NCBI GenBank assembly: GCA_034440155.1
Contig: JAWXBN010000010.1
Location: 1-32,613, forward strand
DNA length: 32,613 bases
Origin: Verrucomicrobiota bacterium
GTDB taxonomy: Bacteria > Verrucomicrobiota > Verrucomicrobiia > JAWXBN01
Direction of reading: 5' to 3'
Made by a program: the position numbers and the translations under genes. The notes under the pieces are model-generated. The model saw nothing but the letters and a program-made list of their open reading frames with translations, ran no database searches and had not been told where the DNA came from. How positions within the stretch are numbered: the first letter of the stretch is position 1; the number at the start of each line of letters is the position of its first letter. Of the stretch, positions 1 to 32,613 are shown in pieces.

Positions 1-689
1 CCTGTATTGAGTTTTTTGAGGATTTCCTCGGCGAGCACAAGCTGCGGGTCTTTTTCGACGACTTTGCCGTCAGCGGTTTTAAATTCCTCTTTAAAAAGAC
101 CTTTCCGGAGGAAGATCATCCTGAGCTTGACCTGGTCAGGAGTGACGAATTTCTCGATATTTTCTTGGTAATATTGCTCCACCTTGTAGGGGGAGATGTA
201 ACTGTCCGCATTTACATTCTGCTGGCGCATGGCCTGTACGGTCATATTTTTCTTTAAATCTTCCCTGTACTCTTCCAGTGACATATTTTGGGCTTCCAGG
301 GTTTTAATGAATGCCGTGCGGTTCCCGTCGTATTGGGTATCGATGGTCTCTTTGAGCTTGGCATCGATATAACGCATGGGCAGATCAAACCCCATGGATT
401 TAAATTCCTGTAAGATCAGCTGGCGTTCGATCAAAGCGTTCAGGGCCTCTAAGCGGAGTGCTTTTACGCGTTTGACCATTTCTTCAGGGTTATCGCGGAG
501 GCCATCGCGCAGGGCCTGTTCCTGTCGTTCAACCTGTTGTTTAACTTGGGAAAAAGTAATGACGGAATCATTCACAATGGCCGCAATCCCATCGACGACG
601 TCCTGTGATTTTGCGGCAGGACAAGTAAATGAAATGACTATCAGTACGATAGGCAGAATGAATGATGGCAGCTTTGAAAATGGTTTCAT
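1..689 (-). CDS. SurA-like periplasmic chaperone / peptidyl-prolyl isomerase, N-terminal part (cut by window edge)
   Basis: The frame reads leftward from an ATG at 689 and stays open to base 1, giving 229 residues without a stop. The N-terminus has a positively charged start and a hydrophobic stretch to about residue 25, a Sec signal peptide probably cleaved near AKS. It is followed by DGIAAIVNDSVITFSQV (from about residue 32), which is the opening of the SurA N-terminal domain. The rest is helical and charged, as in SurA-type chaperones that escort unfolded outer-membrane proteins through the periplasm. The rotamase (parvulin) domain would lie beyond the window edge, so isomerase activity cannot be judged. 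It lies 95 bp downstream of mfd on the same strand and may be co-transcribed. A general SurA_N or PrsA-like protein is the alternative. Confidence 0.85.
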   Translation of the reverse strand, partial: MKPFSKLPSFILPIVLIVISFTCPAAKSQDVVDGIAAIVNDSVITFSQVKQQVERQEQALRDGLRDNPEEMVKRVKALRLEALNALIERQLILQEFKSMGFDLPMRYIDAKLKETIDTQYDGNRTAFIKTLEAQNMSLEEYREDLKKNMTVQAMRQQNVNADSYISPYKVEQYYQENIEKFVTPDQVKLRMIFLRKGLFKEEFKTADGKVVEKDPQLVLAEEILKKLNT

Positions 690-784
690 GCTGGTGATTA
701 AACCCTTAAGGCAATAAAAAAGTTTCGTTTCCAAGTCGCTGATTGTGACAAAATCAGATTAAATTTCAATATCTGATAATGCTT

Positions 785-3700
785 TTATCGCGGGTCACCC
801 GATTTCACGGATTTCAGGAAAGAAATGATTTCTTGGACTTGGTCAGTGGTTTTCACTGCGTTTAAGCGAGGAAACTTATTTCCAAGCATGATAAAATCCC
901 CAGATTTTTTGGCGATTATTTTTCCTTCTTTAATGAGTAACTCGGACAATTTGCATTCGGCACTGAGGATTTTGACATGGGTCAGAGCAATGAGGTTATT
1001 GATTTCAGGAGGTGATTTCCCGAAACGATCGCGGATTTCATCGGTCAGGTTTTCGAGGTCTTTCGAGGATAAAGTCTCTGCGAAACGCCGGTAAAGGGTG
1101 ACCCGTTCAGCCGTTTCGGACACATATTTTTTGGGGATCCAGGCATTAAAGGAGAATTTATCTGAGTAAGCCGCCGCCTTTTCGTTTTCCTCGGTCACAG
1201 CAAAATCAATACGCACGGGGACATCTTGCCGGATCGGGGGAGCCTCTCCCCGGAGTCGGGCCACGGTGGTTTTGAGCAAGTGACAATACAAGTCAAAGCC
1301 GATGGCGGAGATGTGCCCGCTTTGTTCGGTGCCAAGGATATTACCCGATCCCCTGATCTCCAGGTCGCGCATGGCTATTTTGAATCCGCTGCCGAGCTGG
1401 CTGTATTGTTTTATGGAGCTGACCCGTTTGCGGGCATTTTGCTGGAGGAGCATGTGTCGGGGCAGGAGAAGGTAGGCAAAGGCTTTATTTGAGGAACGTC
1501 CCACCCGTCCGCGAAGCTGGTACAGGTCGGCAAGTCCGAAACGGTCAGCGCGGTCTATGATGATGGTGTTAGCATTTGGGATGTCGATACCGCTTTCGAT
1601 AATCGTCGTAGAAACCAAGACATCTGTTTTACCACTGACGAAATGGTACATGACGGTTTCGAGTTCATCCTCGTGCATTTGTCCGTGGCCGACATCGATT
1701 TTGGCATGCGGGACGAGTTCCTTGATCCGGTCACGGACGTGGAGGATATTGCCGACGCGGTTATGCAGGAAATAGACTTGCCCACCTCGTGCGAGCTCTT
1801 TTTCAATGGCCTTTTTCACGATCCTTTCGTCATAGGCACCGATAAAGGTCTCGATGGACTGGCGGTTGACCGGTGGGGTCTCGATCAGGCTCATGTCTTT
1901 GACTCCGGCCAGGGAAAGATAAAGGGTGCGGGGAATCGGGGTCGCCGAAAGGGTGAGCATATCCACGAGGCGGAATCTATCCTTGAATTTCTCTTTCTGT
2001 TTCACCCCGAAGCGTTGCTCCTCATCAATGACGACGAGGCCGAGATTTTTAAACTCCACGTCACTGGAGAGGATCCTGTGGGTGCCGATTAAGACATCGA
2101 CACTGCCTTCGCGCACCGCGGCGATGATTTGTTTTTGTTCGGCGGGTTTCTTGAACCGGTTAAGAGCCTCGATCCGGATGGGGTAATCGGCGAATCGCTC
2201 TTTAAGAGTCTTAAAATGTTGCTCTGAGAGAACCGTGGTCGGGGCGAGCATGACGGACTGTTTTCCTTCCATGGCGCATTTAAAAATAGCACGGATGGCG
2301 ACCTCAGTCTTTCCGAACCCCACGTCCCCGCAGATGAGCCGGTCCATGGGTTGTTTCGACTCCATGTCCCGTTTGCTTTCGAGGATGGCTTTTTCCTGAT
2401 CGGGGGTTTCCTCGTAGATGAAGGAATCTTCAAATTCTCTTTGCCATTTGGTATCGTTTCCAAAGCTGAACCCCTCGACCGTTTGCCGCTCCGCCTGGAT
2501 TTTTAAGAGTTTGGCGGCGTAATCAAGGACGGAACGTTGTGCGGAGATACGGGCTTTTTCCCAGCGTGCACCGCCGAGGTTATCGAGTTTGGGATGGCGT
2601 TTGCCGACCCCGACATATTTGGTGATGAGGAAAGCCTGATCGAGGGGTACAAAGAGCTTTGCACTGTCGGCAAAGATGATACAAATGACCTCTTTTTCCG
2701 AGCCGTCCACATCCATTTTTTGGAGGCCTCCATAAATACCGATGCCGTGGCTGAGATGGACGACATAATCACCTTCGGCTAATTCACTAAAATCCAGGAT
2801 CGAAGTTTGTTTGCGCAGTTTATTCAACCGCTCGATGCGTTTGATCCTGCGGACATTCTGGTATCGCCCGAAAATCTCCGAGTCGGTCAGGACAGCCATT
2901 TGTGCGGAGGGAAAAGAAAATCCGTGGGTGACGGGTGCCACACACATCCGGGGCAAATTGCTCTTGGCAGTGCTCGCGATTTGCGCCTCGTCGAGGATCT
3001 CCTGGAGGCGTTGTAATTCCCCTTCATTATTGCCGAAAATAGTAACTTTCCATCCGTCTCTAAGCCATTCGCCGAGTATTTTAAGAAAAGTCTCCCGCCG
3101 TTTCTCAAGGAGGAATTCATCATTGCCCGAGTCCAAGAGGAAATCATTATTAAAGAAGTGGAAGCCATCGCCACAGCTGGTGAATGCCGCCAAGGGCCCG
3201 GTATTATCGAAGGAAGGTTGCGAAGTCAGGAAGACTTGGGCAAATTGCGCGAAACGGGCGTTTTTCTCCGAGGACTCTAAGATGATTTGGTCGAGGGTCT
3301 GGATCTCATCAATGACGAGGACAGTGCCCGCTTCGAGGTAATCCATCAGGCAAGATTCATGGTCTTGAGTGCTGGACCCTTTATCGTTGCCGGAGTAGGA
3401 GACGAGGCTCAGGCTGAACTCGGGTAATTTGCCCAAGGAGACTTGGCTGTCGGGATCGAAGGTCCGGATCGACTCGATTTCATTGCCGAAGAACTCGAAC
3501 CGGACAGGAAACCCTGAATTATAGGCGAAGATATCAAGAATGCCCCCGCGCCGTGCGACTTGTCCCGAGTGGGCGACCTTGGCGACGGACTCATAACCGG
3601 ATGCCATCAACCCCTCAAAGAGAGACTGTTGGTCTGTAGTCTGACCGGTTTTGAGTAAGAGCAAATTGTCCTTGAGCCGATCCGGTGCTGGGGCAAATTG

Positions 3701-4162
3701 CGTAAAGGACTCGGCCGTAGCGACGATGATGTGGCCGGATGGAGAGGGTGCTTTTGCCAAGTCAGAAAGGATGGCCAGTCTTTCCGCCTGAGTGTCAGAG
3801 TCCAAGAGAGCGACGGATTCGTCGATATCCATGTCCCCGATGTCAGTGACTTCGGGATACGGAAAGATTTTCCGATCGATGCCACAGGCCTCAAAGAGGG
3901 CGGAGAGTTCGGAGGCCAAATGCTCTTGCTCACGCACAGTGGCCGCAATAACACAGAGTGTCGATGGGGTGGGGGAGTCATCCTGCACGAGCAGGCTCAA
4001 GGCCCCGGCTAAGGCAGGTTTTGAGTAAGAGGATATGCCTGTCAGGGCATAGGACTTCCCGACACTGATGTGATCCAGGCAGTCCCGGAGCAATGGTGTC
4101 TTCGCGATTTCACGGAGTATGAATATGTCTTTCGGATGCAAAAGAGTACTGGAATCAACCAT
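785..4162 (-). CDS. mfd: Transcription-repair coupling factor Mfd
   Basis: Mfd is a cytoplasmic ATP-dependent DNA translocase that removes RNA polymerase stalled at lesions and recruits the UvrA-containing excision complex. At 1125 residues it has the normal family length. The N-terminal part is UvrB-like. The RNA-polymerase interaction domain follows at about residues 460-480 (GDYVVHLSHGIGIYGG). The helicase core has Walker A GDVGFGKT with Lys618, the DEEQ box at 713-716 and motif III LSATPIPRTL. The TRG translocation motif follows (RFGLADLYQLRGRVGRS). The C-terminus is the TRCF domain. The gene is intact. It diverges from purT across 65 bp and is followed by the SurA-like gene. Several long frames on the opposite strand here are shadows. 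Confidence 0.98.
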   Translation of the reverse strand: MVDSSTLLHPKDIFILREIAKTPLLRDCLDHISVGKSYALTGISSYSKPALAGALSLLVQDDSPTPSTLCVIAATVREQEHLASELSALFEACGIDRKIFPYPEVTDIGDMDIDESVALLDSDTQAERLAILSDLAKAPSPSGHIIVATAESFTQFAPAPDRLKDNLLLLKTGQTTDQQSLFEGLMASGYESVAKVAHSGQVARRGGILDIFAYNSGFPVRFEFFGNEIESIRTFDPDSQVSLGKLPEFSLSLVSYSGNDKGSSTQDHESCLMDYLEAGTVLVIDEIQTLDQIILESSEKNARFAQFAQVFLTSQPSFDNTGPLAAFTSCGDGFHFFNNDFLLDSGNDEFLLEKRRETFLKILGEWLRDGWKVTIFGNNEGELQRLQEILDEAQIASTAKSNLPRMCVAPVTHGFSFPSAQMAVLTDSEIFGRYQNVRRIKRIERLNKLRKQTSILDFSELAEGDYVVHLSHGIGIYGGLQKMDVDGSEKEVICIIFADSAKLFVPLDQAFLITKYVGVGKRHPKLDNLGGARWEKARISAQRSVLDYAAKLLKIQAERQTVEGFSFGNDTKWQREFEDSFIYEETPDQEKAILESKRDMESKQPMDRLICGDVGFGKTEVAIRAIFKCAMEGKQSVMLAPTTVLSEQHFKTLKERFADYPIRIEALNRFKKPAEQKQIIAAVREGSVDVLIGTHRILSSDVEFKNLGLVVIDEEQRFGVKQKEKFKDRFRLVDMLTLSATPIPRTLYLSLAGVKDMSLIETPPVNRQSIETFIGAYDERIVKKAIEKELARGGQVYFLHNRVGNILHVRDRIKELVPHAKIDVGHGQMHEDELETVMYHFVSGKTDVLVSTTIIESGIDIPNANTIIIDRADRFGLADLYQLRGRVGRSSNKAFAYLLLPRHMLLQQNARKRVSSIKQYSQLGSGFKIAMRDLEIRGSGNILGTEQSGHISAIGFDLYCHLLKTTVARLRGEAPPIRQDVPVRIDFAVTEENEKAAAYSDKFSFNAWIPKKYVSETAERVTLYRRFAETLSSKDLENLTDEIRDRFGKSPPEINNLIALTHVKILSAECKLSELLIKEGKIIAKKSGDFIMLGNKFPRLNAVKTTDQVQEIISFLKSVKSGDPR

Positions 4163-4227
4163 GTTCTCTCGTTTTTGTCAAAACGCATGCTTGCTAAAGG
4201 GCGGGGGAACCCTATTTTCCAGAGGAT

Positions 4228-5418
4228 ATGTCTTTTGAAATAGGCACCCCCCTTAAACAGAATTCCCTCCGTGTCATGCTCTTGGGTAGTGGCGAACTCG
4301 GCAAGGAAGTGATTATCGAGCTCCAACGCCTCGGTGTGGAGACCATAGCCGTGGACAGCTACGGCGGAGCCCCTGCCCACCAAGTCGCCCACCGCCACCA
4401 TGTCATCGACATGCTCGATGGTGAAGCCTTACGTTATATTATTGAGAAGGAAAAACCCCAGATTGTGGTGCCTGAAATCGAGGCGATCAGTACCCCGACA
4501 CTGGTGGAACTCGAAAAAGAAGGCCTGAGAGTCATTCCGACAGCTAATGCTGCTTTTTTAACCATGAATCGTGAGGGGATTCGCCGGTTAGTTGCGGAAG
4601 AACTCAAGCTACCGACGAGCCGTTATGAGTTTGCCAGTAGCTGGGAGGAATACCAAGCGTCCGTGAAAAAAATCGGTGTGCCATGTTTCGTGAAACCGAT
4701 CATGAGCTCAAGCGGTAAGGGACAGTCTTTTGTCAAGAGCCGGGAGCAAATTGCGGAAGCATGGGATTACGCGATAAAAGGGGGCCGCGGAAGACAGGCC
4801 CGGGTTATTGTCGAAAGCCCTGTCGATTTTGATGATGAGATCACCCTGCTGACGGTCAGTGCGGTGAATGGTATTTTCTTTTGCGACCCGATCGGCCATA
4901 TCCAGATCGACGGGGATTACCGTGAAAGCTGGCAACCCCACCCGATGAGTGCTAAAGCCTTGGCCGCCTCACAGCAAATTGCTTCGACGGTGGTCAAAGC
5001 CCTTGGCGGATTCGGGATTTTCGGGGTGGAACTTTTTATTAAGGGTGATGATGTCTGGTTCAGTGAGGTCAGTCCTCGCCCGCATGATACGGGAATGGTG
5101 ACCATGGCGACTCAGAACCTGAGTGAATTCGCCATTCACGCCCGCGCCTTGCTCGGGTTACCACTCCCCGGGATATTTACGATCCGGCCCGGGGCCAGTG
5201 CTGTGGTGCTCTCTGATAAAGACGGCCCACATGTTTCTTATTCCGGCATCGACGAGGCTTGTGCGGTTCCTGAAACCCAAGTCCGAGTCTTTGGTAAACC
5301 TAATGCTCGGAAGAATCGCCGGATGGCTGTAGCCCTCTCGACAGCGGAGAATACCGATACCGCTCGGCTACGAGCTAAAGAAGCAGCTTCCAAAATCAAA
5401 CTAATAATCCAAGGCTAA
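4228..5418 (+). CDS. purT: Formate-dependent phosphoribosylglycinamide formyltransferase 2 (PurT)
   Basis: PurT uses ATP and formate to formylate 5'-phosphoribosylglycinamide (GAR), the third step of purine synthesis, without needing formyl-tetrahydrofolate. The 396-residue protein has the three parts of the ATP-grasp family. The N-terminal nucleotide-fold motif is [14 protein letters not shown] (about 15-28). The middle contains [16 protein letters not shown] and the ATP-grasp segment [13 protein letters not shown]. The C-terminal part has FGVELF and [14 protein letters not shown]. As I recall it, E. coli PurT aligns from its start, which supports the ATG at 4228, preceded very closely by AGAGGA. 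It is the first gene of a tight plus-strand run ending at 8213. Confidence 0.97.
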
Positions 5419-5427
5419 CAAAAAATT

Positions 5428-6321
5428 ATGATCAAAAAGATCCAATACAACGGATGGGATGCCATCGAAGTGTCTAATCCCGCCTTGAGCCTCGTCGTCA
5501 CGCAATCGGTCGGACCGCGTATCATCTCAGCAAAAACACCGCAGGGGGAAAACTTCATGATGAATCATCCCGACCAACAAGGGAAAACCGGTGGGGAAGA
5601 CTGGCAGATTTATGGCGGGCACCGCCTGTGGCATTCACCCGAGGCTGATCCAAGGACATATTGCCCGGATAATGCCCCTGTGAAGATAGAAGAAATCAAG
5701 GGCGGCGTCCGCACGATTCAAGATGTCGAAAAGGCGACTGGCCTCGAAAAACAAATCGACATTATCCTCGATGAAAAAGAGGCGAAAGCCGAGCTCATCC
5801 ATCGTGTTTATAATCGCACGCATTTCGATATCGAGCTGGCTCCTTGGTGCTTGAGTGTTTGTGCGCCCGGGGGGTACGGTTTTGTCCCTTTTGGCGGGAA
5901 AGCACGGCCAAATACCTTTCTTAATGACCGTATCCTCTCTTTGTGGCCCTATACCGACTTGTCGGATAAAAGGCTCAAATTCTCTTCGAACGGGATTATC
6001 CTCAAACAAGATGATGCGGCCACAAGCCCTTGCAAATTTGGGGCGACATCGAATTACGGTTGGGCAGCCTATGTGCTTGGGCATGAGGCGTTTATTAAAA
6101 CTATCCCGGTCCAGTCTTTGGAAGCGGGAGCGGCTGTTTACCCGGATAATAATGTCGCTTGGGAATTGTATACCTGTAATCTATTTTTGGAGCTCGAAAC
6201 CCTTGGGGCATTAGGCAAAATCGCCCCCGGACAATTTGCCGAGCACCGTGAGATATGGGAATTCGTCCCGCTGGACTCTACTGACGTGCGTGTGAAAGAA
6301 ATCAAGGCGGCAGTAGTTTAA
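5428..6321 (+). CDS. DUF4380-like protein, probable galactose-mutarotase fold
   Basis: This 297-residue protein has no signal peptide and no membrane segment. Features near the N-terminus are typical of the uncharacterised DUF4380 family, which adopts a sugar-mutarotase-like beta-sandwich: YNGWDAIEVSN, then a GPRI turn, then GGHRLWHSPE around residue 64. Tryptophan- and glycine-rich strands continue through CAPGGYGFVPFGGKARPN. Family assignment is from recalled motifs, so it is moderately certain; the substrate is unknown. It starts 9 bp after purT and ends 25 bp before the membrane-protein gene. Together with the Gfo/Idh/MocA enzyme at the end of the run, this hints at carbohydrate metabolism. 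A carbohydrate-binding rather than catalytic role is equally possible. Confidence 0.65.
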   Translation: MIKKIQYNGWDAIEVSNPALSLVVTQSVGPRIISAKTPQGENFMMNHPDQQGKTGGEDWQIYGGHRLWHSPEADPRTYCPDNAPVKIEEIKGGVRTIQDVEKATGLEKQIDIILDEKEAKAELIHRVYNRTHFDIELAPWCLSVCAPGGYGFVPFGGKARPNTFLNDRILSLWPYTDLSDKRLKFSSNGIILKQDDAATSPCKFGATSNYGWAAYVLGHEAFIKTIPVQSLEAGAAVYPDNNVAWELYTCNLFLELETLGALGKIAPGQFAEHREIWEFVPLDSTDVRVKEIKAAVV

Positions 6322-6346
6322 TAAGGATTTTTAAGAAAGACTCTTT

Positions 6347-7129
6347 ATGGATTTTATGGGCTCATTTGGTTGGGCTGAATGGTTATTGGTCATTGTCGTG
6401 ACGCTACAGGTCGCAGCTATTTCTTATACCTATTCTCCCCGGTGGAAAGCTTTTATCTATGCTTTGCCTATTCCCTTTAGTGTCGGCCTATTCGTGGTGA
6501 ATCAGCCGATTAATGCCACTAACGTATTGGGATTGCTCCTTCTATTGGCCTACATCCATTTGATCCGACTTTTCCATATCAGTTGGCGCTGGAATATCAC
6601 TGTTTCCATCATTGTATCCGCTGTTTTTTATATAGTCGCCGGGAGTGTGATCAATCCCCTCCTACCCGATAACCAGACGACATTCCTGATCGCTCTGGCG
6701 ACAACGGCGGGTATTGCCGCGATTATGATGCAAGTCCACCCGCACCGAGATGAACCTGGGCATAAGACGACTTTACCGATTTATATCAAGATTCCCGTGA
6801 TTGTCGTTATTGTGGCTATCCTTGTGGGGATGAAACAAACCTTGGGAGGATTTATGACGACTTTTCCGCTGGTGGGAATCCTCGGGGCGTATGAATCGCG
6901 GCATTCCCTTTGGACCATGAGCCGGCAATTCCCGCGGATGATCCTCTGTATATTGGCCTTGATAGTGGTGACCCGTTTTGCCGGACATGTCATGCCCCTG
7001 CCATTTGCATTAGTGATTGGTTGGCTGGTCGCGCTTCCTTTATTATGGAAGATTTCAGTCAAGGATATGCATGCCTTGGATACAAAAAATCTCGCAAACG
7101 AGCCGGAATCTGACAAAGGGAATAATTAG
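6347..7129 (+). CDS. Polytopic membrane protein of unknown function
   Basis: I do not recognise a family. The 260-residue protein is strongly hydrophobic, with about seven to eight membrane segments spread from residue 8 to about 230. It ends in a short polar tail rich in acidic residues and asparagine. One conspicuous polar loop (MQVHPHRDEPGHKTT, about 127-142) holds three histidines and could bind a metal or an anion. A conserved-looking segment reads GAYESRHSLW. The gene sits between a DUF4380-like protein and a Gfo/Idh/MocA oxidoreductase, 25 bp and 7 bp away, so co-expression with them is likely. Transport of a sugar or sugar acid is a guess from this context only. Confidence 0.7.
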   Translation: MDFMGSFGWAEWLLVIVVTLQVAAISYTYSPRWKAFIYALPIPFSVGLFVVNQPINATNVLGLLLLLAYIHLIRLFHISWRWNITVSIIVSAVFYIVAGSVINPLLPDNQTTFLIALATTAGIAAIMMQVHPHRDEPGHKTTLPIYIKIPVIVVIVAILVGMKQTLGGFMTTFPLVGILGAYESRHSLWTMSRQFPRMILCILALIVVTRFAGHVMPLPFALVIGWLVALPLLWKISVKDMHALDTKNLANEPESDKGNN

Positions 7130-7136
7130 ATATCTT

Positions 7137-8213
7137 ATGCAAAAACTCACATACGTTCTTCTCGGGGCAGGCGGTATCGCGGGCCATCATTATCAATGTT
7201 CCAAACAAATTGATGATTTAAAGTTGGTAGGAGTTTACGATCCGTCAGAGGCGGCCATGGAGTCTTGGCTAAAAAAGGAACCTGCCATCATTATTCATAA
7301 AGACCCGGCTAAACTACTCTCCCTGACAAAACCGGATATTGCCTTCATTTGCAGCCCGAATGTCGCACATGCAAAATTATCTAACCTCGCTTATAAAGCT
7401 GGTTGCCACGTGATTTGTGAAAAACCTATGGCGATGACTGTGGCTGAATCCCTCGAAATGGAGAAAAATCGTAAAACGGCACGTAAAGAGGGTGCGATTA
7501 ATTTTAGTTACCGTTACATTCCCGCTTTTCGTTTAGCTAAGGAAATTGTTGCTGCGGGTGAGCTCGGTACGATCCAACGCATGAATGTCCGTTATTTGCA
7601 AAGTTTTCTCGGGGCAGAGTCCGTTCCTTATTCCTGGCGTAATGACTCCAAAATCGCAGGCTTCGGTGCTCTTGGCGATCTCGGGGTCCACATGATTGAC
7701 GGCGCGGGATTTATTTCAGGGGAAACACCTGCAAAAGTCGCGGGTGTCGCCCAGACATTGATTCCCTATAAGACGGATGCACAGGGGAAAAAACAGAAAG
7801 TAACGACGGACACAAACTCAAGCTTCATTATCCAGTATGCCTCCGGTGCCGTTGGTGTATTTGAAACCAGCCAAGTCGTTCCTGGATATGGAAATTTTTT
7901 CCAGATAGAGATTTCCGGCGGTAAAGGACTTATCCGTGTCCTGAGTGAGGACGGGGATCATATTACCCTTTACGCCAGCCAGACGGTTTCCCATTATGAT
8001 ACATGGGGGGTGGAATCATTCCCTAAAGTCAAAATCCCCACCGGATTTGCTGGTAAACAACCGAAGAGCTGTTTTGAGGCTTTCGTACGCAAACTGCGCG
8101 GGTCCAAGGATAAAAACGATGTACCCGGGTTTGATGCGGGGATTTCTGCGCAGAAATGTATAGAGGCCATCCATCAATCTATGAAAACGGACAAGTGGAT
8201 CACGATTAAATAA
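7137..8213 (+). CDS. Gfo/Idh/MocA family NAD(P)-dependent oxidoreductase
   Basis: The family oxidises or reduces sugars, inositols and related polyols. The N-terminal Rossmann fold begins YVLLGAGGIAGHHY (about residues 5-18) and carries the GxGxxG-type nucleotide loop. The family signature CEKPMAMTVAES at about residue 95 contains the conserved lysine of the EKP motif. The C-terminal alpha/beta domain has GALGDLGVHMIDG, where the histidine is the usual catalytic or substrate ligand. I chose the ATG at 7137 (358 residues). A longer frame starting at 7017 would overlap the preceding membrane-protein gene and add a non-family leader. It is the last gene of the purT run; the substrate is unknown. 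Confidence 0.9.
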   Translation: MQKLTYVLLGAGGIAGHHYQCSKQIDDLKLVGVYDPSEAAMESWLKKEPAIIIHKDPAKLLSLTKPDIAFICSPNVAHAKLSNLAYKAGCHVICEKPMAMTVAESLEMEKNRKTARKEGAINFSYRYIPAFRLAKEIVAAGELGTIQRMNVRYLQSFLGAESVPYSWRNDSKIAGFGALGDLGVHMIDGAGFISGETPAKVAGVAQTLIPYKTDAQGKKQKVTTDTNSSFIIQYASGAVGVFETSQVVPGYGNFFQIEISGGKGLIRVLSEDGDHITLYASQTVSHYDTWGVESFPKVKIPTGFAGKQPKSCFEAFVRKLRGSKDKNDVPGFDAGISAQKCIEAIHQSMKTDKWITIK

Positions 8214-8215
8214 AT

Positions 8216-8244
8216 CAGCCTCTATCCATAGAGATGATAGGCTG
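8216..8244. terminator. Hairpin between convergent genes
   Basis: An inverted repeat (CAGCC-TC-TATC against GATA-GGCTG, with a 2-nt bulge) fills part of the 51-bp gap between the Gfo/Idh/MocA gene and the lipid kinase gene. On the minus strand the hairpin is followed by a T-rich stretch, which fits a terminator for the kinase transcript. There is no T run on the plus side. Confidence 0.35.
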
Positions 8245-8264
8245 TCGGCAAAAGGGGTTTGTCT

Positions 8265-9137
8265 TCAGGGCACGATGACGGTGAGGGCGGATTTCTGGAC
8301 TGAGAAATGAACCGGTGAAGTGCCGCAGTATTCCCCGTCGATTTCGAGGGCCGTCTCTTTTTCGGCGGTAATTGAAGCTGATTCGGCTTTAACCGTAACG
8401 ACATCTTCCATGTGTTTGAGCGTTTTAAAGAGAACGCCGTTAAAATACCGGATCAAGTCGTGGTGTTTTTGGCTTTTAAAAAGGCAGATGTCCAGTAATC
8501 CATCGTCGAGGCGAGCATCGTGGAAGAATTCAAACGAGCCCCCATAATAACGGCCATTTCCTACCAAGGCAAAACAACCTTCGTGTTTTTGACCATCCGG
8601 GAGCGTGAGGGTAATCCGTGGGGCTTCTTGGGAAGCGATCCGGATGGAGTTAAAAATATAGCTCATCGGGCCCCATATTTTTTTAAAGCCAAAGGTCGTT
8701 TCTTTAATGGTTTGTGCGTCGAGGCCGACTCCGGCAAGCTGCACAAAGTATTTATCATTTGCGCGGGCGAGGTCGATCTTGCGGGTTTTGCCCTTGACGA
8801 CGACATTCCAAGCAGCATGGAGGTCGAGGGGGATACCTGTCTCGCGTGCAAAAACATTCACCGTTCCTAAGGGTAAAATGCCGAGGCGGGCAGGGGAATT
8901 AGCTAGGCCATTAACGACTTCATTAAGGGTTCCATCCCCGCCAGCAGCCACAATTGTGCGAAACCCCTGTTCGACGGCTTGGCTTGCTAAGACAGTGGCA
9001 TCCCCTGCTGCCCGGGTGAGCTTGACCAAGGCCTGTGAAGAGAAACGGTCGAGATTTTTCTTTAAAGCCCGTGCGCGTTCCCCCTTAGCCATGGGATTTA
9101 GGATGATAAATATTTCGTTGTGTAGGCTTGAAGCCAT
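8265..9137 (-). CDS. Diacylglycerol kinase (DagK/YegS) family lipid kinase
   Basis: These enzymes phosphorylate diacylglycerol, sphingoid bases or related lipids at the inner face of the membrane. The 290-residue length is normal. The opening FIILNPMAKGERARAL (about 10-25) is the glycine-rich start of the catalytic domain. The nucleotide-binding signature GGDGTLNEV lies at residues 66-74, followed by LGILPLGTVNVFARE. The C-terminal beta-sandwich contains GNGRYYGG and the typical ending ALEIDGEYCG. It is flanked by convergent and divergent neighbours and is probably transcribed alone. The lipid substrate cannot be read from sequence. Confidence 0.92.
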   Translation of the reverse strand: MASSLHNEIFIILNPMAKGERARALKKNLDRFSSQALVKLTRAAGDATVLASQAVEQGFRTIVAAGGDGTLNEVVNGLANSPARLGILPLGTVNVFARETGIPLDLHAAWNVVVKGKTRKIDLARANDKYFVQLAGVGLDAQTIKETTFGFKKIWGPMSYIFNSIRIASQEAPRITLTLPDGQKHEGCFALVGNGRYYGGSFEFFHDARLDDGLLDICLFKSQKHHDLIRYFNGVLFKTLKHMEDVVTVKAESASITAEKETALEIDGEYCGTSPVHFSVQKSALTVIVP

Positions 9138-9165
9138 ATCAGAGCACGCTATGTTATAAAGTCTT

Positions 9166-10590
9166 ATGAAAAAAGCACTGAAAATTATTGCGATTCTTAT
9201 TCTTGTATTGCTGATCGCAATTGCGGGGTTCGGAGTGTGGGCGTATTCCTACCTGACCTCAAATCAGTTTAAACAAATGATTGTGGATAAAACCAGCGAG
9301 GCGCTGGGTGTCAAAGTCACGGTGGAAAGCTTAAAGTTTTCGATTTTCAGCGGGTTCCAGCTTAAGGGAGTTAAAATCGCCAATCCACCGGGCTCTCGGA
9401 ATCCAGATTTTTTTCAAGCTGATTCTTTCGAGCTTAATTATAATTGGCGGGCGTTACTGGATAAGAAACTCGAGATTAATGACGTGAGTGTTCAAAAACC
9501 AATCATTAGCGTGGAGCAACTTGCTTCAGGACAATGGATTTTCCCAGGGATGAACCGCCTGCCGCATGCTCCCGAAGGCCAAGCCTCAGGATCAGGGGAT
9601 ACACAAATGACTCAAGCTCCTCAATCCAGTCCGGTGACTATACAAACGCAGGATTCAAAGGGGATACCAGTTTCAGTTAAAAAATTCGAGATCCAGGATG
9701 GGGCCTTATCGATTTATGACATGAGCGGAGTGAGTCCGATTTCATTCAAAGGCATGACATTACATTCGAGTGTGTCGGTGGATAAGGGGAAAGCAGATTT
9801 AAAAGGTGACTTAAAGATATCCAACCTTGAGATCATCCGCTTGGGACAAGTGTCCGGAGTGGATTCGCGTTTTGAGCTCAAGGATGGGGTGTATACGATT
9901 TCAGAGGCATCCGCCACGTGTTTTGGGGGACAGATCTCCGGCCATGGGACTTTGGATATTAATCAAGTGGAGCAAATGCCCCTTGCCTTGGATATCAAAG
10001 GGAATGGTTTGGATATGAAATCACTCTTGGCGGCATTAGGCAACCAGACAGACCAGCTCAGTGGGAAACTCAATATAGAAGCACAATTGACGGCTCCGAT
10101 GACCCATCCGTTGGATTTTCAGGGAAAAGGTTATTTGGATATTAAAGAAGGAAAAGTCACTGGGGTTCCCATGCTCCAGCTTATCGGGTCGGTTTTTAAT
10201 ATATCCGAATTCCAGGAAATGAATCTTACAAAAGCTTATACTGATTTTTCCGCTGCAGAAAGGGTTATTACCCTCAGTAACTTGATCCTGACCACTCCCG
10301 ATATCCAGATTAAAGGTGGTGGGACGATTACGGTCGATAACCAGTATGACTTGAAGCTGGTTATGAATATGAGCAAAGGTCTTTACGAGAAAATGCCCAA
10401 TGATATCCGTGAAAAACTTTTACCCAATGAGGATGGATCCTTTACGACGCCGGAATTCCGTGTGTATGGCCCTCAGGACTCACTCAAAACCGATCTCTTG
10501 GACAAATTACTTGTGCAGGATGCCGCCAAAAAACAAATCCAAAAGCTGAATGAAAAAGCGGGTGATCTTCTTAAGGAACTCTTTAAGTAA
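9166..10590 (+). CDS. AsmA-family envelope protein
   Basis: AsmA-like proteins are anchored in the inner membrane and span the periplasm; larger relatives carry phospholipids to the outer membrane. This 474-residue protein begins with a single hydrophobic anchor (about 4-28). Next come the conserved chorein-like opening at residues 50-75 (EALGVKVTVESLKF, then GFQLKGVKIANP), a Pro/Gln/Ser-rich linker at about 130-160 and long stretches of beta-strand repeats. The C-terminal part (GKVTGVPMLQLIGSVFN, then ILTTPDIQIKGGGTIT) matches the AsmA_2 type. It leads an operon-like run with rsmD (17 bp later) and coaD. Its exact lipid or protein client is unknown. Confidence 0.88.
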   Translation: MKKALKIIAILILVLLIAIAGFGVWAYSYLTSNQFKQMIVDKTSEALGVKVTVESLKFSIFSGFQLKGVKIANPPGSRNPDFFQADSFELNYNWRALLDKKLEINDVSVQKPIISVEQLASGQWIFPGMNRLPHAPEGQASGSGDTQMTQAPQSSPVTIQTQDSKGIPVSVKKFEIQDGALSIYDMSGVSPISFKGMTLHSSVSVDKGKADLKGDLKISNLEIIRLGQVSGVDSRFELKDGVYTISEASATCFGGQISGHGTLDINQVEQMPLALDIKGNGLDMKSLLAALGNQTDQLSGKLNIEAQLTAPMTHPLDFQGKGYLDIKEGKVTGVPMLQLIGSVFNISEFQEMNLTKAYTDFSAAERVITLSNLILTTPDIQIKGGGTITVDNQYDLKLVMNMSKGLYEKMPNDIREKLLPNEDGSFTTPEFRVYGPQDSLKTDLLDKLLVQDAAKKQIQKLNEKAGDLLKELFK

Positions 10591-10607
10591 CAGTAATTTT
10601 AAAGTTT

Positions 10608-11201
10608 ATGAGAATTATCGCTGGAATCGCCCGTAGTATCCCCTTGTTCACCCCAAAGGATGATTCTGTCCGTCCCGCGATGGACTCCACTCGAGCAGCT
10701 ATCTTTTCGTCACTCGGTGATGCCGTTGTCGGGGCTGAATGCCTCGACCTTTTTGCGGGGACAGGCTCAATCGGCCTCGAAGCCCTCAGCCGGGGAGCGA
10801 GTACATGTGTATTTGTCGAAAAAAACAAGATGAGTCTGGGGCTTCTCAAGAAAAATATGGAAAAGACCAAACTGGAAGGAATGGTTTATCCAACGGATGC
10901 GGTGGCTTCGCTTGAGCGCTTTTCAGAAAAAGGGGCAAAATTCGATTTAGTTTTTGCTGATCCACCCTTTACCAAACGAACCGACCTGAAGAACAATTTG
11001 CTCTCAAATCCCGAGCAGAGGCATTTTGCCCGTGAGCTCTTGGAAAATAAATTTCTCCCGAAGATACTGAAGCCTGGGGGCTTTTTTGTATTGGATAGTT
11101 ATGATCATGACCGTTTCGAGGTTCCGGCACCCTGGAATATTTTCCGCGAGAAAGTCTATGGACAGGTGAGGGTGCGCTTTTTGATTTTGCAATCCGCCTA
11201 A
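10608..11201 (+). CDS. rsmD: 16S rRNA (guanine-966-N2)-methyltransferase RsmD
   Basis: RsmD methylates G966 of 16S rRNA in the assembling small subunit, using S-adenosylmethionine. The 197-residue protein starts MRIIAGIAR, typical of the family, and then has VRPAMDSTRAAIFSSL. The SAM-binding motif is LDLFAGTGSIGLEALSRGA (46-64). The catalytic motif is DPPF at 118-121, used by N2-guanine and N6-adenine methyltransferases. rsmD followed by coaD is a common pairing in bacteria and supports both assignments. No clear Shine-Dalgarno site precedes the ATG. Confidence 0.96.
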   Translation: MRIIAGIARSIPLFTPKDDSVRPAMDSTRAAIFSSLGDAVVGAECLDLFAGTGSIGLEALSRGASTCVFVEKNKMSLGLLKKNMEKTKLEGMVYPTDAVASLERFSEKGAKFDLVFADPPFTKRTDLKNNLLSNPEQRHFARELLENKFLPKILKPGGFFVLDSYDHDRFEVPAPWNIFREKVYGQVRVRFLILQSA

Positions 11202-11221
11202 ATTCATGCAAATTGCCCCCG

Positions 11222-11704
11222 ATGAAAAGAATCGTAGTTTATCCTGGAAGTTTTGATCCTGTTACCAACGGCCATCTTGATGTAGTCGAACGGGCCTCCC
11301 GTCTTTTTGACGAAGTGATTATTGCCGTGGCGGTGAATTCTGATAAACACCCACTTTTTACGATGGAAGAACGTAAAAAAATGGTATTGGAATCAACTCG
11401 TCATTTGCCGAATGTCTCGATTGATGGTTTTGACGGTTTATTGGTGGATTATGCGATGAAAAAGGGTGCCTGCGCTTTGGTCCGGGGGTTACGCGCGGTC
11501 AGCGATTTCGAGTTTGAATTCCAGATGGCGTTAATGAACCGCCAAATCCAACCAGCCATTGAAACCATGTTTTTGATGCCAAAAGATACTTATGCTTATT
11601 TGAGCTCCCGTATTATTAAAGAGATTGCTCGGTTGGGTGGTGATATAAGTGCTTTTGTACCTGCCCATGTAAAACAAGCAATTTTCGAAAAATACAACGG
11701 GTAG
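11222..11704 (+). CDS. coaD: Pantetheine-phosphate adenylyltransferase (CoaD)
   Basis: CoaD transfers AMP from ATP to 4'-phosphopantetheine, the penultimate step of coenzyme A synthesis. The ATG at 11222 gives 160 residues, the normal length. The protein starts MKRIVVYPGSFDPVTNGH, with the nucleotidyl-transferase TNGH motif at 15-18. Further family marks are the ALVRGLRAVSDFEFE substrate loop and the C-terminal SSRIIKEIARLGGD. A TTG at 11213 is in frame but would only add MPP. The 20-bp gap after rsmD contains one copy of the dispersed 9-bp word (11208-11216). Confidence 0.97.
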   Translation: MKRIVVYPGSFDPVTNGHLDVVERASRLFDEVIIAVAVNSDKHPLFTMEERKKMVLESTRHLPNVSIDGFDGLLVDYAMKKGACALVRGLRAVSDFEFEFQMALMNRQIQPAIETMFLMPKDTYAYLSSRIIKEIARLGGDISAFVPAHVKQAIFEKYNG

Positions 11705-11728
11705 GTGCGGCTGTGATGCCTCACATTC

Positions 11729-13144
11729 CTATTCGTTGATCCGGTATCCGAGATAACCGCGTTCCTTGATGATATTAGCGACTTCTGGAGGGACAGATTC
11801 TTCCCATCCATCCTTTCCTGATTGGATGTCCTTGAGCAAGTTGCGGGAGAAAATCTTCAGGTAGTCGGGGTTATATTTCTCGATTCCGACTATACACCCT
11901 TTTTTCAGGAGGTGGTTATAAAGGTCTTGGACACCAGCAGGAGCCTCAAAGCTCGCTGCAGTCACGAGTTTACCTTCATCATCCAAGTAGGGATACACAA
12001 AGACTTTAATATCGTTTTTGAAGAGGCGTCCGAAACTTTCTAGAATGCCCCCGTCCAGATTTTCATAATACTTTTCATCGAAGAGTTCATTCAGGCTTTT
12101 TGCGCCAAGGGTGATCCCGATGGGTTCTTTTGTGAAACGGCGCAAGTATCCAGCGAGTCGGAAATATTCAAAATAATTCGAGATCAGGACGGTTTTGCCG
12201 ACTGAGGCAAGCATGTCTGCACGGGCAAGGAAATCCTGGTAATCGATGGATCCATTATTCGATGTGGACATCAGGTTCTTCATGGTGATTTCCATGAGGA
12301 CGAGTTCCTGCTCTTGATTATGCGCCTGTAAGTCGGTGATGAATTGCTGGTGGGCTGAGTGGAGGATATCGATATTTGTGTGACTGACCGGGCGGAAACT
12401 GCCACGCTCCAAGATAATCGGTTTTTTGTAAAGGACCTCTGAGGGTTGGAGGACTTTACCATCGGGGGAGAACATCGCGGCATTGGTCAGGCCGATTTGA
12501 ACAAGTTTCAAGGACAAGAGGCGATGATCCACACCGTCGAAGATCGGTCCGGAGAACTCGATCATGTCCACCTCGGTCCTTCGGATGGAGAGGCTATCGA
12601 GAAGGCTTTCGAGGATAGTGTCCGGTGACATCGTATAGTAGAAAGCGGCATAGATGAGATTCACGCCCACGATCCCGAGGGCTTGTTGCTGGGAGAGGTT
12701 ATCCTTGTCCCACATCCGGACATGGAGGATGATCTGGCTGGGGGGAGCTTGGGGGATGGGTTGAAAACGGATCCCCATCCAGCCATGGCATTCGCTGTTG
12801 CCTTTATAACCCTTTGCCGCGACGGTATTAGCAAAAGCAAAAAACTGGGTGGTTGCCCCGCGTTTAGCTTTGAGGCGTTCGATATTGAGCTCGTACTCAT
12901 GGTCCAGCATTTTTTCGAGGCGTTCCCGACAGACGTAACGCTGTGCTTTCCCATAGATAGCGTCACTGACTGTCATATCATAAGCTGACATACTCTTGGC
13001 GACCGTTCCTGCCGCCCCGCCGACCTGGAAGAACCAGCGGACGACTTCTTGGCCAGCACCGATCTCCGCAAACGTACCGTATTTTGCCAGATCGAGGTTG
13101 ATATCCAATGCTTTTTGATGGGTGGTTTGAATCGCTCGTTCCAT
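11729..13144 (-). CDS. Conserved protein of unknown function (471 aa)
   Basis: I recognise the family but not its function. The opening (FAEIGAGQEVVRWFFQVGG, then AAGTVAKSMSAYDM, residues about 25-57) belongs to a widespread bacterial family. In databases, as I remember, it is often labelled nicotinate-nucleotide adenylyltransferase or TonB-dependent receptor. Neither label is supported here. There is no nucleotidyl-transferase T/HxGH motif, no signal peptide, and no beta-barrel or TonB-box pattern. The protein looks soluble and cytoplasmic. The N-terminal half contains HGWMGIRFQ, ILHVRMWDKDN and FSGPIFDGVDHRLLSLKLV; the C-terminal half is predicted alpha/beta. It is convergent with coaD and divergent from the next genes, so it is probably monocistronic. 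Confidence 0.85.
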   Translation of the reverse strand: MERAIQTTHQKALDINLDLAKYGTFAEIGAGQEVVRWFFQVGGAAGTVAKSMSAYDMTVSDAIYGKAQRYVCRERLEKMLDHEYELNIERLKAKRGATTQFFAFANTVAAKGYKGNSECHGWMGIRFQPIPQAPPSQIILHVRMWDKDNLSQQQALGIVGVNLIYAAFYYTMSPDTILESLLDSLSIRRTEVDMIEFSGPIFDGVDHRLLSLKLVQIGLTNAAMFSPDGKVLQPSEVLYKKPIILERGSFRPVSHTNIDILHSAHQQFITDLQAHNQEQELVLMEITMKNLMSTSNNGSIDYQDFLARADMLASVGKTVLISNYFEYFRLAGYLRRFTKEPIGITLGAKSLNELFDEKYYENLDGGILESFGRLFKNDIKVFVYPYLDDEGKLVTAASFEAPAGVQDLYNHLLKKGCIVGIEKYNPDYLKIFSRNLLKDIQSGKDGWEESVPPEVANIIKERGYLGYRINE

Positions 13145-13172
13145 AATGATCAGAGTAAAATTGAGTTGAGTA

Positions 13173-13188
13173 AATAATACATATTATT
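13173..13188. promoter_or_regulatory. AT-rich dyad between divergent genes
   Basis: AATAATA and TATTATT form a perfect inverted repeat around a CA centre, 29 bp upstream of the 471-residue gene (minus strand) and upstream of the small membrane protein (plus strand). It could serve as overlapping -10 elements or as an operator; AT-rich dyads also arise easily by chance. Confidence 0.3.
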
Positions 13189-13300
13189 ACAAGAAACCTT
13201 TTCAAGGAAAACAATTCAGTTTAGAAGGAAATTCGTGCAACGGTTCAGAAAATTTCCGGGTATTTCCCAAAATGCTAACAATGGCCTTTTCGGCGGTAAA

Positions 13301-13567
13301 ATGATTAAGGTCAACGGCACTTGGGGTTGCCTCCTCCTTTTTTTCCTCTGGCCCCTCATTATTCTGGTTTTACTTGGGGTAGGACTTGTCCTTTTAATCT
13401 CATCATTTTTCCGTCGCCCGCGTAATTTGTATTCCTCCCGGCAGTCCCGTCCTACCCAAGGGCAAGGGGATGTGATCGATGTCGAAGTCATCCGTGTGGA
13501 TGACGAGATGCCCAGTGCGAAAACGATCACAATTGAAATGCCCGAGAATGACGATACTCGCAAATAG
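13301..13567 (+). CDS. Small single-pass membrane protein, unknown function
   Basis: Starting at the ATG at 13301 gives 88 residues. One long hydrophobic segment spans about residues 9-32, followed by basic residues (FFRRPRNLY) and then an acidic, polar tail ending in PENDDTRK. By the positive-inside rule the tail is cytoplasmic. I know no family for it. A GTG start at 13235 in the same frame is possible: it has a better-placed AAGGAA and would add 22 residues. It lies 48 bp before the holin-like gene, and the two probably share a transcript. Confidence 0.6.
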   Translation: MIKVNGTWGCLLLFFLWPLIILVLLGVGLVLLISSFFRRPRNLYSSRQSRPTQGQGDVIDVEVIRVDDEMPSAKTITIEMPENDDTRK

Positions 13568-13615
13568 GGTGAGAAAGCATTGTGTTCCTCGTCATCATCC
13601 TGTAAAAAACAAGGC

Positions 13616-13957
13616 ATGGTAAAAATATTATTTCATTGGTTGGTTACGGCTGTCGGGGTCTGGGTCGCTGCTTACTTAGTTCGTGGGATTTCCTATGATT
13701 CCACGACGGCCCTCGTGATAGCCGCCTTGATCTTGGGGGTGCTGAATGCTGTTTTAAAACCCATTCTCATGCTTCTGACCCTACCATTTATCCTGGTGAC
13801 TTTGGGGCTTTTCCTGCTGGTTATTAATACAGTGATTTTTTATTTACTCGGGTACCTGCCCGGATTCCACGTCGCGGGATTCCTCGACGCATTTTTGGGT
13901 TCTATCATCGTGAGTATAGTGAGTTTCTTCTTTTACGCCATTGCCAAAAAAGACTGA
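13616..13957 (+). CDS. Phage-holin-4-like (YvlD-type) small membrane protein
   Basis: The 113-residue protein is nearly all membrane. Four hydrophobic segments are separated by short loops containing GISYDS, NAVLKPILMLLTLPF and LPGFHVAGF. The LNAVLKPIL-LTLPF pattern is characteristic of the Phage_holin_4_2 (YvlD) family of housekeeping membrane proteins. Despite the name, these are not usually phage genes, and nothing here suggests a prophage. I preferred the ATG at 13616 over an upstream TTG at 13580 because the family begins at this point. It converges with tsaD with only 11 bp between them. Confidence 0.8.
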   Translation: MVKILFHWLVTAVGVWVAAYLVRGISYDSTTALVIAALILGVLNAVLKPILMLLTLPFILVTLGLFLLVINTVIFYLLGYLPGFHVAGFLDAFLGSIIVSIVSFFFYAIAKKD

Positions 13958-13968
13958 TCAAAATAGGC

Positions 13969-14982
13969 CTAGAATCCTAGATTTGGAGCGATGTCTTCAT
14001 CCAGGCCCGGTTTGATTCCTTTATCGGACAAGTATGAAGCCACTAGGGCGATCATGGCAGCGTTGTCAGTAGAGAAAAGGGGAGGGCAAAGGAAGAGTCG
14101 GATATTTTCACGGGCGCAATTTGCTTCAAAGAGGTGGCGGAGGCGGGTATTGCAGGAGACTCCCCCGGAAACTGTAATGACTTTGACCCCGTGATCCATT
14201 GCTGCACGAATGGTTTTCGAGACTAATACCTCGCAAATGGCTTCTTGGGCACTGGCGCAAATGTCGGCAAGGTTCTTTTGGATAAAGTCTGCCGGTTGTT
14301 TCTCAAGAAAATATCGGATGGCGGTTTTGAGCCCACTGAAACTAAAATGATAATTTTGATGTTTGGACAGGCCCCGGGGAAATTCAAACGCGTGCGGATT
14401 TCCTGAGGCACCGATTGTATCGACCATGGGCCCACCGGGATATTCAAGGCCGATTAATTTTGCGACTTTATCAAAAGCTTCACCAGCGGCATCGTCGAGA
14501 GTCGACCCGATTTTTGTGTAATCATCGGACGAACGCGTATGAAGAAGGAGGGTGTGACCTCCGCTCACGATCAGGCTTATATTCGGGAAGAGTGCCCCAG
14601 CTGGTATCTGACCCGAGAGAAGCGGGGATAAAAGATGCCCGTGTAAGTGATTGATCCCGATAAATGGTTTCCCGAGAGACAGGCTCAGTCCTTTGGCAAA
14701 GGATAATCCGATGAGCAGCGAGCTGGCCAGCCCTGGCCCCCGTGTCGCGGCCACCAGATCAATTTGCCCAGGCTCCATTTGTGTTTCCTCGAAAGCTTTG
14801 GCTACCAAGGGAGAGATCATTTCCAAGTGGGCGCGTGAAGCGATTTCGGGAACAACTCCGCCGTAAGGTTTATGCCTGAGTATCTGAGAGGAAACGAGAT
14901 TGATACGGACATTTTTTTCGGAGTCCACGATTGCAACGGATGTTTCATCACATGAAGTTTCTATCCCCAGTACATTACTCAT
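13969..14982 (-). CDS. tsaD: tRNA N6-adenosine threonylcarbamoyltransferase TsaD
   Basis: TsaD transfers threonylcarbamoyl from threonylcarbamoyl-AMP to A37 of ANN-decoding tRNAs, as part of the TsaBDE complex in the cytoplasm. The 337 residues match the family. It begins VLGIETSCDETSVAIVD, the ASKHA phosphate loop. The metal-binding pair is His112/His116 in NHLHGH. PGLASSLLIGLSFAK and the C-terminal TVSGGVSCNTRLR and FSTDNAAMIA motifs are intact. It starts 12 bp after the S41 protease gene on the same strand and is likely co-transcribed with it. Confidence 0.97.
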   Translation of the reverse strand: MSNVLGIETSCDETSVAIVDSEKNVRINLVSSQILRHKPYGGVVPEIASRAHLEMISPLVAKAFEETQMEPGQIDLVAATRGPGLASSLLIGLSFAKGLSLSLGKPFIGINHLHGHLLSPLLSGQIPAGALFPNISLIVSGGHTLLLHTRSSDDYTKIGSTLDDAAGEAFDKVAKLIGLEYPGGPMVDTIGASGNPHAFEFPRGLSKHQNYHFSFSGLKTAIRYFLEKQPADFIQKNLADICASAQEAICEVLVSKTIRAAMDHGVKVITVSGGVSCNTRLRHLFEANCARENIRLFLCPPLFSTDNAAMIALVASYLSDKGIKPGLDEDIAPNLGF

Positions 14983-14994
14983 GGGATAACCGGA

Positions 14995-16344
14995 TTATTT
15001 ATTCGCCGTGGAAGGAGGAACAGGTGTGGCAGTCGGAGCATTTGACTGAGTGCGTTTTGCGAAAATCTGGATACCCCGGATGACATCCTTAGCCCTTTCG
15101 AGCTGGGAATCATTAACCTTCTTTTTCGCCGGAGCCGGGGAAGCGTCCACTGCGACGGTATCTTCTTCAAAGGAGGGCATGCGTGAGATGATAAGGTCGC
15201 GCTCTTCCTGCTCGGTAATCGGAACAATGATATCCGGGGTCACCCCGTTTTCATGGATCACCCGGCGGTTAGGCGTATAATATTTGGCAGTGGTCAGGCG
15301 GATGGCTGAACCATCCTCATTAGGGAGTACACTTTGGACAGATCCTTTACCGAAGCTCGTTTCACCGACAACAACAGCACGTTTGAGGTCCTGGAGGCAT
15401 CCGGCCACGATTTCACTGGCACTAGCGCTGCCGCCATTAATCAGGATGGCCATGGGGTAATCATTATGTTTCTTGGTGCTTTTGGCCTTGTAAAGTTGTT
15501 TATTGGCTCCGTCACGACCTTCTGTCGAGACTACGGTTTGTTCGGTAGGGATAAACAAGCTACAAATATCCACGGCTTTATCCAAGAGGCCACCGGGGTT
15601 ATTCCTCAGATCGAGAATAAGTCCTTGCATTCCCTGTTTTTCGAGAGTTTCAATAGCTTTATTAAATTCTTTGTCTGTGGGATCATTAAACTGGGTGACA
15701 CGGATATAACCGATTTTATCATCGGATAAGGGGAACTCTTTTTTTCCGTTAATATCTTTGACGCTATCGACTTTGATGATTTCCCTTACTAATTCATAAT
15801 CTTGTAATTCTTTGGATTTCGGGCGGTAGATTGTTAGGGTTACTTTATCACCGGGTTTACCACGGAGTTTTTTAACCACATCACCGAGGGGCATGTTGTC
15901 GGTTGTTTTTCCATCGACCTTCATGATTCTATCCCCAGAAATCAGGCCGGCACGTGCGCCTGGAGAATCCTCCATCGGACTGACGATGACGATGGCACTA
16001 TCTTTAACACTGATGACTATCCCGAGTCCGATGAATTCGCCTTGTACAGATTCCCGCATATCCGAAAAAGAATCTGGGGTCATGAATTGACTATGGGGGT
16101 CAAGGGAGGAGAGCATGCCTTGCAAGGCCGAATAGATCAGATCCTGATATGTGACTTTATTTCCATCGACGTATCCCTGACGGACCGTTTCCAAAACCCG
16201 TGTAAAAAGCCTAATATTCGCATAACTATCATCTTTACTCGCGGAGTTATCCTCTACAGCACTGATTAAATTTAGCTTGAACCCCAAAAAGAGGTTAAGA
16301 ACAGTGATTGCTATAATAGCACAAGTGATCCGGGAGATCTTCAT
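14995..16344 (-). CDS. S41-family C-terminal processing peptidase (CtpA-type)
   Basis: These serine proteases trim or degrade periplasmic and envelope proteins from the C-terminus. The 449-residue protein starts with an uncleaved or Sec-type hydrophobic segment (about 6-28). An N-terminal helical region follows, then a PDZ domain at about 90-175 (GEFIGLGIVI, then GARAGLISGDRIMKVDG). The catalytic core uses a Ser-Lys dyad: Ser308 in SASASEI and Lys333 in FGKGSVQ, spaced 25 apart as in Prc and CtpB. The C-terminus is a low-complexity Ala/Pro/Thr tail, likely unstructured. It lies downstream of the squalene/phytoene synthase gene (63-bp gap) and just before tsaD. Confidence 0.95.
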   Translation of the reverse strand: MKISRITCAIIAITVLNLFLGFKLNLISAVEDNSASKDDSYANIRLFTRVLETVRQGYVDGNKVTYQDLIYSALQGMLSSLDPHSQFMTPDSFSDMRESVQGEFIGLGIVISVKDSAIVIVSPMEDSPGARAGLISGDRIMKVDGKTTDNMPLGDVVKKLRGKPGDKVTLTIYRPKSKELQDYELVREIIKVDSVKDINGKKEFPLSDDKIGYIRVTQFNDPTDKEFNKAIETLEKQGMQGLILDLRNNPGGLLDKAVDICSLFIPTEQTVVSTEGRDGANKQLYKAKSTKKHNDYPMAILINGGSASASEIVAGCLQDLKRAVVVGETSFGKGSVQSVLPNEDGSAIRLTTAKYYTPNRRVIHENGVTPDIIVPITEQEERDLIISRMPSFEEDTVAVDASPAPAKKKVNDSQLERAKDVIRGIQIFAKRTQSNAPTATPVPPSTANK

Positions 16345-16407
16345 GATGAATTTAACAAGTCACAATACCTTAAGATTCAATTAAATCCAGACTATTTCAG
16401 GAATATT

Positions 16408-17280
16408 TTACCTAAAAAAGAGGAATATCTTGGTGATGAGCCACATTTTGTGGAGTTTACCGAGAGACATATCCTTTTGGAAGATGGGAAAATTCTCTTT
16501 TTCAAGCTGTGTCAATAATTTATGATAAACAGCTCTCATTGATTCGGCAGCGACCATGGAGCGGCGATCTCCAGGGGCGAGATTGAGGGCGGCTTTTTGA
16601 TAATAATCTTGAGCACGGTCGTATTGGAACCGGGCTAATTCAAAAAATGCTGGGGATTCTTTAAATGACAGGAGATCGGATTCGGGATAACCCAGGCGGT
16701 TTAATTCCTCCGAGGGGATGTAGATGCGTCCATTCAAAGCGTCTTTTTTGATATCCCGGAGGATATTGGTGAGTTGGAAGGCCAAGCCTAAGTCAATCGC
16801 GTATTGTTTTGCACTTTGGTTACGATAACCAAATATCTCGATACTTGTCAGCCCGACGACAGAAGCGACCCGGTAACAGTATTGGTAAAGCTCGTCAAAG
16901 GTGGTATAGCGGTGGACTGTTAAATCCATCTCGACCCCGTTAATTAATTCTTCAAAATAATCACGGGGGATAGTAGGGAAATCGTGGAGCATGGATTGGA
17001 TATCTCGGCCCAGTGCGGTCTGAGCTTTCCCAGCGTAGCAATTTGCTATTTCACGGCGGCATTCATCAAGCTGTGCCTTTTTTGCATCGAGACTGACCTC
17101 GGGATCATCGGCGATATCGTCGACCACGCGGCAGAAAGCGTAATAAATCACCATACCCCGTTTGCGTTTTTCCGGCAGGAATGCAAAACAAAAAGCGAGG
17201 TTTGACCCGCTTTTACGGGTGATTTCAGAGGAGTTGAGTTCGAGGTAATTCACTTGGGGAGTCAGGTTAGGGGAAGCCAT
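16408..17280 (-). CDS. Squalene/phytoene synthase family protein (possibly HpnD)
   Basis: Enzymes of this family join two prenyl diphosphates head to head at the membrane surface. The 290-residue protein has both aspartate-rich motifs, VDDIADD (residues 53-59) and NILRDIKKD (about 174-182), each needed to bind magnesium-diphosphate. It also has GVEMDL and YCYRVASVVG between them. The length and the YCYRVASVVGL wording fit the HpnD/CrtB branch better than the longer eukaryote-like squalene synthases. HpnD makes presqualene diphosphate and CrtB makes phytoene; sequence alone does not decide here. No HpnC, HpnE, desaturase or cyclase gene is in the window, so the pathway must be completed elsewhere. 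Confidence 0.85.
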   Translation of the reverse strand: MASPNLTPQVNYLELNSSEITRKSGSNLAFCFAFLPEKRKRGMVIYYAFCRVVDDIADDPEVSLDAKKAQLDECRREIANCYAGKAQTALGRDIQSMLHDFPTIPRDYFEELINGVEMDLTVHRYTTFDELYQYCYRVASVVGLTSIEIFGYRNQSAKQYAIDLGLAFQLTNILRDIKKDALNGRIYIPSEELNRLGYPESDLLSFKESPAFFELARFQYDRAQDYYQKAALNLAPGDRRSMVAAESMRAVYHKLLTQLEKENFPIFQKDMSLGKLHKMWLITKIFLFFR

Positions 17281-17368
17281 GGGAGGACGGAAGTTGAAAA
17301 AAAGTCAAAATAAGATTAGATTTATCTTGTTCATACACACAAACGACTGATAACAATATTAGGATATT

Positions 17369-17689
17369 ATGCAAGCAACTCAACAAGCTTTTCAACAAGT
17401 CATGACAATGCTCTCCGACCAAGGACTGCCATTAACCAAAGCCCTCCGTATTTCTATCGAGGATGGTGGCTGTAGTGGACGCCAGTATGTGATGAAGATT
17501 GATGATCCCGGTGACTCAGATTTTGTCCTCACAAATAATGATGTGAAGATTATTATCGATCCCATTAGTCATGATCTGCTCAAAGACTGTATGGTTGATT
17601 ACGTGGATACCCTCTCCGATAGTGGTTTTAAAATTCAGAATCCTCTGGCCAAAAGAAGTTGTGGGTGTGGTAAATCTTTTGAGGCGTAA
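17369..17689 (+). CDS. Iron-sulfur cluster carrier, IscA/ErpA/HesB type
   Basis: A-type carriers accept Fe-S clusters from the assembly scaffold and pass them to apo-enzymes. The 106-residue protein has the three family cysteines, Cys35 in GGCSGRQY and Cys98/Cys100 in SCGCGKSF. The core fold (ISIEDGGCSG, then IIDPISHDLL) is also typical. AGGA 7 bp before the ATG is a fair ribosome site. It stands apart from any isc, suf or nif cluster in this window, diverging from the squalene/phytoene synthase gene. ErpA-like and IscA-like members cannot be separated with confidence. A weak 5-bp hairpin at its 3' end may terminate it. Confidence 0.9.
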   Translation: MQATQQAFQQVMTMLSDQGLPLTKALRISIEDGGCSGRQYVMKIDDPGDSDFVLTNNDVKIIIDPISHDLLKDCMVDYVDTLSDSGFKIQNPLAKRSCGCGKSFEA

Positions 17690-17714
17690 TCCCTGCTTTT
17701 TAGGGAGGATTTCT

Positions 17715-19454
17715 CTATAATTCCATTTTTCCAGCTTTTTTCAAGGCCAAGGAAAGTGGAAGTAAAATCGAGATAATACTCAGGAAGATCATTATTGTCA
17801 TCCCGATGATTCGTAGTGTCGAATAGGAGTAGCCAGCGCCGTTTGTCATGGCCTTTCCGATGGCTTCCATTTGTGAGGGGATAGCAAGGGAGGCGATGCA
17901 CACAATCACGTAAATAAAGGTGAGAACCAGGCAAAGTGTTCCCCCGAAACCCGAAACGATCTTTGCGGGGTTATCTTCTTTGAAATTTGGGTACAGGACT
18001 CCGAGCCCGACTGACAGGCTCGATAATGCTGCGGTCATCAGGATAATGACAAGGGTGAACTGGGCAATTTGCCATGTGGGAAGACGGAGCACAAAACAGG
18101 AGATCAAGGTTAATGTCACTACAATGAGGCCGCTGCCGATGACACTGGTCCAGAATTTTTGCCAGATGACCCCTTTGAGTCCGATGGGGGAGAGTCCCAC
18201 CAACCAGAGACGGCGTCCTTCCAGGCTGAATTGAGGGAAAACAAACCGTGTGGTCAGGGTGCCCAAGGTCATTGAACAAGCGGCGAGATTCATGTGTGCA
18301 ATAAAATTACTCCAGAATCCGGCCTGCACATCTAAACGCATTTTTTGGAGGTTAATGACATATATTCCCATAATCCCGAAAAAGACGGCAAATTGCAGCC
18401 ATTGTTGCGGGTCACGGAAAAAGGTTTTTGCATCTTTCCAGAGGAGGGCAGAGGCCGGACGTCCCATAAAGGGTCGCACGATTGTCCGGACCAATGCTAG
18501 GGGGGTGAACCATGCATCTGCGTCTGGAGTGATTTTTCGGGAACGTGTAAAAAGACTCATCCCATAAGCGCGTGTATGGACTGTATTCCAAGCAGGGGCA
18601 TAAAGTTTGGACAGGAAAGTAAAGGATAACATCTGAAAAAAAAGGGCGTTACTCAGCAGAAGCAGGAAATAATAAGTAACAGAGATAAAGGCCCCATCCA
18701 GAGCGGAGAGTAGTCCTCGTGACAACCAATAACTCGGCCAGAGCGGATGAGTCAGGAAGCGGGTATTATCCAGTAATTGGCTCATGATATTGGTTGTTTT
18801 AAGGGTGTCCTGGTCGAGTGTGGGTGCTGTAAAAGCATGATAAATAAAGGACAAAGATATGATGGCCAGCGTGGACAAAAATAGAGCCAAAAGCCATCTG
18901 TGCCGGGTCAGCCATACAAAGATAAACAGGGAAACGATCCCAAATACGCCACACAAGAAAACAAACGTAAGAAGGAAAAAAGGTAGAATTACATAATAGC
19001 CCCAAGTGGCGGAGTAAACATTTCCATAAGCAGCCATGAGTGGGATAATCAGGAAAATAAATGCCCAAGCTGCCAAGACCAATGCTTCGATCGACTTATA
19101 ACGGAAAAGGACACGGTGATCGACGGGGTGGGGATAAAGCCAAATGGTTTCTTTATTCCGGAAAAGGGTCGTATAACCAATCACAGCCGTACTGATCACA
19201 AGCATGATCATAAGTGCTCCAAAAGTAATAAATACCATTCTTTCTAGAACGATGGTGCCGACGAGGGGAAATTGTTTATGAAGATAATTGAGTGAACGAT
19301 ATGCAAGAAAATAAGCTCCCGCCAGGTATAGAAGGCAAAAAGAGCTGATAACGCTGGCCATAAGCTTGGATGAATGGAAAAGCTCATGAATCTGGCGCGA
19401 CACCAAAAACTTATTCGTCCTCATGAGGAGCTTGAAAAATAGGATTGTTTCCAT
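17715..19454 (-). CDS. Large multi-pass ABC-exporter-like membrane protein
   Basis: The 579-residue protein has about twelve hydrophobic segments in two halves, with a cytoplasmic stretch at about 300-345 containing RPFMGRPASALLWKDAKTF. That LLWKDAK-type phrase, preceding a run of membrane segments with GRRLWLVGLSPI, is typical of ABC-2 permeases and the putative ABC-exporter family. The family call is moderate. It has no ATPase partner on its own strand. The nearest ATPase gene (21644) belongs to another unit in the opposite direction. It is convergent with the IscA-type gene and divergent from the cNMP-binding gene. It could pair with an ATPase encoded elsewhere. Confidence 0.7.
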   Translation of the reverse strand: METILFFKLLMRTNKFLVSRQIHELFHSSKLMASVISSFCLLYLAGAYFLAYRSLNYLHKQFPLVGTIVLERMVFITFGALMIMLVISTAVIGYTTLFRNKETIWLYPHPVDHRVLFRYKSIEALVLAAWAFIFLIIPLMAAYGNVYSATWGYYVILPFFLLTFVFLCGVFGIVSLFIFVWLTRHRWLLALFLSTLAIISLSFIYHAFTAPTLDQDTLKTTNIMSQLLDNTRFLTHPLWPSYWLSRGLLSALDGAFISVTYYFLLLLSNALFFQMLSFTFLSKLYAPAWNTVHTRAYGMSLFTRSRKITPDADAWFTPLALVRTIVRPFMGRPASALLWKDAKTFFRDPQQWLQFAVFFGIMGIYVINLQKMRLDVQAGFWSNFIAHMNLAACSMTLGTLTTRFVFPQFSLEGRRLWLVGLSPIGLKGVIWQKFWTSVIGSGLIVVTLTLISCFVLRLPTWQIAQFTLVIILMTAALSSLSVGLGVLYPNFKEDNPAKIVSGFGGTLCLVLTFIYVIVCIASLAIPSQMEAIGKAMTNGAGYSYSTLRIIGMTIMIFLSIISILLPLSLALKKAGKMEL

Positions 19455-19547
19455 GAATCACCCATAGCAAAGACCAATTCAGGATTATTTACAAAAACAA
19501 TTAAAAAACTTTGTCACTTTTCAGATTTTCGGTTAAGTAAGGGGCCT

Positions 19548-20546
19548 ATGTCAGCTGTAATTCATCGAAGGGATTTTTTCTCTTTTTGCACATCGCTAGA
19601 CTTGAATAAGCGACGGATGCTTGGACAATTGTCCAAAGTCATACATTTCCCCCCTAATGTGCTTATCTTTAAGCAGAATGAACCCAGTGATGCATTGTAT
19701 ATTATTAATAAGGGTGTCGTCGAAGTTTATATCGAAAGCCAGGACGGAAAACGTAAACAATCCCTCGGGTACCTCTCCCGCGGTGACTGTCTGGGTGAAA
19801 TCGGAATCCTCACCGGTGCGACCCGTTCCGGGAATGCCCGCACTTGTGAAGCTTGTAGCCTTCAATATTTTTCGGAGGAAAATTTTTATAAGATGATCGA
19901 GGTGGTCCCAAGCTTTTTCCATTATCTCTCGACACTTTTGGCTGAACGGCTCCGCAAGACTTCCCACATGGCTTTGATGAATAGTAACTGCTTGGAGCTG
20001 AGCGGAAACTTGGCAAATTTCGATCTGGTCACGCTTTTCCAAACGATCGAACACAGTTCAAAGACAGGTGAACTCAAGATTTTTGATGCAAACTCCAACG
20101 AGATGGGGAAATTCTTCTTCAGCAAAGGTACTCCAAACCATGCAAGGTTCGGTCGACTTACCGGGATCCAAGCGGTTTGGCAGCTTTTTCTCATGCCTGA
20201 TTTAGAGGGGAATTTTGCTTTTTATGTTACGGATAGTTCTCTGGACCATGATGCAGTCATTGAGAACCAGTATTCTACGACAGAAATCCTGATGAATGCG
20301 CTCCAGATGCGTGATGAATTCCAAGAGATGTGTGCCCTCGATGAAGATTCAGAACAGCCATTTGTTCCCGTAGGGGAGAGTCTGAGTGTCGTAGATAAAA
20401 AATACGGGTTTGTCCAAGAAGCGATTTTTGCTTACATCAAAATTTCTCCCAAAACAGTTAAACAACTTTGTGACGAATTACTTTTTTGCCATTATTATAT
20501 TTACTCCGCGGTACAGAGGCTGGTAGAGACTGGTCAAATCAAATAA
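19548..20546 (+). CDS. Cyclic-nucleotide-binding, DUF4388 (PATAN) and winged-helix-like regulator
   Basis: Three parts can be seen in 332 residues. Residues about 25-135 form a cNMP-binding barrel with NEPSDALYIINKGVVEVYI and the phosphate-cassette-like GEIGILTGATRSGNA. Residues about 148-245 match DUF4388: LSGNLANFDLVTLFQTIEHS, then TGELKIFD and FFFSKGTPNHARFGRLTG. The last 50 residues (SPKTVKQLCDELLFCHYYIY, then SAVQRLVETGQIK) look like a winged-helix unit. DUF4388 proteins are generally tied to second-messenger signalling and gliding or type IV pilus control. What this one senses or binds is unknown. AAGGGG precedes the ATG. The next gene starts 43 bp downstream. Confidence 0.82.
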   Translation: MSAVIHRRDFFSFCTSLDLNKRRMLGQLSKVIHFPPNVLIFKQNEPSDALYIINKGVVEVYIESQDGKRKQSLGYLSRGDCLGEIGILTGATRSGNARTCEACSLQYFSEENFYKMIEVVPSFFHYLSTLLAERLRKTSHMALMNSNCLELSGNLANFDLVTLFQTIEHSSKTGELKIFDANSNEMGKFFFSKGTPNHARFGRLTGIQAVWQLFLMPDLEGNFAFYVTDSSLDHDAVIENQYSTTEILMNALQMRDEFQEMCALDEDSEQPFVPVGESLSVVDKKYGFVQEAIFAYIKISPKTVKQLCDELLFCHYYIYSAVQRLVETGQIK

Positions 20547-20589
20547 CTGACGATAAAATCGCTCCCACTTCCAAGAAAGGCAGGTATCC

Positions 20590-21480
20590 ATGTCCCGTAA
20601 AGTCAAAGTAGCCGTAATGCAGACACATGCCTCACCTGATCCCCGGGATAATTTAAAACGCCATTTGGCCTTGGCAGAAAAAGCGGCTAAAGCGGGGGCG
20701 CAAATCATTTGTACCCAAGAGATGTTTACGACCCAGTATTTCTGCCAGGAGGAAAATCATAAATATTTTGAGTTTGCCGAAGGTATCCCTGACGGGCCGA
20801 GTACTAAAGCTTTTTGTGAACTGGCGGCTCAATACAAAGTCGTGATTGTCGCCGCCCTTTTTGAGAAACGGGCTGCTGGCGTGTATCATAATACCGCCGC
20901 TATTATTGATGCAGATGGCACCTATCTCGGGAAGTACCGCAAAATGCATATACCCGACGACCCACTTTTCTACGAGAAATTCTATTTCACCCCTGGGGAT
21001 CTCGGATTCAAAGCTTGGCAAACAAAGTACGGTAAAATAGGGGTTCTGATTTGTTGGGATCAATGGTATCCAGAAGGGGCCCGCCTGACCGCTATGCAAG
21101 GGGCGGAAATTCTTTTTTACCCGACGGCGATCGGCTGGCACCCCAGCGAAAAAGCTCAGTATGGGAAAGCCCATCATTCTTCTTGGGAAACTATCCAGCG
21201 TTCCCATGCCATAGCAAATGGTTGTTATGTCGCAGCAGCAAATCGGATCGGCCACGAATATATCGAGGGTGTCGGTGGGGATGGGTTGGAGTTCTGGGGG
21301 CAAAGTTTTATTACTGATACCAGTGGACAGATTTTGCAGAAGGCGAGTATTGATCAAGAGGAAATCATCATTCAGGAGCTCGACCTGGATACAGTGGACA
21401 CCGTCCGCACTCATTGGCCATTCCTCCGTGACCGTCGCATTGATGCCTACGGTGACCTGACAAAACGTTTAATTGATTAG
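20590..21480 (+). CDS. aguB: N-carbamoylputrescine amidase
   Basis: This nitrilase-superfamily enzyme hydrolyses N-carbamoylputrescine to putrescine, ammonia and CO2, the second step of the agmatine deiminase route. The 296 residues carry the full triad: Glu44 (TQEMF), Lys118 (YRKMHIP) and Cys155 (ICWDQWYPE). Wording such as QYFCQEENHKYFEFAEGIPD and YEKFYFTPGD is specific to the AguB clade rather than general nitrilases. Its usual partner, agmatine deiminase (AguA), is not in the window. It may share a transcript with the upstream cNMP-DUF4388 gene; AGAAAGGCAGG lies just before the start codon. Confidence 0.95.
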   Translation: MSRKVKVAVMQTHASPDPRDNLKRHLALAEKAAKAGAQIICTQEMFTTQYFCQEENHKYFEFAEGIPDGPSTKAFCELAAQYKVVIVAALFEKRAAGVYHNTAAIIDADGTYLGKYRKMHIPDDPLFYEKFYFTPGDLGFKAWQTKYGKIGVLICWDQWYPEGARLTAMQGAEILFYPTAIGWHPSEKAQYGKAHHSSWETIQRSHAIANGCYVAAANRIGHEYIEGVGGDGLEFWGQSFITDTSGQILQKASIDQEEIIIQELDLDTVDTVRTHWPFLRDRRIDAYGDLTKRLID

Positions 21481-21574
21481 ATGATAGACGATATTTTGGT
21501 TTTTACTCATGAGTGAGTAGTCATGGAGGGGATATTCGCCAGCAAATTCCTACGAGTCTTTGTTGTTTTGCCGG

Positions 21575-21593
21575 AACAAATAAATTATTTGTT
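21575..21593. promoter_or_regulatory. Perfect 19-bp AT-rich palindrome upstream of ABC operon
   Basis: AACAAATAA-A-TTATTTGTT is a perfect inverted repeat with 9-bp arms around a single A, 51 bp before the ATPase start. A second dyad (AGATCAG, 8-nt loop, CTGATCT) follows at 21603-21624. Together they fill most of the spacer and suggest an operator or a 5' leader structure for the operon. No T run follows, so a terminator is less likely. Confidence 0.5.
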
Positions 21594-21643
21594 TGTTATA
21601 AAAGATCAGGCAATATGCTGATCTGTAATTTAAAGGGATTATT

Positions 21644-22507
21644 ATGTCTGATGCAGTAGAGATCAAACAATTAACAAAAAAATTCAAGCTCGGATGGCGC
21701 AGGGGAACCATGACAGCCGTGTCGAATCTTGATTTGACTGTGTCTCAAGGTCAGGTATTTGGCCTATTAGGTCCGAATGGATCAGGCAAAAGCACGACAA
21801 TTAAAATCCTACTTGGGTTAGTATCCCCGACGAGTGGGTCGGCGTCTATTTTTGGGCAACCTTGTCATAAGGTTGAGACACACCGATTAATCGGTTATTT
21901 ACCGGAAAATCCCTATTTTTATCATTACCTGACTGGGTATGAGACTCTCCAGTTTTTTGGTAAATTAGCGGGATTATCCGGGAAGAAACTTAAAGACCGA
22001 TGTCAAGAGCTCCTCGAGTTGGTCGGGCTGGCTGACGGCCGTCAAAAGAGGAGGTTGAGGGGATATTCCAAAGGAATGCTTCAACGGATCGGACTGGCCC
22101 AAGCCCTTATCCATGATCCGGAAATCCTCTTTTTAGATGAACCGACGGCGGGGGTCGATCCGGTGGGGTCACGGGAAATTAGGGATATGATTCTGACACT
22201 CAAGGAGCGTGGAAAAACAATCCTGCTTTGTTCCCATTTACTCGAACAGGTACAGGAGGTCTGTGACCATATCTGCGTACTCCATTCTGGAAAAAAGATT
22301 TTGGATGGAAAAATGGAGGATCTCGCACCGGTTCATAATCGGTATTCGATTACATTTGAGGGGATTACTCCCGAGAACCTTAAAAAGATCCAAGACCAAG
22401 TAGCCCTCTTAGGCGGGAATGTGTTGGAGACAGGGCATCCAAAGACAACCTTAGAGAAACTGTTTTTAGAAGCAGTGGAAAAAGCGGGGCCTTCTTATGA
22501 AAGCTGA
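21644..22507 (+). CDS. ABC transporter ATP-binding protein (ABC-2 exporter type)
   Basis: This is the cytoplasmic motor subunit of an ABC exporter. In 287 residues, Walker A is GPNGSGKST (43-51), the Q-loop region reads YLPENP (85-90), the signature is YSKGM (141-145) and Walker B is LFLDEP (162-167), followed by AGVDP and the switch histidine in LLCSHLLEQ. The layout matches the CcmA/NatA-like group that works with ABC-2 permeases. A C-terminal extension past residue 225 is normal for the group. The stop overlaps the start of the permease gene by 11 bp, so translational coupling is likely. AAAGGGA lies 6 bp before the ATG. Confidence 0.95.
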   Translation: MSDAVEIKQLTKKFKLGWRRGTMTAVSNLDLTVSQGQVFGLLGPNGSGKSTTIKILLGLVSPTSGSASIFGQPCHKVETHRLIGYLPENPYFYHYLTGYETLQFFGKLAGLSGKKLKDRCQELLELVGLADGRQKRRLRGYSKGMLQRIGLAQALIHDPEILFLDEPTAGVDPVGSREIRDMILTLKERGKTILLCSHLLEQVQEVCDHICVLHSGKKILDGKMEDLAPVHNRYSITFEGITPENLKKIQDQVALLGGNVLETGHPKTTLEKLFLEAVEKAGPSYES

Positions 22508-23408
22508 AAAATCAAAATATCATTTATTAATGGTTTCCCCGATGAGAATCAGGGTGATTGCATTAAACACCATGACGGAGTTAATCCGGCAGAAGGTTTT
22601 AATCTTCCTCCTCCTTTTCTCCCTCGGTTTCATTTCTTCGGCAGTGATCTTCACCCAGTTCACATTTGAGGCCCAATTTAAATTTATTAAGGATTTTTGC
22701 CTGGGCGCAATGTCCCTCATGGGGATGATTTTGGCGATTGCAGGAACGGCATCCTTGATTCCGACAGAGCTTGATAACCGGACGATTTATACACTTTTGG
22801 CAAAGCCGGTTTTAAAACTTGAGTTTATCCTTGGAAAATATTTGGGGAGTGTCCTGATCCTTGTGATGGCCCTTGTCCTGATGAGTATCACATTTACGGG
22901 AGTTATTTTTTATAAGGAAAAGGAACTGGTGGGGGAATTGAGGCGAAATTATCAAGCGTCGGGGAGTCAAACCGCTGAGACACAAGCGTTTATCAGGTCA
23001 GAAGAGCAAAGGATATATAAACAGTCACGAGACCCGGAAGTCTTTAAGGCTATCCTGTTGATCTTTGTGAAAATAATATTAGTCGCAGCTATTACGATGG
23101 CCATTTCCAGTTTTTCAACGTCCATGATCTTCACTATCCTGATGAGTATTGTGGCAGTTACTATTTGCCACCTGCAATCGATTGCCCAACAAGCATGGGG
23201 AGGATCCATGGATATTGTAAAAAAGATGTTTGTCGGACTGGTCATTGTTATTTTTCCTGACCTGAATAAGTTTAATTTGGCAGATGAACTGGTGATGGGG
23301 AATTCTTTGCCATGGTCAGTGGCAATGACCACTTGCGCCTATGGTCTCGTGATGACGATTGCCTTCCTGATCGTCGCTTGGCTCTTTTTTGAATTCAGGG
23401 AGCTCTAA
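22497..23408 (+). CDS. ABC-2 type permease
   Basis: The 303-residue membrane protein has about six membrane segments. The first (about 35-55) and second (about 68-92) flank a short loop, followed by the LIPTELDNRTIYTLLAKPV motif. This ELDNRTI-LLAKPV phrase is typical of NosY/GldF-like ABC-2 permeases. A long polar loop (about 140-185) lies between the third and fourth segments. It overlaps the ATPase gene by 11 bp and is its obvious partner. An in-frame start a little downstream (residue 13 or 16) is possible. Substrate unknown. Confidence 0.88.
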   Translation: MKAEKSKYHLLMVSPMRIRVIALNTMTELIRQKVLIFLLLFSLGFISSAVIFTQFTFEAQFKFIKDFCLGAMSLMGMILAIAGTASLIPTELDNRTIYTLLAKPVLKLEFILGKYLGSVLILVMALVLMSITFTGVIFYKEKELVGELRRNYQASGSQTAETQAFIRSEEQRIYKQSRDPEVFKAILLIFVKIILVAAITMAISSFSTSMIFTILMSIVAVTICHLQSIAQQAWGGSMDIVKKMFVGLVIVIFPDLNKFNLADELVMGNSLPWSVAMTTCAYGLVMTIAFLIVAWLFFEFREL

Positions 23409-23426
23409 TATAGATATCATTTTTCT

Positions 23427-24206
23427 ATGACACTCACTGAAAGAATTTATCTGCGGAAAAAGTCATTTATTACAGGGGTGCTCCTTGTTATTATGTTTTT
23501 CTGCATAAAAATGTCCTTAGAAAATCGTCTAACAAAAGAATATCAGTCGTTGGGTTTTGGGAATATATCATCACTCCTGAGTGTCCGTGAGAAAATTAGC
23601 CAGTATATGTTCGTGGCTCTTATGGGGGGATTCCGGAATGTAGTAGCAAATCTCTTATGGATATCCGCCCATAACGATTGGGAAAACCATCTCTGGTTCA
23701 AACAAAAAGAGAAATACCACGTGGTTAATACGCTTCAGCCGAACTCGATCTATTTTTGGGATAATGCAGCGTGGCATTTTGCTTGGAATAGCTCCTATGC
23801 TGCCTCAGTGGATCCGATGGAACCTAAGGAAGCTGTCCGGAAGAAAAATCAAAAGGAGTGGTTTGATCTCGGGGAAGAAACCCTGAAGAAGGGGATCGAG
23901 CACAATTCCCAGAGTTGGGAGCTTTACTCCGGTATGGGTCGGTTACTCTCGGATAAGCAGAAAAGGCCATTAGAAGCGGCTGTGTATTACCAAAAAGCAT
24001 CAGAATTACCCGATGGCCCACTTTATTTAAAGAGGCAAGTAGCTTTTAAGTTATTGGATGGGGGGAATGACCAGGAGGCCTACGAACTCATGAAAAAGCT
24101 GTGGTTGGAGGATCCTAATAACCAAGTGCCCACTTTCAAGAAGAGAATTCCGGAGTTGGAAGAAAAACTTAAGATTCCAAAGGGAAAAAGATTATTTGCG
24201 CAGTAA
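23427..24206 (+). CDS. Membrane-anchored TPR-like protein linked to the ABC exporter
   Basis: I do not recognise a named family. The 259-residue protein has one N-terminal membrane anchor (about 13-29). The rest is soluble, aromatic-rich and helical (NLLWISAHNDWENHLWFKQ, then NTLQPNSIYFWDNAAWHFAW). The segment at about 150-230 has the spacing of tetratricopeptide repeats (WELYSGMGRLLSDKQ, then AAVYYQKASELPDGP, then AYELMKKLWLEDPNN). It begins 18 bp after the permease gene and is most likely part of the same operon and machine. A role as a periplasmic adaptor or scaffold is inference. The gene for the metallophosphoesterase follows 26 bp later. Confidence 0.7.
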   Translation: MTLTERIYLRKKSFITGVLLVIMFFCIKMSLENRLTKEYQSLGFGNISSLLSVREKISQYMFVALMGGFRNVVANLLWISAHNDWENHLWFKQKEKYHVVNTLQPNSIYFWDNAAWHFAWNSSYAASVDPMEPKEAVRKKNQKEWFDLGEETLKKGIEHNSQSWELYSGMGRLLSDKQKRPLEAAVYYQKASELPDGPLYLKRQVAFKLLDGGNDQEAYELMKKLWLEDPNNQVPTFKKRIPELEEKLKIPKGKRLFAQ

Positions 24207-24232
24207 CGCGTTATTGCTAGTATAAGGAAACG

Positions 24233-24955
24233 ATGAGATACGCAATATTTGGGGATATACATGCCAATCTTGAAGCTTTAGAGGCCGTGATGGCTGATGC
24301 CAAGGCTTCCCGAGTCACCCATCATTGCTGCTTGGGTGATGTGGTGGGGTACAATGCCAATCCCCGCGAGTGCCTAGAAATCGTCAGGAATATGAATTGC
24401 CCTGTCGTCAAAGGTAACCATGACGAACAAGCCAGTAATGATGATGATTTTGAGGGGATCAACCCCTTGGCCAGTTTTGCCATGCAGTGGACAAGGGATC
24501 AACTAAACGCGGACGAGAAGCAATACCTGCGCGATTTAAAGATGGTTCGCCAAGTCGGTGCCTTTACCATTGTCCATGCCACCTTGGACACTCCCCACCG
24601 TTGGGGATATGTCTTTGACCAGCTTGCTGCCGCCGCGAGTTTCAGTTACCAGAATACTTCCCTCTGTTTTTTCGGTCATACCCATGTGCCTTTGGCATTC
24701 ACCCGGGATATGTCCGTCCATGGTGGCCCTTATGATACAGTCCGTATGGAGCTTGGGAAAAAATATTTCATTAATGTCGGTAGTGTCGGACAACCCCGCG
24801 ACGGTAATCCTAAAGCCTCCTATGCCATTTATGATACCGTGACGCAATTGGTCCAGCTAAGGCGTATTGATTATAATATCGAATTGACCCAGCAGAAGAT
24901 CCTCGATGCGGGCTTGCCAAAGCGTTTAGCGGAAAGATTAACTGTGGGAAAATAG
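24233..24955 (+). CDS. Metallophosphoesterase (YfcE/MJ0936-like)
   Basis: This is a calcineurin-like phosphoesterase with all metal-binding motifs present in 240 residues: GDIHANLEAL near residue 7, GDVVGYNANP near 37, KGNHDEQ near 62 and GHTHVP near 150. The protein lacks a signal peptide, so it is cytoplasmic. Members of this group act on phosphodiesters, dinucleotide polyphosphates or phosphoprotein targets; the natural substrate cannot be inferred. It follows the ABC unit closely and could be co-transcribed with it. Confidence 0.9.
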   Translation: MRYAIFGDIHANLEALEAVMADAKASRVTHHCCLGDVVGYNANPRECLEIVRNMNCPVVKGNHDEQASNDDDFEGINPLASFAMQWTRDQLNADEKQYLRDLKMVRQVGAFTIVHATLDTPHRWGYVFDQLAAAASFSYQNTSLCFFGHTHVPLAFTRDMSVHGGPYDTVRMELGKKYFINVGSVGQPRDGNPKASYAIYDTVTQLVQLRRIDYNIELTQQKILDAGLPKRLAERLTVGK

Positions 24956-25006
24956 GTTAAAACCTGTTTTTGCCTGTCTAATCAATAGATTTCCCCGGAG
25001 AAATTC

Positions 25007-25999
25007 GTGAAGATTCTGATCATTAAACCGAGTTCATTCGGGGATATTATCCATGCTCTCCCGCTTGTTGATTCACTCAAAAAGAATCTTCCCAGTGCCC
25101 ATATCCACTGGCTCACAAATACCGTTTATTCATCTTTTCTCAGGCATTGCCCCCTTGTAGATAGGACGCTTGATTTTGACCGTAAAAAGGCGAGTCCATT
25201 CCGTAATCCCGCACTCTTCACAAAGTTTCTATTCCGGACTATTCCATTTGAAGAATATGATCTGGTTATTGATATCCAGTGTTTACTCAGAAGCGGCCTT
25301 TTCACTTGGGCATCGAGGGGCAAACGCAAGCTGGGCCTCCAAGATGGACGGGAGGGGTGCAAATTGTTCTATCAGGATATTGTCCGGTGGTCCCCAGGAA
25401 AAATGCATGCCATCGACCGTTACTTGAAAGTCATTGACCATTTGGGGCTAAAACAAATGCCCGTTGAATACCCCCTAAAATTAACACCGGGTATTCCTGA
25501 TAAACTTTTGGGCAAATTGCCCGGTGAATTTATCGTGATGAATCCTTTTTCACGCGGTGATTATAAACGCTGGCGTTTGAGTGGGTTCGCTGCGGTCATC
25601 AAACAGATGCCGGATGTGAAGTTTGTTTTGATCGGGGAAGAGTCCAGTCTCAGGGAAAGCCTTTCCCTTGAGTCGCCCAATGTCACGAATGTGGTCGGAC
25701 AAACTGGACTCATTGAGCTAGCCAAAATCATCCAGGCGGGAAAATTACTCCTGACAAATGACTCAGGACCCATGCATTTGGCTGTGGCACTCGGGAAACC
25801 GTTGATTGCCCTTTTTGGTGCATCCGATCCTGTTTTGACGGGGCCTTATGGTTATCCACCGGAATCGGTCATCCGTTTTGAACCCGGTGAATCCCTAGCT
25901 GAATGTCCATCAGGTGGGATTAATGCCCATCGTACAGCATTTTCCGACCGGGTCGTCGAGGCTTTGCGTGCCCAGATCAATACCAAAATCGGGGCGTGA
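25007..25999 (+). CDS. Glycosyltransferase family 9 (heptosyltransferase-like)
   Basis: GT9 enzymes such as WaaC and WaaF add heptose to the lipopolysaccharide core at the inner face of the cytoplasmic membrane. The 330-residue protein opens KILIIKPSSFGDIIHALPL, the family signature. It ends with the sugar-nucleotide site (LLTNDSGPMHLAVALGKPL, then ALFGASDPVLTGPYG). The middle contains VMNPFSRGDYKRW. The start is a GTG at 25007, with GGAG 6 bp upstream. WaaC is the closest in style, but the donor sugar is not certain, so I leave the symbol blank. It stands 51 bp after the phosphoesterase gene. Confidence 0.9.
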   Translation: MKILIIKPSSFGDIIHALPLVDSLKKNLPSAHIHWLTNTVYSSFLRHCPLVDRTLDFDRKKASPFRNPALFTKFLFRTIPFEEYDLVIDIQCLLRSGLFTWASRGKRKLGLQDGREGCKLFYQDIVRWSPGKMHAIDRYLKVIDHLGLKQMPVEYPLKLTPGIPDKLLGKLPGEFIVMNPFSRGDYKRWRLSGFAAVIKQMPDVKFVLIGEESSLRESLSLESPNVTNVVGQTGLIELAKIIQAGKLLLTNDSGPMHLAVALGKPLIALFGASDPVLTGPYGYPPESVIRFEPGESLAECPSGGINAHRTAFSDRVVEALRAQINTKIGA

Positions 26000-26054
26000 C
26001 ATTCTTCTCGGCAGTATTTTTGATTAACAAAATTTAAACAGGAGAAAATGAATC

Positions 26055-26780
26055 ATGTTCGGAGAAATTAAGAATACACAAGGTGAAAAACTCGATTACA
26101 TCTACCACAAGGGTGGTGAACTGAAGCAAATTGTTGTGATCGGCCATGGTGTCACAGGGAATAAAGACCGTCCCTTTGTTGTGGCTCTCGCTGAAGCTCT
26201 CGAAAAGTCAGGGGTGAATGTCTTGCGTTTCTCATTTAGTGGGAATGGCGACTCAGAAGGGAAATTTACGGACTCAACCATCTCCAAGGAGGTCGAGGAC
26301 CTCGGGGCAGTTCTGGATACACTTTCAGGATACGAAATTCTTTATGTCGGGCATAGTATGGGAGGTGCGGTGGGAGTTTTGCGTACCAGCCAAGATAATA
26401 GGATTAATGCCTTAGTTTCCCTTTCCGGAATGGTGGATACGGCGGAATTCTATAAACGGGAATTTGGCATGCTCAAGGCGGGGGAAGGTTTTATGTGGGA
26501 TGAGGAGACTTGTCCGCTTTCCCAAGCTTATGTCGATGACATGCTCCAAATCGGTAATGTCCTGGCACAAGGCGCCAAAATCAAAGTACCATGGCTCCTC
26601 GTCCACGGGACAGAAGATGATGTCGTCCCCATTAAGGATTCAGAAGACATTTTTGCAAAGGCTCATGAACCAAAGGAACTCTTTACGATCCCGGGTTCTA
26701 ACCACGTTTTTTCAAATGAACACACAGCCCCGATGATCGAGAAGGTGGTTCCGTGGGTGAAAAAGCAATTTGCTCATTAA
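26055..26780 (+). CDS. Alpha/beta hydrolase
   Basis: The 241-residue cytoplasmic protein has the standard triad: nucleophile Ser in VGHSMGGAVG (about 103), Asp in HGTEDDVVP (about 195) and His in PGSNHVFS (about 222). HGVTGNKDRPF supplies the oxyanion region. This fits a small esterase or serine aminopeptidase-like hydrolase; the substrate is unknown. The ATG at 26055 is preceded by AGGAGA at a good distance; a nearby ATG at 26048 is out of frame. The last codons contain one copy of the dispersed 9-bp word (26765-26773) and a strong terminator follows. Confidence 0.92.
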   Translation: MFGEIKNTQGEKLDYIYHKGGELKQIVVIGHGVTGNKDRPFVVALAEALEKSGVNVLRFSFSGNGDSEGKFTDSTISKEVEDLGAVLDTLSGYEILYVGHSMGGAVGVLRTSQDNRINALVSLSGMVDTAEFYKREFGMLKAGEGFMWDEETCPLSQAYVDDMLQIGNVLAQGAKIKVPWLLVHGTEDDVVPIKDSEDIFAKAHEPKELFTIPGSNHVFSNEHTAPMIEKVVPWVKKQFAH

Positions 26781-26806
26781 TTTATTTTAATCGCGATGCG
26801 ATATAT

Positions 26807-26838
26807 AAAAAAGCCCCGCAATTTGCGGGGCTTTTTTT
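26807..26838. terminator. Strong bidirectional intrinsic terminator
   Basis: A 9-bp stem (AAGCCCCGC against GCGGGGCTT) around a 5-nt loop is preceded by an A run and followed by a T run, so it can stop transcription in both directions. It separates the alpha/beta hydrolase (plus) from the convergent lipoprotein (minus). The loop and closing base pairs form an exact copy of the dispersed word GCAATTTGC at 26818-26826. Confidence 0.92.
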
Positions 26839-26860
26839 GTGCGAAAATGGGGTAGAGGAT

Positions 26861-27469
26861 TTATTTGGAAATAATTCCATCCTTTGACATGCTGGAGACT
26901 AAAGTCCCGACGAGGGAATTTACCGTTGATTGGGATGCTTGGGGGTTGAATGATTGTGATTCCCCGGACCAGATCAGATTATTGTTTGCGGTGGAATAAA
27001 TTTTTGTCGAAATATAGACCACTTTTATATTTTCAAAGTAGCCGGGGGTTTGCACCATTGTGTATTGGGTCATGACGTAAGGATACATACCGTAATAAAC
27101 AGGTTGCATGTATGTGGCCCCCTGGACATATTCGGTTTTGTGTTCTTCTTTTTCTTTTGTCGTGACGATCACAGCCGAGTAGCGGTTAGCTTTAACTACC
27201 TTTTTAATATTTGATTCAGTGGGGGCTGCTCCATTCAGCGCTACATAACCTTGAGTCGCTGTGATGCCTCGTGAACGTAGGGAGTTCACAAAAGAGTCCT
27301 CAAACATCCTGGCCACAGTACTGTTATTACCCAGACCGATCACGAGGACGTTATTCAGCGCACCGCCGGCATAGCTGGGTGATTTCCAAGTCCCAGTCAT
27401 TTCCGTATTCCCGCATGCGGAAATGAAAAATAGGCCTGCCAATAGAAAGAGTGTTAAGATTTTATTCAT
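26861..27469 (-). CDS. Putative lipoprotein of unknown function
   Basis: The 202-residue protein starts with a lipoprotein signal peptide (KILTLFLLAGLFFISAC, Cys19 in the lipobox), so it is membrane-anchored in the envelope. The mature part begins with TGTWKSPSYAGGALNNVLVI. It has a predicted alpha/beta layout (residues 40-110 with VARMFEDSFVNSLRSRGI) and a C-terminal IYSTANNNLIWSGES segment. This resembles DUF4136-type lipoproteins, where a similar beta-strand reads as LIWxG near the end. That family call is tentative. It is convergent with the hydrolase gene and shares the terminator at 26807-26838. Confidence 0.75.
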   Translation of the reverse strand: MNKILTLFLLAGLFFISACGNTEMTGTWKSPSYAGGALNNVLVIGLGNNSTVARMFEDSFVNSLRSRGITATQGYVALNGAAPTESNIKKVVKANRYSAVIVTTKEKEEHKTEYVQGATYMQPVYYGMYPYVMTQYTMVQTPGYFENIKVVYISTKIYSTANNNLIWSGESQSFNPQASQSTVNSLVGTLVSSMSKDGIISK

Positions 27470-27549
27470 AACAAAGTTTCAGTTTAGTATCAGATTTTGT
27501 CAATGAATATTCAGAATCAGGGTTTCGGCTGTTTTGTGAGGAATGGGTT

Positions 27550-28248
27550 TTATTTCAGGTCAAACACCAAGGCTTCTCCTAAATCATCGGACTCAAAAGT
27601 AGCTAAAGACTCCTCTTCGAGGGTTGCTGCATCGCCGGCCTGGAGGCTGAGACCATTGATAGTGAGAGTACCCTTGGATACTTGCACCCATATCCCGCGC
27701 CCGGAAGCGATGGGTAACTTGAGACTTTCACCGGCTGCCGGTTTACACAGATAAATCCGAGCATCCTGCGCAATTTGCGCGGAATCTCCAGCCCCATCAG
27801 CGGAGACGATCAGAGTTAGGTTATCTTTTGCGGCAAATTGCGCGGGTTTCCATTCGGCATAACCCGGGGTGAGTCCGGTTTTCTCGGGATGAATCCAGAT
27901 TTGGAGTAAATGGACGGGGTCTTGGTTGGATGCATTAAATTCACTGTGCCGGCTGCCGGTTCCCGCACTCATCGTTTGGATTTCACCGGGATGAATAATG
28001 CTGCCGTTACCCATGCTGTCATGATGCTGGAGTTGACCGGAAATGACGTAGGTGATGATTTCCATATCTCGATGGGGGTGGAGCGGAAAACCCATGGATG
28101 GCTGGACGATATCCTCATTGATCACGCGCAAACTGCGGTAACCCATGTCTGCCGGATCGTCATAATCAGCAAATGAGAATGAATGATAGGAATTCAGCCA
28201 ACCGTGATCGGCATGGCCGCGTTCACGGGAGGATCTTTTGATCATCAT
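27550..28248 (-). CDS. Pirin family protein
   Basis: Bacterial pirins are bicupin metalloproteins; some have quercetinase activity. Starting at ATG 28248 gives 232 residues, and the metal ligands fall at His57, His59, His101 and Glu103, exactly the numbering I recall for E. coli YhhW. AAAGG lies upstream of this start. A longer frame from 28290 would add 14 residues unlike the family. RERGHADHGWLNSYHSFSF and MSAGTGSRHSEFN are family hallmarks. It is the last gene of a marR-azoR-doxX-pirin run and contains two copies of the dispersed 9-bp word (27770 and 27833). Confidence 0.95.
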   Translation of the reverse strand: MMIKRSSRERGHADHGWLNSYHSFSFADYDDPADMGYRSLRVINEDIVQPSMGFPLHPHRDMEIITYVISGQLQHHDSMGNGSIIHPGEIQTMSAGTGSRHSEFNASNQDPVHLLQIWIHPEKTGLTPGYAEWKPAQFAAKDNLTLIVSADGAGDSAQIAQDARIYLCKPAAGESLKLPIASGRGIWVQVSKGTLTINGLSLQAGDAATLEEESLATFESDDLGEALVFDLK

Positions 28249-28312
28249 ATTTGTACCTTTCAGGAGTGCCCAGTGTCTCCACGGGCCCATAAAGGATATT
28301 CTGTTATTAGCC

Positions 28313-28765
28313 TCAGGCCGCCTTTTTAAAGTGGTGAGTAATCAGCGCGTCGATCGAGAAACGCCCGGGGCCTGTGATAAAAAGGGTCAGATAGATCGCC
28401 AGATAGACGAATGCTAATTCCCCGGTTTGTTCGCCGGAAAGGGCGAGTTTATGCACAACGATAAATGCGATCGCCATCGTCGCGATTAATTGGGTCAGGG
28501 CTAAACGACTGCAAAAACCAAGGATGAGCGCGGTAGAGCAGAGCAGTTCAGCAAAAACCGCCAAGGCCAAGCTTGTTTTTACATCCAGACCGAGTACTCC
28601 CATGAATTGGGGGTTGTCAGACAGGAGGTTTTGGAATTTTCCAAGCCCATGATTAAAGATCATGAGGAGGCCGATCCAGAGTCGGAGGAGGAGGATGCCA
28701 AAGTCGGCAAAGAGCAATTTGCGGCCTTCGGTCATCCAGTGTGCGTATTGGGCAAATAGTTTCAT
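28313..28765 (-). CDS. DoxX family membrane protein
   Basis: The 150-residue protein has four membrane segments (about 20-40, 60-80, 85-105 and 112-132), the DoxX/SURF4-like layout. LLRLWIGLLMIFNHGLGKF near residue 27 is the family opening, and FAELLCSTALILGFCSRLA follows. DoxX proteins often accompany quinone- or thiol-stress genes; their biochemical activity is poorly defined. It sits between azoR and the pirin gene, 64 bp before the latter, with a short tandem repeat just upstream of its start. Confidence 0.9.
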   Translation of the reverse strand: MKLFAQYAHWMTEGRKLLFADFGILLLRLWIGLLMIFNHGLGKFQNLLSDNPQFMGVLGLDVKTSLALAVFAELLCSTALILGFCSRLALTQLIATMAIAFIVVHKLALSGEQTGELAFVYLAIYLTLFITGPGRFSIDALITHHFKKAA

Positions 28766-28778
28766 AGGGTTATTTTTG

Positions 28779-28824
28779 TATGGGGGTTTTTGAGTATGGG
28801 GGTTTTTGAGTATGGGGGTTTTGG
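28779..28824. repeat. 16-bp tandem repeat between azoR and doxX
   Basis: The unit TATGGGGGTTTTTGAG occurs at 28779-28794 and 28795-28810 exactly, and a third, partly changed copy follows. It gives three runs of five G on the plus strand in the 61-bp gap between azoR and doxX. Copy number could vary by slippage and would alter the spacing upstream of doxX. Confidence 0.9.
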
Positions 28825-28826
28825 TT

Positions 28827-29441
28827 TTACCAGTTCACTACCAGTGGGGCAATTTGCTGACGGGCTGTTTCGATAGCCTTATCTTTTCCGATATCCGGGA
28901 CATTGATTCCTTCCGCATTGACGAAGGTAATATCCGTGACCCCGATGAAGCCGAAAACAGTCCGGATGTAGGGTTCTTGCTGGTCATAAACGGCAATGGG
29001 GGATTGAGCTGCATAAGCCCCACCACGTGCTGTCAAAACACACATCTTTTTACCAGCCGAGACAAGGCCTTGCCAACTGCTATTAAAGGTCCTTCCGATC
29101 CGGACAATCTGGTCGATGTAGGTCTTAAAAATCGAGGAAATTCCGAAATTATGCATCGGTACACTCATGACGTAATAGTCGGCGGCGAGGAATTCATCAA
29201 TGAGGACATCAGAGATTTTCATGGCTTGGACAGCCTCGACGGATTCTTTTCCCGGTAAGTGATAAGCTCCCAATATCCAGGGAAGAGTGACATGTGGGGG
29301 GATCTCTTTGGCGAGATCACGGTAGACGATATTCACATCCGCATGGTTGGTCTTCCATGCGTCGATGAATTCATGGGCGATGGTGCGGGAGATCGAACGA
29401 TCTCCGCGGGGACTTGAGTCAATGTGGAGGAGGGTTTTCAT
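28827..29441 (-). CDS. azoR: FMN-dependent NADH-azoreductase (AzoR)
   Basis: AzoR is a flavodoxin-like, FMN-containing NADH:quinone oxidoreductase that also reduces azo dyes, protecting against electrophilic quinones. The 204-residue protein starts TLLHIDSSPRGDRSISRTIA, the phosphate-binding SSPR loop. It continues with VMSVPMHNFGISSIFKTYID (about 93-112) and VLTARGGAYA, both parts of the FMN site. Length and motifs are complete. It is divided from marR by 60 bp that contain a partial match to the dyad upstream of marR. Its last codons contain the dispersed 9-bp word (28849). Confidence 0.94.
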   Translation of the reverse strand: MKTLLHIDSSPRGDRSISRTIAHEFIDAWKTNHADVNIVYRDLAKEIPPHVTLPWILGAYHLPGKESVEAVQAMKISDVLIDEFLAADYYVMSVPMHNFGISSIFKTYIDQIVRIGRTFNSSWQGLVSAGKKMCVLTARGGAYAAQSPIAVYDQQEPYIRTVFGFIGVTDITFVNAEGINVPDIGKDKAIETARQQIAPLVVNW

Positions 29442-29501
29442 TATAAGGGCAGGACTTTGGGTTATTTTGGTTAAAAGCTTTATATCAAGTTAAAATAATG
29501 A

Positions 29502-29939
29502 TTAGGGGATAGGGACTGAGGTGCCGAGTTTTTTGAGGAGGGACACCAGTGAGGATTTCTCTTCATCGGTGAGTCCTGAGACAGCCTTTTCCATACGTTG
29601 TTCGTGGGCGGAAAATGCTTGGACGATCAGGCGGTGCCCTTTATCAGTGAGATACACTAGTGTCTTGCGGGCGTCATCGGGGCATACAGTTCGCCGAACG
29701 AGTGAACGTTTTTCAAGCCTGTCAATCGATGTGGTGATGGATCCACTGGTTAAAAGTATTTTTTTGCCGATTGTATTCACCGGCAGCGCCCCTTTGTGTA
29801 ATAAAACCTCGAGAACCCCGAAATCTGACAGGCAAAGGTCAAGGGCTTGGATGCTCTTGCGATCATAGGATTCCATGGCTCTAGAGGCTTTCCACAAGAC
29901 TAACCAGAGATGAACTCCTTTGACGTTTTCTGTCACCAT
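29502..29939 (-). CDS. MarR family transcriptional regulator
   Basis: The 145-residue protein has the MarR winged-helix layout. The helices at about 37-60 (LCLSDFGVLEVLLHKGALPV) are followed by the recognition region (LTSGSITTSIDRLEKRSLV, about 66-84) and the wing (RTVCPDDARKTLVYLT). Members usually repress neighbouring detoxification genes until an electrophile or phenolic ligand binds. It leads a run with azoR, doxX and pirin, which supports that role here. There is one nearby cysteine in the wing (VCPDD), which could be redox-sensitive; that is speculation. It carries a candidate operator of its own at 29963-29974. Confidence 0.93.
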   Translation of the reverse strand: MVTENVKGVHLWLVLWKASRAMESYDRKSIQALDLCLSDFGVLEVLLHKGALPVNTIGKKILLTSGSITTSIDRLEKRSLVRRTVCPDDARKTLVYLTDKGHRLIVQAFSAHEQRMEKAVSGLTDEEKSSLVSLLKKLGTSVPIP

Positions 29940-29945
29940 AGAATG

Positions 29946-29974
29946 ACATTATCACGGATTACCTTGATGTCAAG
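29946..29974 (-). promoter_or_regulatory. Candidate marR promoter with overlapping operator
   Basis: CTTGA-TG-TCAAG (29963-29974) is an inverted repeat upstream of marR. Read on the minus strand it contains TTGACA (-35, 29973-29968), with TAATGT as a -10 candidate 16 bp on (29951-29946). A -10 here would place the start of transcription at or near the ATG (29939), so the mRNA may be almost leaderless. A partial copy of the dyad (CTTGATATAAAG) lies between marR and azoR. Confidence 0.5.
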
Positions 29975-30034
29975 ACGATTATCGAATGTTTTCTCTATTT
30001 TTCTGTAATCGTGAGTCGTGGGTGGTATAGATTG

Positions 30035-30685
30035 ATGACATTGAAACATCTTTTTAAACCACGCGAACAAACATTGGGTGAAGAAATTGCCAATAGCATT
30101 AGCCACGGGGTCGGGTTAGTGGCGGCATTGGTATTGGCGCCCATACTCATTATTTTCGCTTTTCAAAAAGGGAACTCACATACGGTTATCGCTGCGGGCA
30201 TTTTTGCTGCGACTGTGATCCTGCTTTATTTGGCATCCACACTCTACCATGCCCTTCCGCATAAAAAGGCTAAAAAAGTTTTAAGAATCTTCGATCATAG
30301 TGCGATTTTCCTTTTGATTGCAGGCTCTTATACTCCTTTCACTGTGGGTTTATTAAAGGGGGTCTGGGGATGGACACTTTTTGGTGTCGTCTGGGGGCTG
30401 GCCATTGTGGGGATAGGCCTCAAAATCGGTTTTGGCACCCGGTACCCGAAGATATCAACGACGCTCTATTTATTGATGGGTTGGCTTGTGGTTTTTGCGA
30501 TAAAACCTCTCTGGACACAGATGCCGAGGGAAGGGTTTTATTGGTTGGTCGCCGGCGGCTTAGCTTACACTTTGGGCGTTTTTTTCTTTGCGGCGGAACG
30601 GATCAGATATAACCATTTTATCTGGCACCTCTTTGTCTTGGCTGGGACCACTTGCCATTACGTCATGATCCTTTTTTACGTCTGA
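30035..30685 (+). CDS. Hemolysin III / PAQR family membrane protein (TrhA-like)
   Basis: The 216-residue protein has seven membrane segments. Three conserved polar motifs of the PAQR group are present: EEIANSISHGVG near the start, DHSAIFLLIAGSYTPF near residue 85 and HLFVLAGTTCHY near the end. The histidines and aspartate of these motifs form a zinc site in the family. Bacterial members are linked to membrane-energetics homeostasis rather than proven haemolysis. I preferred the ATG at 30035 over a GTG at 30011, which would add only a short polar leader. It diverges from marR. Confidence 0.9.
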   Translation: MTLKHLFKPREQTLGEEIANSISHGVGLVAALVLAPILIIFAFQKGNSHTVIAAGIFAATVILLYLASTLYHALPHKKAKKVLRIFDHSAIFLLIAGSYTPFTVGLLKGVWGWTLFGVVWGLAIVGIGLKIGFGTRYPKISTTLYLLMGWLVVFAIKPLWTQMPREGFYWLVAGGLAYTLGVFFFAAERIRYNHFIWHLFVLAGTTCHYVMILFYV

Positions 30686-30794
30686 GGGTGCCATGAAAGG
30701 GGGCGGGGAGTCTCCGTATTCTGGAAAAAAATCGCAAATGGCCGTTTCTTCGGGCGGGCATACTCACTCACTCAAAAACACGTGGAGTGGGCAC

Positions 30795-31160
30795 TTATAT
30801 GACAGCATGTTGTTTGAGCTCCTCAAGGGTGACAAATTCAAGTGCAGAAATGTGCGTGGCTTCGAGGATGATTGCGGGGGCGGATCCGGCGTTATAAGCC
30901 TCAGCCCAGCGCGTGACGCATAGACACCATTTATCTCCGGCCTTTAATCCGGGGAATTGGTATTCGGGCATGGGGGTGCTCAGGTCATTCCCTTGTTGTG
31001 CTGAGAACTCAAGAAACTCATCATTCATGACGCAACAAACCGTGTGTAGTCCCAAATCCCCCGGCCCGGTATGGCAATAGCCGTCCCGGTAAAATCCGGT
31101 CATGGGTTCATAACAACAGGGAATCAGGGGTGTGCCGAGGACGTTTGATGCTTGGGTCAT
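30795..31160 (-). CDS. DUF2237 family protein
   Basis: The 121-residue protein carries almost all of the conserved DUF2237 wording: NVLGTPLIPCCYEPMTGFYR, then DGYCHTGPGDLGLHTVCC, then FLEFSAQQGNDLSTPMPEY, then FPGLKAGDKWCLCVTRWAEA. The several conserved cysteines, histidines and acidic residues could bind a metal. The function of the family is unknown. It is a soluble cytoplasmic protein, convergent with the hemolysin III gene, with no evident operon partner. Confidence 0.9.
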   Translation of the reverse strand: MTQASNVLGTPLIPCCYEPMTGFYRDGYCHTGPGDLGLHTVCCVMNDEFLEFSAQQGNDLSTPMPEYQFPGLKAGDKWCLCVTRWAEAYNAGSAPAIILEATHISALEFVTLEELKQHAVI

Positions 31161-31563
31161 AAGATTTATAACTTAGCATAAAACTCCTCTCCTGCACAAA
31201 GATAGTTATCAAAAATGATAGGGAGTGAGTTGACCCATCTTCACGACTCCTTTGTTCCGGGGTCATTTGCTTTTGAGCCAATTCGGGGCCGAGCACTATA
31301 AACAATGGATTCTCGACTTTTTCCAGTCGGCAGCAAACTTATAGACGTGAACATTCTAGTACTTCGTCAACTCCCTGTTCCCGGGAACCTATTGATTTGA
31401 GGATTTTCCTGAGCAAATTGCTCTGTGGTGAACTCGCTTTACCTGACAGTGCCGGATTTGACATGGGAGGACACTCTCCCCACATAATCTCTGCCAATCG
31501 GTGAAATCTGGGGATAAAAAACTCGAATCTTGACACCTATAAAGGTATAGTTATTATACCACT
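31161..31563. other. 403-bp stretch without a supported gene
   Basis: No convincing coding frame is present; the two 65-codon frames on the minus strand (31108-31305 and 31339-31536) lack any family likeness or ribosome site. The region holds one intergenic copy of the dispersed word inside a 13-bp dyad, GAGCAAATTGCTC (31411-31423), and ends in the brnTA promoter. Confidence 0.6.
31530..31560 (+). promoter_or_regulatory. brnTA promoter with overlapping operator palindrome
   Basis: TTGACA at 31530-31535 and TATTAT at 31552-31557 form a near-consensus sigma-70-type promoter with a 16-bp spacer. The inverted repeat GGTATA-GTTAT-TATACC (31544-31560) covers the -10 element, the natural place for autorepression by the BrnT-BrnA complex. 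The brnT ATG (31564) sits where transcription should begin, so the mRNA is probably leaderless; no Shine-Dalgarno site precedes it. Confidence 0.7.
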
Positions 31564-31830
31564 ATGGAGTTTGAGTTTAACTCGGAAAAGTCCGAGAAAA
31601 ACAGAGTCAAACATGGCATTGATTTTCTCACCGCACAGGAGCTCTGGCAGGATGAGGCACGGCTTATCGTCCCGGCACGCTCCGCAGATGAGCCGCGTGA
31701 AGCGATCATTGCCACTTTGGGCAAAGCCTGTTGGACAGGGATTTATACGATTCGAAATGAGAAAATCAGAATCATGTCAGTAAGGAGATCAAGAGATGAA
31801 GAAAAACAAAACTACGATCAAGGCTGCTGA
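31564..31830 (+). CDS. brnT: BrnT family toxin of type II toxin-antitoxin system
   Basis: BrnT is a small RelE-fold ribonuclease-type toxin that blocks translation when free. The 88-residue protein begins EFEFNSEKSEKNRVKHGIDF, the BrnT signature with the conserved Asn and Lys-His-Gly. It ends with IRIMSVRRSRDEEKQNY, matching the conserved RRxxxxE-type end strand and helix. Length is normal for the family. Its 3' end overlaps brnA by 35 bp, so the two are translationally linked. Both proteins are usually needed to repress the promoter, consistent with the palindrome just upstream. Confidence 0.92.
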   Translation: MEFEFNSEKSEKNRVKHGIDFLTAQELWQDEARLIVPARSADEPREAIIATLGKACWTGIYTIRNEKIRIMSVRRSRDEEKQNYDQGC

Positions 31831-32062
31831 ACTGGATCAGATCTTCGACGAGGGCGGCGATATCACCGCCTATCTCGATTTGTCCAGAGCTAAGCGTCCC
31901 GGACTAGAACAGAAACGGGTAAACGTGGATTTCCCCCAGTGGATCATTGATTCGCTGGACTTCCAAGCTTCACGGATGGGGGTCACCCGGCAGTCCATCA
32001 TTAAAGTCTGGATTGCGGAACGGCTCAAAGAAGAAAATAAGCTGACTTTTAAAGGAAGATAG
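31796..32062 (+). CDS. brnA: BrnA family antitoxin
   Basis: BrnA neutralises BrnT and binds operator DNA through a ribbon-helix-helix domain. The 88-residue protein has a flexible, toxin-binding N-terminal half (AELDQIFDEGGDITAYLDLS). The C-terminal DNA-binding part is KRVNVDFPQWIIDSLDFQAS with GVTRQSIIKVWIAERLKEE (about 41-80). A good AAGGAG at 31782-31787, inside brnT, drives its translation. The last codons (CTG ACT TTT AAA GGA) are part of a repeat copied at 32511. Confidence 0.93.
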   Translation: MKKNKTTIKAAELDQIFDEGGDITAYLDLSRAKRPGLEQKRVNVDFPQWIIDSLDFQASRMGVTRQSIIKVWIAERLKEENKLTFKGR

Positions 32063-32066
32063 AGAA
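32041..32066 (+). repeat. Direct repeat, left copy (brnA 3' end)
   Basis: GCTGACTTTTAAAGGAA followed after 3 nt by AGAGAA. It is repeated at 32511-32536 with only the 3-nt spacer changed. This copy encodes the last residues and stop codon of BrnA. Confidence 0.85.
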
Positions 32067-32097
32067 TCCCGTCTCCAACAATCCCAGTGCACTTCAG

Positions 32098-32613
32098 ATG
32101 ATACAAAGAAAACAGCCGAACAAGGCAGTCGACTCAACGGCTACCCGTGTCTGGATTGTCTTCACGGTTTGGGCGGCTGCGGGTTGGCTCACGCTCGACG
32201 AGGCGCTGCTGGAGGACGCTTACTTTCCAGACGAGCGCACCGACGGCAGCCGTGCCTTTGTTCCACTCACTACTCTGGTCGGCGCTCGCCTCGACTCTAT
32301 TCGACTCACTCCCGACTTGGCGGAGCTTTTGTTCACGCAGTCGGATTCGCCCCGCGCCTTGCGCGTCCAACACGATTCAAGCCATCTGCCCGTGCATCGC
32401 GGATCGAAGCAGCCGAAGCTTTTGTCACCGACCGAAGACTTGCGCGACGCAGTCATCGTTTCACAGAGAGGCACCTTATGGCTGAACGGTGAATCCCAAA
32501 GCCCGCAACGGCTGACTTTTAAAGGAATGGAGAGAACGGGGGATGTGGGAGTATCCTCCGTTCTTTGCATTCAGGGGTTGAACAACTCGGGGCACTTTTG
32601 CCATATGAGAACC
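32098..32613 (+). CDS. Hypothetical open frame, partial at window end
   Basis: From an ATG at 32098 the frame stays open for 172 codons to the last base, with no stop. The product starts MIQRKQPNKAVDSTATRVWI, has a hydrophobic patch at about 18-32 (VWIVFTVWAAAGWLTL) and then a polar region with many Leu, Ser, Asp and Arg residues. I recognise no domain. The NKAVDSTATRV phrase reminds me of short hypothetical frames near repeat elements in Verrucomicrobiota; that is memory only. No ribosome site is evident. The base composition is richer in GC than the neighbours. The frame also runs through the second repeat copy, so it may be chance. Confidence 0.35.
   Translation, partial: MIQRKQPNKAVDSTATRVWIVFTVWAAAGWLTLDEALLEDAYFPDERTDGSRAFVPLTTLVGARLDSIRLTPDLAELLFTQSDSPRALRVQHDSSHLPVHRGSKQPKLLSPTEDLRDAVIVSQRGTLWLNGESQSPQRLTFKGMERTGDVGVSSVLCIQGLNNSGHFCHMRT
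32114..32142. repeat. Short inverted repeat, attC-like in style
   Basis: AGCCG (32114-32118) and CGGCT (32138-32142) are complementary and enclose AACAAGGC and a GTCGAC palindrome. The GCCGAACAAGGC wording resembles the left end of some integron attC sites, but the matching right-hand GTTRRRY box is not seen. Treat as a hairpin of unknown role. Confidence 0.3.
32511..32536 (+). repeat. Direct repeat, right copy
   Basis: Identical to 32041-32057 for 17 bp, then 3 changed bases, then AGAGAA shared. Together with the left copy it brackets a 444-bp GC-richer segment. Confidence 0.85.

Follow-up and report, generated by a model that had tools for sequence, protein, structure and literature searches.

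The 9-bp word GCAAWTTGC occurs 1,522 times in the 2,763,229 bases of the genome to which the window belongs (the window being the whole analysed stretch of 32,613 nucleotides), compared with 7 occurrences of the reversed word, and its copies are best explained as sites of a putative two-fold symmetric DNA-binding protein, similar in form to the cyanobacterial HIP1. Judged from the sequence, this explanation is given an even chance of being right. Both copies flagged in the preliminary description, one at the end of a hydrolase gene and the other in the terminator behind it, are ordinary members of this set of about 1,500 copies. Use of the word in terminators is real but minor and is read here as co-option of an abundant palindrome.

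The flagged copies and use of the word in terminators

The following features of the window were considered.

26055–26780, plus strand: alpha/beta hydrolase ORF ending ahead of the terminator (Pfam Hydrolase_4, E = 2.8e-20)
26765–26773, plus strand: word copy 1, GCAATTTGC, in the 3'-terminal part of the hydrolase ORF, read in frame xxG CAA TTT GCx
26807–26838, both strands: predicted bidirectional intrinsic terminator consisting of A-run, GCCCCGCA-ATT-TGCGGGGC stem-loop and T-run (fold and sequence)
26818–26826, both strands: word copy 2, GCAATTTGC, exact centre of the terminator hairpin, reading GCAAWTTGC on either strand
26861–27469, minus strand: convergent ORF of 202 amino acids without a Pfam match (ORF list and Pfam search)
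27770–27778, plus strand: further word copy (word scan of the window)
Starts at 2953, 3240, 3693, 4746, 4974, 11208, 14116, 17038, 18064, 18388, 25512, 27833, 28714, 28849 and 31413: 15 more word copies

The positions of the two flagged copies, both found as GCAATTTGC on the plus strand with 44 bases between them, were borne out. Copy 1 does lie near the end of the hydrolase ORF as described, at a distance of seven bases instead of the eight given. It encodes an in-frame Gln-Phe-Ala of the hydrolase and uses the frame found in 180 of the 404 coding copies of the sample introduced below; as an ordinary member of the coding set, copy 1 does not have to be tied to termination. Copy 2 had been regarded as the tip of a strong terminator, and this agrees with predicted folding energies of -21.9 and -22.4 kcal/mol on the two strands, none of 200 shuffled sequences being equally stable on either strand. 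The predicted loop of the folded segment comprises three bases, so that the word contributes the loop together with three inner pairs on each side. As is typical of intrinsic terminators, a G+C-rich hairpin is followed by a T-run behind a gene. Because the hairpin is located between convergent ORFs and is preceded by an A-run and followed by a T-run, it could act in both directions, and it is a likely two-way terminator. A packaged terminator scan of the window did not report this hairpin, probably owing to the continuation of the stem into the T-run. In total, the scan reported 26 sites, compared with 18.2 in shuffled sequences, and two of these sites overlap other copies of the word.

Further analyses were based on a sample of 952,472 bases (34% of the genome) composed of the window and 60 other stretches, in which ORFs and terminators were called by means of simple scripts. 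The preliminary description had anticipated an excess of the word in terminators across the genome, and such an excess was recovered weakly in this sample: the word is present in 4 of 54 predicted intergenic hairpins (7%), compared with 0.68 expected from its density (P = 0.005), and in 3 of 53 when the window hairpin is left aside. All four word-bearing hairpins (the one in the window, L009:9892-9916, L077:5548-5574 and L085:3123-3149) are exactly centred on the word; by position alone 0.036 such cases were expected (P = 6e-8). This null model is overly strict, since the centre of a hairpin is where a palindrome fits best. Among the 26 odd-length intergenic hairpins, four possess a palindromic 9-mer centre, and in all four it is GCAAWTTGC. 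The same predictor called 71 hairpins inside ORFs, three of them with the word, and must therefore carry a large false-positive load. Across the whole genome, the succession of A-run, word and T-run was found at nine distinct places, of which five represent perfect word-centred hairpins (contigs C4, C10, C67, C83 and C127), one contains the word partly in one arm (C90) and three are not clean hairpins (C73, C85 and C124). Together with the hairpins L077 (C43) and L085 (C51), which this pattern does not capture, the five perfect matches bring the genome-wide number of word-centred hairpins to at least seven, corresponding to approximately 0.5% of the copies.

Abundance, distribution and symmetry of the word

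Within the window, 18 copies of the word were counted, compared with a mean of 0.47 and a maximum of 3 in dinucleotide shuffles. Genome-wide, the density amounts to 551 copies per Mb, with 756 copies on the forward and 766 on the reverse strand, and numbers of hundreds to thousands on both strands are also expected of uptake words. GCAAWTTGC is the most frequent 9-mer of the sample (504 copies). If any centre base is allowed, it is also the most frequent odd palindrome (548 sites), the runner-up being TTTTnAAAA with 136. Of 386 further genomes sampled from the phylum, none came within tenfold of this density, as computed from rounded genome sizes. The largest number of copies among them was 135, in a genome of 2.9 Mb; the greatest density, 126 copies in 2.4 Mb, is about one tenth of that of the present genome. 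In a search for relatives, the closest matches shared only the class with this genome (56 other genomes), so that gain of the word by substitution is not directly visible. The host was placed by means of an Mfd tree of 22 rows, for which 21 of 31 Mfd loci were taken: the Mfd of the window clusters with five rows, of which four are named Verrucomicrobia, with support values of 100/99, and the rows include no cyanobacterium. This grouping points to the phylum Verrucomicrobiota. Among the matches listed in a search of the open-access literature, no report of iterated words of this kind in Verrucomicrobia was found. To our knowledge, few bacterial groups carry words so densely iterated.

Most sampled copies (404 of 504) are located within predicted ORFs, corresponding to 0.50 copies per kb of coding and 0.66 per kb of intergenic sequence as delimited by the script-called ORFs. 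Coding copies avoid the frame that gives Ala-Asn/Ile-Cys (35 of 404) and use the two others. Densities of 0.79–1.11 per kb were determined 3' of stop codons (50-base bins up to 200 bases), compared with 0.19–0.53 per kb 5' of start codons. Convergent gaps are the densest (25 sites in 20,953 bp, 1.19 per kb; P = 0.0012), followed by tandem gaps (40 sites in 73,054 bp, 0.55 per kb) and divergent gaps (10 in 23,928 bp, 0.42 per kb), these counts omitting 22 of the 97 intergenic copies that lie at contig ends. Edge-case copies were left out of two further counts, namely three from the analysis of site anatomy in the sample and four from another.

Close pairs of copies are in excess in the 952-kb sample, with 49 pairs at 9–100 bp, compared with 24.2 expected, and 30 pairs with starts 50–100 bp apart, compared with 13.3 expected. 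Helical phasing of the close pairs in the sample was not found (R 0.04–0.09 for strict copies), and cooperative binding is therefore not supported. Macrodomain-like clustering was not seen, contig counts being mildly uneven (chi-square 77 on 60 degrees of freedom, including one all-N contig and a contig free of the word). The latter, the 18.4-kb contig C27, contains zero copies (P = 6e-5 for that contig, which is the lowest of 61 pieces and was chosen afterwards) and encodes a Cmr (type III-B-like) CRISPR system, a NERD helicase, SIR2 and a WYL regulator; this CRISPR and defence cluster appears to have been acquired. No indication of viral adaptation to the word emerged: at least 120 viral stretches were matched and 80 were counted, all pre-selected for two words close together, and those above 5 kb had at most 0.52 copies per kb and no more than four copies each. 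A longer repeat beginning with CGGAAGAT includes the word and was seen in five copies (L006:272, L009 minus 1095, L070:302, L070:654 and L080 minus 405).

Regarding its anatomy, the site is an odd palindrome with the core GCAA-W-TTGC, which extends to G-M-GCAA-W-TTGC-K-C with weak C and G preferences farther out. In the sample, A (260) and T (244) are nearly equally frequent at the centre, and C or G is rare (44 sites). The flanks mirror each other in coding and intergenic copies alike (404 and 96 copies, respectively): G is found at offset 6 in 63% of the coding and 72% of the intergenic half-sites, accompanied by A or C at offset 5 and a weak C at offsets 8 and 9, and conservation is slight beyond approximately 9 bp from the site centre. 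An asymmetric reading of the 9-mer was abandoned in view of these mirror-image flanks. Spacing of the half-sites is strict, since GCAA-N1-TTGC accounts for 548 sites of the sample, compared with 3–17 for spacings of 0 and 2–7 (reads on both strands halved).

Coupling of the two flanks is expected from RNA or cruciform pairing but not from a dimer that reads double-stranded DNA. At the first four positions outside the word, the flanks were complementary in 159 of 504, 235 of 504, 138 of 503 and 145 of 503 sites, compared with 146.8, 234.5, 130.0 and 137.1 expected for independent flanks, and this independence of the inner flanks favours a reader. At the second outside position, which is the strongest in the flank, no coupling between the two flanks was observed, and the symmetry at this position should therefore originate from the reader and not from base pairing. 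The fifth outside position showed an excess for which we have no explanation (169 of 503, compared with 141.9 expected).

Taken together, the strict spacing, the symmetric flanks common to coding and intergenic copies and the independence of the inner flanks favour a symmetric reader of double-stranded DNA over an RNA element. The two-fold symmetry of the site points to a homodimer, and these features fit the binding site of a homodimeric nucleoid or repair protein, named here as a candidate. Such a protein would read the site as double-stranded DNA, with a benefit that might consist in chromosome organisation, in repair or recombination, or in self-recognition, and this benefit may have driven single-base gains of sites through the core genome. 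Given the self-complementarity of the word, a suitably located copy could grow into a hairpin, and a few copies, that at 26818–26826 among them, would have been co-opted as terminator centres in this way. Counting against a symmetric reader are the excess complementarity at the fifth position, the lack of helical phasing and the asymmetric iterated words of two other families of the class, which are described below.

Alternative explanations and words of other lineages

That the word functions chiefly at the RNA level, as part of terminators, appears very improbable. Word-centred terminators do exist, and the excess complementarity at the fifth outside position would agree with pairing, but 93 of the 97 intergenic copies in the sample fall outside predicted terminators, four fifths of the sampled copies reside in ORFs, and complementarity at the first four outside positions departs by no more than about 12 sites from the value for independent flanks. 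Coding placement and independence of the inner flanks thus largely refute this alternative. Equally hard to credit is an origin from codon or composition bias or from a mobile repeat, even though the longer five-copy repeat does include the word: each frame and each of the two central bases is in use, dinucleotide shuffles of the window yield hardly any copies, the densities of the 386 other genomes of the phylum are far lower, and little sequence is conserved past the extended site. With the exception of a few copies, this origin is already refuted. A further alternative is the proposal of Elhai, according to which highly iterated palindromes of the HIP1 kind result from methylation-dependent mismatch repair. 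The palindromic form, the palindromic extension and the density, which falls into the range of approximately 500–2,500 per Mb indicated for HIPs in the consulted portion of PMC4390886, all match. Moreover, one-off variants are commonest at the outer base (218 reads, 160 of them G to A), compared with 102, 99 and 87 at the inner three half-site positions, as that portion reports for HIP1. The resident methyltransferase able to modify the word, on which the model depends, is what the genome seems to lack: PF01555, PF00145, PF02086 and PF02384 gave no match, and the only match of PF07669, a weak one, is the protein methyltransferase PrmC. No DNA methyltransferase was thus detected among the five Pfam families searched in this genome, which is 97% complete, so that a gene may have been overlooked. 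If none was, the model based on methylation does not apply to this organism; we consider this explanation improbable. HIPs are known from cyanobacteria, and the present host groups with Verrucomicrobia in the Mfd tree.

The alternative with more in its favour, which we regard as possible but not probable, is that the word is a DNA uptake signal, preferred by a receptor of the competence pilus and spread by recombination, with terminator use being secondary. Its copy number resembles those of known uptake words, for which 927–1,965 copies are given in the consulted portion of Kingsford 2007 (PMC1852404). In a profile search of the genome, competence machinery was detected: ComEC exceeded the PF03772 cut-off and DprA (PF02481) likewise its own, and PF00437 (T2SSE) had 12 matches, 11 of them over the cut-off, of which the two scanned are PilB/GspE-like fragments below the equivalog cut-offs. 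With ComEC, DprA and type IV pilus-type ATPases in the genome, DNA uptake is possible, and uptake by means of the word is possible as well. Balanced strands, enrichment in 3' flanks and convergent gaps, co-option in terminators and absence from the defence contig are likewise in agreement, as are the dense asymmetric words in two other families of the class. Counting against the uptake signal, ComEC remained below the TIGR00361 equivalog cut-off (119 compared with 190 bits), the intergenic excess is small, and the word is palindromic with a symmetric extension, while uptake words are stated to be non-palindromic in the part of Bakkali 2007 (PMC1939737) drawn on here. The preliminary description had regarded the terminator placement as what an uptake-type signal would be expected to show. 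The excess in terminators and the competence genes speak for such a signal, but its presence does not follow, since the terminator share is below the 16–57% known from uptake words, as measured in a related way, and since one palindromic copy, not two inverted ones, forms the hairpin.

Other lineages of the phylum were surveyed in 52 further genomes; of 80 fetched stretches, the 18 shorter than 9 kb were omitted and 62 were kept. In family f9, the asymmetric word AAGATCGACA was found 142 times in 80 kb of genome G043 (62 and 80 copies on the two strands; L262, L290, L291 and L292), dispersed within and between predicted genes. In G008, which belongs to f9 as well, this word is less frequent (33 in 120 kb; L104 and L243-L247). 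In family f25, the asymmetric word CGGGAACGC occurs 35 times, dispersed, in 20 kb of genome G184 (L274), with 14 and 21 copies on the two strands; it is preceded by G in 74% of cases, and CGGGAACGT is also frequent in this stretch (19 copies). Both AAGATCGACA and CGGGAACGC look like uptake words. The occurrence of asymmetric words in two families hints at a possible uptake-type process in the class, and this raises the chance that the GCAAWTTGC palindrome serves a related purpose. More broadly, this verrucomicrobial class might keep lineage-specific iterated words (GCAAWTTGC, AAGATCGACA in f9 and CGGGAACGC in f25) as marks of self-DNA for uptake or recombination, a generalization which is tentative and rather doubtful. 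If it were true, uptake-type signalling would have an origin outside the Pasteurellaceae and Neisseriaceae, here with a symmetric and apparently methylation-free mark. The two asymmetric words of other families furthermore render the uptake question testable across one class. A further word, CACGGTCA, was found 24 times in 20 kb of L098 (G002), with 22 copies on one strand, and probably belongs to a repetitive protein or gene family.

Comparison with known systems

Binding sites of symmetric nucleoid proteins such as Fis and MatP are odd palindromes with A/T-rich or degenerate centres that are read by homodimers. As sites of a putative symmetric protein, GCAAWTTGC sites are similar to these in being odd palindromes with an A/T centre, and they are more uniform and more numerous than the sites of Fis and MatP as we know them.

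Features shared with the uptake words of Pasteurellaceae and Neisseriaceae (USS and DUS) comprise the copy number, presence on both strands, co-option in terminators, the preference for convergent gaps and the presence of competence genes. USS and DUS are asymmetric, however, and their terminator hairpins are often built from two inverted copies, as described in the consulted portion of PMC1852404, whereas one palindromic copy forms the hairpin centre here. The same portion reports uptake words in terminators at 16–57% of likely operon ends in Pasteurellaceae and Neisseria, above the share of predicted hairpins determined for the present genome, the two measures being different.

The resemblance to the cyanobacterial HIP1 (GCGATCGC) and alternative HIPs extends to the short palindrome, its occurrence at hundreds of copies per Mb, the palindromic extension, its rank as the dominant word of the genome and, for HIP1, the gathering of one-off variants at the outer bases. 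Retention of HIP1 in cyanobacteria is still unexplained; one published model invokes DNA methylation, and selection on HIP1 is the topic of Xu et al. 2018 (cited through PMC6604393). According to the consulted portion of Elhai 2015 (PMC4390886), every cyanobacterial genome with such a word carries at least one putative fitting methyltransferase. The present genome is apparently methyltransferase-poor, four DNA methyltransferase families being without a match and the fifth represented by PrmC only. The presence of a palindrome so similar in form, where none of the five families yielded a DNA methyltransferase, would suggest that methylation is dispensable. Unlike HIP1, GCAAWTTGC is an odd palindrome with a W centre and another sequence, and it is hosted by a member of the Verrucomicrobiota.
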